DNA of 64,000 nucleotides, from NCBI RefSeq assembly GCF_000204035.1, contig NZ_GL883086.1, forward strand, positions 402,288-466,287, read 5' to 3'. The translations under genes were made by a program, and so were the position numbers. The notes below the pieces were generated by a model. That model saw only the letters and a list, made by a program, of their open reading frames with translations. It did no database searches and was not told the origin of the DNA. Shown piece by piece: positions 1-64,000 of the stretch. Numbering within the stretch: position 1 is the first letter of the stretch; each line of letters begins with the position of its first letter. Source of the DNA: Brevundimonas diminuta ATCC 11568. Lineage in GTDB: Bacteria; Pseudomonadota; Alphaproteobacteria; Caulobacterales; Caulobacteraceae.

Positions 1-585
1 ACCGTCATCGGGCCGGGCGTCCAGATCGGCCGCGACTGCCTGATCAGCCCCGGCGTCACCGTCGGCTTCGCCCTGCTAGGCGACCGGGTGAAGCTGCTGG
101 CGGGCGCGCGGATCGGCGAGGCGGGCTTCGGCGCCGCCGGGTCCAGGGCCGGGCCGGTGGACATTCCGCAACTGGGCCGCGTCATCCTGCAGGACGGCGT
201 GACGGTCGGCGCCAATTCCTGCATCGACCGAGGCGCCTATGACGACACTGTCATCGGCGAGAACACCAAGATCGATAATCTGGTCATGATCGGCCACAAC
301 TGCGTCATCGGCCGCAACAATCTGATGGCGGCGCACACCGGCATCTCGGGTTCAGTCACCAGCGGCGACAACTGCATCTTCGGCGGCCGGGCGGGCGTGG
401 GCGACCACATCACCATCGGCGAGGGCGCTCGCGTCGCGGCCGGAGGCGGCGTCCTTGCCGACATTCCGCCGGGCGAGACCTGGTCCGGCTATCCCGCCAA
501 GCCCATCCGCCAGTTCTTGCGCGAGACGGTGTGGCTGTCCAAACAGGCGTCCCAGAAGAAGGGCGCGAAGGAATCGAAAGCATGA
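1..585 (+). CDS. lpxD: UDP-3-O-acylglucosamine N-acyltransferase LpxD (5' end missing)
   Basis: This is the C-terminal 194 residues of LpxD, which adds the second hydroxyacyl chain to UDP-3-O-acylglucosamine in lipid A synthesis, using acyl-ACP in the cytoplasm. The visible part is a left-handed beta helix of hexapeptide repeats (IGPGVQIG, VGANSCID, VIGENTKID) followed by a short Lys-rich tail. The motif MIGHNCVIG carries the family catalytic histidine. The reading frame is open from base 1, so the N-terminal uridine-binding domain lies outside the window. The stop overlaps the fabZ start (ATGA), and the order lpxD-fabZ-lpxA-lpxI-lpxB is the usual lipid A operon. Confidence 0.95.
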   Translation, partial: TVIGPGVQIGRDCLISPGVTVGFALLGDRVKLLAGARIGEAGFGAAGSRAGPVDIPQLGRVILQDGVTVGANSCIDRGAYDDTVIGENTKIDNLVMIGHNCVIGRNNLMAAHTGISGSVTSGDNCIFGGRAGVGDHITIGEGARVAAGGGVLADIPPGETWSGYPAKPIRQFLRETVWLSKQASQKKGAKESKA

Positions 586-1046
586 GCGAAGACAACAAGA
601 TCGATTACGCCGAGGTGATGCGTCGCCTGCCGCACCGCTATCCCTTCCTGCTGGTCGACAAGGCCGAGGACTTCGTGGCGGCGACCTCGATCGTGGGCGT
701 CAAGAACGTCACCCACAACGAGCCCTTCTTTCCCGGTCACTTCCCGATCGATCCGGTCATGCCGGGCGTGCTGATCGTCGAGGCCATGGCCCAGACGGGC
801 GCTCTGCTGATGTCCAAGTCGCTGGACGTGGCGGTGGCCGACAAGGTCATCATGTTCATGTCGATTGACGGCGTGCGCTTCCGCAAGCCTGCGCGTCCGG
901 GCGACCAACTGCGCATGGAGGTCAAGGTGATCAAGGCGCGCGGCGACGCCTACAAGTTCCGTGGCGAGACCTTCATCGACGGCAAACTCGCAGCGGAAGC
1001 CGAGTTCATGGCCATGGTCGTGACCGTGGCGGAGCCCGCCCAGTGA
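582..1046 (+). CDS. fabZ: 3-hydroxyacyl-ACP dehydratase FabZ
   Basis: The 154-residue protein has the full-length FabZ hot-dog fold. It dehydrates 3-hydroxyacyl-ACP to trans-2-enoyl-ACP in fatty acid elongation and competes with LpxA/LpxD for hydroxyacyl-ACP. The catalytic His53 is in FPGHFPIDPVMPGVL and the catalytic Glu67 is in EAMAQ. I chose the ATG at 582 because it overlaps the lpxD stop and gives the family length; an upstream in-frame start at 531 would only add a low-quality leader inside lpxD. It sits inside the lipid A operon and is translationally coupled on both sides. Confidence 0.97.
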   Translation: MSEDNKIDYAEVMRRLPHRYPFLLVDKAEDFVAATSIVGVKNVTHNEPFFPGHFPIDPVMPGVLIVEAMAQTGALLMSKSLDVAVADKVIMFMSIDGVRFRKPARPGDQLRMEVKVIKARGDAYKFRGETFIDGKLAAEAEFMAMVVTVAEPAQ

Positions 1047-1831
1047 CCATCCACCCGACCGCCGTCGTCGACGCCTCGGCGACCCTGGCGGACGGGGTCG
1101 AGATCGGCCCGTTCTGCACCGTCGGGCCGGGCGTGGCCCTGGCCTCCGGCGTGCGTCTGGTCAGCCATGTGGTGATCCAGCAGGACGCCAGCGTCGGCGC
1201 GAACACGACGATCCACCCCTTCGCCGTCATCGGCGGCGATCCGCAGCACGGCGGCTACAAGGGCGAGCCGGTGCGGCTGGAGATCGGCGAGAACAACCTG
1301 GTCCGCGAGCACTGCACCTTCAATCGGGGCACGCCTCAAGGAACGGGCGTCACCCGCGTCGGCTCGAACAACCTGTTCATGACCGGCGCCCACGTCGGCC
1401 ATGACTGCGTGGTCGGCGACAGCGTCACCATGGCCAACAACGCCACCCTGGGCGGTCACGTCCATGTCGGCGATCGGGTGTTTCTGGGCGGCCTTTGCGC
1501 CGTGCACCAGAACGGCCGGGTGGGGCAGGGCGCCATCGTCGGCGGTCTGGCCGCCGTGACGCGCGACGTCATTCCCTACGGCTCGGTCTGGGGCAACCAC
1601 GCCAGCCTGCACGGCCTCAACCTGATCGGGCTGAAGCGCAAGGGCTACGGCAAGGACGCGGTGCGTCGTCTGCTGGCCGCCTATCGCGATCTGTTCGAGG
1701 GCGAAGGCGTCTTTGCTGAGCGTCTGGATCGGGTCGAACAGGCCTATGCCGACCTGCCCGAGATCATGGAGATCACCGCCTTCATCCGTGACGGCGGCAA
1801 GCGCCCGCTGTGCCTGCCGGGCGCGGAATGA
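1043..1831 (+). CDS. lpxA: UDP-N-acetylglucosamine acyltransferase LpxA
   Basis: The 262-residue protein matches LpxA, which performs the first step of lipid A synthesis by transferring 3-hydroxyacyl from ACP to UDP-GlcNAc. The left-handed beta-helix repeats run over about residues 5-185, followed by the helical C-terminal domain. The catalytic histidine is His120 in GAHVGHDC. The start is a GTG that overlaps the fabZ stop (GTGA), and no ATG fits this N-terminus. It overlaps lpxI downstream in the same way, so the five genes form one coupled operon. Confidence 0.97.
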   Translation: MTIHPTAVVDASATLADGVEIGPFCTVGPGVALASGVRLVSHVVIQQDASVGANTTIHPFAVIGGDPQHGGYKGEPVRLEIGENNLVREHCTFNRGTPQGTGVTRVGSNNLFMTGAHVGHDCVVGDSVTMANNATLGGHVHVGDRVFLGGLCAVHQNGRVGQGAIVGGLAAVTRDVIPYGSVWGNHASLHGLNLIGLKRKGYGKDAVRRLLAAYRDLFEGEGVFAERLDRVEQAYADLPEIMEITAFIRDGGKRPLCLPGAE

Positions 1832-2667
1832 CGACCGCGCCCAAGCTGGCCTTGATCGCGGGGTCGGGCGACCTGCCCATCCGCGTCGCCCAACGCTGCG
1901 AGGCCGAGGGACGCGAGGTCTTCATCATCCGCCTGAAGGGCTTCGCCGACGCCCACCTGCACCGCTGGCCGGGACAGGACTTCGGCATGGCCGAGATCGG
2001 CAAGATCGTGAAGGCCATGCGGGCCGAGGGCTGTCGCGCGGTCTGTCTGGCGGGCTACGTCAACCGGCCGGATTTCAAGACGTTGAAGCCCGATCTGAAG
2101 GGCGCGTCCTTGCTGCCCGGCATTATCGCAGCGGCGTCCAAGGGCGACGACGCCTTGTTGCGGAAGATCTTGTCGGTGTTCGAGGATGAAGGCTTCGCCG
2201 TCGAAGGCGCGGACGACATCCTGGGCGGCGAGATGCTGGCGGCGGGCGCCTTGGGCCACGTAACGCCGACGGCCGAGCAGTTGGCGGACCTGAAGAAGGC
2301 GCTGCACATCGCTGAAAAGTCAGGCGAACTGGATATCGGTCAGGGCGCGGTCGTCTGCGACGGGCTGGTGCTGGCGGTTGAGGCGCAGGAAGGCACGGAC
2401 GAAATGCTGCGCCGTGTGGCGAGCCTGCCTGTCGACCTGCGCGGCTCGCCGGGCTTTGCGCGCGGCGCTCTGGGCAAGGCGCCCAAGCCGATCCAGGATC
2501 TGCGCGTCGACATGCCCGTTATCGGACCGACGACGGTCGAACTGGCCGCCGCTGCGGGTCTGGCCGGGATCGGCGGGTTCGAGGGGCGATTGATCGTCAT
2601 CGACCACGAAGGTCTGGTCGAAGCGGCCGACCGTCTGGGCCTGTTCGTCTGGGGAGAGCCGCGATGA
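1828..2667 (+). CDS. lpxI: UDP-2,3-diacylglucosamine pyrophosphatase LpxI
   Basis: The 279-residue protein is LpxI, the alphaproteobacterial replacement for LpxH, which hydrolyses UDP-2,3-diacylglucosamine to lipid X and UMP. The N-terminal part opens with LALIAGSGDLPIRVAQ, and the C-terminal catalytic domain carries DIGQGAVVCDGLVLAVE and the stretch KAPKPIQDLRVDMPVIG typical of the family. The ATG at 1828 overlaps the lpxA stop. Its position between lpxA and lpxB supports the call; no LpxH-type metallophosphatase is seen in the operon. Confidence 0.95.
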   Translation: MTTAPKLALIAGSGDLPIRVAQRCEAEGREVFIIRLKGFADAHLHRWPGQDFGMAEIGKIVKAMRAEGCRAVCLAGYVNRPDFKTLKPDLKGASLLPGIIAAASKGDDALLRKILSVFEDEGFAVEGADDILGGEMLAAGALGHVTPTAEQLADLKKALHIAEKSGELDIGQGAVVCDGLVLAVEAQEGTDEMLRRVASLPVDLRGSPGFARGALGKAPKPIQDLRVDMPVIGPTTVELAAAAGLAGIGGFEGRLIVIDHEGLVEAADRLGLFVWGEPR

Positions 2668-3830
2668 GCCGTCCGTTGAAGGTCATGCTGGTGGCGGCCG
2701 AGGCCTCGGGCGATGCGCTGGGCGCCGGACTGGCGCGGGCGTTGAAGGCGCGGCTGGGCAAGGACGTGGTCTTCGTCGGCGTGGGCGGCCCCAAGATGGC
2801 GGCCGAGGGCGTCGCCAGTCCCTTCGACATCGCCGAGCTGTCGATCCTGGGCTGGATCGAGGGGCTGAAGGCCTATGGCAAGGTCAAGAAGCGGGTGGCC
2901 GAGACGGCGACGCTGGCGGCGGCGGAAAAGCCGGACGCCGTGGTGCTGATCGACAGCTGGGGCTTCACCATCCGCGTGGCTCAGGCGATCCGTGCCGCCT
3001 CGCCGAAGACGCCGCTGATCAAATACGTGGGGCCGCAGGTCTGGGCCTCGCGGCCGGGCCGCGCCAAGACGCTGGCGGGGGCGGTGGATCATCTGCTGGC
3101 CCTCTATGCGCTGGATGCGCCCTGGTTCGAGAAGGCGGGTCTGCCGACGACGGTCGTGGGTTCGCAGGCGCTGCACGTCGACATGGCGGGGGCCGACGGC
3201 GCCCGCTTTCGGGCCGCGCGAGGCATTGCGGCGGATGCGCCGCTGCTGCTGGTCCTGCCGGGCAGCCGACCCAGCGAGATCACGCGCATGACGCCTGTCT
3301 ATGAGCAGGCGGTGAAGCAGTTGAAGGCCCAGATTCCGGGGCTGGAGATCGCCGTCGTCGCGGCGGGCACGGTCGCCGCCGACGTGGCGGGCCGGGTCGC
3401 CGCCTGGCCCTTCCGCGCCCATGTGGTGCAGGAAGCCGACAAGTACGACGCCATGAAGGCCGCGAACGCCGCCCTGGCCACCAGCGGCACGGTCTCGACC
3501 GAACTGGCGCTGGCGGGCGCGCCCATGGTCATCGCCTATAAGATCGACGGGCTGAGCTATGTGCTGATGAAGCGGCTGGTGACGGCCAAGCACATCACCC
3601 TGTTCAATATCGCCGCCGATGAAGCTATCGCGCCGGAGTTCATCCAGCATGAGGCGACGCCGCAGGCCTTGGCCAAGGAGGTCGGGCGGCTGCTGACCGA
3701 CCCTGAGGCGGCGGCCGAACAGGCGCGGCGTCAGACGGAGGCGTTGGATCTGATGGGACGAGGCGGGCCGGACCCGTCGGAACTCGCGGCTGATGCGGTG
3801 CTCCGGGTGATCGCGGCGAAGGCGGGCTGA
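2664..3830 (+). CDS. lpxB: lipid-A-disaccharide synthase LpxB
   Basis: The 388-residue protein is LpxB, a GT19 glycosyltransferase that joins lipid X and UDP-2,3-diacylglucosamine into the lipid A disaccharide at the inner face of the inner membrane. The N-terminus has VAAEASGDALGAGL, the middle KYVGPQVWASRPGR, and the nucleotide-binding half LPGSRPSEI and ATSGTVSTELAL. The start overlaps the lpxI stop (ATGA). It is the last gene of the operon, followed 39 bp later by the convergent trpC end. Confidence 0.97.
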   Translation: MSRPLKVMLVAAEASGDALGAGLARALKARLGKDVVFVGVGGPKMAAEGVASPFDIAELSILGWIEGLKAYGKVKKRVAETATLAAAEKPDAVVLIDSWGFTIRVAQAIRAASPKTPLIKYVGPQVWASRPGRAKTLAGAVDHLLALYALDAPWFEKAGLPTTVVGSQALHVDMAGADGARFRAARGIAADAPLLLVLPGSRPSEITRMTPVYEQAVKQLKAQIPGLEIAVVAAGTVAADVAGRVAAWPFRAHVVQEADKYDAMKAANAALATSGTVSTELALAGAPMVIAYKIDGLSYVLMKRLVTAKHITLFNIAADEAIAPEFIQHEATPQALAKEVGRLLTDPEAAAEQARRQTEALDLMGRGGPDPSELAADAVLRVIAAKAG

Positions 3831-3869
3831 TCCTCCACACCCCGCGGGGATGAGCGGTAAGTGGGAAGC

Positions 3870-4673
3870 TTAGGCCAGCAAGGCTCGCGTGGCCGCTTCG
3901 ACATCCGCCTGACGCATCAGGCTTTCGCCAACCAGCAGGGCGCGGGCGCCGGCGTCGGCCACGCGCGCTACATCCTGCGGCGTAAACAGGCCGCTTTCGG
4001 CGACCAGCAGCGCGCCGTCAGGGCTCAACGCCGCCAATTGCTCGGTCGTCGCCAGATCGACCTCGAAGGTGCGCAGCGAGCGGTTGTTGACGCCGATCAG
4101 GGCGTCGTCGCGGCCTTGAACCAGCTTGGCGGCGCGGGCCATTTCATCGGCGTCGTGCGTTTCGATCAGGGCGTCCATGCCCCAGCGGGTCGCCTCGGCC
4201 AGCAGGTCTGCGGCCAGGGCGTCGTCCACCATGTCCATGATGATCAGGATGCAGTCGGCGCCCAGAGCCCGGCTCTCGGCCACCTGCCACGGATCGACCA
4301 GGAAGTCCTTGCGCAGGCAGGGCAGGGCGACCGCCGCGCGCGCGGCCGTCAGATAGGCGTCGTCGCCCTGAAAACTGGGGCCGTCGGTCAGGACGGAGAG
4401 GCAGGAGGCCCCGCCGCGCTCATAGGCTTGAGCGAGGGCGGGCGGGTCGAAGTCGGCGCGGATCAGGCCCTTGGACGGGCTGGCCTTCTTGATCTCGGCG
4501 ATCAGGGCCGGGCGGCCGGTTTCGGAGAAACGGTCAGCCAGGGCGGCGCGGAAACCGCGCGGAGGCGAGGCCTCGCGGGCGCGGGCCTCGATGGCGTCCT
4601 GTGATACGGCGGCCTTGCGGGCGGCGACATCCTCGCGCTTGTAGGCGGCGATGCGGTCCAGAACGTCGCTCAT
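3870..4673 (-). CDS. trpC: indole-3-glycerol phosphate synthase TrpC
   Basis: The 267-residue protein is a stand-alone TrpC (beta/alpha barrel) that converts CdRP to indole-3-glycerol phosphate in tryptophan synthesis. The family signature [16 protein letters not shown] holds the catalytic Lys/Glu, and [15 protein letters not shown] and VAESGL form the phosphate-binding end of the barrel. It is not fused to TrpF. Its ATG meets the stop of trpD, so it is the last gene of the trpGDC operon and is probably translationally coupled. Confidence 0.97.
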
Positions 4674-5707
4674 CAGGCGTCCTCGTCTTCGATCGGCGCG
4701 TGGGAGACGCGCACCAGTTCAGCCAGGGCGGCGGCGGCGCGGCCGTCGTCGATGACGGCGGCGGCGAGTTCAGCGCCCGATTTCAGATCTTCGACCCGCC
4801 CGGCCACCACCAGGGCGGCGGCGGCGTTCAGCAGGACGATGTCGCGATAGGGGCCGCGCTCGCCCGCCAGCAGGGCCGTCAGGGCGGCGGCGTTATGCTC
4901 GGCGTCGCCGCCACGCAGATCATCCATCGTCGCCAGCGGCAGTCCGGCGTCGGCGGGCGTGACGGTGAAGCGGCGCACGGCGCCGTCCTTCCATTCGGCC
5001 ACCTCGGTCGGGCCTGTGGTGGTCAGTTCGTCCAGTCCCTGGCCGTTGACGGTCCAGGCGCGCCGCGCGCCGAGTCGGCCCAGCGCCTCGGCCAGCGGCT
5101 CCAGCAGGGCGGGATCATAGACGCCCATCACCTGATGCGTCGCGCCTGCCGGATTGCACAGCGGCCCCAGCAGGTTGAACACGGTGCGGAAGCCGATCTC
5201 GCCGCGCACCGGCCCGACATGGCGCATGGCCCCGTGATAGGTCGGCGCGAACAGGAAGGCGATGCCCGCCTGGTCCAGCGCCCGCGCCTGCTGGGCGGGC
5301 GTGGCGTCCAGGTTGACGCCCAGGGCGGCCAGAACGTCGGACGAGCCGGACTTGGAGCTGATGGCGCGGTTGCCGTGCTTGGCGACCTTCAGCCCCGCGC
5401 CCGCCAGTACGAAGGCGGCCGCCGTCGAGACGTTGTAGGTGTGCTGGCCGTCGCCGCCGGTGCCGCAGGTGTCGATCACCTGATCGAACGGGTGCTCCAG
5501 CGACAGGGCGGCCTCGCGCATGGCGCTGGCGAAGGCGACGATCTCGTCCACCGTCTCGCCGCGGATGCGCAGGGCGGTGACGGCGGCGGCGACCTGTGAC
5601 GGGGTGGGTTCGCCGCGCAGGCAGGCGGCGAAGAAGCTCTTGGCCTCATCCAGGTTCAGCACCTGTCCGTCGACCAGCTTGGCCAGCAGAGGCTTGATGC
5701 TGTCCAT
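4673..5707 (-). CDS. trpD: anthranilate phosphoribosyltransferase TrpD
   Basis: The 344-residue protein transfers the phosphoribosyl group of PRPP to anthranilate. The PRPP site is [17 protein letters not shown], and [15 protein letters not shown] is the second conserved loop. The length equals the usual stand-alone enzyme, so it is not fused to TrpG. Start and stop touch trpG and trpC by one base each, which points to tight coupling in a trpG-trpD-trpC unit. Confidence 0.97.
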
Positions 5708-6297
5708 CAGACGTTCGCCGATCGTTTGACGCCCGCCAGATCGAGGAAGTTGGCGATCATCGCATGGCCGTGCTGGGTGGCGATGGATTCCGGGTGGAAC
5801 TGGACGCCGTGAATCGGCCGCGAGCGGTGCGACAGGCCCATGATCTCGCCGTCCTCTGTCCAGGCGGTGACCTCCAGCGCGTCGGGCAGGGTCTCGCGGC
5901 GCACGGCCAGCGAATGATAGCGCGTCGCCGTGAAGGGCGAGGGCAGGCCGCCGAAGACGCCGCGTCCCTCATGCAGGATGGGCGAGGTCTTGCCGTGCAT
6001 CAGGGTCTTGGCGCGCACCACCTCGCCGCCGAAGGCCTGGCCGATCGACTGGTGGCCCAGGCAGACGCCGAGGATGGGCATGGTCTCTGCGGCCGTTTCG
6101 ATCAGCGACAGGCAGATGCCCGCCTGATCGGGGGCGCAGGGGCCGGGCGACAGCAGGACGGCCTCGGGCTTCAGCGCCCAGGCTTCCTCGACGGTCAGGT
6201 CGTCGTTGCGGATGACGTGCGTCTGGGCGCCCAACTCCGCGAGGTAGTGGACGAGGTTGTAGGTGAAGCTGTCGTAGTTATCGACGACGAGGATCAT
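5707..6297 (-). CDS. trpG: anthranilate synthase glutamine amidotransferase subunit TrpG
   Basis: The 196-residue class I glutamine amidotransferase supplies ammonia to TrpE. The catalytic Cys is in [15 protein letters not shown] and the His-Glu pair in [10 protein letters not shown]. The start is the ATG at 6297 ([14 protein letters not shown]), the canonical N-terminus; an upstream in-frame extension exists but has no family similarity. About 310 bp separate it from trpE, and a small ORF on the opposite strand lies in that gap, so trpGDC likely has its own promoter. It could also serve as PabA for folate synthesis. Confidence 0.96.
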
Positions 6298-6423
6298 GGC
6301 GAAGGCTTCTTGAAGACGGGGGAGGCAAGGCGGCCCCAAACATGGAAGACAGTCGGGCCGATTGAAAGCGGACGTTAAGCTGTCCGGGCGATACAGGAGC
6401 ATCGCCATCGGAAGAAATCCGTC

Positions 6424-6612
6424 TTGACCCCTGTAGAATGCATCCGTGACGCCCGCGCCCTGTTGAACGAGGCCCCGGCGGAACAACCGAAACCCCTGCG
6501 CCTGCTTGCCGCAGCCGCCTTCGCCGCCACAGCGGCGGTCCTCCTGGCCGGAACCATGATCGTGGGCCCCGGCGTGTCGTTTGACCAGGGTTCCACGGTT
6601 TCCAATCCTTAG
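6424..6612 (+). CDS. small putative membrane protein between trpG and trpE
   Basis: A 62-residue ORF on the strand opposite to the trp genes fills the 311-bp trpE-trpG gap. It has a polar N-terminus ([18 protein letters not shown]), one hydrophobic stretch at about residues 26-49 ([19 protein letters not shown]) and a short tail. The start would be TTG at 6424, with a weak GGAAG about ten bases upstream, and the stop overlaps the trpE stop by three bases. I do not recognise a family. The clean hydrophobic helix and fit to the gap argue for a real gene, but the TTG start and small size keep this tentative. Confidence 0.4.
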
Positions 6613-8132
6613 ACTGATCCGCCGGCACCCTGGCCGCGAGTGGTCGCAGTGAATCGCCACGCTTCGGCGGCGGCCTTCATCGGCGCGCGAGCCTTGGCCA
6701 GGGTTTCAGCATATTCGGCGGCCGGGTCGCTGTCGGCGACGACGCCGGCGCCGGCTTGGACGAAGATCTGTCCCTTCGCGAACATGGCGGTGCGCAGGAC
6801 GATGCAGATGTCCGCTTCGCCATTGGCCGAGATGTAGCCGACGCCGCCGCCGTAGCCGACGCCGCGCTTCTCGGTCTCCAACTCGTCGATGACCTCCATC
6901 GCCCGCACCTTGGGCGCGCCCGAGAGCGTACCTGCCGGCAGGGCGGCCAGAAGCGTGTCCACCGCGTCCAGCTTGGGATCAGCCGCGCCGTTCACGTTGG
7001 AGACGATGTGCATGACCTGGCTGTAGCGCTCGACCACGAAGCTTTCCGTGACCTCGACCGAGCCGGGCTTAGAGACGCGGCCCACGTCGTTGCGGCCCAG
7101 GTCCAGCAGCATCAGATGCTCGGCCCGCTCCTTGGGATCTGCCAGCAGTTCGGCCTCCAGCGCTTTGTCCTGTTCGGCCGTGGCTCCGCGCGGGCGGGTG
7201 CCCGCCAGCGGCCGGATGGTGACGCGACCGTCCTTCAACCGGACCAGGATCTCCGGGCTGGACCCGGCCAGTTGGAAGTCGACGTAGTCGAGGAAGAACA
7301 GATAGGGCGATGGATTGCCGCGACGCAGCGACCGGTAGAAGGCGAACGGATCCTGGCTCCACGGGGCCGAGAAACGGTGCGCCAGCACGACCTGGAAGAT
7401 GTCGCCGGCGGCGATGTAGTCCTTGGCCCGCGCCACCATGCGGCCGAAGGCGGCCTCATCGACAGGGGAGTGGAAATCGGGCGCCGGGACCGGCTCGACT
7501 TCGCGCTGGATCGGCAGGGGGCCGCGCAGGCGGTCCTCGAAGTCCTCCAGACGGGCCTCGGCGGCGGCGTAGGCCTGGACAGGATCGCTCGCGGTGTCCG
7601 GATAGGCGGCGGCGATCAGGACGATCTCGTGCTTCACCGAATCGAAGATGGCGACCAGGGCCGGGCGCGCCATGACGGCGTCGGACAGGTCCAGCGGATC
7701 GGGATTTGCGGCGCCCAGCGGCTCCAGCAGACGCACCATGTCGTAGCCGAACACGCCGAACAGCCCGGCGGCCATCGGCGGCAGATCGGCGGGCAGTTCG
7801 AACTTGGTCGCCGCGATCAGGGCGCGCAAGGATTCCAGCGCGGGCCTGTCTTCGGGCGTGAAGACGTCGGACAGAACATCGGCGCCGCGCGCGATCTCGG
7901 CCTTGCCGTCTCGGCAGCGCCAGACCACGTCCGGCGACAGGGTTACGAAGGAGTAGCGGCCGTTGACGGCGCCGCCCTCGACCGACTCGAACAGGCTGGC
8001 GTAGCGCCGCCCGTGCCCGACCTTCAGGAAGGCCGAGACGGGGGTCTCCAGGTCATCGACCAGGCGGCGGACCAGAACCTGAGGGCGGCCCGCCGTCAGA
8101 CCGGCGATGAAGGCGTCGCGTTCTTCAAGCAT
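6609..8132 (-). CDS. trpE: anthranilate synthase component I TrpE
   Basis: The 507-residue chorismate-utilising enzyme makes anthranilate from chorismate with ammonia from TrpG. The N-terminal regulatory domain has SLFESVEGG, corresponding to the LLES tryptophan-binding motif, so feedback inhibition by tryptophan is expected. The catalytic domain has [45 protein letters not shown] and GYGGGVGYI. Its ATG overlaps the stop of the upstream ppiD-like gene by one base, so transcription probably starts upstream of that gene. No tryptophan-rich leader peptide is visible. Confidence 0.96.
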
Positions 8133-10063
8133 TACTTCTTGGCGGATGCGGGAGCAGCCGGAGCCGCAGGCGCAGCGGCCGGAGCCTCCACGCCCAGGGC
8201 TTGCAGGGCCAGGGCCGGGTCGTTGCGCGACTTGGTGCGTGCAGCGGCGGCGGCGATGGTGCGGTCGGCCAGGGTGTTGGCCAGCTCTTCGGTCAGACGC
8301 GGGCGGGCCTGTTCGGCCAGCGGCGCGGCCAGGGCCGGATTGGCGGCGTGGATGGCGTCCACGCGGCCGACGACGAAGGCGGTCTGCGACTGGGCGTCGG
8401 AGAAGACCTGACCCTTGCTCTGGCCGAACAGACCGCGCAGCACGCCGTCGCCGACTTGGGCCTGCGACTCGCGGCTCTGTTGCACGCCGGTGCGGACCGT
8501 CAGCGGGGCGCCGGCTTCGGCGGCCACCTTGGCGATGTCCTCGCCGGCGCGGACGCGACCGGCCAGTTGTTCAGCCTTGGCCGACAGCAGACGGGCGTTT
8601 TCACGCAGGGTCCACTGCTGGCCCAGCGGGGCGCGCACTTCGTCCAGCGTCGGCAGGGCCGACGGGCGGATGTCGTCCAGACGGACAGCGAAATACTGGC
8701 CGTCGCCGGCGTCGATCACATCGCTCTCGCCGCCCTTGGTCAGGGTGTAGGCGCTTTCCAGAACCTGACGCGGGGCGTTCATCGGCTGGCCGTCCGGCAG
8801 TTGGCCCTGCTGGGTGAAGGGCGGCAGCTGGATGACGCGGGCCTTGGCGGCCGTGGCGGCGTCGGCCAGGTTCTTGCCTTCCTGACGGGCCTTCTCGAAC
8901 TGCTCGACCTTGGCGTAGGTCGCGGCCTTGACGGCCTCTGCCTGCAGTTCCTGGGTCAAGGCGGGACGGGCGCTTTCCAGCGTCACGGCCTGACCGGCCT
9001 GAATGGCGGCCAGCTTGGCGACGGTGAAGCCCAGGCGACCCTGGATCGGGGCCGAAACCTGGTCGACGGCCAGGCCGAACACGGCGGCGCCGACGGCGGG
9101 GTCGCCCACGGCGGCCTGCGGCGTGGCCTTGTAGTCGCCCAGCTGGATGTTGTTGGCCTTGGCCACCTCGGCCGGAGCCTTGCCGGCGCGCAGGTCGGCG
9201 GCGATCTTGTCGGCGGCTTCCTTGGTCGGAACGGTCAGGGTGACGAAGGTGCGCTTTTCCGGATCAGCCAGGGCGGCCTTGCGGAACTCATAGCGCTCTT
9301 GAATCTGTTCTTCGGTGACGGTCGGGCGCGGGTCGTTCGGACCCGGCGTGAACAGCACCAGGGAGATCATGCGGAACTCGGGGCTGCGCAGACGCGCCTC
9401 GTTTTCCTTCATGAAGGCGGTCAGTTGGGCGTCGGTCGGGGCGCCCGCGCGGCCGGCCATGTCCTGAGTGACCGAGAACCAGCGGCCGTCGCGCGTTTCC
9501 AGCGCCTGACCCGCCAGCAGGGCGGCGTAGACGCGCGGCGCCTGAAGACCGGCGAACACGGCCGAACCGACGTGCGAGGTGACATACTGGTCGCGCAGAT
9601 CCTGCTCGAGCATTTCCGAGGTCAGGTTCTGCTGGGCCAGGGCCTGGGCGTAGAGGTCTTTGTCGAACTGGCCGGTGATCTGGTTGAAGAAGGCCGGAAT
9701 CTTGCGGATTTCCGCCAGCACCAGCTCCTTGCCCGGACGGATGCCCGCCTTATAGGCCCAGTCCAGGAAGCCCAGGCGCTGAGTCTGGCTGTCCAGATAC
9801 TGCTGGTGCAGGTTTTCCTTGACCATGTCGTCATAGCTGACTGGACGACCGGCCTGTTCCTGCAGATTGGCGCGCACGCGTTCGAAGTCGCCGCGGAACT
9901 GGTTGGAATCGACGCTGCGGTCCCCGGCGCTGATGATATGGCGCGGCCCCAGGTTGGCGAAGATGTCGGATTGCGCCCCGACGATCAGGAAGCTGAGGAT
10001 GATCAGGGCGAACAGGCCGGCGGCCCATTTCGACTTGGCGAAGTTTCGGAAGTACGTGATCAT
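8132..10063 (-). CDS. PpiD/SurA-like periplasmic folding factor (peptidylprolyl isomerase family)
   Basis: The 643-residue protein has a cytoplasmic start (MITYFRNFAKSKW), one membrane anchor at about residues 14-30 (AGLFALIILSFLIVGAQS) and a large periplasmic part. The region at about 35-200 resembles the SurA N-terminal domain, the middle (about 230-390) a parvulin-like rotamase domain, and the tail is Ala/Pro-rich. PpiD proteins are membrane-anchored chaperones at the Sec exit that help outer membrane proteins fold. Placing it directly before trpE with a one-base overlap is an operon arrangement, not a functional link. The isomerase active site looks degenerate, as in many PpiD proteins. 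Confidence 0.85.
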   Translation of the reverse strand: MITYFRNFAKSKWAAGLFALIILSFLIVGAQSDIFANLGPRHIISAGDRSVDSNQFRGDFERVRANLQEQAGRPVSYDDMVKENLHQQYLDSQTQRLGFLDWAYKAGIRPGKELVLAEIRKIPAFFNQITGQFDKDLYAQALAQQNLTSEMLEQDLRDQYVTSHVGSAVFAGLQAPRVYAALLAGQALETRDGRWFSVTQDMAGRAGAPTDAQLTAFMKENEARLRSPEFRMISLVLFTPGPNDPRPTVTEEQIQERYEFRKAALADPEKRTFVTLTVPTKEAADKIAADLRAGKAPAEVAKANNIQLGDYKATPQAAVGDPAVGAAVFGLAVDQVSAPIQGRLGFTVAKLAAIQAGQAVTLESARPALTQELQAEAVKAATYAKVEQFEKARQEGKNLADAATAAKARVIQLPPFTQQGQLPDGQPMNAPRQVLESAYTLTKGGESDVIDAGDGQYFAVRLDDIRPSALPTLDEVRAPLGQQWTLRENARLLSAKAEQLAGRVRAGEDIAKVAAEAGAPLTVRTGVQQSRESQAQVGDGVLRGLFGQSKGQVFSDAQSQTAFVVGRVDAIHAANPALAAPLAEQARPRLTEELANTLADRTIAAAAARTKSRNDPALALQALGVEAPAAAPAAPAAPASAKK

Positions 10064-10193
10064 CGAAAAGAACCTGACGAGGGCCGGCGTCGAAAGGGCG
10101 CCAAGGGTCGCGTATAGGGGGTGCGGGGCCGCCGCCGCAAGTGAGGCTTGACGACATCTTGGCTTCCGCCGCTGTCGCCACTAGACAGGCCGC

Positions 10194-10943
10194 ATGAAAC
10201 AATCTGTGAAGCTGGTCGCCGGCAACTGGAAAATGAACGGCCTGGGCGCGAGCCTGGCCGAGGCTGAAACCCTCGAGAAGGCGCTGAAGGAACAGGCTGC
10301 GGCCTGTCGCGTGGCCCTGTGCCCACCCGCCACTTTAATCGATCGCATGGCCCAGGCGTTGAAGGGCGGCGCCGTCGAGATCGGCGGGCAGGACTGCCAC
10401 GCTGAAACCTCGGGCGCCTACACCGGATCGGTCTCGGCCGAGATGGTCCGTGATGCGGGCGCCCGCCTGGTGATTCTCGGCCACTCGGAGCGCCGCGCCG
10501 GATTCGGCGAGACCGACGCCGACGTCGCCGCCAAGGTCGAGGCCGCCCTGGCCGCCGATCTGGAGCCGATCATCTGCATCGGCGAGACGCTGCAGGAACG
10601 CGAAGCCGGGCAGGCGGTCGAGGTCGTCAGCCGTCAAGTCGCCGGCTCGCTGCCGGCCTCGCTGGCGGGCAAGGCGTTCGCCGTCGCCTATGAGCCGGTC
10701 TGGGCCATCGGCACCGGCCTGACGCCGACGCTGGAGCAGATCGAGGAAGTCCACGCCGCCGTGCGCGCCGCCATGGTCGCCAAGCTGGGCGACGGCGGCC
10801 GCGTCGCCCCGATCCTGTACGGCGGCTCGGTCAAGCCGTCGAACGCCAGGGAGATCCTGGCGGTGGCCGAGGTCGGCGGCGCCCTGGTCGGCGGCGCCTC
10901 GCTGAAGGCCGAAGACTTTCTGGGCATCATCCGCGCGGTTTGA
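10194..10943 (+). CDS. tpiA: triosephosphate isomerase TpiA
   Basis: The 249-residue TIM barrel interconverts dihydroxyacetone phosphate and glyceraldehyde-3-phosphate. The substrate-binding Asn-Lys are in VAGNWKMN, the electrophilic His in VILGHSERR, and the catalytic Glu in AYEPVWAIGTG. LYGGSVKPSN and GGALVGGASL form the phosphate site. It is transcribed divergently from the ppiD-like gene with a 130-bp gap and is followed by secG after 77 bp, an order common in bacteria. Confidence 0.98.
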   Translation: MKQSVKLVAGNWKMNGLGASLAEAETLEKALKEQAAACRVALCPPATLIDRMAQALKGGAVEIGGQDCHAETSGAYTGSVSAEMVRDAGARLVILGHSERRAGFGETDADVAAKVEAALAADLEPIICIGETLQEREAGQAVEVVSRQVAGSLPASLAGKAFAVAYEPVWAIGTGLTPTLEQIEEVHAAVRAAMVAKLGDGGRVAPILYGGSVKPSNAREILAVAEVGGALVGGASLKAEDFLGIIRAV

Positions 10944-11020
10944 CCGCGCGCCTGAGCGTTTGCCCGAAACCTCCATCAATGTTAGAGGCGGCCGCTTGAT
11001 CGGCGCGCTTCTGCGCCCAC

Positions 11021-11437
11021 ATGAATGACGCCATGCTCCAGACCATTCTGCTCGTCGCCATGATCCTAATCTCGGTCGCCCTGTCGGCCGTGATCCTGCT
11101 GCAACGTTCCGAGGGCGGCGCCCTGGGCATGGGCGGCGGTCCTTCGGGCTTCATGACGGCGCGCGGGGCGGGCAATCTGCTGACCCGCACCACGTCGATC
11201 CTGGCGATCGCCTTCTTCGTCTGCGCTATCGGCCTGACGATCGCGGGCAACTATGCGCGCGGTTCGCGTTCGGTGATCGACGCCGACGCCGTCGGCTCCA
11301 TCGCCGTGGATCAGCCGCAACAGACGGCTCCGGCTACGCCTGAAGCCGCACCGGCGACCCCGGCCGCTCCGGCCGCTCCGTCGCTGGACGATCTGGAAGC
11401 CAGCTTGCCGGCCGGCCAGGGCGCGCCCGCCCAATAA
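11021..11437 (+). CDS. secG: preprotein translocase subunit SecG
   Basis: The 138-residue protein is SecG, the small accessory subunit of the SecYEG channel. It has two membrane helices (about residues 6-26 and 62-80) joined by the conserved loop RSEGGALGMGGGPSGFMTARGA. The C-terminal 50 residues are an Ala/Pro-rich tail common in alphaproteobacterial SecG. The start at 11021 is used here; a second Met four codons later would also fit. A strong terminator lies 28 bp after the stop. Confidence 0.95.
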   Translation: MNDAMLQTILLVAMILISVALSAVILLQRSEGGALGMGGGPSGFMTARGAGNLLTRTTSILAIAFFVCAIGLTIAGNYARGSRSVIDADAVGSIAVDQPQQTAPATPEAAPATPAAPAAPSLDDLEASLPAGQGAPAQ

Positions 11438-11464
11438 GGGCATCGCCGCCATCGAGTTTTGGGG

Positions 11465-11496
11465 AAGCGCGCCGCAAGGCGCGCTTTCTTCTTTTG
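11465..11496 (+). terminator. intrinsic terminator after secG
   Basis: A perfect 9-bp stem (AAGCGCGCC/GGCGCGCTT) closed by a GCAA tetraloop is followed by the T-rich run CTTCTTTT. It lies between secG and pyrG and should end the tpiA-secG transcript, giving pyrG its own promoter in the following 65 bp. Confidence 0.85.
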
Positions 11497-11519
11497 ATCA
11501 ACAGTTGGATTTTTCCTGA

Positions 11520-13214
<1,695 letters not shown>

Positions 13215-13284
13215 TCACGAACGGTTGTTGCGGTTTTCGCCGAACCGTGTGTCATCATGCTGTTAACCTTTAGGGTCGACGCAG

Positions 13285-13434
13285 ATGGCAGGCGACATTC
13301 TCTACTTCCTGCACCGGCATTTTCGCGCGGTGTTTCTGATCGGCGCCACGGTCGGCGTGATGACGCTCGGCCTGATGGTTCGCGGCGTTCTGGGGCTGCT
13401 GTTCAGCGTGTGGACCGGCGGCGGCGCTGGTTGA
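13285..13434 (+). CDS. 49-residue membrane protein (small ORF)
   Basis: A short ORF starts at ATG 13285 (MAGDILYFLHRHFRAVFLIG) and ends with TGA at 13434. It reads as a single hydrophobic helix from about residue 15 to 43 preceded by a basic, His/Arg-containing N-terminus, a typical small inner-membrane protein. It lies between pyrG and the TonB receptor, 70 bp after pyrG. I do not recognise a family, and there is only a weak purine-rich segment upstream. A longer overlapping frame starting at 13257 is Arg-rich and unlikely to be real. Confidence 0.5.
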   Translation: MAGDILYFLHRHFRAVFLIGATVGVMTLGLMVRGVLGLLFSVWTGGGAG

Positions 13435-13548
13435 GGGCGTTCCCGAGCTGAGGTTTCTCGGGCAGCGGTCATTTGACGCGCAGACGCTGCGGCTCGGCCG
13501 ACGACAAGCCTGACCGCATCGACTATCCCTGACCTGATCGCCGAGCGA

Positions 13549-15582
13549 TTGGCAGGGAGTTCAGCGTTGATCGAGTTTCAGGCGCACGTCGTTGACGAGG
13601 TCGTGGTGACGGCGGCGCGGTTGCCGCCTGCGGCGGGCGAGGCGGCCTTTTCGGTCATTCGGCTGGACGAAGCGGCGCTGGCGCGCGCTGATCGGCTGGA
13701 CGAGGCCCTGAGCGCTGTTCCGGCCGTGTCCCTGTTCCGGCGCAGCTCCAGCCTGGCGGCCAACCCCACGACCCAGGGCATCTCCTTGCGCGCCATCGCG
13801 CCGTCGGGCGCGGGGCGGACCCTGGTGACGCTGGACGGCGTGCCCATGAACGATCCCTTCGGCGGCTGGGTGATCTGGTCGCAGACGCCGACGGAGAGCC
13901 TGGAGAGTCTCGACATCGTGCGGGGAGCCGGGGCTGGCCCCTATGGCGCGGGCGCTCTGACGGGCGTGATCCAACTGCGCGAGCGCGAACGCGGCGGCGT
14001 GCTGTCCTCCTCGGTCGCTGAACGGGGAGGGGCGCGGCTGGCCGGGGCCGGCGGATTCGATCTCGGGCCGGCGCGGCTGACGGCAACCGCCCTGTATGAG
14101 ATCAGCGACGGCTATACGCCTGTGCGCGGCGCGGCGGCCGGGGCGGCGGACACGCCGCTGGATCTGGAAGCGCGCGCGGCGGCCCTGCGTCTGGACGCGC
14201 CGCTGGGCGAGGCCAGCGTATCGCTGCGAGCCTCGGCCTATGACGAAGAGCGCGGTTCAGGCCTCGCGGGGGCTCGATCCAGCGCCAGCGGCCACCTGCT
14301 GTCCGCCGCGGCGGCGCGCCGACCGGACGAGGGTCGCTATGGCTGGCGCTTGCAGGCGTGGCGGCGCGAAAGCGACTTCGCCAACACCTCCGTCGCCGTG
14401 GCGGCGGATCGCAGCGCGACCACGCCCGCCAATGATCAATATGAAACGCCTGCGACAGGGTGGGGCGTCAATGCGGCCCTGCGTCGCTCGGCGTGCGACA
14501 TCGCCGGAGGGCGGCTGGAATGGGAGTTGGGCGCCGACGCCCGCTTCAACGAGGGCGAAACGCGCGAGCGTTTCCGCTTCATGCAGGGGGCCTTCACCCG
14601 CGACCGCGTGGCGGGCGGCGCGACCTCTGTGGCGGGCGTCTATGGCGAAGGGTCGTGGAGCGACGACCTGTGGCTGGTGGCGGGCGGCCTGCGGCTGGAC
14701 GGCTGGCGTAACGAAAACGGCCGGCGGCGAGAGTGGGACCGCGCCACGGGCTCGCCGACCTTGGACGAGAGCGATCCGGATCGTTCGGGCGAGGTGGTCA
14801 GCGCCCGCCTGGCGGCGCGCCGTTTCATCGGCGGCGGTTGGGCGACGCGGGCGGCGGCCTATTCCGGCTTCCGCCCGGCGAGTCTGAATGAGCTGCACCG
14901 TCCGTTCCGCGTCGGCAACGACCTGACCGAGGCCAATGCGGCTCTGGTTCCCGAGACGCTGCAAGGGATCGAGGCGGGACTGGCGTTCGAGGGGCCGATT
15001 TCGGCCTTCGGCGTCAATTTGTTCTGGAACCGGATCGAGGACGCCATCGTCAACGTCACCATCGCCGAGGGGCCGGGAACGTTTCCGCGGGCGGGTTTTG
15101 TTCCGGCGGGCGGCGTTCTGCGCCAGCGTCAGAACGCCGGGACCATCGAGGCCAAGGGCGTGGAGCTGACGGCGCGTCAGGCGCTGCGAGGCGGGTTGAC
15201 CCTGAACGGCGCCCTGTCGATCACCGACGCGCGGATGGACGGCGGATCAGCCGCGCCTCAGCTGACCGGGCTGCGTCCCGCGCAGGCGCCGATCTGGAGC
15301 GCGACGGGCGGGCTGGACTGGCAGGCGTCTGACCGGCTCGGCCTGTCGATACAGGCCCGCTATGAAAGCAAGCGGTTTGAGGATGATCTCAACAGCCGCG
15401 TTCTGGAGGCCGCCGTCACCGTCGACGCTCGCGCGGAATGGCGCGCCGGACCGCGAACCCTGCTGTGGCTGGCGGCGGACAACCTGTTCGACGCCGAAGT
15501 CGAGGTCTCGGAAACGGCGGGCGGCGTTGCCGGCTACGCTCCGCCGCGCACCCTGTCGCTGGGTCTGCGCCTGTCCTACTGA
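13549..15582 (+). CDS. TonB-dependent outer membrane receptor
   Basis: The roughly 675-residue protein is a TonB-dependent receptor. A TonB-box-like DEVVVTAARLP near residue 15 is followed by a plug domain (about 25-140, with NPTTQGISLRAIAPSGAG and LDGVPMNDPFGGW) and a 22-strand-type barrel ending in a C-terminal aromatic residue (LSLGLRLSY). It should import a large substrate such as a siderophore or cobalamin; the substrate is unknown. Only TTG codons (13549, 13567) are available near the start, and no Sec signal peptide is visible in frame; the frame is open back to 13477. The true start or an upstream frameshift is therefore unresolved. Confidence 0.85.
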   Translation: MAGSSALIEFQAHVVDEVVVTAARLPPAAGEAAFSVIRLDEAALARADRLDEALSAVPAVSLFRRSSSLAANPTTQGISLRAIAPSGAGRTLVTLDGVPMNDPFGGWVIWSQTPTESLESLDIVRGAGAGPYGAGALTGVIQLRERERGGVLSSSVAERGGARLAGAGGFDLGPARLTATALYEISDGYTPVRGAAAGAADTPLDLEARAAALRLDAPLGEASVSLRASAYDEERGSGLAGARSSASGHLLSAAAARRPDEGRYGWRLQAWRRESDFANTSVAVAADRSATTPANDQYETPATGWGVNAALRRSACDIAGGRLEWELGADARFNEGETRERFRFMQGAFTRDRVAGGATSVAGVYGEGSWSDDLWLVAGGLRLDGWRNENGRRREWDRATGSPTLDESDPDRSGEVVSARLAARRFIGGGWATRAAAYSGFRPASLNELHRPFRVGNDLTEANAALVPETLQGIEAGLAFEGPISAFGVNLFWNRIEDAIVNVTIAEGPGTFPRAGFVPAGGVLRQRQNAGTIEAKGVELTARQALRGGLTLNGALSITDARMDGGSAAPQLTGLRPAQAPIWSATGGLDWQASDRLGLSIQARYESKRFEDDLNSRVLEAAVTVDARAEWRAGPRTLLWLAADNLFDAEVEVSETAGGVAGYAPPRTLSLGLRLSY

Positions 15583-15594
15583 GGCGAACCTCAG
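15579..15594. other. hairpin spanning two convergent stop codons
   Basis: CTGAGG and CCTCAG form a 6-bp stem with a CGAA loop. The stem contains the TGA of the TonB receptor and the stop of the opposing GGDEF gene. It has no T-tract, so it is at best a weak bidirectional terminator. Confidence 0.35.
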
Positions 15595-16649
15595 GCGGCG
15601 GCGGAGGCCGCCAATTCGGCGTTGGTGACGCGGTTCCGGCCCGTGCGCTTGGAGGCGTAGAGCGCCTCGTCGGCGCGCCCCAGGAAATGGGACGCGGCTT
15701 CGCCGGAGTGGCGCAGGGCGAAGCCGACGGAAATGGTCACGGCGCCTAGGTCGTCATTGGTCGAACGACGACGCAGGCTGCGCGAGGCGATCTCTTCGCG
15801 GGCCGCGTTCAGGGCGGCCTCGACGGCGCCCGCCGTCTCACGCGGGAAGATGACGGCGAACTCTTCACCGCCATAACGGGCGGCGACACGCGGCGTGCGC
15901 GCGATGCGGGCCAGGACGCTGGCGACATAGCGCAGCACCTGGTCGCCCGTCTGATGGCCCCAGGTGTCGTTGAAGCGCTTGAAGTGGTCGATATCGATCA
16001 GCGCCAGTCCGATGGGGGTGCCGTCGCTCTCGGCTTCGTCGCACATGCGCTGCAGTTGTTCGTCGAACGCCTTGCGGTTGGCCAGATTGGTCAGGGCGTC
16101 GGTCATGGCGTCGCGACGGACCTGCTCCAGGTGGTCGCGCAGCTTGACGACTTCGCGGTTGGAGGATTCCAGACGACGCTCCAGCGCCGAGGTGTGGCGT
16201 CGGATCCGTCGCGTGGCGTCGCTGAGGGAGGAAACGATGACGCCCAGGCTGTCGGTGTCGGGCGCTGAGGCCATGCGGTCGACCGCCTGTGACAGGGTGT
16301 CGCCGTAGTCGGCCTGGCTTTCGCGCGCCTTGTCGATGGCGGCGGCGACGGCGGCCAGTTCGCGGTTCAGCACGGCGCCCGCGTCGCGAATCTCTTCCGA
16401 CAGGCGGCTGCGGGGCAGGAATTCGGCGGCCAGCATCTCGGCTGTGGTGTCAGTGAAGGGCGCGCCGCTGGCCAGCAGCCGCGCCATCTCCTGGCTCAAC
16501 GGGCTGTCCGGCGCACTGAGATAGTGCAGCCAGAGCTCGAAGTTCAGCGGAGTCGGCCAGACGCTCGCCTCTTGCATCGCATCAACTGCGCGGTGCGCCA
16601 AGGCATAGGCTTCCGGACTACGAACCGTGGTTTCGACCTGAGTGGTCAT
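15591..16649 (-). CDS. diguanylate cyclase (GGDEF domain)
   Basis: The 352-residue soluble protein has an N-terminal helical region (about 1-175, with a coiled-coil-like stretch around 150-178) and a C-terminal GGDEF domain with an intact active site GGEEF at residues 260-264, so it should make cyclic di-GMP from two GTP. The usual RxxD inhibitory site five residues upstream reads RTPR (251-254), with the Asp replaced. No membrane helix or sensory domain is seen. It is a stand-alone gene converging on the TonB receptor. The target process cannot be inferred. Confidence 0.92.
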   Translation of the reverse strand: MTTQVETTVRSPEAYALAHRAVDAMQEASVWPTPLNFELWLHYLSAPDSPLSQEMARLLASGAPFTDTTAEMLAAEFLPRSRLSEEIRDAGAVLNRELAAVAAAIDKARESQADYGDTLSQAVDRMASAPDTDSLGVIVSSLSDATRRIRRHTSALERRLESSNREVVKLRDHLEQVRRDAMTDALTNLANRKAFDEQLQRMCDEAESDGTPIGLALIDIDHFKRFNDTWGHQTGDQVLRYVASVLARIARTPRVAARYGGEEFAVIFPRETAGAVEAALNAAREEIASRSLRRRSTNDDLGAVTISVGFALRHSGEAASHFLGRADEALYASKRTGRNRVTNAELAASAAA

Positions 16650-16731
16650 GCCTTGAAGCGCCCCTGGAAAGTTCAGGCCAGGAGGTTAGCCCGGCCTTCC
16701 GTAACGCAGGGTTAAATCAAGAATCGCGACG

Positions 16732-18204
16732 TCAATCAGCAAAAATAACCGGGCGACGCAGGAAAGCCGGCACATCATCACCGAAAGCGCTGCCCCGGAT
16801 ATCTCCGGACGATTTGGCGACGGCAGGAGCGGCGGCGGGAGCCGCAGTCGAGGCGCGATCCTCGGACTTCTTGCGGCTGCGCGAACGACGCGGCGCTTCA
16901 TCAGCCTTGTGGGGCGCGACGACTTCAGCGGCGACGGGCGCGTCGGACTCGATGTCGACCGGGGCGGCTTCAACCGTCTTGCGTGAACGGCTGCGTTCGC
17001 TGCGCTCGCCGCGTCCACGGCCGCGCGAAGAGCGGCTGTCGTCGCGCGGGCGATCCTTGATCGAGGCGAAGTCGATGTCGTCCAGCGGCAGTTCGACCGG
17101 CTCCTTCTTGATCAGCTTCAGCACCTTGTCCAACGACTTGTCGTCGGCGGGCGTCACGATCATGAAAGCCTCGCCCAGGCGCCCGGCGCGCCCGGTGCGG
17201 CCGATGCGGTGGACATAGTCGTCGGCGTGATGCGGGACGTCATAGTTGAAGACGTGGCTGACGGCCGGGATGTCCAGGCCGCGGGCGGCGACGTCGGAGG
17301 CGACCAGCAGCTTCAGCTCGCCGCTGCGGAAGTCGGACAGGGTCTTCATCCGCAGCGACTGGTCCAGGTCGCCGTGGATCGGCGCGGCGTTGAAGCCGTG
17401 GACCTGCAGCGACTTGGCGACGATGTCGACTTCCGACTTGCGGTTGCAGAAGACGATCCCGTTCTGGACGTCGCCGCGCTCGACCAGGGCGCGCAGGGCG
17501 GTGCGCTTGGCCTTGGGGTCCGAGGAAGGCAGGCGGGTGATGTGCTGGGTGATGGTGTCGGCGGTCGTGGCCGGGCGCGCCACCTCGATCCGGGTCGGAT
17601 CCTTGAGGAACTGCTGCGTCAGGCGCGTGATCTCCGGCGGCATGGTGGCCGAGAAGAACAGGGTCTGGCGGCGCGGCGGCGTCAGCTTGAAGATGCGTTC
17701 GATGTCCGGGATGAAGCCCATGTCCAGCATCCGGTCGGCCTCATCGACCACCATCAGCTCGACGCCGGTCAGCAGCATCTTGCCGCGATCGAACAGGTCC
17801 AGCAGGCGGCCGGGCGTGGCGATCAGAACGTCCACGCCCTTGTTCAGGGCGGCGATCTGGTCGCCCATGGAGACGCCGCCGATCAGCAGCACCCAGTTCA
17901 GGCGCGTGCCTTTGGCGTATTTGGCGAAGCTTTCCGCCACCTGGTCGGCGAGTTCGCGGGTCGGCGCCAGCACCACGGCGCGCGGCATCCGGGCGCGGGC
18001 GCGGCCCGAGGCCAGGCGATCGACCATGGGCAGGGTGAAGGCGGCCGTCTTGCCGGTGCCGGTCTGGGCGATGCCGAGGACGTCGCGCCCGGCGAGGGCC
18101 ACCGGAATGGCCTGCTCCTGGATCGGCGTGGCGGTCGTGTAGCCGGTATCGGCGACCGCCTGAAGGGTCGTGGGCGAGAGGCCCAGCTTGGAAAATTCAG
18201 TCAT
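16732..18204 (-). CDS. DEAD-box RNA helicase, RhlE-like
   Basis: The 490-residue protein has all DEAD-box motifs: Q motif near residue 28, Walker A AQTGTGKT (46-53), PTRELADQ, DEAD (154-157), SAT (185-187) and HRIGRTGRAGR in the second RecA domain. The last 120 residues form a basic, Arg/Ser/Ala-rich tail (RDDSRSSRGRGRGERSERSR) that probably binds RNA. RhlE-type helicases act in ribosome assembly and RNA turnover, including cold growth; the exact target is not readable. The RhlE assignment is by overall resemblance and is less certain than the DEAD-box call. Confidence 0.92.
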   Translation of the reverse strand: MTEFSKLGLSPTTLQAVADTGYTTATPIQEQAIPVALAGRDVLGIAQTGTGKTAAFTLPMVDRLASGRARARMPRAVVLAPTRELADQVAESFAKYAKGTRLNWVLLIGGVSMGDQIAALNKGVDVLIATPGRLLDLFDRGKMLLTGVELMVVDEADRMLDMGFIPDIERIFKLTPPRRQTLFFSATMPPEITRLTQQFLKDPTRIEVARPATTADTITQHITRLPSSDPKAKRTALRALVERGDVQNGIVFCNRKSEVDIVAKSLQVHGFNAAPIHGDLDQSLRMKTLSDFRSGELKLLVASDVAARGLDIPAVSHVFNYDVPHHADDYVHRIGRTGRAGRLGEAFMIVTPADDKSLDKVLKLIKKEPVELPLDDIDFASIKDRPRDDSRSSRGRGRGERSERSRSRKTVEAAPVDIESDAPVAAEVVAPHKADEAPRRSRSRKKSEDRASTAAPAAAPAVAKSSGDIRGSAFGDDVPAFLRRPVIFAD

Positions 18205-18436
18205 GCAGTCCTGAAGGGACGGAGGATAGCGTTCGCAAACGCCTTCAGCTGACGGAACCGCCCCTCGTGGGCGAGCGGGCGGCGCGCATCGCCAGTCCTG
18301 TTCCGAGCCTGCGGCCGTATAGAGAAAGCCCTACGCCTCAGTCAAGTATTTCCGTTCGGAACGGGCCGCTTGGCAACGGCGTTTCGGCCTGTATGGTCCG
18401 CCTGGGGACTGCAAAGACGATTGGGAGAGGGACCGG
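18205..18436. other. divergent intergenic region, no gene seen
   Basis: This 232-bp gap separates the helicase (minus) from a small secreted protein (plus) and must hold both promoters. I see no convincing -35/-10 pair, palindrome or RNA gene in it; the only clear element is GGGAGAGGGA just before the plus-strand ATG, a ribosome binding site. Confidence 0.4.
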
Positions 18437-18808
18437 ATGCGCGCAGCCGTGCTGATCACGCTGATGTTGGCCGCGCCTGCGAGCGCGTCAGCCTCAGGCA
18501 GCGGCGGAAACGTCGACGCCATGCAGGCGGCTTTCGGCAATACGGTCGTTTCCCATTATCCGGACGGCGATTGGGTCAAGCACTGGTTCGACCGTGACGG
18601 CCGTTACCGCGCCCTGTTCTCGGATGGACGGCGCCTGACCGCGCGCTGGGCGCGTGAGGGGGATCGCGTCTGTCTGAACGAAATCCGCCCGCGCATGATC
18701 ATCTCGCGCTTCTGCACGCCCTATGTCGAGGCGTCCGTTGGGGAGAGCTGGCCAGGCCGAGATCCCCTGGGCCGTCGCGTCCGCAATGAGTTGGTCGCGG
18801 GGCGGTAA
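18437..18808 (+). CDS. small secreted protein of unknown function
   Basis: The 123-residue protein has a signal peptide (MRAAVLITLMLAAPASASAS, cleavage near residue 20) and a mature part of about 100 residues with YPDGDWVKHWFDRDGRYRALFSDGRR, a WxxG-like repeat seen in several unnamed alphaproteobacterial periplasmic proteins. Two cysteines in the mature part (VCLNE and RFCTP) could form a disulphide. It has a good Shine-Dalgarno (GGGAGAGGG). I do not recognise a named family. Confidence 0.75.
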   Translation: MRAAVLITLMLAAPASASASGSGGNVDAMQAAFGNTVVSHYPDGDWVKHWFDRDGRYRALFSDGRRLTARWAREGDRVCLNEIRPRMIISRFCTPYVEASVGESWPGRDPLGRRVRNELVAGR

Positions 18809-18809
18809 G

Positions 18810-18840
18810 AAAAACGCCCCCGTTCGTGAGAACGAGGGCG
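18810..18840 (-). terminator. terminator for topA
   Basis: An 11-bp stem with one mismatch (CGCCCCCGTTC/GAACGAGGGCG) and a GTGA loop is flanked by AAAAA on the left, which reads as TTTTT after the stem on the minus strand. It lies 8 bp after the topA stop and also just after the small secreted protein on the plus strand, so it may work in both directions. Confidence 0.8.
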
Positions 18841-18847
18841 CTTCGTC

Positions 18848-21484
18848 TTATTCGGCTTCCGCAGCCTTGGCCGCCTTCTTGGCGGGGGCCTTCTTCGCGG
18901 CCGGTTTCTTGGCGGCAGGCTCCTTCTTCGCCGCAGGCTTTTTCGCAGCCGCCTTCTTGGCGGGCGCCTTCTTCTTGGGCGCGGCGCCGGCTTTGGCGGC
19001 CAGTAGGGGCAGGGCGGCCTCCATCGTCATGTCCTCAGGCGCCGTGCCCTTGGGCAGGGTGGCGTTGATCTTGCCCGACTTGACGTAGGGGCCGTAGCGG
19101 CCGGCCATGACCTGCACGGCCTCGCCCGTTTCCGGGTGGGCGCCCAGCTCCTTCAACGGCGCGGCGGCCGAGGTGCGGCCCGCACGACCCGCGCGCTTCT
19201 CAGCCAGCAGGGCCACGGCGCGATTTAGGCCGACGTCGAACACTTCCTCGATGTCCGCCACGTTGGCGTAGGTGCCCGCGTGCGCCACGAACGGACCGTA
19301 GCGGCCCAGGCTGGCGGTGATCATCTTGCCGTCTTCGGGGTGCGGACCCACGTCGCGCGGCAGGCTGAGCAGGCGCAGCGCCTTCTCCAGATCGATCGAT
19401 GCCGGGGACCAGCCCTTGGGCAGGGACGAGCGCTTGGGCTTGTCCGCATCCGGGGGCGTGGTTTCGACATAGGGGCCGAAGCGGCCGATCTTCAGATGCA
19501 CCGGCTGGCCGGTCGCCGGATCGACGCCCAGTTCGCGATCGCCGCTCTCGGCGCCGCCGTCGGCCGCGTCGGGAGAGGCCACCGGGCGGGTGTATTTGCA
19601 CTCTGGATAGCGCGAGCAGCCGATGAAGGCGCCGAAACGGCTGGTCTTCAGGCTCAGCTGGCCTTCATGGCAGACCGGGCATTCGCGGGGATTGGATCCG
19701 TCGCCCTTGTCCGGGAAGATGTGCGGGCCCAGCGCCTCGTTCAGGTGATCCAGGATGGCCGTGGTGCGCAGTTCGCCTGCGGCCTGGGTCGCGGCGTGGA
19801 AGTCCTGCCAGAAGCGGCGCAGCAGGGTCTTCCAGTCCAGATCGCCCGCCGACACCTCGTCCAGCTGGGTCTCCAGCGCGGCGGTGAAGTCGTACTCGAC
19901 CCATTTGGCGAAGAACTGCTCGAGGAAGGCCGTGACCAGCCGTCCCTTGTCCTCAGGGAAGAAGCGGTTCTTGTCCATGCGGACGTATTCGCGGTCGCGC
20001 AGGGTCGTCAGGATGGAGGCGTAGGTCGACGGGCGGCCGATGCCCAGTTCTTCCAGCTTCTTGACCAGGGTGGCTTCCGAGAAGCGCGGCGGCGGCTCGG
20101 TGAAGTGCTGGTCGGTGCGGATCGCCTCGACCTTGGCCTTGGCGCCTTCCTTCAGCGCAGGCAGGCGGCCGCCTTCGTCGTCCTCGTCCTCAGCGCCTTT
20201 CTGCCTGTCGTCGCGGCCTTCTTCATAGGCGGCGATGAAACCGTCGAAGACCACGACCTGGCCGGTGGCGCGAAGGCCCGTCTGGCCGTCGGGCGTCTCG
20301 ATCTCGACCGTGGTGCGGTCCAGACGCGCCGATTCCATCTGCGAGGCGATCATCCGCTTCCAGATCAGCTCATACAGCCGCTGCAGATCGCTATCGAGCC
20401 GCAGGGTGTCGGGGTTGCGCAGGATGTTGGTCGGACGAATGGCCTCGTGCGCTTCCTGAGCGTTCTTGGCCTTGGTCTTGTAGTAGCGCGGCTCGGCCGG
20501 GACGTAGGCGGGGCCGAAACGCTGGCCGATGGCCTCGCGCGCCTGGGCGATGCCCTCGGGCGTCACATAGACGCCGTCGGTACGCATGTAGGTGATCAGG
20601 CCGCCGGTGTCGTCGACGCCCTCATACAGCTTCTGCGCCGCCTGCATGGTGCGCTGGGCGGTGAAGCCCAGCTTGCGCGCGGCTTCCTGTTGCAGGGTCG
20701 AGGTGGTGAAGGGCGGGGCGGGGGACCGCTTGGCCGGCTTCTTCTCTACCGACTTGATGGTGAAGTCGCCGCTGTGAACGGCCTCGCGCGCCGCCATGGC
20801 CATGGCCTCGGACACGATGTCCAGGCGCTGGACGCGCTTGCCGTCATGCTTGACCAGACGGGCAGTGAAGGGCGGGCTGTCGGCGATCAGGTCGGCCTCG
20901 ACCGACCAGTATTCCTGAGCCTTGAACTTCTCGATCTCCATCTCGCGATCGACGACGATGCGCAGGGCGACCGACTGAACGCGACCGGCCGAACGGGCGC
21001 CCGGCAGCTTGCGCCACAGCACCGGCGACAGGTTGAAGCCCACCAGATAGTCCAGCGCCCGGCGCGCCAGATAGGCGTCCACCAGCTCCATATCCAGCTG
21101 GCGCGGGTTGGCCATGGCCTCCAGCACGGCGGACTTGGTGATGGCGTTGAAGGTGACGCGCTGGACGTCTGTGTCCTTCAGCGCCTTCTTCTTGTTCAGG
21201 ATCTCCAGAACGTGCCAGCTGATCGCCTCACCCTCGCGGTCGGGGTCGGTCGCCAGGATGACGCGGTCGGCGGCCTTGGCGGCCTCGGCGATCTCGGACA
21301 GGCGCTTGGACGCCTTGGCGTCGACCTCCCAGTGCATGGCGAAGTCATCGTCAGGCAGAACCGAGCCGTCCTTCGACGGCAGGTCGCGGACGTGGCCGTA
21401 GGAAGCCAGAACCTTATAGTCCGAGCCCAGGTATTTATTGATGGTCTTGGCCTTGGCGGGGCTCTCGACGATAACGAGATTCAT
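18848..21484 (-). CDS. topA: DNA topoisomerase I TopA
   Basis: The 878-residue type IA topoisomerase relaxes negative supercoils. The TOPRIM domain has VIVESPAKAKTINKYLG at the N-terminus and ATDPDREGEAISWH at 78-91. The active-site tyrosine is Tyr299 in GLITYMRTDG. A four-cysteine zinc finger (CPVCHEGQ...GCSRYPEC) follows, then several TopoI C-terminal repeats (GRFGPYVETT, GRYGPFVAHAG, GRYGPYVKSG), and a 60-residue Lys/Ala/Pro tail (repeats of AAKKPAAKK) that should bind DNA non-specifically. It is monocistronic, with a terminator after it. Confidence 0.98.
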   Translation of the reverse strand: MNLVIVESPAKAKTINKYLGSDYKVLASYGHVRDLPSKDGSVLPDDDFAMHWEVDAKASKRLSEIAEAAKAADRVILATDPDREGEAISWHVLEILNKKKALKDTDVQRVTFNAITKSAVLEAMANPRQLDMELVDAYLARRALDYLVGFNLSPVLWRKLPGARSAGRVQSVALRIVVDREMEIEKFKAQEYWSVEADLIADSPPFTARLVKHDGKRVQRLDIVSEAMAMAAREAVHSGDFTIKSVEKKPAKRSPAPPFTTSTLQQEAARKLGFTAQRTMQAAQKLYEGVDDTGGLITYMRTDGVYVTPEGIAQAREAIGQRFGPAYVPAEPRYYKTKAKNAQEAHEAIRPTNILRNPDTLRLDSDLQRLYELIWKRMIASQMESARLDRTTVEIETPDGQTGLRATGQVVVFDGFIAAYEEGRDDRQKGAEDEDDEGGRLPALKEGAKAKVEAIRTDQHFTEPPPRFSEATLVKKLEELGIGRPSTYASILTTLRDREYVRMDKNRFFPEDKGRLVTAFLEQFFAKWVEYDFTAALETQLDEVSAGDLDWKTLLRRFWQDFHAATQAAGELRTTAILDHLNEALGPHIFPDKGDGSNPRECPVCHEGQLSLKTSRFGAFIGCSRYPECKYTRPVASPDAADGGAESGDRELGVDPATGQPVHLKIGRFGPYVETTPPDADKPKRSSLPKGWSPASIDLEKALRLLSLPRDVGPHPEDGKMITASLGRYGPFVAHAGTYANVADIEEVFDVGLNRAVALLAEKRAGRAGRTSAAAPLKELGAHPETGEAVQVMAGRYGPYVKSGKINATLPKGTAPEDMTMEAALPLLAAKAGAAPKKKAPAKKAAAKKPAAKKEPAAKKPAAKKAPAKKAAKAAEAE

Positions 21485-21636
21485 GGCGCTCTATCGGGGA
21501 AAACGGGGCGCGAACGTGGTTGCGGCGGACGCGGAAGTCAATCGGCCCGTTTTATATGAGCAACCTTTCCGGGTAACGTGAGTTTACAAACCTCCTTGAG
21601 TTGTGTTCCTCTCAGGCGTTCTCGGGAGGGTTGACG

Positions 21637-21822
21637 ATGAACAAGCCAGTGCAACGACGTCGCAAGGCGACAGGCCCTGACCTGACGGACTATCCGGTCC
21701 GTGAATATGTGGCCGCCATGGCCACGGAACTGGCCGGAATGGCCCGCTGGGACGGGGATGAGCGGCTGGCCGGTCTGCTGGAAAGCGCGGCGGATATGGC
21801 CCGCCGCACCGCGCCCGCCTAG
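21637..21822 (+). CDS. 61-residue conserved-type small protein
   Basis: The ORF starts at ATG 21637 with a strong GGGAGGG ten bases upstream and encodes 61 residues: a basic start (MNKPVQRRRKATGPDL) and a helical remainder with REYVAAMATELAGMARWDGDERL. There is no signal peptide or membrane helix. It is divergent from topA and overlaps the dprA stop by four bases. The good ribosome binding site and amphipathic pattern support a real gene. I know of no function. Confidence 0.7.
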   Translation: MNKPVQRRRKATGPDLTDYPVREYVAAMATELAGMARWDGDERLAGLLESAADMARRTAPA

Positions 21823-22907
21823 GTCGAGGCCAGTCCGCCGGGCAGCAAGGTCGCCCGCCCTGCGAGGTGAAGCTCCAGCAGGGCGGCGGCCGTTTCCGCA
21901 ATTGACAATCCGGCTGCGCGCGCCAGTTCGTCGCGACCGATGGGCGTCGGCGACAGCAGGGCTTCGATACGATCCAGCACCGCATCGTCGATCTGATCCG
22001 GCGAACCGGCGGCGAACGGCGAATCAGCGGGCGGTTCGCGCAGCGTCCGCAGAGCGGCGTAGGCCCGCTCGATGTCCTCGATCCCTTCGCACAGGATGGC
22101 GCCCTGACGCAGCAGCTCGTTCGGCCCTTTGGAGCGCGGGTCCAGCGGCGAACCCGGTACGGCGAAGACGTCGCGCCCCTGTTCGCCCGCCAGCCGCGCG
22201 GTGATCAGGGAGCCTGAGCGGATTTCCGCCTCGACCACCACCACGCCGCGCGACAGGCCCGAGATTATGCGGTTGCGACGCGGGAAGTCGCGCGCCTGCG
22301 CCCGCGCGCCGACGGGGCTTTCCGATACGATGCAGCCGCGCTCGGCGATCTGGCGATACAGGTCGGCGTTGTCGGACGGATAGACGTCGTCCACCCCGCC
22401 GCCCAGCACGGCGACCGTGCCGGTCTCCAGCGCGCCCAGGTGCGCGGCCGCATCTACCCCGCGCGCTAGACCCGAGACGACGACCTGGCCGCTTTCGCCC
22501 AACTGCTGGGCTAGGCCGCGTGCGATGCGCTGGCCGCCCGCCGAGGCGATGCGCGCCCCGACGATGGCCATGCAGGGCCGCTGCATCAGCGCCGGATCGC
22601 CCAGCGTCCACAATAGGGGCGGCGGCGGATCAACGGCGGCCAGGGCCTCGGGATAGGCGGTCTCGCCCCACAGGATCAGTCGCGCGCCGATGCGGGCGCC
22701 GGCCTCCAGTTCGGCCTCGACGGTTTCGGGCGTCGGGATGGAATAGCCGCTGCGCCCCCGGCTGCGGATCAGGTCGGGCAGGGCGTTCAGCGCGCGCTCG
22801 GCCGAACCGAACCGCTGCAACAGCTGGGAAAAGGCCACGGGGCCGACGCGGTCGGTCCGGGCGAGCCGGAGGCGGGCGAAGCGCTCGGCCTCCGACAGCG
22901 CCGTCAC
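21819..22907 (-). CDS. dprA: DNA-processing protein DprA
   Basis: The 362-residue protein is DprA/Smf, which loads RecA onto incoming single-stranded DNA during natural transformation. The Rossmann-like domain contains [63 protein letters not shown] and [10 protein letters not shown]. An N-terminal helical region and a C-terminal winged helix (about 300-360) complete the family layout. Its start overlaps the plsY stop by four bases, so the two are co-transcribed. Confidence 0.96.
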
Positions 22908-23542
22908 GCCTTCTTCGCCCCGATCTTGGGCTCGGCGCCTTTCAGCAGGCGGCCGATGTTCTCATGGTGGCGGATGAAGATCAGGACGGCGGTGAAGACC
23001 GCCATGATGAAGATGGGCTGCGGCGCAGGCAGACCCAGCGCAGGCAGGGGCAGCAGGGCGTAGAACGGCGTCAGCGCCGCCGCCACCAGGGCCGACAGCG
23101 AGGAATAGCGCAAGGCGAAGGCCATGATCAGCCAGGTCGCCGCCGCCAGCAGGCCCAGCGGCCAGCACGCGGCCAGGATAAGACCGAAGAAGGTCGCCAC
23201 CCCCTTGCCCCCCTTGAACCCCAGCCAGACGGGGAACAGGTGGCCCAGGAAGGCCGCGCCGCCGGCGATGGCGCCCGCGACGTCGGTTCCCAGCAGATGA
23301 CGCGCGATCAGCAGGGCGACCGCGCCCTTGCCCGCGTCCAGGATCAGGGTGGCGATAGCCAGATCCTTGCGCCCGGTGCGCAGGACGTTGGTCGCGCCGA
23401 TATTACCCGAGCCGATGTTGCGCACGTCGCCCGCGCCCGCCGCGCGGGTCAGGACCACGCCGAACGGGATGGAGCCCAGCAGGTATCCGCCAATAGCCAC
23501 AAGCCCGAGCGTAAGGAGCGCCGGCCCCGCCAGATCCTGCAA
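22904..23542 (-). CDS. plsY: acyl-phosphate:glycerol-3-phosphate acyltransferase PlsY
   Basis: The 212-residue membrane enzyme transfers acyl from acyl-phosphate to glycerol-3-phosphate, the first step of phospholipid synthesis. Conserved cytoplasmic motifs are present: [24 protein letters not shown] and [12 protein letters not shown], with about five membrane helices. It sits between the pyr genes and dprA; the 14-bp gap to the upstream pseudo-dihydroorotase gene suggests one transcript. The C-terminus ([11 protein letters not shown]) is a short charged tail. Confidence 0.96.
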
Positions 23543-23556
23543 GTGATTCGCTCCCC

Positions 23557-24858
23557 TTAACGTGCGTCGTGGACGATGCGGCCCGAAACGACGGTGAGCA
23601 AGACCTTCCCTTGCAGTCGCCGCCCGTCAAAGGGCGAATTCTTCGACTTGGAGCGAAGCGTCGCGGCGTCGATCACCACAGGCGCCCCGGCGTCGAACAG
23701 CACCAGATCGGCGGGCGCGCCTTGCGACAGCTCACCGGCCTCCAGCCCCAGCAGGGCGGCGGGGCCCTGCGTCAGCGGACGCAGCACGTCCAGCAGGTCG
23801 ACGCCGTATTCGTGGTGCAGCGTCAGGGCGGCGGGCATCAGGGTCTCCAGACCCACGGCGCCCGGCTCGGCCTCGGCGAAAGGACGGCGCTTGTTTTCAG
23901 CCGGTTCGGGACAGTGGGCCGAGGTGATGACGTCGATCAGACCGTCGCGCACCGCCTCGACCAGGGCCTGCCGGTCGCTCTCGGCGCGCAGCGGCGGGTC
24001 CAGCCGGTAGAAGGTCCGATAGTCGCCGATGTCGATCTCGTTGAAGCACAGGTGGTTGATCGAGGCCGAGGCCGCGACCTCCAGCCCTCGCGCACGGGCG
24101 CGGGCCAGCGTCTCCAACGCGCCCTCGGTCGAGATCTGGTCGATCAGGAAGCGCGCGCCGGTCTGCTCGACCAAGGCCAGATCGCGTTCTAGCTGGATGC
24201 GCTCGGCGATGGCGGGCGCGCCCGACAGGCCCAGCCGCGTCGCCAGTTCGCCCGAGGTCGCGACCGCGCCCTCCGACAGCCACGGCTCGGTCGGACGACA
24301 GGCGATCAGGGCGTTGAAGGAGGCGGCGTAGCTCATGACCCGTTGCAGGGTGCGGGTGTTGCGGATCACCCGGTCGCCGTCGGTGAAATACAGGGCGCCC
24401 GCCTCGTGCATCAGGCCGATCTCGGCCATGCGCTCGCCGTCGCGGGCTTGCGTCGCCGCGCCCGCCGCGCGGACGTGGACCAGATCGAGCGCCGCGCCGC
24501 GCCGCTGGATGTGGTCGATCAGGGCGGGGTCGTCGATGGCGGGATCGGTGTCGGGTTGGACGACGATGGTGGTGACGCCGCCCGCCGCCGCCGACAGGCT
24601 GGCTGACTTCAGCGTCTCCTTGGGCTCATTGCCCGGCTCGCCGGTCTTGACCCGGATGTCGATCAGGCCGGGCGCCAGGCAGCGGCCCTCGGCGTCGATG
24701 ATCTGCACGCCCTCGGGGCGTTGGGTCGCTTGCCCGTGGATGACCTCGACGATGCGGCCGTTCTCGATCAGGACCGCGCCGGGGCCGTCGTAGTCGCTGG
24801 CCGGGTCCAGCAAGCGAGCGTTGATGATAGCGATCGGCTGAGATTGAGCGGCGGTCAT
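23557..24858 (-). CDS. inactive dihydroorotase-like partner of aspartate transcarbamylase (PyrC')
   Basis: The 433-residue amidohydrolase-fold protein resembles dihydroorotase but lacks the metal ligands. The usual DxHxHxREPG motif reads [14 protein letters not shown], so both histidines are replaced (Arg69, Lys71). The later zinc histidine is Gln241 (LIDQIST), and the catalytic Asp of the TDH motif is Ala314 (TSAH). Such pseudo-dihydroorotases, best known from Pseudomonas, assemble with PyrB to form an active aspartate transcarbamylase dodecamer. The start overlaps pyrB (ATGA), fitting stoichiometric assembly. A working pyrC must lie elsewhere in the genome. The fold is sure; the structural role is inferred from motif loss and context. 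Confidence 0.88.
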
Positions 24859-25838
24859 GCGGCGCCTCCCGCGCGGCGGTGGGCGAGGGCGGCCAGAACG
24901 GCCATGCGGGCGGCGACGCCCATCTCGACCTGATCCTGGATCAGGGAGACGCTCAGGTCGTCGGCCACGTCGGAATCGATCTCGACGCCCCGGTTCATCG
25001 GGCCGGGGTGCATGACCTTGGCGTTGGGGGCGGCCCAGGCCAGCTTTTCGCGGTCCAGACCCCAGAAGCGGAAATACTCGCGCGTCGAGGGGATCAGGGC
25101 TCCCGCCATCCGCTCCAGCTGAAGGCGCAGCATCATGACCACGTCGACGCCCTTCAGGCCGTCCTTCATGTCGTGGAAGACCTCGCAGCCCCAGCGGTCC
25201 GCGTCGCCGGGCACCAGCGTCGGCGGGCCGATCAGCCGCACCCGCGCGCCCATCATCTGCAGCAGGGCGACGTTTGAGCGCGCCACGCGGCTGTGGGCGA
25301 TGTCGCCGCAGATGGCGACGCTCAGCCCGCCTACGTCGCCGAAGGCGCGCCGCATGGACAGCAGGTCCAGCAGGGCCTGCGTCGGGTGCTCGTGGCGCCC
25401 GTCGCCGGCGTTGACCACGGCGCATCCGACCTTCTGCGACAGCAGGTCCACCGCGCCCGAGGAGGCGTGGCGCACCACCAGAATCTCCGGCTTCATGGCG
25501 TTCAGCGTCACGGCGGTGTCGATCAGCGTCTCGCCCTTCTTCACCGAGGAAGAGGCGACAGGCATGGTCACGACGTCGGCGCCCAGACGCTTGGCCGCGA
25601 TCTCGAAGGAAGAGCTGGTCCGCGTCGAGTTCTCGAAGAACAGGTTCACGACCGTCTGACCGCGCAGCAGGTCCACGCCCTTGGCGGATTGCCGGTTGAA
25701 GTCGACGAAGGCGTCGGCCAGGTCGAGCAAGGCCAGGGCGGCGGGCGGGTTCAGATCGCCTGCGGCCAGGAAGTGATCGCGGGGGAACGGGGTCAGCCGT
25801 TCCTGAATGAGTTCGGTGACGGGAGCGGCTTGGGTCAT
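24855..25838 (-). CDS. pyrB: aspartate carbamoyltransferase catalytic subunit PyrB
   Basis: The 327-residue enzyme condenses carbamoyl phosphate and aspartate in pyrimidine synthesis. The carbamoyl-phosphate loop is [13 protein letters not shown], and [18 protein letters not shown] and [11 protein letters not shown] are the other conserved stretches. The loop usually written RHPSSG reads RHASSG here. The start is ATG 25838 ([15 protein letters not shown]); a longer in-frame ORF runs upstream but is unlike the family. It overlaps the pseudo-dihydroorotase gene downstream and has no pyrI next to it. Confidence 0.96.
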
Positions 25839-25861
25839 CGAGACGCCGCTATAGGGGGGAC

Positions 25862-26785
25862 TCAGGTCAGATGGAATAGCAGCAGCGCCATTGGAATGCC
25901 GATCACGGAGAATACCGTCGTCGCTGCGATGATCCCGGCCATCAGCGGCGCGTCTCCGCCCATCTGACGCGCCAGCACATAGGCCGAGGCGGCGCCGGGG
26001 GCCGCGCCGCACAGCAGGGCGATTCCCTGCGCCAGCTCATCGCCGCCATACAGGCGCGCCAGTTGCCACATGGCCAGCGGCGTCACGATCATCTTGACCA
26101 CGACGACGGCGCCGACCGTCACCCGCGTGCGCGCCAGTTCGCGGAAGCTGAGGCCCGCGCCCGCCACGATCAGACCTAGCGGCAGGGCGGCCGATCCCAG
26201 CAGTTGCAACGTCTCGCTTACCCCCGGCGGCTGCGGCGCGCCCGAGAAGTTCAACGCCAGCCCCAGCAGACAGGCCAGCAGGATGGGGTTGGACATCATC
26301 GCCCGGAACAGCGCCCTGGGCGAGGCGCCGTGCTGCCCCGCGCCCCATTTGGCCAGGACGACGACGCTCAGGATGTTGCTGACGGGGATCATGGCGGCGA
26401 TGACCACGGCGGCCAGGCCCACGCCCGCAGGTCCGAAGGTCGCCTGCACGACCGGCAGGAAGACGAAGCTGTTCCAGCGGATCATGCCCTGAAAGACGCT
26501 GGTGTAGGCCGGGCCGCTGAGGGGCAACAGGGGCTTGGACAGCAGGGTCAGGGTCGAAATGATGATGGACACGGTGACGGCGGCGGCGCCTGCCGCGCCT
26601 GCGGCCGAGCCTGACAGGTCTGCATTCCAGATCGCGGGGATCAGGAAGCCGGGATAGAGGACATTGATGGCCAGCTTCTCGATCGGCCGCCAGGCGGCGT
26701 CGGGCAGATAGTCCGACTTCTTCAGCCCATAACCGAGCGCCAGCAGCAGGAAGACCGGCAGGACGCCCGCGAGGATGGCCGCCAT
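25862..26785 (-). CDS. AEC family transporter (auxin efflux carrier type)
   Basis: The 307-residue protein has about ten hydrophobic helices in two halves, with the N-terminal [19 protein letters not shown] and the [14 protein letters not shown] motif typical of AEC/malonate-type permeases, and an alanine/glycine-rich C-terminal half ending in [12 protein letters not shown]. The start at 26785 lies two bases beyond the ruvX stop, so it follows ruvX in one operon. The substrate is not known; family members move malate, malonate or auxin-like acids. Confidence 0.88.
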
Positions 26786-26786
26786 C

Positions 26787-27251
26787 TCAGCCGCGCAGCC
26801 GGTCCAGCGCGCCTTGCAGGATCCATGCGGCGGCGGTGCGGTCCACCACATCGGCGCGGCGCTTGCGGGTCAGGTCCAGCTCGTCGATCAGGAACCGCTC
26901 GACGGCGGTGGTCGACAGGCGCTCGTCCTGAAAGGCGACGTTGACCGGCCGAAACCGCTCCAGATTGCGGGCGAAGGCGCGGCACGACTGGGCGCGCGGT
27001 CCTTCGGTGCCGTCCATGTTCAGCGGCAGGCCGATGACCAGGGCCGAGACCTTGCGGCCGTCCATGATCCTGAACAGTTGTTCGGCGTCCTGGCTGAACT
27101 TGGTCTTGCGGATCAGCTCCAGCGGACTGGCGATGATGCGGCCGGTGTCGGACACGCTGACGCCGATGGTGTTCTCGCCCAGGTCCAGGCCCAGCCACGG
27201 GGTGTTGGGCGGGCAGGCGGCGGGCAGTTCGGAGAGATCAAGGACAGGCAC
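26787..27251 (-). CDS. ruvX: Holliday junction resolvase-like protein RuvX (YqgF)
   Basis: The 154-residue RNase H-fold protein has the family start WLGLDLGENTIGVSVSD, the middle VIGLPLNMDGTEGPRAQ and a C-terminal LDLTRKRRADVVDRTAAAWIL with the last catalytic Asp. YqgF proteins process the 5' end of pre-16S rRNA and were first described as resolvase-like. It is the first gene of a ruvX-AEC permease pair, 84 bp away from the small HTH protein. Confidence 0.94.
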   Translation of the reverse strand: MPVLDLSELPAACPPNTPWLGLDLGENTIGVSVSDTGRIIASPLELIRKTKFSQDAEQLFRIMDGRKVSALVIGLPLNMDGTEGPRAQSCRAFARNLERFRPVNVAFQDERLSTTAVERFLIDELDLTRKRRADVVDRTAAAWILQGALDRLRG

Positions 27252-27335
27252 GAGGGCGCGTTAGGCCCAGACGGGGCGCGTGTCAAAGCGTGGGCCCCTT
27301 TCCCTCCGCCGGGATGAGCGGAGTTGGAGACGGAC

Positions 27336-27635
27336 TCACACGTCGTCGTCCCCGACCGGCCCGCCTTCGTTCTCCAGGCTGCGGATCGAGCGCACTTCCT
27401 TGCGGGTGAACTTCAGCCGCACGCCCAGGCCGCCGTCTTCTTCGTGCAGGAAGACGGCGCCGCCTTCCTCCAGCGCGGCCTGAAGGCGGCTGCGGGCCTC
27501 GTCGCCGGGATCGACGTTTTCGCGCTCGAAGTCGGCCAGGGCGTCCACCGTCAGGCCGGACAGGCGGGCCACATGGTCGCGCGGCCATTGCACCAGGGCG
27601 CGCGCGGCGCGGACTTGGGGGCCGGTGATCTTCAT
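27336..27635 (-). CDS. small helix-turn-helix (XRE-like) protein
   Basis: The 99-residue protein has an XRE-type HTH in residues 4-45 (ITGPQVRAARALVQWPRDHV, then LSGLTVDALADFE) and a C-terminal segment with FLHEEDGGLGVRLKFTRKE often seen in short transcriptional regulators of this shape. The start is ATG 27635 (MKITGPQVR); the 29-residue upstream extension looks like leader. The gene is divergent from gatC with about 170 bp between. No toxin-like partner gene lies beside it. Confidence 0.85.
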   Translation of the reverse strand: MKITGPQVRAARALVQWPRDHVARLSGLTVDALADFERENVDPGDEARSRLQAALEEGGAVFLHEEDGGLGVRLKFTRKEVRSIRSLENEGGPVGDDDV

Positions 27636-27806
27636 GGTCGCGTCTCCTGTGATCTGCGCCTCATACTTAGGCGCCGCTCGGGCCTTCGATAGGGGGCGTT
27701 TGGCCGCAACGGCCAAGCTCATTTCGCGCCTGCACCCAAATCCTTGTCGAAACGGCGGCGAAACGCTAATCCCGACCCCTTAGACTCTCATGCTTTGGAG
27801 GGCCGC

Positions 27807-28094
27807 ATGGCCATCGACGCCGCGACGGTGCGCAAGGTTGCGCATCTCGCCCGCATCAAGACCCCCGAGGACCGCCTGGAGCCCCTGGCCCAGGAGCTGA
27901 ACGGCATCCTGAAGTGGATCGAACAGCTGGACGAGGTGGACGTGCAGGGCGTCGAACCGATGACCTCCAACGTGTCCCAGCCGCTGCGCATGCGCGACGA
28001 CTTGGTGACGGACGGCGACAAGGTCGCCGACGTCCTGTCCAACGCGCCCAAATCCGCCGACGGCTTCTTCGTCGTACCCAAGGTCGTGGAGTAA
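27807..28094 (+). CDS. gatC: Asp-tRNA(Asn)/Glu-tRNA(Gln) amidotransferase subunit GatC
   Basis: The 95-residue subunit wraps around GatA and holds the GatCAB complex together. It has the family pattern MAIDAATVRKVAHLARI, NGILKWIEQLDEVD and LRMRDDLVTDGD, ending near FFVVPKVVE. I chose ATG 27807 because GGAGGG stands six bases upstream and the N-terminus then matches the family; a start at 27744 would add 21 unrelated residues. gatA starts four bases after the stop. Confidence 0.95.
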   Translation: MAIDAATVRKVAHLARIKTPEDRLEPLAQELNGILKWIEQLDEVDVQGVEPMTSNVSQPLRMRDDLVTDGDKVADVLSNAPKSADGFFVVPKVVE

Positions 28095-28097
28095 GTC

Positions 28098-29576
28098 ATG
28101 ACCGATCTGACCAAGCTGACGCTGGCCGACGCCATCGACGGCCTGAAGGCCAAGACCTTCTCGTCCGAAGAACTGACCAAGGCCTTCCTGACCAACATCG
28201 AAGCCTCGAACCCGACGCTGAACGCCTATGTCGAGGTGACGGCGGACAAGGCGATGGAACAGGCGCGCGCGTCCGACGCCCGTCTGGCCAAGGGCGAGGG
28301 CGGGGCGCTGGAAGGCGCGCCGCTGGGCATCAAGGATCTGTTCTGCACCGAGGGCGTGCAGACGACCGCCGGCTCCAACATGCTGCGCGGCTTCGTGCCG
28401 CCGTATGAATCGACCGTCACCGCCAATCTGTGGCGCGACGGGGCGGTCATGCTGGGCAAGCTGAACATGGACGAGTTCGCCATGGGCTCGTCCAATGAGA
28501 CCTCGGCCTTCGGTCCGGTGAAGAACCCGTGGAAGTCCAAGGGCTCGAACGCCGACCTGACGCCGGGCGGCTCGTCCGGCGGTTCGGCCTCGGCCGTGGC
28601 GGCGGACCTGTGCCTGGCTGCGACGGCGTCCGACACCGGCGGCTCGATCCGCCAGCCCGCCGCCTTCACCGGCACCGTGGGCATCAAGCCGACCTACGGC
28701 CGCGCCAGCCGCTACGGCATGGTCGCCTTCGCCAGCTCGCTGGATCAGGCCGGGCCGATCGCCAAGACGGTCAAGGATTCGGCCCTGCTGCTGAATTCCA
28801 TGTGCTCGTTCGACGCCAAGGATTCGACCAGCCTCGACATCCCGACCCCCGACTGGACCCAGTCGGTCGGCCAGTCGGTCAAGGGCCTGCGCATCGGCGT
28901 GCCCAAGGAATATGTCCTCGACGGCATGCCCGCCGAGATCCAGAAGCTGTGGGAGCAGGGCGTCGCGTGGCTGAAGGCCGCCGGTTGCGAGATCGTCGAG
29001 ATCAGCCTGCCGCACACCAAATACGCCCTGCCGACCTATTACATCGTGGCCCCGGCCGAGGCGTCGTCGAACCTGGCGCGCTATGACGGCATGCGCTTCG
29101 GCCACCGCGCCGAGCAGTTCACCTCTCTGGACGACCTCTATGCGACCTCGCGCGCCGAGGGCTTCGGCAAGGAGGTCCAGCGCCGCCTGACCATCGGCGC
29201 CTATGTGCTGTCGGCGGGCTTCTATGACGCCTATTACGTCAAGGCGCTGAAGGTGCGTCGCCGCATCGCCCAGGACTTCGACAACGTCTGGGGCCAGGTG
29301 GACGCCATCCTGACGCCGTCCACCCCGTCGGCCGCCTTCGCCATCGGCGACAAGCAGATCGACCCCCTGACCATGTATCTGAACGACGTCTTCACGGTGA
29401 CGACCAACCTGGCCGGTCTGCCGGGCATCTCGGTCCCCGCCGGCCTCAGCGCCGACGGCCTGCCGCTGGGCCTGCAGGTCATCGGCAAGGCCCTGGATGA
29501 AGCGACCGTCTTCCAGGTCGCAGGCGCCCTCGAAGACGCGGCGGGCTTCGTCGCCAAGCCGGACCGTTGGTGGTGA
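28098..29576 (+). CDS. gatA: GatCAB amidotransferase subunit A
   Basis: The 492-residue amidase releases ammonia from glutamine for transamidation of Glu-tRNA(Gln) and/or Asp-tRNA(Asn). The amidase signature with the Ser-cisSer-Lys triad is visible: [11 protein letters not shown] (Lys), [15 protein letters not shown] and [14 protein letters not shown] (the two serines). The C-terminal half has [13 protein letters not shown]. The stop nearly touches the gatB start, and gatC precedes by three bases, so gatC-gatA-gatB is one operon. Confidence 0.98.
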
Positions 29577-29578
29577 GC

Positions 29579-31072
<1,494 letters not shown>

Positions 31073-31194
31073 TGCTTGGGGGCTGCGGCCCCCAAACCCC
31101 CCAGCTGGTCGCTAACGCTCGCGACGCGGTCGCTCGCTGCTTGAGCGACAGGGCGCGTTAAGGGTTAGGCTAGAGCCTTCTTGCAGACCACAAA

Positions 31195-31230
31195 AAGGCC
31201 CCGGAGAGCTCTCTCCGGGGCCTTCCTGTT
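31195..31230. terminator. bidirectional terminator between gatB and the RcnB-like gene
   Basis: A 14-bp perfect inverted repeat (AAGGCCCCGGAGAG/CTCTCCGGGGCCTT, spacer of two) is preceded by AAAA on the left and followed by CCTGTTTT on the right. It lies between convergent gatB and the minus-strand RcnB-like gene and should stop transcripts from both sides. Confidence 0.85.
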
Positions 31231-31235
31231 TTGCG

Positions 31236-32141
31236 CTACCAGCGCCAGGCGTCGCGGACGACTTCGATGATGTAGCCGTCGTAGTCGTCGATCAGATAGA
31301 TCGCATTGTCGACATAGACCCATCGCGTGCCTGGAGGCGGATAGCCCAGGCCGTAGGTGCGCCAGTCGTTCACCTGATAGCGCCAGAAGACATCCGGCAG
31401 ATACTGGCCGACATAGTACTGCCGGTTCCAATAGGTGCGCGGCACGCTGTAGTAGCCGTAGCCGGGCGCGAAATAGAAGCCGATGCGCACGCCGTTCCAG
31501 CTGCGGAAGCGTTGGTCATGGCGCCACCAGTCGCTACGGTGACGACGGTCCCAGTCGCGGCGCCACTGGTCGCGATTCCAGCGGTTGTGGAACTCACGAT
31601 AGTCGCGGTCACGGTTCCACTGGCTGGGACGATCCGGCCTGTTCGGGCGGTGGGCGTCCGGGCGGCCAGGGCGGTTCCAATCCGGGCGTTCGGGACGGTC
31701 TGGGCGATGGGAATCCGGTCGATCTGGGCGCTGGGGACGGTCCGGTCGATTCCAATCGGGGCGGTCCGGACGATTGGGTCTGTCAGGCCACGGCTGATCG
31801 GGTCTCTGGGGACGGTCCGGCCGATCCGGGCGTTGTGGTCGGTCCGGTCGGCTAGGGTGATCGGGGCGATCGGGGCGGTTCCAGTCGGGTCGCTGTTCCT
31901 GCCTTTGTTCTGGCCTTTGTTCCGGCCTTTGTTCTGGTCTGCGCTCCGGTCGTTGAGGGCGCGGGCCTTCCTGGCGCGGGCGATCGGCGTCGCGGTGCTG
32001 GCGCTGAGGTTGGCCGCGATCAGGACGACGCGGACCGTCCTCGCGCGCCTGCGGCCGATCCTGGGCCAGAACAGCCATGGGGGCTGCGGCGGGCACGAGG
32101 AAGCTGGCGGCCGCCGCGAACATGAGAAGCGAGCGTTTCAT
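31236..32141 (-). CDS. RcnB-like exported protein with Arg-Pro-Asp repeats
   Basis: The 301-residue protein has a signal peptide (about residues 1-26, ending MAVLAQ), a low-complexity region of about 150 residues made of short Arg/Pro/Asp units (RPDRPQRPDRPD, with Trp-Asn inserts), and a C-terminal aromatic domain with GVRIGFYFAPGYGYYSVP, then LPDVFWRYQV and a final YDGYIIEVVRDAWRW. The C-terminus resembles the RcnB family of periplasmic proteins linked in E. coli to nickel/cobalt homeostasis. The function here is unknown. The start at 32141 gives a clean signal peptide. A related gene lies next upstream. Confidence 0.8.
   Translation of the reverse strand: MKRSLLMFAAAASFLVPAAAPMAVLAQDRPQAREDGPRRPDRGQPQRQHRDADRPRQEGPRPQRPERRPEQRPEQRPEQRQEQRPDWNRPDRPDHPSRPDRPQRPDRPDRPQRPDQPWPDRPNRPDRPDWNRPDRPQRPDRPDSHRPDRPERPDWNRPGRPDAHRPNRPDRPSQWNRDRDYREFHNRWNRDQWRRDWDRRHRSDWWRHDQRFRSWNGVRIGFYFAPGYGYYSVPRTYWNRQYYVGQYLPDVFWRYQVNDWRTYGLGYPPPGTRWVYVDNAIYLIDDYDGYIIEVVRDAWRW
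31610..32050 (-). repeat. low-complexity Arg-Pro-Asp coding repeat
   Basis: This part of the RcnB-like gene is built from imperfect units of about 9-12 bases (coding RPD, RPQ, RPDWN). Such DNA is prone to unequal recombination, so copy number may vary between strains, and assembly errors are possible here. Confidence 0.75.
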
Positions 32142-32242
32142 GGTCGAAGTCCTCGCACGTCCGAACTGGACGGCTTGCGGACAGAATGGGCCCGGGGCCA
32201 TGAACTGCTGCTGAACGTCGATCGCAGAGCGGCGTCATGAAA

Positions 32243-32272
32243 AAAGCCCCGCAAGACAGAGCCTTGCGGGGC
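32243..32272 (-). terminator. terminator after the second RcnB-like gene
   Basis: A 10-bp perfect stem (GCCCCGCAAG/CTTGCGGGGC) with a 7-base loop is preceded on the plus strand by six A residues, which form the T-tract on the minus strand. It lies 26 bp after the stop of the minus-strand gene ending at 32299, separating it from the following RcnB-like gene. Confidence 0.85.
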
Positions 32273-32298
32273 GAAGCGATACCTTGGTCCAGCGTGCC

Positions 32299-32892
32299 TT
32301 AATAGACGTCGCTCAACACGCTGGCGATCAGGCCTGTGGCGACGGCGATCAGCAGGATGTCGTTGCCGGCATGGACGTAGCGATAGCCGCGCGGAGCGGG
32401 TCTCAGATTATAGAAATAGGGGTCGTTGACGTAGTAGGAGCGATAGGCGGGCGGCAGGTAGGCGCCCGTGCGCCAGCGATAGCCGTAGTAGCGAGGTTCG
32501 ACCCGATAATAGCCGTGTCCCGGCGCATACCAGTAGCCGTTGCGTGCGCCGCGATAGTCGCGGAACTCGGGCCGCCCGCGCCACCAGTTGTGGTTGTCAC
32601 GGCTCCAGCGGTCGTATCGGCGCTGGTCCTGGCGCCATTCTCGACGATCGTCGCGACGGTCTTGACGCCACTCACGACGGTCCTGACGCCACTCACGGCG
32701 GTCCTCGCGTCGGTCCTGGCGCCATTCACGACGGTCGTCGCGTCGATCCTGACGCCGCTCACGGTGGTCGTCTCGGCGATCATGGCTCCACTCGCGGCGG
32801 TCCCCGCGATGATCCTGCGCCTGGGCCATCATGGGGGCGGCTGTGGTCGCCAGAGCGAGCGCGACGACGGCGGCCTTGGTCAGGCGGTTCAT
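32299..32892 (-). CDS. RcnB-like exported protein with Asp-Arg-Arg-Glu-Trp repeats
   Basis: The 197-residue protein has a signal peptide (MNRLTKAAVVALALATTAAP, cleavage after AQAQ near 26), a repeat region of about 70 residues built from DRREWRQDRR-type decapeptides, and a C-terminal domain with GYWYAPGHGYYRVEPRYYGY, YLPPAYRSYYVNDP and a final hydrophobic ILLIAVATGLIASVLSDVY, as in RcnB-family proteins. It is a paralogue of the gene downstream, with different repeat chemistry and its own terminator between them. The metal role of the family is known only for E. coli RcnB; here it is inference. Confidence 0.8.
   Translation of the reverse strand: MNRLTKAAVVALALATTAAPMMAQAQDHRGDRREWSHDRRDDHRERRQDRRDDRREWRQDRREDRREWRQDRREWRQDRRDDRREWRQDQRRYDRWSRDNHNWWRGRPEFRDYRGARNGYWYAPGHGYYRVEPRYYGYRWRTGAYLPPAYRSYYVNDPYFYNLRPAPRGYRYVHAGNDILLIAVATGLIASVLSDVY
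32610..32814 (-). repeat. tandem coding repeat (DRREWRQ units)
   Basis: Imperfect tandem units of roughly 21-33 bases (GACGCCACTCACGACGGTC-like on the plus strand) code for DRREWRQ and DRRDDRREWRQ blocks. Between five and seven copies are visible. The repeat is in frame, so copy-number change would not break the gene. Confidence 0.75.
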
Positions 32893-33109
32893 TTGGCAAC
32901 TCCATTCAAGAAGCGAAATCCCTGTCTGGCGTCGACTTTCACGCTGGTCGAATGAACCGTCGCTGAACCGGCCTGTCAGCTTGCGTCCGCATGCGGACAA
33001 GGGCCGCGCTGCGTGGGGCTTGAGCGCGTTAACGCTAATTTCAAACCAACGATACTTGAATGCGTGTCCGATAGCGGGGTCAGAACGACGCCGCGGGGGA
33101 GGATTGCTG

Positions 33110-33412
33110 ATGAATCCGCTGCATGACGATCAAGCGCCCCAGGCGCGCGACACCTTGCCCTTGCCCACGCCCGACATGGACGGCGACGCCTTGTTCCGTC
33201 TGGGTCTGGCCTATTCGGCGGGACTGGACGGATGCCCGATCGACCGGGTGTCGGCCCATATGATCTTCAACCTGGCCTCCATGAAGGGCTCGATCGAGGC
33301 GCGGGAATACCGACGCGACATCAGCCAGGAGATGGAGCACGACGAGATCGCCGAGGCCCAGCGCGCCGCACGCCGCTGGATTGACGCCGGTTCTTCTACG
33401 CTCGCCGCCTGA
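33110..33412 (+). CDS. Sel1-repeat-like small protein
   Basis: The 100-residue protein contains one or two Sel1-like helical repeats: LFRLGLAYSAGLDGCPIDRV and SAHMIFNLASMKGSIEAREY, followed by an acidic helix and AQRAARRWI. Sel1 proteins are adaptor scaffolds; the partner is unknown. A strong GGGGGAGG lies eight bases before ATG 33110. A longer upstream frame covers the promoter of the preceding divergent gene and is unlikely. No signal peptide is seen. Confidence 0.75.
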   Translation: MNPLHDDQAPQARDTLPLPTPDMDGDALFRLGLAYSAGLDGCPIDRVSAHMIFNLASMKGSIEAREYRRDISQEMEHDEIAEAQRAARRWIDAGSSTLAA

Positions 33413-33505
33413 TCCAGGCGGTCTGATGAAGTCTTGCGGCGTCTGGACCGGGCGGCGGCGGCGGGGTATGCACCCCGCGAGTTCCCCGTCCGAAGGATTC
33501 CGTCC

Positions 33506-33811
33506 ATGCTCGCTCGCATCTATCGCCCGGCCAAGACCGCGATGCAGTCCGGCAAGGCCAAGACGCGCGACTGGCGTCTGGAGTTCGAGCCGGCCTCGGC
33601 CCGCACCATCGATCCTCTGATGGGCTGGACCAGCTCGACCGACATGAACGGCCAGGTCCGCCTGTCCTTCGACACCAAGGAAGAGGCGGTCGAATACGCC
33701 GAACGCCACGGCATCGCCTTCCGCCTGCACGAGCCGAACGAGGCGCCGGTCATCATCAAGGCCTACGCCGACAACTTCGCCACCAACCGCAAGCAGTCCT
33801 GGACGCACTAA
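33506..33811 (+). CDS. NDUFS4-like 18-kDa accessory subunit of complex I
   Basis: The 101-residue protein matches the alphaproteobacterial homologue of mitochondrial NDUFS4: MLARIYRPAKTAMQSGKAKT at the start, WRLEFEPASARTIDPLMGWT, LSFDTKEEAVEYAERHGI, and the end FATNRKQSWTH. It stabilises the NADH-dehydrogenase arm of complex I. The start ATG 33506 gives the family N-terminus; an in-frame extension to 33434 is Arg-rich and not conserved-looking. It is the last normal chromosomal gene before the decayed phage region. Confidence 0.92.
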   Translation: MLARIYRPAKTAMQSGKAKTRDWRLEFEPASARTIDPLMGWTSSTDMNGQVRLSFDTKEEAVEYAERHGIAFRLHEPNEAPVIIKAYADNFATNRKQSWTH

Positions 33812-33814
33812 CGA

Positions 33815-34228
33815 GCGACGCCAATTGCGTTGTGCGGCTTCACTTCTCGGATCGTCTGATCGGTGTCGCGGGCCAACCAGGGTATGGGTTTGGCGATAGC
33901 GTAGAAGGTCTTGGCGCCACGCGCGGACTCAGTCCCGCCGGAACTCGTCAGATGACCGCAGGCGCTCAGGGTCAGCAACCTGGGCCAGCATCTTCATCAT
34001 CTGCTCGGCCGAAGGCGTGATGACCGTGAGCGTCGCGGTGAACACGATCATCTAGGCCAGCATCGACATGACGAACACGGGCTTGTCGAATTAGATGGCC
34101 AGCCCAAGGATAGCCAGCACGCCGGTCAGGGCTGTCAGACAGTGCAGCCGATTTGCCCAGCGCGAATGCTCAATTGTCGCCGTCGGAGCTGTAATCAATT
34201 CGAGCTTTTCTGATGATGCGTTAGTCAT
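33815..34228 (-). pseudogene. decayed phage lysis-region gene(s), holin-like
   Basis: On the minus strand an ATG at 34228 opens a frame MTNASSEKLELITAPTATI, then a hydrophobic segment LTALTGVLAILGLAI broken by TAA, a second hydrophobic stretch ending at TAG, and TPSAEQMMKMLAQVADPERL before a TGA. Past that point a different frame reads GAKTFYAIAKPIPWLARDTD. Two membrane segments in a short protein and the position at the end of phage debris suggest a holin or lysis gene, followed by part of a second gene. Three in-frame stops and a frame change make it non-functional. Confidence 0.6.
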
Positions 34229-34278
34229 GCCCGACCATCGTGATCACTGCGGGAGTCGGGAATGCACCGAAATCCGCC

Positions 34279-34929
34279 CTAGGGCCGCCGATACCAGATG
34301 CTTAGCTCGTTAGCATCACGCAGCCTTGAGGTCGGGCCGCAGAGTTGGCCGTGGTCGTCGTTCGCTTTAATGGCGTCGATGACGAAGCCGGACTGGTAGA
34401 GGAGTAGGGCTACGTCTTCGAACACGAACCGCTCGCCCTTGTAGAGGGCCACGTCATGGCTGCGGCTGCACTCCATATCGCCGCCGCGCACATTGGCAAT
34501 CATCTCGCCGAGGCCCAACAGAACCTCCATGTCGAGCCCCTGCACGTCTGAATGGAGGTGGTCGATGCGATCAATTCCGTTCTTGCGGCAAAAATCCTCC
34601 AGCCGGATCACCTCAACCTCGATCTGCTGGGTAACCGCGAAGTCCGTCCTACCCGCCCAAGTCTCTTCGATGTTGTCGGCAAAGGCGAGTAGGGATGAGG
34701 TTCCCCAGTCACCCTGACCTGCGACGTTGAAGATTGCACGGCCCGGCCAATCCGAAACGGCCTTTTCGATCAGGTGATAATTATCAAACCCAGCCGTGCG
34801 CTGGCGGATAGTTTCGGCCAACTCGGGCGTGGGCTCGAAGGCATAAACAACCCATTCAGGATTTCCGGCGAACTCTAAGCCCGCACTCCCGTCGTTTGCC
34901 CCAACATCAAAATAGACTTTCTTGTCCAT
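34279..34929 (-). CDS. FkbM-family methyltransferase
   Basis: The 216-residue protein is a class I SAM methyltransferase of the FkbM type. The SAM loop is YFDVGANDGSAG, the acidic ribose-binding residue is in VYAFEPTPE, and IDHLHSDVQGLDMEVLLGLGE is the family DxQGxE-like segment. FkbM enzymes usually O-methylate sugars or other small hydroxylated molecules; the substrate is unknown. It is intact, on the strand of the phage remnants, with G+C well below its chromosomal neighbours (34 of 60 bases in one line counted), and looks like a cargo gene of the island. Confidence 0.9.
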   Translation of the reverse strand: MDKKVYFDVGANDGSAGLEFAGNPEWVVYAFEPTPELAETIRQRTAGFDNYHLIEKAVSDWPGRAIFNVAGQGDWGTSSLLAFADNIEETWAGRTDFAVTQQIEVEVIRLEDFCRKNGIDRIDHLHSDVQGLDMEVLLGLGEMIANVRGGDMECSRSHDVALYKGERFVFEDVALLLYQSGFVIDAIKANDDHGQLCGPTSRLRDANELSIWYRRP

Positions 34930-34968
34930 GCGGGAATTCTGGCACTGCCGAGATTTTATGACAAGCTG

Positions 34969-35091
34969 CTAGATTCGCGCTTCGCAGGCGGCCGGGGTCA
35001 GCATCGACGCGCGCAGCGTCGGTTTGGCGTCCGCTGCGGCCCATGTGTTGATCGCATAGACCGCCAGACAGGCCAGACCGAACGGGATCAT
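34969..35091 (-). pseudogene. possible short phage-derived membrane ORF
   Basis: A 40-residue frame (MIPFGLACLAVYAINTWAAA, then AKPTLRASMLTPAACEARI) starts at 35091 directly after a TGA (TGATG) that ends another frame reading SFSSGIDKLDLDAP. The stop-start coupling and signal-like hydrophobic start are typical of phage lysis or tail-end genes, but both pieces are cut short upstream. I see no promoter. It is reported as a probable remnant. Confidence 0.35.
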
Positions 35092-35325
35092 CACGGGGCG
35101 TCAAGGTCCAGCTTGTCAATGCCGCTTGAGAATGACTGAACCATCCTACCTTCTTCACACCATTTGGCGATGTGTCGGCCATCACAACTCCAGGCATGAC
35201 GCATTGGGAAGGCGGCGGGGTCTTTCGGTCATCGGAGCTGTAAGCGGCATGACAGCAACAAGAGAAGGGAAGCAACGAGGAACACGCCACTCGACAAGAA
35301 CGGTCGAGCTTGTATTATCTTGGTT
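35092..35325. other. intergenic part of the island, no intact gene
   Basis: About 230 bp between the minus-strand remnants and the plus-strand gene at 35326. It holds the C-terminal end of a truncated minus-strand frame near 35092-35140 and, near 35290-35310, a small inverted repeat (CTCGAC/GTCGAG). No RNA gene or clear promoter is recognisable. Confidence 0.4.
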
Positions 35326-36054
35326 ATGCAGAATCCCCCATACATCAAGCGCTGGCCTCTCGCGGATGACCGTATGGGGATGGTCGATGCAGTGCCACAA
35401 GGTTATACGTTACGACCCGAGTTGCTCGAACAGTTTGAGAGCCTGGGTGATAATTGTGAGTTTGGGTTTGTGCAGCGGTTTCATGGCGCTGAGCCGTCTA
35501 GCTTATTCCGTTGGGCAACAGCGCCTCTACATGGGGTGCTTCGCGGGCTGGAAGACGGGTGGGCAGACATCTACTCGTGGGAGCATCTAAAGCCGTGGGC
35601 ATTCGACATGGCCTGGGACGACAAATATCAGTGCGCGTTTCATTGCGCCGTTCATAGCTCACGATCTTCCGAAGATGCGCCGTTTGAGTTTGTGCTACCC
35701 GAGGTCGAACGGCGGGCTGTTTGGGAAGCGGACCGTTCGAAATTCATTCACCTTAGGGACAAGACGATTGCGTCTCTAAAGACAGGCAATAAAATCTACG
35801 TGGTGAAGGCGAACGCTGGGCTAACGCTGAGTGAATGTCTCGCCTTGAAGGCTGCGCTAGACCAATATTTACCTCACAGGTTGCTATGCGTCGTTCCCGC
35901 ATCGACGTTCGCTTTTGATGGCGTAATGCTGATCGAGCCAGGCTTGAAACTAGCCACTATATCCACGCTCGCAAGCTACCATCGCGTTGAGTTAGCCGCG
36001 TATGGTGAGTGGACCAATCTACTGCAGACGGCAGTCGACACCCCTTGGAGTTAG
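35326..36054 (+). CDS. protein of unknown function with SLGDNCEFG motif
   Basis: The 242-residue soluble protein has a striking conserved-looking core: FESLGDNCEFGFVQRFHG near residues 37-54, SLFRWATAPL and later IYVVKANAGLTLSE. I recall similar LGxNCEFG starts in proteins found beside glycosyltransferases and FkbM methyltransferases in alphaproteobacteria, and an FkbM gene lies nearby on the other strand. No catalytic family can be named; the Cys and His in the motif could be functional. G+C is clearly low (30 of 60 bases in one line). ATG 35326 is used; TTG 35320 is the alternative. Probably horizontally acquired. Confidence 0.75.
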   Translation: MQNPPYIKRWPLADDRMGMVDAVPQGYTLRPELLEQFESLGDNCEFGFVQRFHGAEPSSLFRWATAPLHGVLRGLEDGWADIYSWEHLKPWAFDMAWDDKYQCAFHCAVHSSRSSEDAPFEFVLPEVERRAVWEADRSKFIHLRDKTIASLKTGNKIYVVKANAGLTLSECLALKAALDQYLPHRLLCVVPASTFAFDGVMLIEPGLKLATISTLASYHRVELAAYGEWTNLLQTAVDTPWS

Positions 36055-36252
36055 GGCCTCACTTCCCTGGCGACCTTAAGGTCAGCGCCAGAGACGTTTA
36101 GGAATGGCGAAGTCACAATATCAAATGTCGTGGCGGTAATCCTGCCGCGACACGCCGTTTCAACGCCGCTCAGGTCAGGATTCGATAGATACGACAGTTC
36201 ACAATATCTGTGGAGATAACACAGTCGTTTTTATGGGCGGGTATGTTACCTG

Positions 36253-36825
36253 TTAGGTCAACAGCCTGCAGGGCGCAACCTCTTCGGTTGCCGTGTTCAG
36301 CGCCGTCAACTCGCCCAAAATGAACCAGCGATTGCCTGTCTGCTGCATCACACGATCGCGGCAGGGCGGGGCCCAAAGTCCAGCCCCGCTTGCAGCGCCA
36401 CGCTTGATGCTGCGTGCAGTGGCGACTTCGCAACGTGAGTGTCGCGGACGAACATCGGGAACACAGGCAGGTCTGACTGCGAGATCATCACGCGGTTCAT
36501 CAGGTCCGCGTCGATCTCGTCCTTGGTCCGGCCCTCCAGCAGGCCCATGAGCCGGCTCGGCTCGACGATGTTCAGGTTTTCGGTGACTCGAGCCACGTCT
36601 TGATCGTGGTGTTCAGCAGGTCGGGATAGCTGTTGTGGATCACCAGCCACCGCGACCGTCGCTTGCCAGTGAGATCCGGCTCGACGTTCATCATGGCCTC
36701 GTAGATGCGCACTACGCTGGCGACGGACTTGCCCGATAGTATCGGCCCCTGAATGCAGACCACGTTCGCGCAGCTGTAGGATACTTCTCGAGCGTCTCGC
36801 CGTTAGGTGTGTAGGTTCGTCCCAT
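36253..36825 (-). pseudogene. phage terminase large subunit remnant (terL)
   Basis: On the minus strand three frames piece together a TerL-like protein. It begins MGRTYTPNGETLEKY, then in another frame VVCIQGPILSGKSVASVVRI (a Walker-A-like ATPase motif) and RWLVIHNSYPDLLNTTIKTW, then after a junction VEPSRLMGLLEGRTKDEID, SDLPVFPMFVRDTHV and ALQAGLDFGPRPAAIV, and after another frameshift QQTGNRWFILGELTALNTA. ATPase and nuclease-proximal parts are both present, but a large middle segment is missing and at least two frameshifts occur. It marks the region as an old prophage transcribed leftward. Confidence 0.75.
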
Positions 36826-36997
36826 GCGGCCATGCTTGCGACATGGCCCGCACGCCAGAATGCACCGTCAGATTTCGCCGTCGGCTATCGGCTTCATCAG
36901 TACATAGCGCCGCAATATGTCCGCCACGTAACTCGGCAACGTCGTGCGGCGGACCACAGAATCCGCGTCGAGCCGGTGTCCACAATCGTGAGACCCA

Positions 36998-37156
36998 TCA
37001 GCTTGATCTTCCCATCAGGCCTTGGCCGCTGTTCGCGTGTGTGAGAGAGCGGCCTTGATCGCTGAATGCCCGTTCAATTGCCTGGAACTGTTCTTGCGAT
37101 AGGCAGAGCGATAGCAAGGTGGCGAGGAATGCGCAGAGGAAGCGCGGACTCGTCAT
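36998..37156 (-). pseudogene. short signal-peptide-like ORF next to the tRNA
   Basis: A 52-residue frame starts at 37156, ten bases from the tRNA-Arg 3' end, with a hydrophobic leader (MTSPRFLCAFLATLLSLCLS) and a polar remainder. An overlapping frame continues GKIKLMGLTIVDTGSTRIL. It may be the broken first gene of the phage block. I do not recognise it. Confidence 0.3.
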
Positions 37157-37165
37157 CTAATCGAG

Positions 37166-37242
37166 TGGCGCGCCCATCAGGACTCGAACCTGAAACCTGC
37201 CGATTAGAAGTCGGCTGCTCTATCCGGTTGAGCTATGGGCGC
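37166..37242 (-). tRNA. tRNA-Arg (anticodon TCT)
   Basis: The minus strand reads as a complete 77-base tRNA including an encoded CCA. The acceptor stem GCGCCCA/TGGGCGC is perfect, the D-arm is GCTCAACCGGATAGAGC, the anticodon stem-loop is GCCGA-CTTCTAA-TCGGC with anticodon TCT, and the T-arm has GGTTCGAGTCC. It decodes AGA. The 3' end faces the phage remnants, as expected for an integration site. Confidence 0.96.
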
Positions 37243-37378
37243 GGCGGACGCCCGATAGCAGGAGATGCGATCCTTGTGAACGGCTGACGAACAGGAGTCT
37301 GGCGGATAGGTCAGGCAGGCGTCTGACAAAACGCAAGAAGCTTTTCCATTCAGATGCATATGGTCGTGGAGCGCCCGC

Positions 37379-37423
37379 CTTCTAATCGGCAGGTTTCAGG
37401 TTCGAGTCCTGCAGGGCGCGCCA
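37379..37423 (+). repeat. inverted partial copy of tRNA-Arg (attachment-site-like)
   Basis: These 45 bases match the tRNA-Arg from anticodon loop to CCA at 43 of 45 positions but lie on the opposite strand, 168 bp from the tRNA. A tRNA 3' half of this extent is a common attachment-site core of tyrosine integrases. The copy forms the last codons and stop of metC. The anticodon stem no longer pairs on its 5' side, so it is not a functional tRNA. Confidence 0.9.
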
Positions 37424-38575
37424 TGCCTTCAATCCCTTCTCAAGATCGCCGATCAGGTCGGCGGGGTCTTCCAGCCCGATATGCAGACGCAGCAACTGAC
37501 CGGACAGGTCGGGCGCATGCTGCCGATGGGCCAGTTGCGGGGTTTCGTGGGTGATCAGGCTCTCGAAGCCGCCCCAGGAATACCCCATGCCGAACAGGCT
37601 GAGCGCGCGCATGAAGGCGTGGGCCGCCGCTGTGTCGCCGCCCTTCATGACCACGCCCATCAGGGAGGCCGCGCCGTCGAAGTCGCGCCGCCACAGGTCG
37701 TGTCCGACCGAACCGGGCAGGGGCGGATAGAGGACGTCGGCGACCTCCGGCTGGGCTTTCAGCCACTGCGCCACCGTCAGGGCCGAGCGGGCCTGGGCCT
37801 CGTAGCGCAGGGGCAGGGTGCGGACGCCGCGCAGCGCCAGCCAGGCGTCGTCGGGCGAGACGTGCCAGCCCATGTCCTCGATGGTGTTTGCGATGGAGCG
37901 TAGAACGGACGGCTCGCCGGCGGCGATCCCGCCCATCAGCAGATCGGAATGGCCGCCGACGTATTTGGTCAGCGCCTGGACGCTGACGTCGACGCCATGC
38001 GCCAGGGGACGGAAGGCCAGCCCCGCCGCCCAGGTGTTGTCCATGACCGTCAGAACGCCGCGTTCGCGACAGGCGGCGGCCAGGGCGGGGGCGTCTGCGA
38101 TCTCGAAGGTCAGAGAGGCGGGCGCTTCGATCAGCAGAAGTCGGGTGCGTGGGGTGATGGCGGCCAGAACGGACTCGGCCGAGGCGTCGGCGGGGTGGAA
38201 GCGGGCGGTGATCCCGCGCGCGGCGAGGTGGCGGGTCAGGAAGCGGCGCGTGGGTCCATAGACGGCGTCGGTGGTCAGCACCTCGTCGCCGGGACGCAGC
38301 AGGGCGGTCAGGGGCACGGTCACGGCCGCCAGGCCCGAGGGGACCAGGAAGGCGTCGGTCCCGCCCTCCATCTGGGCCAGCAGGGAGCGCAGCTCGCGCG
38401 CCGCGCTCGTGCCGTCGAGGCCATAGACGGGGCCGTCCGACGCATCCTGCATCCGCGCCGGATCGTCGCTGAGCATGGTGGAGGCGCGCTCCACAGGAGG
38501 ATTGACCGGGCGACGGCCCTGGCCGCGCCGGGTGGCGCCGGCGATCAGCCGGGTTCGGTCGGAAATGGGCGGCAT
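37382..38575 (-). CDS. metC: cystathionine beta-lyase (Cys/Met metabolism PLP enzyme)
   Basis: The 397-residue PLP enzyme of the Cys/Met family has TDAVYGPTRRFL, LIEAPASLTFEI and the Schiff-base lysine in SVQALTKYVGGHSDLLMGG, as in MetC-type beta-lyases that cleave cystathionine to homocysteine. The tail GLKAWRALQDSNLKPAD is unusual: the last ten or so residues and the stop are encoded by the tRNA-Arg repeat, so the original C-terminus was probably replaced. The core ends normally just before, so activity is likely kept. A gamma-synthase or other family activity cannot be excluded from sequence alone. Confidence 0.88.
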   Translation of the reverse strand: MPPISDRTRLIAGATRRGQGRRPVNPPVERASTMLSDDPARMQDASDGPVYGLDGTSAARELRSLLAQMEGGTDAFLVPSGLAAVTVPLTALLRPGDEVLTTDAVYGPTRRFLTRHLAARGITARFHPADASAESVLAAITPRTRLLLIEAPASLTFEIADAPALAAACRERGVLTVMDNTWAAGLAFRPLAHGVDVSVQALTKYVGGHSDLLMGGIAAGEPSVLRSIANTIEDMGWHVSPDDAWLALRGVRTLPLRYEAQARSALTVAQWLKAQPEVADVLYPPLPGSVGHDLWRRDFDGAASLMGVVMKGGDTAAAHAFMRALSLFGMGYSWGGFESLITHETPQLAHRQHAPDLSGQLLRLHIGLEDPADLIGDLEKGLKAWRALQDSNLKPAD

Positions 38576-38644
38576 GAAGGCTCCGGCGGGTTGCGGTTCG
38601 GGGCCTAGAGGGCTCTAAACTGTTCCGGGGCGCAAGACGGAGCG

Positions 38645-39757
38645 GTGGATCGGATGCGGAGATGGCGAGCGACAGCAGGCGTGGCGGCGATGCTGACCCT
38701 GGCGACAGGCGCCTGTCAGAGATCGGCTGAACCGCAGGCGCCGGAACCGCGCGAACCTTCACGCCAGGCGCCGACCGCTGCGACCGAGGCGAAGTCCAGC
38801 CCGACCCTGGCGGCGGTGCGCCAGCGCGGTCGGCTGAATTGCGGCGTGCACGAGGGGCTGGTCGGTTTCGCCTATACCGACAATCGCGGCGCCTGGCGGG
38901 GCTTTGACGTCGACTTCTGCCGCGCTACGGCGGCCGCCATCTTCGGCGACCCGGACGCCGTGCGCTTCGTGCCGTTGACGACGGAACAGCGGTTCGAGGC
39001 CCTGCGCGACGGGCGCGTGGACGTGCTGTGGCGCAACACCTCCTGGACCATGAGCCGGGATACGGGCGCGCAGCTCAGTTTCGCCGGGATCAACTACTAC
39101 GACGGCCAGGGCTTCATGGTGCGCCGCGCGCTCAATCTGAGCAGCGCGGCCGAACTGAACGGCGCTCGCATCTGCGTCCAGTCCGGCTCGACCACTGAGC
39201 TGAATGTCGAGGACTATTTCCGCCGCAGGGGCATCGAGTATCGCCCCGTCGTGGTCGCCACCGAAGGCGAGGCGCGCCAGGCCTATGCGCGCGAGGAATG
39301 CGACGCCTTCACCGCCGACATCTCGGCCCTGGCGGCGGCGCGCACGACCCTGCCGAACCCGCAGCAGCACGTCATTCTGCCGGACGTTATCTCCAAGGAG
39401 CCGCTGGGGCCCGTGGTGCGCAGCGGCGACGACCGCTGGACGGCGGTTATTCGCTGGACGCTCAACGCTCTGATTTTGGCCGAGGAATTGGGCGTGACGC
39501 GTGCAAATGCCGCAGACATGGATAAGAATTCTGCAGATCCTAGAGTCCGTCGTCTGCTCGGCGACGAAGGTGACTTCGGCCCGAGCCTCGATCTGTCGAG
39601 AACATGGGCGAAAGACGCTGTTTCTGCTGGCGGAAATTACGGCGAGATATTCAATCGGAACCTGGGTTCACAGTCGTCTCTGGATCTGGAGCGTGGACTG
39701 AATGCTCAATGGTCGTCACGGCCCAGTGGGTTGATCTATGGCCTTCCTGTCCGTTAG
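38645..39757 (+). CDS. periplasmic amino-acid-binding protein (AapJ-like), probable lipoprotein
   Basis: The 370-residue protein is a solute-binding protein of the polar amino acid ABC family: LAAVRQRGRLNCGVHEGLVGF, GAWRGFDVDFCRATAAAIFG, GRVDVLWRNTSWTMSRD and a long C-terminal extension shared with AapJ. The N-terminus (MRRWRATAGVAAMLTLATGAC) ends in a cysteine within a weak lipobox. No permease or ATPase gene accompanies it; the next gene is a sodium/proton-dependent carrier. It may bind acidic amino acids; partner transporter unknown. Start could also be the Met at 38654. Confidence 0.9.
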   Translation: MDRMRRWRATAGVAAMLTLATGACQRSAEPQAPEPREPSRQAPTAATEAKSSPTLAAVRQRGRLNCGVHEGLVGFAYTDNRGAWRGFDVDFCRATAAAIFGDPDAVRFVPLTTEQRFEALRDGRVDVLWRNTSWTMSRDTGAQLSFAGINYYDGQGFMVRRALNLSSAAELNGARICVQSGSTTELNVEDYFRRRGIEYRPVVVATEGEARQAYAREECDAFTADISALAAARTTLPNPQQHVILPDVISKEPLGPVVRSGDDRWTAVIRWTLNALILAEELGVTRANAADMDKNSADPRVRRLLGDEGDFGPSLDLSRTWAKDAVSAGGNYGEIFNRNLGSQSSLDLERGLNAQWSSRPSGLIYGLPVR

Positions 39758-39792
39758 TCCAAGGGGATGAGGGAATAAGGGGAAGGGATCGG

Positions 39793-41109
39793 ATGGAGAT
39801 CAAAGCCAAGCGCGGACTGCCGCTCCATATGTTGATGCTGATCGGGTTTCTGGTCGGTCTCACGGGCGGACTCATCGTCAATCTGACCGTCGGAGGGGAC
39901 GTCGGTTGGGTGCAGTGGCTGACCTCCAACATCACAGGACCGGCCGGGCAGATATTCCTGCGTCTGCTGTTCATGCTGGTGCTGCCGCTGCTGTTCTCGG
40001 CCCTGGTCATCGGGGTGGCCGAGATGGGCGACCTGAAGGCTCTGGGCCGGGCGGGCTCCAAGAGCCTGGGCTTCACCGTCTTCATTTCCGCCGTGGCCGT
40101 GCTGATCGGCATGGTCATGGTCAACGTCTTCCGGCCCGGCGACGGGGTTGATCCGGCCCTGGCGCAACAACTGCTGGATCAGGGGCGCGCGGGCGCGGCC
40201 TCCATCGTCGGCAATGCGCCCAAGTCGGTGCAGGCGGGCGACTTCTTTCTGGAGCTGATCCCGTCCAACGTCTTCACGGCGGCGGCCGAGAACCAGATTT
40301 TGCCGGTGATGGTCTTCGCCCTGTTCTTCGGCGTCGGCCTGGTCATGACCAAGAGCCCTGCCACGGACCGGCTGCAACAGACCATCGAGGGGCTGTTCGA
40401 GGTGATGATGAAGCTCATCAACCTCGTCATCCGCATCGCCCCGCTCGCCATCGCCTGCCTGATGTTCAACCTGGCGGCCCTGTTCGGCTGGGAGCTGCTG
40501 ATCCGCCTGGGCGCGTTCGTAGCCGTAGCCGTGGGGGCCATGGCGATCCATATGTTCGTGGTCTATCCGCTGGTGATCTGGCTGATGGGGGGCATGTCGC
40601 CGCTGAAGTTCTTCCGCGACATCCGCGAGGCCATGGTGGTGTCCTTCTCCACCGCCTCGTCCAACGCCAGCCTGCCCGTGTCGCTGCGCGTGGCGGAGCA
40701 GAATCTGGGTCTGCCGCGCAAGATCGCCCGTTTCGTCCTGACCGTCGGCGCCACCGCCAACCAGAACGGCACGGCCCTGTTCGAGGGGGTGACGGTGCTG
40801 TTCCTGGCCCAGTTCTTCGGCGTCGACCTGACGTTGGGCCAGCAGGTGATCGTCATGCTGGTCTGCATCCTGGGCGGGGTCGGCACGGCGGGCGTGCCCG
40901 CCGGCTCCTTGCCGGTCATCGCCATGATCCTGGCCATGGTGGGGGTGCCGCCGGAAGGGATCGGCCTCATCCTGGGCGTCGACCGCTTCCTGGATATGTG
41001 CCGGACCTCGCTGAACGTCACCGGCGACCTGGTCGTCGCCGCCGTAGTGTCGCGCGGAGAAGAGGATACGGACGCCGACGAGCCGCCTGCTGCGCCGGCC
41101 GTCACATAG
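39793..41109 (+). CDS. dicarboxylate/amino acid:cation symporter (DAACS family)
   Basis: The 438-residue membrane protein is a DAACS/GltP-type secondary carrier with eight helices and two re-entrant loops: [14 protein letters not shown] (serine-rich hairpin 1), [14 protein letters not shown] (the NMDGT-like motif, here NQNGT) and [16 protein letters not shown] in the last helix. It takes up glutamate/aspartate or C4-dicarboxylates with H+ or Na+. Start ATG 39793 has AAGGGGAAGGGA before it. It follows the binding-protein gene by 35 bp, suggesting one transcript though the two belong to different transporter types. Confidence 0.93.
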
Positions 41110-41113
41110 GAAT

Positions 41114-41145
41114 AAGGCCGACGCAGGGGATCCTGCGTCGGCCTT
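41114..41145. terminator. hairpin between symporter and pirin genes
   Basis: A 14-bp perfect stem (AAGGCCGACGCAGG/CCTGCGTCGGCCTT) with a GGAT loop sits five bases after the symporter stop and 22 bp from the end of the opposing pirin gene. There is no long T-tract, but its position and strength suit a bidirectional terminator. Confidence 0.75.
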
Positions 41146-41166
41146 GTCCCTAGCGCCCAGTCCCGG

Positions 41167-42060
41167 TCAGGACATGGGCGGGGGCGGCGTCCGATCGGGG
41201 GGCAGGGGGATGAACTCCTGATCGTCCATGTCGGGCAGTTTCATGCGACCGGCGCGCCAGTCGGCCTTGGCCTGCTCGATCCGCTCCTTCGAAGACGACA
41301 CGAAGTTCCATTCGATGAAGCGCTCGCCCACCGGCTCGCCGCCCAGCACCATCAGGGTGGTCGGCTGCTGCGCCACGATGATCGAGGGCAGGCCCTTTTC
41401 AAGCACGGCCATCTGACCGGGGCCGACAGGGCGGCCGTCGTCGATCTCGACCATGCCCTGGACCACATAGACGGCGCTTTCGGCGTGATCCGTCGGCGTC
41501 TGGAACCGGGCGCCCGGCTCCATCTCAAGGTGCATGTAGTGCAGGGGCGAGAAGGTGCTGACTCCGGCCTTCATGCCCATGGTCTCGCCCGCCACCAGAC
41601 GGCCCTTCACGCCGCTTTCGATCCAGGTCGGCAGGTCGCTGGAGCCGACGTGCTGGAAGGACGGGTCGACCTCTTCCTGACCGTCGGGCAGGGCCAGCCA
41701 GGCCTGAATGCCCTCCAGACGCAGACCCTCCATGCGGGCGCGCTCGAACCGCTCGGAGTGGGTGACGCCGCTGCCCGCGGTCATCCAGTTGACCTCGGCC
41801 GGGCGGATGTCCTGCTGGACGCCCAGGCTGTCGCGGTGGGTGATCTCGCCGTCGAACAGATAGGTCAGGGTCGAGATGCCGATGTGCGGGTGCGGGCGCA
41901 CGTCGACCGTCTTGGGGATGCCGGCGGGCATGTCCACCGGGCCCATGTGGTCGAAGAAGACGAAGGGACCGACCGCGCGACGCTTGGCGAAGGGCAGGAC
42001 GCGGCCGACCTCGAAGCCGCCGAGATCCTTGCGGCGCTGGTCGATGATGAGTTCGATCAT
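41167..42060 (-). CDS. pirin family protein (I)
   Basis: The 297-residue bicupin has the pirin N-terminal metal site RPHPHIGISTLTYLFDGEITHRD and VNWMTAGSGVTHSE with three His and one Glu, and a second cupin half (about 160-260) with AVYVVQGMVEIDDGR. Pirins are iron-binding; some act as quercetin dioxygenases, others as redox sensors. It is the last gene of a minus-strand set: pirin, two isochorismatase-like hydrolases, pirin. The C-terminus is Pro-rich. Substrate unknown. Confidence 0.92.
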   Translation of the reverse strand: MIELIIDQRRKDLGGFEVGRVLPFAKRRAVGPFVFFDHMGPVDMPAGIPKTVDVRPHPHIGISTLTYLFDGEITHRDSLGVQQDIRPAEVNWMTAGSGVTHSERFERARMEGLRLEGIQAWLALPDGQEEVDPSFQHVGSSDLPTWIESGVKGRLVAGETMGMKAGVSTFSPLHYMHLEMEPGARFQTPTDHAESAVYVVQGMVEIDDGRPVGPGQMAVLEKGLPSIIVAQQPTTLMVLGGEPVGERFIEWNFVSSSKERIEQAKADWRAGRMKLPDMDDQEFIPLPPDRTPPPPMS

Positions 42061-42140
42061 GGTTGGGGTTTCCTGAAGGCTGAACGCTGCGACGACGAAA
42101 GGGGCGATCCCCGCACTATGACGCGGATCGCCCTCAAGGG

Positions 42141-42782
42141 TCAGTCTTCCCTGTCGTAGGAGAACTGGATTCCGGCCGTGCCGCCGGTTTCGATGAACAG
42201 GTTCATGAAGGCGGGGACAGTTTCCGACCGTTTCCAGTCACGCTGCAGTTCACAGAACAGCTGAGGCGCGGAAATCAGCTTTCCGCCCGCCTGTTCGATG
42301 CGGCGCAGGCCCATTTCGTGCGCCGTGACCGAGGTGCCGCCGACGGCGTCGGCCACGACATAGACCTCATAGCCGTCACGCAGGGCGTCCAGAGCCGGGA
42401 AGGTCAGGCAGGCTTCGGTCCACAGGGCCGTCATGATCAGTTTCTTGCGGCCGGTCGCCTCGACCGCCTTGCGGAATTCCACATCTTCCCAGGAGTTGAT
42501 CGTGGTGCGGTCATAGGTCGGATAGTCTTTCAGCACCTTGCGCAGCTGCGGGATCGGCGGCCGGTTCAGCCCCGTCTCGACGTTGACGGTCGAGTGGACG
42601 ATCGGCAGGCCATAGGCGACGGCCGCCTTGGCCGTGCCGACGATGTTGTTCACCAGCAGCTGGCGGTCCATCGAGGCGATGGAGTTCACCTGAACCGGCT
42701 GATAGTCGATGATGACGAAGGCCGAGTTCTCGGGGGTCAGAAGATGATCCGATTTCGGATCGCGGATCGGTTCGCTGGCCAT
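42141..42782 (-). CDS. isochorismatase-family hydrolase (I)
   Basis: The 213-residue cysteine-hydrolase-like protein has the first catalytic Asp in AFVIIDYQPVQ and the nucleophile Cys in TALWTEACLTFPALDAL with the family cis-peptide environment. The position of the catalytic Lys reads RTTINSWED, as in a broad group of stress-associated hydrolases, so the usual Asp-Lys-Cys triad seems incomplete. ATG 42782 (MASEPIRDP) has GGAAAGGAA upstream. It is one of a pair in this operon. Reaction unknown. Confidence 0.88.
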   Translation of the reverse strand: MASEPIRDPKSDHLLTPENSAFVIIDYQPVQVNSIASMDRQLLVNNIVGTAKAAVAYGLPIVHSTVNVETGLNRPPIPQLRKVLKDYPTYDRTTINSWEDVEFRKAVEATGRKKLIMTALWTEACLTFPALDALRDGYEVYVVADAVGGTSVTAHEMGLRRIEQAGGKLISAPQLFCELQRDWKRSETVPAFMNLFIETGGTAGIQFSYDRED

Positions 42783-42883
42783 TGAATGGTTCCTTTCCGG
42801 GGAAGTTGCGCCTTGGCGAGGCGCGCGCATGACGCCGGTTTCGATTCATTGATGAGGGGCGAGGCGGAACCGGCGCGTCTTCG

Positions 42884-43573
<690 letters not shown>

Positions 43574-43637
43574 GGGCGTCTTTCCTTTCAGGCAGGGGGC
43601 CGCGCTCGGACGAATGTCCGGTCAAGGCGGGGGTTGC

Positions 43638-43659
43638 GGCCCGGTCCGAAGACCGGGCC
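43638..43659. terminator. hairpin between pirin II and hydrolase II
   Basis: GGCCCGGTC and GACCGGGCC form a 9-bp perfect stem with a CGAA loop in the 106-bp gap of the minus-strand operon. On the plus strand TTACGTTTT follows; on the minus strand no T-tract does. It may only slow or stabilise the message. Confidence 0.4.
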
Positions 43660-43679
43660 TTACGTTTTCGTGAGGGCGT

Positions 43680-44549
43680 TCAGGCGGCGGGGATGTCGCC
43701 GAAGCGGCCGCTGTTGAAGTCCGTGACGGCGGTGCGGATCTCGTCCTCGCTGTTCATCACGAAGGGGCCGTAGCCGACGATGGGCTCGTCGATCGGCTCT
43801 CCGGTCAGGATCAGCAGGGTCGTGTCCGCATCGGCGCTCAGGGTGACGCTGTCGCCCTTGCGGTCCAGCAGCAGGGCCTCGGCGGCGCCGGCCGGCTGGT
43901 CGCCGTTGACGGTGACGTGACCCGACAGAACCACCACCATGGCCGTGTGGCCTTCAGGCAGATCCAGCGTCGTCTCGGCGTCCCGGTTCAACCGCACGTC
44001 CCACACATTGATGGGGGTGAAGGTCGTGGCCGGGCCTTTCGAGTCGTCCATCGCGCCGGCGATGATCCGGGCCGTGCCTGCGTCGTCCGGCAGGGAAACG
44101 GTCGGAATGTCGGCGTTCAGGATCGACTGGTAGCCGGGACGGGTCATCTTGTCCTTGGCGGGCAGGTTGACCCACAGCTGAACCATGCGGAACGGGCCGC
44201 CGGTGCGCGAGAAGGCCGGGGAGTGGAACTCCTCGTGCAGGATGCCGCCGCCCGCCGTCATCCACTGGACGTCGCCGGGGCCGATGATCCCGCCCTGGCC
44301 GGTCGAGTCGCGATGCTCGACCTCGCCGTCATAGACGATGGTCACGGTCTCGAAGCCGCGGTGCGGATGCTGCCCCACGCCGCGCCGCTCGGTCGTCGGC
44401 TCGAAGTTGTACGGACCGGCGTAGTCGAGCAGCAGGAAGGGGCTGACCTGTTTGCCTGCGGCGTTGTAGGAAAACAGCGAACGGACGGGGAAACCGTCGC
44501 CGACCCAATGGCCGCGGTCGTTGCCGTAACGGCCCAGAACCTTCTTCAT
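43680..44549 (-). CDS. pirin family protein (II)
   Basis: The 289-residue bicupin has the pirin metal site GQHPHRGFETVTIVYDGEVEHRD and VQWMTAGGGILHEEFHSP, followed by FRMVQLWVNLPAKDKM. The C-terminal half ends with MNSEDEIRTAVTDFNSGRFG, a signature seen in many pirins. It is the promoter-proximal gene of the operon and diverges from a LysR regulator, the usual sign that the regulator controls it. It is only distantly similar to pirin I. Confidence 0.93.
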   Translation of the reverse strand: MKKVLGRYGNDRGHWVGDGFPVRSLFSYNAAGKQVSPFLLLDYAGPYNFEPTTERRGVGQHPHRGFETVTIVYDGEVEHRDSTGQGGIIGPGDVQWMTAGGGILHEEFHSPAFSRTGGPFRMVQLWVNLPAKDKMTRPGYQSILNADIPTVSLPDDAGTARIIAGAMDDSKGPATTFTPINVWDVRLNRDAETTLDLPEGHTAMVVVLSGHVTVNGDQPAGAAEALLLDRKGDSVTLSADADTTLLILTGEPIDEPIVGYGPFVMNSEDEIRTAVTDFNSGRFGDIPAA

Positions 44550-44658
44550 GGTCTTGTCTCCATTCGATGGACCGGCCGTCAGAAGAAGAGGCCGATCGCG
44601 TTGAAGACCTTATGCCTGCGAAACGATGAGGCGGGCAGATTGCGAAATCGCCTCGCTG

Positions 44659-44676
44659 CGTTCTATCAATAGAACG
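44659..44676. promoter_or_regulatory. LysR-type operator palindrome touching the lysR start codon
   Basis: CGTTCTAT-CA-ATAGAACG is an 8+8 bp perfect inverted repeat with a 2-bp spacer, ending directly before ATG 44677. It is the only strong palindrome in the 127-bp divergent region and has the T/A-rich dyad expected of a LysR recognition site. The regulator probably binds here to control itself and pirin II. Its position leaves no Shine-Dalgarno, hinting at a leaderless or blocked transcript. Confidence 0.7.
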
Positions 44677-45585
44677 ATGAGAGACCTCAACGACCTCTAT
44701 TATTTCGTGCAGGTGGTGGATCACCACGGCTTCGCCCCGGCGGCGCGGGCGCTGGGCATGCAGAAGTCCAAGCTCAGCCGCCGCATCGCCGCGCTGGAAG
44801 ACCAGTTGGGCACGCGGCTGATCCAGCGCTCATCACGCAAATTCTCGGTCACAGATATCGGGCTGGCCTATTATCAACACTGTCTCGCCATGCTGATCGA
44901 GGCCGAGGCGGCGCAGGCCTTGATCGACGGCGCCCGGTCCGAGCCGTGCGGCACGATCCGCGTCGCCTGCGCGCCGGGCCTGCTGACCTATCAGATGAGC
45001 AGTCTGATCGTCCGCTTCATGGCCCTGTATCCCGATCTGGACGTGCAGTTGCACAGCACCAGTCGCCGGGTGGACGTCATCGGCGAGGGCTTCGACCTGG
45101 CGATCCGCGTCCGCGAGCCGCCGCTGGAACAAACCGATCTGGTCATGCGCAAGCTGGACGAGAGCGTGCATCGTCTGGTCGCCAGTCCGGACCTGATCGC
45201 CCGCATGGGACGGCCGACCGGCCCGGCCGATCTGGCGAACTGGCCCAGCCTCGACTTCGGCCCGGCGCATCGCGACCACGTCTGGGCGCTGCATCACACG
45301 GAAGGCATGACGGCCTCGGTGCGACACGCGCCGCGTCTTGTGACCGACGATCTGCACATGCTGCACGAAGGCGCAGTTCATGGTCTGGGCGTCGCCCTGC
45401 TGCCGACGGTGGCCGTCGCCCGCGATCTGGACGCCGGGAAACTGGTCGACCTGCTGCCGGACTGGCGGCCGAAGAAGTGGATCGTCCACGCCGTCTTCCC
45501 GTCGCGACGCGGCCTTTTGCCGTCCGTGCGCATGCTGCTGGACTTCCTCGTCGCAGGCTGCGCCGAACAGCAGGCGCACGGCTAA
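44677..45585 (+). CDS. LysR-family transcriptional regulator
   Basis: The 302-residue protein has the LysR HTH in residues 1-60 (MRDLNDLYYFVQVVDHHGFA, LSRRIAALEDQLGTRLIQRSS) and a periplasmic-binding-protein-like effector domain (about 90-295). It belongs to the subgroup that often neighbours pirin genes (PtxR/AaeR-like). Start ATG 44677 removes 17 unrelated residues and sits against a perfect palindrome. Divergent transcription predicts control of the pirin-hydrolase operon by an unknown small molecule. Confidence 0.92.
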   Translation: MRDLNDLYYFVQVVDHHGFAPAARALGMQKSKLSRRIAALEDQLGTRLIQRSSRKFSVTDIGLAYYQHCLAMLIEAEAAQALIDGARSEPCGTIRVACAPGLLTYQMSSLIVRFMALYPDLDVQLHSTSRRVDVIGEGFDLAIRVREPPLEQTDLVMRKLDESVHRLVASPDLIARMGRPTGPADLANWPSLDFGPAHRDHVWALHHTEGMTASVRHAPRLVTDDLHMLHEGAVHGLGVALLPTVAVARDLDAGKLVDLLPDWRPKKWIVHAVFPSRRGLLPSVRMLLDFLVAGCAEQQAHG

Positions 45586-45596
45586 AGGCCTGCCGC

Positions 45597-48262
<2,666 letters not shown>

Positions 48263-48263
<1 letters not shown>

Positions 48264-49036
48264 CAGCGCACTTCTCGCTTAAGCCAGTCGCGGTCGTCCA
48301 AGAAATTGAAGATTGTGTTGTTGAGGTCGCGAGGCTCCGGCTCGTTTCTTTTGGGAGGAACAAGTTCTTCCCACGTTTCTACCTTGTCAGCCTTTTCTGC
48401 CAGAAGCAGGCCTACGCCTTGCTCCGTACAGGCGGCTCGTACGATTGCTTCGATATCGCCGGAACCAAACTCGCCGATCACCATCAAGTAAGAGTTATGT
48501 ACGGTACGTCGATGCGCGGCAGCCTCAAACACGCCAGTGATATCAACAGTCTCTCCGGTTTTTACCTCATAGGTATTCACGCTAATTCGCTTTCCAGGCA
48601 CGTATTCATACGTTTCAACGAAGGCAACGATGAGGTCCGGTCTGCTCCATTTTCCGCCAGTCGATTTGGATCCTTGGTGCGCGCAGATATTCGCACGGGC
48701 GTTCTCGATGCCCTGACGACGTAGCCAATGGTCCCGCATACATTCGGCCAGAGCAGGATAGTGATCGATTTCTCGCGCTTTGGTCGCCTCTGATTGCGAG
48801 GAGGTCGCACTGCTTGGAGCTGTAGGAGCGTCTAAGCCAATTTGCTGAACACTTCCGCCCTTGCCTCGGCCAGTCGTGAGCGCTCCATCTTCAATAAGGG
48901 CGTTCCTCGTGCGCCAATATCGATCCTCTTGCCAAGCAAGCTTGCGTTTAAGTGCTCCGTTCCCAGCACTTCCACCGAGCGTTTCCAGCGCTGCCAGTAG
49001 CTTAGATTTGTCTTCTTCCACTGTAGGTCTAGCCAT
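48263..49036 (-). CDS. winged-helix plus PD-(D/E)XK nuclease-like protein inserted in the metH operon
   Basis: The 257-residue protein does not belong to methionine metabolism. Residues 8-66 look like a winged helix ([20 protein letters not shown], then [20 protein letters not shown]). A Ser/Thr linker follows, then a C-terminal domain with RPD (Asp134), 22 residues, then YEVK (Glu157, Lys159), the spacing of a PD-(D/E)XK nuclease core, and [17 protein letters not shown] after it, a segment reminiscent of HrgA-type restriction-associated proteins. G+C is well below the neighbours (32 of 60 bases in one line). TGATG junctions with both metH halves mean it is read from their transcript. Function unproven; DNA cleavage or defence is inferred. 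A GTG one codon earlier is possible. Confidence 0.8.
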
Positions 49037-50112
49037 CACGACACCAGTTCAAAGGGTTCCAAGCCCGACAGGCGTAGGGCTGTGGGACGTTCCGGCACGG
49101 CGCGTGGCTTCACCCCCGCGACTTCCTCGGCGACGTGGCGGATGTGGTCGGGGGTGGTGCCGCAGCAGCCGCCGACGATGTTGACCAGACCCGACTGCGC
49201 CCATTCCTCGAGGAAGTGGGCCGTCTCGTGCGGCTGTTCGTCATACTGGCCCATAGCGTTGGGCAGGCCCGCGTTGGGATAGGCGCTGACCAGGGTGTCG
49301 GCGACGCGGCTCAGTTCAGCGATGTGCGGCCGCATCAGCTCGGCGCCCAGGGCGCAGTTGAAGCCGACGGCGAACGGCTTGGCGTGGCGGATCGAGTTCC
49401 AGAAGGCCTCCGCCGTCTGGCCGCTGAGCGTGCGGCCCGAGCGGTCGGTGATGGTCCCCGAGATCCACAGGGGCAGGGGCTCCAGCCCTTCGTCCTCCAG
49501 ATCCTTGATCGCCTTGATCGCGGCCTTGCAGTTCAGGGTGTCGAACACCGTCTCGATCAGGAAGATGTCGACGCCGCCGTGGTGCAGAGCGCGCGCCTGC
49601 TGCTTATAGGCCTCATAGACCTCATCATAGGTGACGGCGCGATAGCCGGGGTCGTTGACGTCGGGGCTCAGCGACAGGGTGCGGTTGGTCGGGCCGATGG
49701 CGCCGGCGACGAAGCGGGGCTTGTGCGGCTCTTTCTGCGCCCAGCGGTCGGCGACCTCGCGCGCGATGCGGGCGCCTTCATAGTTCAGGTCATAGACCGC
49801 GTCTTCCAGCCCATAGTCGGCCTGGGCGATGGTGGTCGAGGAGAAGGTGTTCGTCTCCGAAATATCGGCTCCAGCGGCGTAATAGACATCGTGCAGATCG
49901 GCCACGATGTCGGGCCGAGTCAGGATCAACAGGTCGTTGTTGCCCTTCTGCGGATGGTTGTGGTCGCGGAAGCGCTCGCCGCGGAAGTCCTCTTCCGTCA
50001 GATCGCGGCGCTGGATCATCACGCCCCAGCTGCCGTCCAGCACCAGAATGCGCTCTTTCGCCGCCGCGTGCAGGGCGGCGATCCGTTCAGCGCGGGTCAG
50101 GGGGGAAGTCAT
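49036..50112 (-). CDS. metH: methionine synthase, homocysteine-binding part (MetH-N)
   Basis: The 358-residue protein is the homocysteine S-methyltransferase domain of MetH as a separate polypeptide: [45 protein letters not shown], and the zinc cysteines in GFNCALGAE and [14 protein letters not shown]. It needs the protein at 45597-48263 to act. It begins right after the metF stop (TAGATG) and ends by overlapping the ATG of the nuclease-like insert. Confidence 0.97.
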
Positions 50113-51060
50113 CTACGCAACAGCCTTGGTTTCACGCACGCCCAGCACCCGGCAGATCGCATAGACCAGCTCGGCGCGGTTCAGGGTGTAGAAGTGGAAG
50201 TCCGAAAAGCCCTCTTCCTGGAGACGGGCGCAGGTCTCGGCGGCGATGGAGGCGGCCAGCAGCTTGCGCGTCTCCGGGTCGTCGTCCAGCCCGTCGAAGT
50301 GTCCCGCCAGCCAGTCGGGCAGGGCTGCGCCGCACGCCGCCGTCATCCGCTTCAGCCCTGCGAAGTTGGACACCGGCATGACGCCGGGGATCAGGGGAAT
50401 GGTCACGCCCGCCGCCCGCACGCGATCACGAAAGCGCAGGAAGGCTTCGATATCGAAGAAGAACTGCGTCACGGCGCGCGTGGCGCCTGCGTCCACCTTG
50501 GCTTTCAACACCTCGATATCGTGGTCGATGGACGGGCTTTCCGGGTGCTTTTCCGGATAGGCGCCGACCGTGACCTCGAACCCGCCGATGCTGGCGATGG
50601 CGGCGGTCAATTCGGTGGCGTTGGCGTAGCCGTCGGCGCGCGGCGTATAGGCGCCGCCGATTCCGGCAGAACCAGGCGGGTCGCCGCGCAAAGCGACGAT
50701 GTGATCGACGCCGATGGCCTTGTAGCCTTCGATGACCTCGTCGACCTCGGCGCGGCTGGCCTCGACGCAGGTCAGGTGGGCGGCGGGGCGCAGGGTCGTC
50801 TCGCTGATGATGCGCTGGACGGTGCGGTGGGTTCGCTCGCGCGTCGAGCCGCCCGCGCCATAGGTGACGGAGACGAAGGCCGGGTTCAGCGGCTCCAGCC
50901 GCCGGATCGCCTTCCACAGATTGGCCTCTGCCTCGTCAGACTTGGGCGGGAAGAATTCGAAAGAGACGTTGACGGCGCTGCGGTTCGAGCCGGCGCGAGC
51001 CACCGGGCCCAGCGGCGACAGCAGCAGGGCGCGGGCTTCTGCGAGGGATGAGGGGGCCAT
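50113..51060 (-). CDS. metF: methylenetetrahydrofolate reductase MetF
   Basis: The 315-residue FAD barrel reduces methylene-THF to methyl-THF for MetH. It shows VSFEFFPPKSDEAEANLW, VSVTYGAGGSTRERT, VALRGDPPG and TQFFFDIEAFLRFRDRV. The start ATG 51060 overlaps the regulator stop (TGATG), and the longer frame upstream is not family-like. Its place directly before split metH makes the operon a complete methionine methyl-branch, controlled by the regulator upstream. Confidence 0.97.
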   Translation of the reverse strand: MAPSSLAEARALLLSPLGPVARAGSNRSAVNVSFEFFPPKSDEAEANLWKAIRRLEPLNPAFVSVTYGAGGSTRERTHRTVQRIISETTLRPAAHLTCVEASRAEVDEVIEGYKAIGVDHIVALRGDPPGSAGIGGAYTPRADGYANATELTAAIASIGGFEVTVGAYPEKHPESPSIDHDIEVLKAKVDAGATRAVTQFFFDIEAFLRFRDRVRAAGVTIPLIPGVMPVSNFAGLKRMTAACGAALPDWLAGHFDGLDDDPETRKLLAASIAAETCARLQEEGFSDFHFYTLNRAELVYAICRVLGVRETKAVA

Positions 51061-52022
51061 CAGGCGGTCTTTCGGGCAGGGTTCGCGGCGCGTTCGCCGG
51101 TCCAGATGTGAACGGTCAGGCCTTCCGTGTCGGGCGGCAGGGCGATGGGCGCCGAGGGCGTCAGGCCCGCCCCGGTCAGCCATTCGCGGATTTCGGCGTC
51201 CGAGAAGCCCAGGCGGCGGTGCTGGTGCGCCTCGCGCAGGTGCTCGAAATTATGGGGCGCGAAGTCGACGATCAGCAGCTTGCCGCCCGGCATGACCAGA
51301 CGCGCGGCCTCGGCCACGGCGGCGGCCGGATCGGCGAGGTAGTGCAGCACCTGATGGACGATCACCAGATCGGCGCTTTCGTGCGGCAGGCGGGTCGAGA
51401 AGATGTCGCCGTGGCGCAGCTCGACCTTGTCCAGCCCGGCCTTGGAGACGTTGGCGCGGGCGATGTTCAGCATGTTCTGCGACAGGTCGAGGCCGACCGA
51501 CATCTTCGCCTGTTTGCCGAACAGGGTCAGCATCCGGCCCGAGCCGGTGCCCAGATCGACCACGCGTTCGAACGGGCCGGATCCGGCCGCGCGTGCGACC
51601 GCCGCCTCGACCGCGCTTTCGCAGACATAGAGGCTGCGTATCTGGTCCCACTGGGGCGCGATCTGTTCGAAATAGCGGGCGGCGTCGATGGCGCGCTCCT
51701 TGCGCACCTCGTCCAGACGGCGATGGTCAGCCTCGCCTTCGCCGTCGTCCAGAAGGTCCAGAACGGTGTCGATCAGACGCCGCGACAGGGCGTCGTGCGA
51801 CAGGCGGTAGAAGACGCGCGCGCCATCGGGGAAACGCTCGATCAGACCCGCGTCAGCCATCAGCTTCAGATGGCGCGAGACACGCGGCTGGCTCTGGTCC
51901 AGAACACGCGACAGCTCCATCACCGACAGCTCTTCCGCAGCCAGCAGGGACAGGACGCGCAGGCGGGTCGGTTCGCCGGCGGCGCGCAGGGCTTCTACAG
52001 TCTGGTCAGCGGTCAGTGTCAT
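51060..52022 (-). CDS. ArsR-family regulator fused to SAM-dependent methyltransferase (SahR-like)
   Basis: The 320-residue protein has an ArsR winged HTH (about 1-90, LRVLSLLAAEELSVMELSRV, then QSQPRVSRHLKLMADAGLI) and a class I methyltransferase domain (about 130-250: VVDLGTGSGRMLTLF, GLDLSQNMLNIAR, HGDIFSTRL). Regulators of this build (SahR/SamR group) sense S-adenosylhomocysteine or SAM and control methionine genes. It heads the metF-metH operon and has a strong palindrome in its own promoter, fitting autoregulation. Which ligand it senses is inferred. Confidence 0.9.
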   Translation of the reverse strand: MTLTADQTVEALRAAGEPTRLRVLSLLAAEELSVMELSRVLDQSQPRVSRHLKLMADAGLIERFPDGARVFYRLSHDALSRRLIDTVLDLLDDGEGEADHRRLDEVRKERAIDAARYFEQIAPQWDQIRSLYVCESAVEAAVARAAGSGPFERVVDLGTGSGRMLTLFGKQAKMSVGLDLSQNMLNIARANVSKAGLDKVELRHGDIFSTRLPHESADLVIVHQVLHYLADPAAAVAEAARLVMPGGKLLIVDFAPHNFEHLREAHQHRRLGFSDAEIREWLTGAGLTPSAPIALPPDTEGLTVHIWTGERAANPARKTA

Positions 52023-52026
52023 GGGT

Positions 52027-52048
52027 CGTATAAAGATATCCTTATACG
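52027..52048. promoter_or_regulatory. operator palindrome of the SahR-like regulator
   Basis: CGTATAA-A-GATATC-C-TTATACG is a 22-bp palindrome with a single mismatched pair, 4 bp upstream of the regulator start codon at 52022. ATAAAGATATCTTTAT-like sites are known for ArsR-type methionine regulators of this group. It likely mediates autoregulation of the regulator-metF-metH operon. Confidence 0.75.
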
Positions 52049-52158
52049 CTTATGCAAGCAAAATCTGGTCGCACGCGTCTTCTATCCGCGTAATGCAGGC
52101 ACGGATCGTTCTTTGCTTGTCTGGAATGGGGGGCGAGACGGCCCCGAGGCGCGGAATT

Positions 52159-53088
52159 TCAGTCTGCGACAGGCGTCTTTAGCGGTTCATCGGCAAAGTG
52201 GGCCGAGAGATTCTGCAGAAGCAGCATCAGCATCCCCTGCACCGCTTCGGTCGTGGCACCGCCGGTATGGGGCGTCAGGACGGTGTTGGGCACGCCCGCC
52301 CAACGCGCGGCTTCGGTCGGCTCCTGGGCGAAGACGTCCAGCGCGGCGCCGCCCAGTCGGCCGTCCTTCAGCGCGGCGATGACGGCGTCCTCATCGACCA
52401 ATTGCCCGCGCGCGACGTTGACCAGCAGGCCCGACGGGCCAAGCGCCTCGATCACTTCGGCCGAGATGAGCCCCCGATTGTTCTCATCCGCGCGACAGGC
52501 GACGACGAGAATGTCGGAACCTTGGGCGAGGTCGATCAAGGTGTCGGTGCGAGGCCAGCTTGCGTCCTTCTCGCGCGGGCCCCACCAGCGGACGTCCATC
52601 CGCATGACGTCGGCGCGTCTCGCCACAGCCTCGCCGATATGGCCCAGACCGACGATCCCCAGTCTCTGACCACTCAAGGAGGTGGTGATGCTGCGTGTGG
52701 AGAGGCTCCACCCGCCCGCGCGGAGCGTGCGGTCGCCCTCGGCGATCTGGCGGCGCGCGGCCAGGATCAGGCCGATGGCGTGGTCGGCCACGTCTTCGTG
52801 GTTCACGCCGGGGGCATGGGTGACGGGCAGACCGCGCGCGCGGCACCATTCGACGTCGATGCCGTCATAACCCGCCGTGAAGCAGGCGATCAGCGACAGA
52901 TTGGGCAGGCGTTCGATCAGGCTCTTGTCCAGTTCGAACTCGCCCGCGACGATCAGAGCGCGGATATCATGGGCGGCCTCGATCGGCGGGCCTTCCCAGA
53001 AGCGATAGACGTCGTAGGCGCCTTCCAGGAAGGCGCTCAGCGGGGCCAGATGCCGCTGCATGATCAGGACGGCGGGACGCTGGGTCAT
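52159..53088 (-). CDS. D-isomer-specific 2-hydroxyacid dehydrogenase
   Basis: The 309-residue NAD(P)-dependent enzyme has the dinucleotide loop IVGLGHIGEAVARRA (about 145-160), the substrate Arg in VVACRADENN, the Glu in DVFAQEP and the catalytic His in TPHTGGAT. It belongs to the glyoxylate/hydroxypyruvate reductase-like branch; the exact acid is unknown. It stands alone, upstream of the methionine operon on the same strand with 136 bp between, where the operator of the next gene lies. Confidence 0.93.
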   Translation of the reverse strand: MTQRPAVLIMQRHLAPLSAFLEGAYDVYRFWEGPPIEAAHDIRALIVAGEFELDKSLIERLPNLSLIACFTAGYDGIDVEWCRARGLPVTHAPGVNHEDVADHAIGLILAARRQIAEGDRTLRAGGWSLSTRSITTSLSGQRLGIVGLGHIGEAVARRADVMRMDVRWWGPREKDASWPRTDTLIDLAQGSDILVVACRADENNRGLISAEVIEALGPSGLLVNVARGQLVDEDAVIAALKDGRLGGAALDVFAQEPTEAARWAGVPNTVLTPHTGGATTEAVQGMLMLLLQNLSAHFADEPLKTPVAD

Positions 53089-53136
53089 GGGGACAGACTA
53101 TCCCGCTTTCGCTGGAGCGCCAGCCTTCTCATTCAT

Positions 53137-53166
53137 CGCTCATCCCGGCGGACGCCGGGATGAGCG
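53137..53166. repeat. palindromic GGGATGAGCGG element
   Basis: CGCTCATCCCGGC and GCCGGGATGAGCG form a 13-bp stem with a GGAC loop. The half GGGATGAGCGG also occurs at 3847-3857 and 27311-27321 in other intergenic gaps. It looks like a short interspersed palindrome, not a T-tract terminator. Confidence 0.55.
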
Positions 53167-53181
53167 GAAGAGGGGGCATAG

Positions 53182-53212
53182 AAAAACGGCCCCCCGATCG
53201 CTCGGAGGGCCG
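53182..53212 (-). terminator. terminator of ettA
   Basis: On the minus strand a GC-rich stem (CGGCCCTCC/GGGGGGCCG with two G-T pairs) is followed by TTTTTC. It lies 22 bp after the ettA stop codon. Confidence 0.8.
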
Positions 53213-53233
53213 CTTGTCATCTTGTCCGTTCGA

Positions 53234-54901
53234 TCAGCGACCGAACTTCTGGTGCTGGATGCGCTTCGGAATGATGCTGTCGGCGCCCAGGCGGCGCATC
53301 TTGTCCTGTTCATAGGCTTCGAAGTTGCCCTCGAACCATTCCACGTGGCCGTCGCCTTCGAAGGCGAGGATGTGGGTGGCCAGACGGTCCAGGAACCAGC
53401 GGTCGTGGCTGATGACCACGGCGCAGCCGGCGAACTCTTCCAGAGCCTCTTCGAGGTTCTGCAGGGTTTCGATGTCCAGGTCGTTGGTCGGTTCGTCGAG
53501 CAGGATCAGGTTGCCGCCGGTGGCCAGGGTCTTGGCCAGGTGGACGCGGTTGCGCTCACCGCCCGACAGTTGGCCGACCTTCTTCTGCTGGTCGCCGCCC
53601 TTGAAGTTGAAGCTGCCGACATAGGCGCGAGTGTTAATCTCGCGCTTGCCGACCATCATGATGTCGGTGCCGCCCGAGATGGCCTGCCAGATGGTGTCGT
53701 CCGGCTTCAGGTCGTCGCGCGACTGATCGACGTAGGCCAGCTTGACCGTTTCGCCGACCTTGATTGTGCCGCCGTCAGGGGTTTCCTGGCCGGTGATCAG
53801 CTTGAACATGGTCGACTTGCCGGCGCCGTTGGGGCCGATGACGCCGACGATGCCGTTGGGCGGCAGCTTGAAGGTCAGGTTGTCGAACAGAAGCTTGTCG
53901 CCATAGGACTTCTTCAGGCCGTCGACTTCCAGCACGACGTTGCCCAGGCGCGGGCCGGGCGGGATCTGGATGACGGCGAAGGATTGGGCCTGACGCGAAT
54001 TTTCCTGCTCGGCGACCATCTTCTCATAGGCGGCCAGACGGGCCTTGGACTTGGCCTGACGGGCCTTAGCGCCCGAGCGGACCCATTCCAGTTCGCGGGT
54101 GAGGGCGCGTTGGCGAGCTTCGGATTCCGACTGTTCCTGCACGACGCGCTTCTGCTTGGCTTCCAGCCACGACGAGTAGTTGCCCTCGTGCGGGTGGCCC
54201 TTGCCGCGGTCCAGCTCCAGCGTCCATTTCGTGACCTGATCCAGGAAGTAGCGGTCGTGGGTCACCAGGATGACGCAGCCGGGGAAGTTCTCCAGGTGGT
54301 GCTGCAGCCAGGCGACGGATTCGGCGTCCAGGTGGTTGGTCGGTTCGTCCATCAGCAGCATGTCGGGCTTCGACAGCAGCAGGCGGGCCAGGGCCACGCG
54401 GCGCTTTTCACCGCCGGACAGGTTGGTGACTTCCCAGTCGTCGGGCGGGCAGCGCAGGGCGCCCATGGCCTGGTCGATGCGGCTGTCGATGTCCCAGACG
54501 TCGCCGGCGTCGATCTTCTCCTGGAGGGCGGTCATCTCCTCCATCAGTTCGTCGGTGTAGTTTTCGCCCAGTTCGGCGGCGACTTCGTTGAAGCGGTTGA
54601 CCCACTGCTTCTCTTCGCACCAGGCCTCGACGTTCTGGCGCACGTTCAGCGCCGGATCGAGGTGGGGCTCCTGTTCCAGGTAGCCGCGCTTGACGCCGTC
54701 GGCGGCGCGGGCCTCGCCCTGAAACTCGCTGTCCAGGCCGGCCATGATCTTCAGCAGGGTGGATTTACCCGAGCCGTTGACCCCGACAACGCCGATCTTG
54801 GCGTCGTTGTAGAAGCTCAGCCAGATGTTCTCGAAGATCTTTTTGCCGCCGGGGAAGGTCTTGGTCAGACCCTGCATCTGGAAGATATATTGCTGCGCCA
54901 T
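53234..54901 (-). CDS. ettA: energy-dependent translational throttle protein EttA (ABC-F)
   Basis: The 555-residue ABC-F protein has two ATPase domains: Walker A GVVGVNGSGKST and GVIGPNGAGKST, signatures NLSGGEKRRVALARLL and LSGGERNRVHLAKTLA, Walker B MLLMDEPTNHLDAES and LILLDEPTNDLDIET. No membrane helices are present. The inter-domain linker (about 255-300) matches the P-site tRNA interaction motif region. EttA binds the ribosome E-site and tunes initiation to energy state. It is monocistronic with a terminator. Full family length. Confidence 0.96.
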   Translation of the reverse strand: MAQQYIFQMQGLTKTFPGGKKIFENIWLSFYNDAKIGVVGVNGSGKSTLLKIMAGLDSEFQGEARAADGVKRGYLEQEPHLDPALNVRQNVEAWCEEKQWVNRFNEVAAELGENYTDELMEEMTALQEKIDAGDVWDIDSRIDQAMGALRCPPDDWEVTNLSGGEKRRVALARLLLSKPDMLLMDEPTNHLDAESVAWLQHHLENFPGCVILVTHDRYFLDQVTKWTLELDRGKGHPHEGNYSSWLEAKQKRVVQEQSESEARQRALTRELEWVRSGAKARQAKSKARLAAYEKMVAEQENSRQAQSFAVIQIPPGPRLGNVVLEVDGLKKSYGDKLLFDNLTFKLPPNGIVGVIGPNGAGKSTMFKLITGQETPDGGTIKVGETVKLAYVDQSRDDLKPDDTIWQAISGGTDIMMVGKREINTRAYVGSFNFKGGDQQKKVGQLSGGERNRVHLAKTLATGGNLILLDEPTNDLDIETLQNLEEALEEFAGCAVVISHDRWFLDRLATHILAFEGDGHVEWFEGNFEAYEQDKMRRLGADSIIPKRIQHQKFGR

Positions 54902-55014
54902 GCGTCGCGTCGCGCCCTTGATTCAGTGCGGATGGGGAAGTTGACGGGGGATGTAGCGATCCCGACGCCTTTGGGCAAATCTTCGGATAGGCGCGCGGCT
55001 TTTCGGAGGCGGTC

Positions 55015-55944
55015 TCAGCGGGCGGGAAGCACGGCCTCAAGAGCGCGCGTGAAGCCGACGGGGGCGACGGTCAGGTGGTCTTCGTCCTCCAGCACTACGG
55101 AGCTGACTTTCAGACCGGGATAGCCGCGCGATTCCAGGTTGCGGTGCAGAGCCTGCATGTCGCCGACCATGTCGGCCTCGCTGTTGCGGCGTGTCGGGCC
55201 GGGCTTCTCGTGACCGCCCACATACATGAAGACCTGGGCGTTCAGGTCGCGATGGTTGCGGGCGTAGTCGGCCTCGACCCCCATCATGTAGCCCTTGTCG
55301 TACCAGAGCGACGGACTGCCCAGGACATAGGACTGGAACATCGCCGGGTCGCTGAACAGGATCTGCGCGCCCAGCAGGCCGCCGTAGGAATGGCCCAGCA
55401 GCACGCGGCGCGACGGATCGGCGCGGAACGTCTTCTCGATGAAAGGCAGGGCCTGGGTCTTCAGATAGGTCTGATAGGCCGCGCCGCCGCCATGCACGGC
55501 GGCGCCTGAACTGCGCGGACCGTTGGGGGTCGGGGTGTAGTCGCGGCGGCGGCTGTCGGCGCCCTTGTCGCCCTCGGCGTAGGACAGGCCGACCAGGATG
55601 AACTCCTGCACGACCGGTCCCTCCAGATTCACCCGCCTGGCGATCTGGCGGATGATGGGGAAGGCGTAGTCCGCGTCGGTGACATAGAGCGTGGGATAGC
55701 GGCGGCCGGGGTTGGCTTCATAGCCGGCGGGCAGGCTGACGAAGACCTGATAGTTCCGCCCGGACACGGGATCGGGCACGCTCCAGACCTGGGTGCCGGT
55801 CAGCACATAGGGGGCGCCTTCGGTCGCGAGGGCGGGATCAGGGGCAGGGGCCGTTCGCGCATCCGCCTTTTCGCCGCATGCGCCCAGAAGCAGGGCGCCC
55901 GTCGTGAACATGGCGATCGCCGCCGCCGCGCTGAAAACCCGCAT
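55015..55944 (-). CDS. lipoprotein alpha/beta hydrolase (esterase-D/IroE-like)
   Basis: The 309-residue protein has a lipobox signal (MRVFSAAAAIAMFTTGALLL, cleavage before Cys in LLGACGE) and an esterase-D domain: VSLPAGYEANPGRRYPTLYV, the nucleophile Ser in LLGHSYGGLLGAQILF and a His in EDEDHLTVAP near the end. Related enzymes hydrolyse siderophore or acyl esters. ATG 55944 is chosen because it begins the signal peptide; the open frame continues upstream without one. The substrate is unknown. Confidence 0.88.
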   Translation of the reverse strand: MRVFSAAAAIAMFTTGALLLGACGEKADARTAPAPDPALATEGAPYVLTGTQVWSVPDPVSGRNYQVFVSLPAGYEANPGRRYPTLYVTDADYAFPIIRQIARRVNLEGPVVQEFILVGLSYAEGDKGADSRRRDYTPTPNGPRSSGAAVHGGGAAYQTYLKTQALPFIEKTFRADPSRRVLLGHSYGGLLGAQILFSDPAMFQSYVLGSPSLWYDKGYMMGVEADYARNHRDLNAQVFMYVGGHEKPGPTRRNSEADMVGDMQALHRNLESRGYPGLKVSSVVLEDEDHLTVAPVGFTRALEAVLPAR

Positions 55945-56015
55945 CCATTCCCTCCAAAGCTTCGCCGTTGACGCAAGGTTCGGGGCAAATGCGGCGAGGG
56001 AAGGGCGAGCCGGCG

Positions 56016-56627
56016 TCAGGCGTAGTTGAAGCTGATCGAGATGCGTTGTTCTTCGGCGCGATTGGCGGGCACCTCGTGGCGCAGCCAGCTTTCCCACATC
56101 AGCACCGTGCCGGGCGCGGGCTTCAGATAGACGAAGGGCTGCTCGGCCTCGCCGGCGGCGGCGGTCAGGCCGGGGCGGGCCATCATCATGACCAGGCGCG
56201 GGTCTTCGATCTTCAGCGAAGAGGCGCCGTCGGGCACGTGGATGTAGAGGGTGCCGGACAGCACGGCGTGCGGGTGGATGTGGCCGGTGTGGCCCCCGCC
56301 GGGCATCAGGACGTTGACCCACAGATTGTCGAGCCGCAGCTTCTTGGCCAGGTCGAAATGCAGGCTCTCGGCGAAGCTCGCCGCGTGCTTGTCCAGCAGC
56401 TTCTTCAGCTCGGCGAACTCGGGAAACCGCTGCGGCAGGTCGTTGATCGAGCCGTAGGAGGTGTAGCCCGGATAGTGGTTGGCCCGGCACCACTCGATCC
56501 CGGCCTCGTCCTCCTCGGCCATGACCAGGCAAAGGTCGAGCAGTTCCTCATGCAGTTCCGCCCAGCCGCGCGAAGAGGCGAGGGAGGCGTCATAGACCTG
56601 GGTGGCGAAGAGGGATCGCAAGGACAT
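56016..56627 (-). CDS. TIGR02466-type putative 2OG-Fe(II) oxygenase
   Basis: The 203-residue protein has the pattern of the TIGR02466 family: MSLRSLFATQVYDASLASSR, NVLMPGGGHTGHIHPHAVL with metal-type histidines, LSGTLYIHVPDGASSL, ESWLRHEVPANRAEEQRISISFNYA at the end. The His-x-His and the distal His/Arg fit a jelly-roll Fe(II)/2-oxoglutarate oxygenase, but no substrate is known. Start ATG 56627 drops an upstream frame that runs into a palindromic repeat. Confidence 0.85.
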   Translation of the reverse strand: MSLRSLFATQVYDASLASSRGWAELHEELLDLCLVMAEEDEAGIEWCRANHYPGYTSYGSINDLPQRFPEFAELKKLLDKHAASFAESLHFDLAKKLRLDNLWVNVLMPGGGHTGHIHPHAVLSGTLYIHVPDGASSLKIEDPRLVMMMARPGLTAAAGEAEQPFVYLKPAPGTVLMWESWLRHEVPANRAEEQRISISFNYA

Positions 56628-56641
56628 GGGAGGTGCAATAG

Positions 56642-56788
56642 CCCTTCTCCCCTTGTGGGAGAAGGTGGCCGAGCGGAGCGAGGTCGGATGAGGGGTTTCG
56701 CCGCGCCCATGCAGGCATCGATTTAAGGTCGCGCAACCCCTCATCCGTCATGCTTCGCATGCCACCTTCTCCCACAAGGGGAGAAGGG
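56642..56788. repeat. 147-bp palindromic interspersed repeat with 28-bp terminal inverted repeats
   Basis: The first and last 28 bases are exact inverted copies (starting CCCTTCTCCCCTTGTGGG), and each end can fold by itself (CCTTCTCCCC/TGGGAGAAGG). Inside lie GCGGAGCGAGG and CTCATCCG segments also arranged as inverted halves. Such elements are frequent in alphaproteobacterial intergenic gaps and resemble small MITE or REP families. It holds no ORF and lies between two minus-strand genes. Confidence 0.85.
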
Positions 56789-56802
56789 TGAGAAAGCCGG
56801 TT

Positions 56803-57573
56803 CTAGAAGCCCAGACTCGCCTCGCCGCGCAGGATCGCTTCGGCCTGCGGGCTGTGCTTGGCGCCGTCGCGGTCATGCAGGATCAGGGGCGGCAGCAAGC
56901 GCAAGGGCGCCTTGCCGGTCTTGATGGCCTGGACCAGCACGCGCTTGGCGGGTTGATCGGCGTAGGGGTGGATCGGGCGGACGGCGAAGGAGCCCGCCTT
57001 GGGCGCCAGCAGGCTCAGGATGTCGGCGAGGCGGTCGGCGCGGTGGATGATGACGATGCGTCCGCCCTCGCGCACCGCCTTCAGCAGAAAGCCCGCCCAG
57101 GCGGTCAGTCCGTCGTCGGCCATCCAGGCGCCGAGCTTGCCCTCGGCGGGCGCACGCAGGGCGCCGGGGTCGTCGAAGAAGGGCGGATTGCTGACCGCCC
57201 AGTCGAACGGCGACAGGTCGAGGGCGCGAAAACCCCGCGCCACGTCGCCCTCCACGATCGTGGTGCGCGCTTCGGCGTTGTTCAGTTCGGCATTCTGACG
57301 CGCGAGGGCGGCGGCGGCGGCATCGCGCTCCAGCCCGGTCAGCAGGACGCCGGGGCGTCGGGCGGCGATCTGCATCAGGACGGCGCCCGCGCCGCAGCCC
57401 GCTTCGATCAGTCGTTCGCCGGGGCGCGCCTCGACGGCGGCGGCCAGCAGGGCGGCGTCCATGCCCGCGCGATAACCCTTGGTCGGTTGGCGCAAGCGGA
57501 TGCGTCCGCCCAGAAAGGCGGATTCGGCCACATCTGCGGCGACAGTAAGGGATGACTCGGCTTGACCCATCAT
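56803..57573 (-). CDS. TrmN6-like tRNA/SAM methyltransferase
   Basis: The 256-residue protein has a class I methyltransferase fold with RLIEAGCGAGAVLMQIAAR (SAM loop), GLERDAAAAALARQNAE and the catalytic-type NPPF in WAVSNPPFFDDPG, which marks N6-adenine methyltransferases. It resembles TrmN6/YfiC that modifies A37 of tRNA-Val. RIRLRQPTKGYRAGMDAALL at the N-terminus is typical of the family. Start ATG 57573 (or 57570) is used. The substrate is inferred. Confidence 0.88.
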   Translation of the reverse strand: MMGQAESSLTVAADVAESAFLGGRIRLRQPTKGYRAGMDAALLAAAVEARPGERLIEAGCGAGAVLMQIAARRPGVLLTGLERDAAAAALARQNAELNNAEARTTIVEGDVARGFRALDLSPFDWAVSNPPFFDDPGALRAPAEGKLGAWMADDGLTAWAGFLLKAVREGGRIVIIHRADRLADILSLLAPKAGSFAVRPIHPYADQPAKRVLVQAIKTGKAPLRLLPPLILHDRDGAKHSPQAEAILRGEASLGF

Positions 57574-57673
57574 AGCGCCGCCACCATTGTGCGCCGCATC
57601 GCGTCCGGGCAAGCGGATGCGTGTGAATTTCGGGCGAATCTCCCCCTTCGCCCCTGTGCTGAAAGAGATTTCC

Positions 57674-58690
57674 GTGGACGCAGCTCTCGCCGTCGCTCCC
57701 CGTCCCAAGGGTGATGTGGACGCCCTGGTTCATCTGGCCAAGGACGACATGGCGGCGGTCGACGCCCTGATCATCGCGCGGATGCAGTCCGACGTGCCGG
57801 TGATCCCCCTGCTGGCCGAGCACCTGGTGTCGGCGGGCGGCAAGCGTCTGCGCCCGCTGCTGACCGTGGCCGCGGCGCGCGCGATCGGTCAGACGGGCGC
57901 CATCGACGGCCCCAAGAAGCTGGCCGCCTCAGTCGAGTTCATCCACACCGCCACCCTGCTGCACGACGACATCGTCGACGGCTCGGAAATGCGCCGGGGC
58001 AAGGTCGCGGCGCACCTGATCTGGGGTTCGGCCTCGTCGGTGCTGGTCGGCGACTTCCTGTTCGCCCGCGCGTTCGAGTTGATGGTCGAGACCGATTCCC
58101 TGCGTGCTCTGGGCATTCTGGCGCGAGCCTCGGCCGTGATCGCCGAGGGTGAGGTGCTGCAACTGACGCGCGCTCACGATCTGAACCTGGACCTCGACAC
58201 CTATCTGCAGATCATCCGCGCCAAGACGGCCGAGCTGTTCGCCGCCGCCGCCGAATCCGGCGCGGTCGGGGCGGGTGCGACGGACGAGCAGGTCGCGGCT
58301 CTGCGCGACTACGGCATGGCGCTGGGCATCGCCTTCCAGCTGGCGGACGACGCCTTGGACTACGGCGGCGCGACCGAGACCCTGGGCAAGAACGCGGGCG
58401 ACGACTTCAACGAGGGCAAGGCCACCCTGCCGCTGCTGCTGGCCGTTCAGCGCACTAAGGGGACCGAAGACCTGTTCTGGGATCGGGTCATCACCAAGGG
58501 CGACCGCAAGCCCGAGGATTTCGACCGCGCGCGGCAGTTGATCGTCGCCAGCGGCGCGGTCGAGGCCACGCTCGATACGGCGTCGGAGTACGCCGACCGG
58601 GCCAAGACGGCCTTGCAGGTTCTGCCCGCCGGGCCGTGGCGCTCGGCGCTGGAAGCCCTGGCCGACTTCGCCGTCAGCCGGGCGATGTGA
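57674..58690 (+). CDS. ispB: polyprenyl diphosphate synthase (IspB-type)
   Basis: The 338-residue long-chain isoprenyl diphosphate synthase builds the side chain of ubiquinone. Both Asp-rich motifs are present: LLHDDIVDGSEMRRGK and LADDALDYGG, plus GGKRLRPLL near residue 55. GTG 57674 has AAAGAGA about eight bases upstream; ATG 57617 would add 19 residues and is possible. It is divergent from the methyltransferase gene and coupled (TGATG) to the next gene. Chain length cannot be told from sequence by eye. Confidence 0.93.
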   Translation: MDAALAVAPRPKGDVDALVHLAKDDMAAVDALIIARMQSDVPVIPLLAEHLVSAGGKRLRPLLTVAAARAIGQTGAIDGPKKLAASVEFIHTATLLHDDIVDGSEMRRGKVAAHLIWGSASSVLVGDFLFARAFELMVETDSLRALGILARASAVIAEGEVLQLTRAHDLNLDLDTYLQIIRAKTAELFAAAAESGAVGAGATDEQVAALRDYGMALGIAFQLADDALDYGGATETLGKNAGDDFNEGKATLPLLLAVQRTKGTEDLFWDRVITKGDRKPEDFDRARQLIVASGAVEATLDTASEYADRAKTALQVLPAGPWRSALEALADFAVSRAM

Positions 58691-59103
58691 TGCTGGCGGC
58701 GCTGCTCGTCGCGGGGCAACTGGCCGCGCAGGAGCCGCCGCGCTTCCTCATGCCGCAAAGGCCGGGGGACGGTTTGAAGGCCGAGCTGTTCCGTTTGGAG
58801 CCGGGCGATCCCGGCGGTCAGGCGCGCGCCCTGCTGGGCGAGGCGATGACGCGGGACGACGCCGAACTGGTGGTGCGCCCCGTGCCGCCGATCATCATGC
58901 TGTATCGCGAGGGCAGCCTGCCGGACGGCCCGATCGTGCTCTACGCCGGGCCTGAGGTGGAGGGCGAGCCGGACGCCGCCTGCCGTCTATCACGCCTTCC
59001 TGACGGAGAGATCGACAACTCGGAGCGTGCGCTGGCGTGGTGCGCGGGGTTCATCCTGAAAACGGCGCCGACGTTGAACATTCCGCCGGCGCCGGTTCAC
59101 TGA
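58690..59103 (+). CDS. exported protein of unknown function downstream of ispB
   Basis: The 137-residue protein has a short signal peptide (MLAALLVAGQLAAQ, cleavage near residue 14) and a soluble mature part with AELVVRPVPPIIMLYREGS and two Cys (AACRL, AWCAGF) that may pair. Its ATG overlaps the ispB stop (TGATG), so it is expressed with it. No family is recognised, and it may be an Alphaproteobacteria-specific periplasmic protein. Confidence 0.7.
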   Translation: MLAALLVAGQLAAQEPPRFLMPQRPGDGLKAELFRLEPGDPGGQARALLGEAMTRDDAELVVRPVPPIIMLYREGSLPDGPIVLYAGPEVEGEPDAACRLSRLPDGEIDNSERALAWCAGFILKTAPTLNIPPAPVH

Positions 59104-59107
59104 AGGC

Positions 59108-60409
<1,302 letters not shown>

Positions 60410-60434
60410 TCAAAAGGCGATTTGGGCGAAATTT

Positions 60435-61157
60435 ATGCGGCGGGTCGTCGATTTTCTGCTGAATATGGAGGCCAAGCGGTGGCGCACCCTGGCCGTGACC
60501 CTGCTGCTGCTGGCGGGAATCATCGCCCTGTTCGCCTTGGGCAAGACGCAACTGGCGTTGGGGGCGGAGGACCGGCTGGAGCATTGGCTGGCCGGATATC
60601 GCATCGGCCCGTGGGGGCTGGCGGCGGCGGTGCTCGTCTTCACCTTGTCGGCTTTCATCGGCGTGCCGCAGTTCTTGTTGATCGCGGCCTGCGTCGTGGC
60701 CTTCGGACCGTGGTTCGGTTTTCTCTATAGTTGGATCGCCACGATCGCCTCGGCGGCCGTCACCTATTGGCTGGGGCGCGGGCCGACCGCGCGCACGCTG
60801 GAACGCTACGGCGGCGGGACGGTCGAGCGCATCCGCAAATTCGTGGGCCGCAACGCCTTTTCGGCCAGCTTCATCATCCGCAACGTGCCCTCGGCGCCCT
60901 TCATCGTCGTGAACATGGCCTTTGGCGCGGTGCGCGCCTCCTTCCCGGCCTATCTGGCGGGGTGCGCCCTGGGGGTGCTGCCGAAGACGGCGCTGGTCGC
61001 CTTTTTCGGCGGGTCGTTCATGGCGGCGGTCAGCGGAGACGGCATCTGGACCTCGGTGATCCTGGCGGCCGTCGCGGGCGTTTGGCTTGTATTGATGCTG
61101 GCGGTGCGCGAGTGGGTGAAGCGCCGTGAGGCTGCACGCAGTCTGCAAGTGGATTGA
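60435..61157 (+). CDS. TVP38/TMEM64 (DedA-like) membrane protein
   Basis: The 240-residue integral protein has about five helices and the SNARE-associated core: FIGVPQFLLIAACVVAFGPWFG, AVTYWLGRG, FSASFIIRNVPSAPFIVVNM and GCALGVLPKTALVAFFGGS. Members of this fold are thought to move lipids or support membrane homeostasis. ATG 60435 is used; an earlier start adds 14 residues. A GST gene follows 13 bp downstream with its own Shine-Dalgarno. Confidence 0.88.
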   Translation: MRRVVDFLLNMEAKRWRTLAVTLLLLAGIIALFALGKTQLALGAEDRLEHWLAGYRIGPWGLAAAVLVFTLSAFIGVPQFLLIAACVVAFGPWFGFLYSWIATIASAAVTYWLGRGPTARTLERYGGGTVERIRKFVGRNAFSASFIIRNVPSAPFIVVNMAFGAVRASFPAYLAGCALGVLPKTALVAFFGGSFMAAVSGDGIWTSVILAAVAGVWLVLMLAVREWVKRREAARSLQVD

Positions 61158-61170
61158 TCGGAGAACGACG

Positions 61171-61788
61171 ATGCTGAAGCTCTATTATTCGCCGGGCGCC
61201 TGCGCCGTCGCTTCGCACATCGGCCTGGAAGAGGCGGGCGCAGACTATGTGATCGAGAAGATCGACCTGCGCGCCGGCCAGCAGCGCACGCCGGAATATC
61301 TGGCCATCAACCCGGCGGGCGTGACCCCGGCCCTGCAGACGCCCAAGGGGGTGCTGACCCAGAACACGGCGATCCTGGCCTATGTGGCCCAGACCCATCC
61401 GCAAGCCCAGTTGGCCGATCTGAACGATCCGTTCGAGTTTGCGCGGATGCAGGCCTTCAACGGCTGGCTGGCGTCGTCGCTGCACCCGGCGATCGGCAAG
61501 GCGCTGTTCTCCAAGCCGCCGCTGGAAGGCGAGGCCAAGGACGAGGCCGTGCGGATCGCGCTGGAAAAATACGACCTGGCCGAGAATCATCTGCTGACCG
61601 GTCCGTGGGTCATGGGCGAAGATCATTCGCTGGCGGACGGCTATCTGCTGGTCTTCACGCGCTGGGCGCGTCAGGCGGGCCTGCTGGACAAGGCGCGCTT
61701 TCCGAAGCTGAACGCCCATCTGGACCTGGTGCAATCGCGCCCGGCGGTGCAGCGCGTGCTCCATGCCGAGGGCATCACGGCGGTCTGA
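61171..61788 (+). CDS. glutathione S-transferase
   Basis: The 205-residue protein is a beta-type GST: thioredoxin-like N-terminal domain (MLKLYYSPGACAVASHIGLE with the conserved Tyr/Ser and the beta-class Cys), the cis-Pro segment NPAGVTPALQ, the ENTAIL-like QNTAILAYV, and an alpha-helical C-terminal domain with DHSLADGYLLV. It conjugates or reduces electrophiles with glutathione. GGAGAAC lies ten bases before the ATG. Substrate unknown. Confidence 0.94.
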   Translation: MLKLYYSPGACAVASHIGLEEAGADYVIEKIDLRAGQQRTPEYLAINPAGVTPALQTPKGVLTQNTAILAYVAQTHPQAQLADLNDPFEFARMQAFNGWLASSLHPAIGKALFSKPPLEGEAKDEAVRIALEKYDLAENHLLTGPWVMGEDHSLADGYLLVFTRWARQAGLLDKARFPKLNAHLDLVQSRPAVQRVLHAEGITAV

Positions 61789-63081
<1,293 letters not shown>

Positions 63082-63150
63082 GACTGATCGGCCTGCCGCA
63101 GGCGCCGCATTCCTGAAAAGGGGCGGATTTCTGTGACAGGCTCACGCTTT

Positions 63151-63171
63151 CGGCGGGCTTTGAGCCCGCCG
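63151..63171 (+). promoter_or_regulatory. hairpin between mreB and mreC
   Basis: CGGCGGGCT and AGCCCGCCG form a 9-bp perfect stem with a TTG loop, 30 bp before mreC. No T-tract follows. It may attenuate read-through, giving more MreB than MreC, or only stabilise the mRNA. Confidence 0.45.
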
Positions 63172-63200
63172 ATTCCTAAGCTCTAGCAGGAAGGCTGGCC

Positions 63201-64000
63201 GTGGCGTTTCGCGACGGACCGTTCGAGAATCTGAAGGTGCCGCTGGCCTGGACGGCCGCGGTCATGGTCGTCGGCGGAATCGTCGCTGCGGTCATGCTTC
63301 TGCTCGCCGATCGGCCGCAACCGGCGGCTGACGACCTGGAGCCCGCGCGCGCCGCATTCGACAGCGCCGCCGGAACCACGGGCGGGGTTCTCGCCGCGCC
63401 GGTCCGCTGGGGCGGCGACGCCGTGGATTACGTCAAAGGCTATTTCTTCGCCGTGTCGGAGAACCGCCGCCTGCGCCGCGAACTGGCGGAGATGAGCGCC
63501 TGGCGCGACGACGCCCTGGCGCTGAAGAACCTCAACGCCCGCTACGAACAACTGCTGGGCCTGCAGACCGAGCCGCCCATCGCCATGACGGCCGGACGCG
63601 CCATCACCGACGCGCGTGGCCCGTTCGCCCGGTCGCGCCTGCTGAACGTCGGCGCCGGCAAGGGCGTGCGCGTGGGCAATCCGGTGCTGAGCGAGCACGG
63701 CCTGGTCGGCCGCATCTCGGGCGTTTCTGGCGCACACAGCCGCATGGTGCTGCTGACCGACGTGGCCTCGCGGATTCCGGTCATGGTGGAGCGCACCGAC
63801 GCTCGCGCCATGCTGACCGGCGACGGCAGCCGCAGTCCGCGCCTCGACTATGTGCGCGGGCAGGGCTCGGTGCAGGAAGGCGACCGCATCCTGACCTCGG
63901 GCGACGGCGGCGGTTTCCCGCGCGGCCTGCCGGTCGGCGTCGTGGCCAAGGGCGTGGACGGCTCCTGGCGGGTCAAGCTGTACAGCGACCGCACGGCCAT
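63201..64000 (+). CDS. mreC: rod-shape-determining protein MreC (3' end outside window)
   Basis: The frame opens at GTG 63201, seven bases after AGGAAGG, and runs off the window end (266 residues seen). It has a short cytoplasmic start, one membrane helix (about residues 15-35, with MVVGGIVAAVMLLLA), a coiled-coil stretch with SENRRLRRELAEMS, and the beta-barrel domain with VGKG-like NVGAGKGVRVGNPV and DVASRIPVMVERT. MreC bridges the MreB cytoskeleton and periplasmic cell-wall enzymes. Confidence 0.95.
   Translation, partial: MAFRDGPFENLKVPLAWTAAVMVVGGIVAAVMLLLADRPQPAADDLEPARAAFDSAAGTTGGVLAAPVRWGGDAVDYVKGYFFAVSENRRLRRELAEMSAWRDDALALKNLNARYEQLLGLQTEPPIAMTAGRAITDARGPFARSRLLNVGAGKGVRVGNPVLSEHGLVGRISGVSGAHSRMVLLTDVASRIPVMVERTDARAMLTGDGSRSPRLDYVRGQGSVQEGDRILTSGDGGGFPRGLPVGVVAKGVDGSWRVKLYSDRTA

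Follow-up and report, generated by a model that had tools for sequence, protein, structure and literature searches.

We propose that a temperate phage carrying its own tRNA-Arg(TCT) gene on the opposite strand split the native tRNA-Arg(TCT) gene of Brevundimonas diminuta ATCC 11568 and then decayed, and that its tRNA replaced that of the host; we regard this history as quite probable. It was read from a window of 64,000 nucleotides (contig NZ_GL883086.1, positions 402,288 to 466,287), together with genomes of the genus and phage contigs from IMG/VR.

ARAGORN returned a single tRNA for the whole window, a tRNA-Arg(TCT) at 37166-37242 on the minus strand (tRNA positions are numbered linearly along the 77-nt gene). 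The initial annotation had noted that 43 of 45 bases, nt 33-77 of this tRNA, recur on the opposite strand with 168 bp between the arms, and a recount gave the same figures. A repeat search of the window delimited two inverted arms of 55 nt each (37166-37220 and 37369-37423; 91% complementary, 148 nt gap), with 33 bases as the longest identical run between them, and a 32-base core pattern had two occurrences in the window, whereas 100 shuffles gave a mean of 0.00. This confirms the inverted pair. The annotation had also called for a search for further copies of the 45-bp core; across the assembly of the strain none were found beyond the pair, and the tRNA sequence was found only at 37166-37242 and 37369-37423, the one other match being a tRNA-Asn at 84%. 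Among 131 genus genomes, the core pattern with one free position occurred in one, B. diminuta ATCC 11568, and no inverted pair was found in the others with the patterns used. A pattern for the 3′ half of tRNA-Arg had at least one copy in 123 of the 131, none in eight and two copies in seven; these two copies were direct and on the same contig in four genomes (G001, G024, G016, and G088), split over contigs in two (G094 and G107), and inverted on one contig in G000 alone.

Which of the two arms is the newcomer follows from relatives that carry no element. In G007 the NDUS4-like gene is followed after 18 bp by tRNA-Arg(TCT) on the plus strand and then by metC on the minus strand (metC 90% identical), and the same order holds in G050, G061, and G101 (metC 83-89% identical). 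The initial annotation had asked whether relatives without an element carry the same inverted pair; this was not seen, each of these four genomes having one match to the tRNA-Arg 3′ half, beside metC, in the place and orientation of what the annotation called the copy. The proposed attB therefore lies in a host tRNA gene, a native tRNA-Arg(TCT) standing at the same spot in all four. Alignment of the window with G007 breaks off at the NDUS4 stop (33809) and resumes at 37369, such that ~3.56 kb in the window replaces ~42 bp of G007 (the spacer and tRNA nt 1-22). On this alignment, the supposed copy at 37369-37423 is the damaged native gene, a host tRNA-Arg without nt 1-22. The newcomer is the complete gene on the minus strand (37166-37242), since it lies inside the insert; the roles originally assigned to the two are reversed.

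The left flank of the host is the NDUS4-like gene itself (NADH dehydrogenase Fe-S protein 4; 33434-33811, plus strand; Pfam PF04800, E 4e-38; synteny with G007 to ~33809), the direct upstream neighbor of native tRNA-Arg in element-free relatives. At the other end, the putative attachment junction (37369-37423, plus strand) consists of the core CCGCCTTCTAA (37375-37385) and the host tRNA-Arg 3′ half, equal to G007 tRNA nt 23-77 at 50 of 55 positions; ARAGORN found no tRNA here, and the fold is unexceptional (z = -0.09). It is followed by metC (Cys/Met metabolism PLP enzyme; 37382-38575, minus strand; Pfam PF01053, E 1.4e-92; end supported by C-termini in relatives), whose reading frame ends, with its final codons and its TAG stop (37382-37384), on the strand opposite the 3′ half and anticodon loop of the tRNA. 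The same antisense overlap is present in G007, in G015, and at the metC-side junction of G001. As to whether the copy is a conserved part of metC, it belongs to metC only because the native tRNA 3′ half is antisense to the end of that gene. As a separate observation, the phage core TTCTAA keeps the metC TAG stop (window 37382-37425; L006, L007, and L018).

The insert is a remnant prophage of about 3.56 kb (33812-37368), bounded by the alignment breakpoints against G007. Its left part (33814-33993, minus strand) is shared with G103 and G085 (DNA 73%; minus frame 65% and 59%) and is probably phage; it had no PHROG family match of its own, and its G103 homologue lies between endolysin-like and phage exonuclease-like ORFs (neighbors PHROG 181 and 704). 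An FkbM-type methyltransferase ORF follows on the minus strand (34279-34929; Pfam PF05050, E 8e-16; PHROG 8156; 68% DNA identity to a G047 homologue), and then a plus-strand ORF (35320-36054) without a Pfam or PHROG match but 28.8% identical to a hypothetical Erwinia phage phiEt88 protein. Two fragments of a terminase large-subunit gene (36272-36813, minus strand) match the terminase gene of G118 at 74% and 76% in blastn and that of L116 at 76% and 81%; compared with G118, ~450 bp are missing from the interior. The window ORF had no Pfam or PHROG match, and it is identified as a terminase through its homologues in G118 and IMG/VR; for the G118 protein the family match is to PHROG 2 (terminase large subunit). 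Near the right end are the last 16 codons (DSKVARNAQRKRGLVI) and the stop of a tyrosine-integrase gene (37110-37160, plus strand; 73-93% over 15 aa at 11 related loci, not all of them independent), whose full-length homologues match the PHROG 1 integrase. A gap of 5 bp separates the integrase stop from the CCA end of the minus-strand tRNA, and the left junction (attL) with the host 5′ half is absent from the window. The view of the initial annotation that a tyrosine-integrase attachment site lies here next to phage debris is supported. Left of the insert, at 31236-33000 on the minus strand, two reading frames carry long low-complexity repeats rich in Arg, Pro, and Asp.

The complete minus-strand tRNA-Arg(TCT) (37166-37242; ARAGORN), which we read as a phage-borne replacement, has stems that pair (GCGCCCA/TGGGCGC and, in the anticodon stem, GCCGA/TCGGC). 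Its fold beats 199 of 200 shuffles (z = -3.24) but its minimum-energy structure is not a cloverleaf, whereas the tRNAs of L122 and G007 fold as cloverleaves (z = -1.95 and -1.69). A TCT-anticodon tRNA pattern matched no second gene in the assembly, which is 95.65% complete, and apart from the minus-strand gene no complete tRNA-Arg(TCT) was found in it. Between this tRNA and the core lies a spacer of 132 bp (37243-37374), recognized by its alignment to the spacers of L122 and L123 and scanned for motifs. Promoter-like elements can be picked out by eye on its minus strand (TTCACA at 37280-37275 and GCTATC at 37259-37254), although a sigma-70 scan detected no promoter. A single arm-type-like site (AGTCTGGCGG, 37296-37305) is also present, against an expectation of 0.28.

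The same arrangement exists in phages. Three IMG/VR contigs (L122, L123, and L124) have int on the plus strand, a complete tRNA-Arg(TCT) on the minus strand, 133 bp, and a plus-strand core CCGCCTTCTAAGCGG; in the window the spacing is 132 bp, and a complete tRNA-Arg(TCT) likewise stands beside the integrase remnant. The phage core is the host tRNA anticodon stem-loop and little more, on the int strand and inside the contig, with a match of 15-16 bp to a host tRNA. A pattern scan of IMG/VR (5′ end of a minus-strand tRNA, 110-140 bp, core) returned these three contigs and no other. Their integrases match that of G144 at 51-52% and are 98-100% identical to one another, and so represent one lineage; the L123 and L124 modules are identical, while L122 and L123 differ in their tRNAs, and their spacers align at 67%. 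The L122 tRNA has the same anticodon arm as the window (GCCGA-CTTCTAA-TCGGC), and the L123 record includes a terminase that matches the G118 one at 74% identity. L123 also has, at 4146-4409 and between int and the tRNA, a gene whose 3′ end runs antisense into the phage tRNA (C-terminus AQQDSNLQHPA), mirroring the metC overlap.

The window spacer aligns to the phage spacers (134-base slices, one core base included) better than 3995 (L122) and 4000 (L123) of 4000 random window pieces (z = 3.5-3.6). Native flanks of G007, G001, G050, G061, and G101 did not stand out against the phage spacers (z = -0.5 to 0.2), but the flank of G003 was raised over the whole spacer (z = 2.0, 107/4000), as were those of G082 (z = 2.5, 52/4000) and G005 (z = 1.9, 142/4000) over the 60 nt nearest the tRNA, so shared tRNA promoter elements may add to the spacer similarity. 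We conclude that the inverted tRNA is cargo of the attachment module. The initial annotation had reasoned that the inverted pair requires an inversion, a double integration or a post-excision rearrangement; this requirement is not supported, an opposite-strand tRNA being part of the module in three IMG/VR contigs, and the inverted pair is probably not an inversion product.

An inversion is nevertheless the alternative that fares best, and we consider it unlikely. It would start from the usual 3′-half integration, with the tRNA rebuilt beside int as in G003 and G144, and would later turn around the segment from the NDUS4 stop to the metC junction. The integrase stop speaks for it: 5 bp from the CCA end in the window, against 335 bp in L122 and 221 bp in L123 and L124, it resembles the 3 bp of the 3′-type remnant in G003, where int and tRNA are convergent too. 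A 3′-type element is present at the same site in G001, with an integrase remnant in such a position in G003, and host anticodon stems vary (CCTGC/GCAGG in G050, G061, and G101), such that GCCGA/TCGGC could be a host variant. Against this, the flank upstream of the minus-strand tRNA is unlike native spacers and like phage spacers, by the z scores given above, and the distance from tRNA to core fits the phage modules. Host 5′ and 3′ parts, in our reading of the alignment, would give mismatched pairs in the T-stem or acceptor stem, and the order of terminase (minus strand) and int (plus strand) is the same as in G118.

On the reading that the phage tRNA was the substitute, the replacement tRNAs keep the TCT loop and differ in at least one stem pair from the CCGC/GCGG core, their stems being GCCGA/TCGGC (window and L122) and CCAGC/GCTGG (L123/L124). 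Host stems vary as well (CCTGC/GCAGG also in G082). That the stem change stops the integrase from targeting the replacement tRNA is offered as a hypothesis only, given few independent cases and the variation among host stems. Seven genomes with odd stems were fetched as candidates for further replacement. Five (G050, G061, G082, G101, and G117) were set aside as host variants, because their tRNA adjoins the NDUS4-like gene; the others were G003, with its integrase remnant, and G141, in which the piece fetched held no complete tRNA. Compensated changes of the native stem (CCTGC/GCAGG and CGTGC/GCATG) occur in genus members L142, L143, L144, L145, and L146, and possibly represent escape from the phage core.

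Other elements at the same tRNA in G001, G118, and G003 agree with the suggestion of the initial annotation that the site has been used more than once. A related prophage of ~45 kb (C1:2583317-2628552; L092, L083, and L084) occupies the same tRNA-Arg(TCT) in G118. It is like the window in its site, in its related terminase and integrase, and in their orientation relative to metC, with terminase on the minus and int on the plus strand. It is unlike the window in bringing a tRNA 5′ half and in having the complete tRNA on the metC side: at its left end, after the end of the NDUS4-like gene, are 46 bp that repeat the tRNA 5′ half, and its right end has a complete tRNA. The G118 prophage thus appears to rebuild the tRNA from the phage 5′ half, and no tRNA gene of its own was found in the pieces fetched. 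In G003 (L148:4535-4689), the C-terminal remnant of an integrase faces an intact tRNA-Arg(TCT) 3 bp away, with NDUS4 ~160 bp off on the other side of the tRNA and metC ~2.3 kb away; this is another decayed element.

Members of the integrase family lie convergently beside tRNA 3′ ends in G144 (tRNA-Asn), G103 and G070 (tRNA-Lys), and G003 (tRNA-Arg), go with tRNA 5′ halves in G118, in L149/L120 (one record, tRNA-Pro) and apparently in Phenylobacterium L125, and go with a whole tRNA in L122-L124 and, as we infer, in the window. Thirty integrase loci from IMG/VR (L164 and L172 being two places in one contig) were typed with a library of 54 tRNAs and 16 anticodons: a complete tRNA was found at three, a tRNA-Pro 3′ end at 11, a tRNA-Pro 5′ half at one, and short tRNA-like matches at two, the other 13 (five of which end at int) not being typed. 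Canonical integration at tRNA 3′ ends (G001, G144, G103, and the tRNA-Pro phages of IMG/VR) uses the same kind of site as the window, and G144, G103, and the tRNA-Pro phages have the integrase family in common with it. Canonical integration differs in that the tRNA 3′ half is repeated directly and the tRNA rebuilt, whereas the repeat in the window is inverted and no complete plus-strand tRNA is present. The 3′-type element of G001 sits at the same site as the element of the window.

Two further candidates were rejected. Phenylobacterium L125/G150 was considered as a case of tRNA disruption, but its contig also has, 49 kb off, a complete tRNA-Arg, which the prophage apparently rebuilds. L081 of IMG/VR was considered as a relative of the module and shares the anticodon arm, but it has a tRNA-Arg/tRNA-Trp pair and nothing of the module was seen; it only shows that a GCCGA-type anticodon arm occurs in a phage. 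An exact-core scan of the genome contig collection gave 0 matches. A search of INPHARED with the island DNA returned 315 records, the best 20 of which match the tRNA stretch only, and with the G118 integrase INPHARED gave no match. A viral scan with the same integrase gave three candidates, none confirmed, and a scan of genome contigs with an integrase alignment gave 34 candidates, of which two were confirmed, one being the G103 contig.

The G118 prophage brings up the second alternative, that a phage of its kind gave the 5′ half and the rebuilt plus-strand tRNA worked until it lost 22 nt, the minus-strand tRNA being a chance backup. In its favor are the 46-bp 5′-half repeat of G118, its complete tRNA on the metC side with int adjacent, and its terminase related to that of the window; moreover, GAGCGCCCGCC, left of the loop at the window junction, matches the 5′ side of the G007 tRNA at 10 of 11 positions, and could be host rather than phage sequence. 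The phages, however, have their 133 bp without any further 5′ half, and a later deletion would have arrived at the matching 132 bp only by chance; we hold this alternative to be very improbable. Tycheposons are tRNA-associated integrative elements with a complete tRNA, and because of the phage terminase pieces the element is unlikely to be one. Least probable of the three alternatives, to the point of being nearly negligible, is a local inverted duplication by template switching during replication with no phage integration: the inverted arms are only 148 nt apart and their 33-bp identical stretch hints at sequence exchange, but the complete gene is in the new place and the fragment at the native position, the differences outside the common stretch keep the stems of the complete gene paired, and the same arrangement is present in phages.

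Replacement of the split host tRNA by a phage tRNA, which we continue to regard as likely, would have proceeded as follows. The host tRNA-Arg(TCT), flanked by the NDUS4-like gene and metC, would have been entered at its anticodon loop by a temperate phage using a tyrosine recombinase. What the phage attP had in common with the tRNA would have been little beyond the anticodon stem-loop (in related phages CCGCC TTCTAA GCGG; a 15-bp core), and with so short a core neither junction would rebuild a tRNA. Between int and the core, on the opposite strand, the phage would have brought a complete tRNA-Arg(TCT) with its own upstream region, and this tRNA would have taken over AGA decoding. Deletions would later have taken away the left junction along with the host 5′ half, and the greater part of both int and the phage; without that 5′ half, the prophage could no longer be lost. 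By gene conversion or a template switch, a 33-bp stretch of the remnant would also have taken on the phage tRNA sequence. Compared with nt 23-77 of the G007 tRNA, the remnant differs at five positions; at four of these (nt 40, 44, 45, and 50) it agrees with the minus-strand tRNA, and the four fall within the 33-base identical run. This identity is best read as gene conversion (or template switch), probably from the phage tRNA to the remnant.

Several points weigh against this history. An intact lysogen of the same exact type was not found, and L125/G150 apparently rebuilds its tRNA from a phage 5′ half. The missing attL and the mere 16 integrase codons count here too, as does the distance of the integrase stop from the tRNA, which departs from the phages and approaches the 3′-type G003. 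The three phage contigs amount to one integrase lineage with two identical modules, and the 33-bp conversion is an extra assumption. The promoter scan, the minimum-energy fold and the completeness of the assembly, all given above, count against it as well.

If this history is true, the locus shows the leftovers of tRNA-dependent lysogeny in a host whose only detectable AGA tRNA is phage-derived, and one integrase family has three attachment designs (3′ half, 5′ half, and whole replacement tRNA). It also yields a search rule, to look beside int for a complete tRNA and, ~130 bp away and facing it, a stem-loop fragment of that tRNA, and the rewritten anticodon stem of the phage tRNAs suggests a testable rule of self-protection. 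More tentatively, a ratchet may operate: once the host half is deleted, the prophage would be free to decay while its tRNA could never be lost, and stem-rewritten phage tRNAs would permanently replace essential host genes and evade the same integrase, leaving the cell resistant to phages with the same core.

tRNA-dependent lysogeny has been described in mycobacteriophages (Fionnbharth, cluster L, and Gaia; Guerrero-Bustamante and Hatfull 2024, PMC10865867). That system resembles the one proposed here in its tyrosine integrase, an attB in a host tRNA gene, a core too short to restore the tRNA, and a phage tRNA of the same isotype; in Gaia, the tRNA gene is downstream of int and attP is inverted relative to the genome (PMC10865867, Figure 6 legend). 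It differs in host and isotype, with no tRNA-Arg among the rows shown of its Table 2, and it is backed by experiments; the prophage of the window is a remnant. The main text of PMC10865867 contains no word beginning with decay, domesticat, cryptic, Proteobacteria, Caulobacter, or Gram-negative. It does name an earlier candidate, the Lj965 prophage of Lactobacillus johnsonii, in which, as told there, the tRNA is not rebuilt and a cognate tRNA is carried; the host is again another one. In Sinorhizobium meliloti, Lo5R7ANS-like prophages inactivate the host tRNA-Leu(UAG) and replace it with a prophage tRNA resembling that of another species (PMC11476347). They are like the window in that an alphaproteobacterial host tRNA is inactivated and a prophage tRNA serves as substitute, and unlike it in concerning tRNA-Leu(UAG) and in being labeled int-Phs, which we take to mean intact (PMC11476347). 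Sinorhizobium prophages without such tRNA replacement also exist (PMC12429752). The titles and abstract openings listed on tRNA-dependent lysogeny, on Brevundimonas prophages and tRNA-Arg, and on tRNAs of prophage remnants do not describe the present case, which is no proof of novelty. Set beside these systems, what appears to be new here is the tRNA-Arg(TCT), the genus Brevundimonas, and a fossil end state from which the left junction and the host 5′ half have gone.
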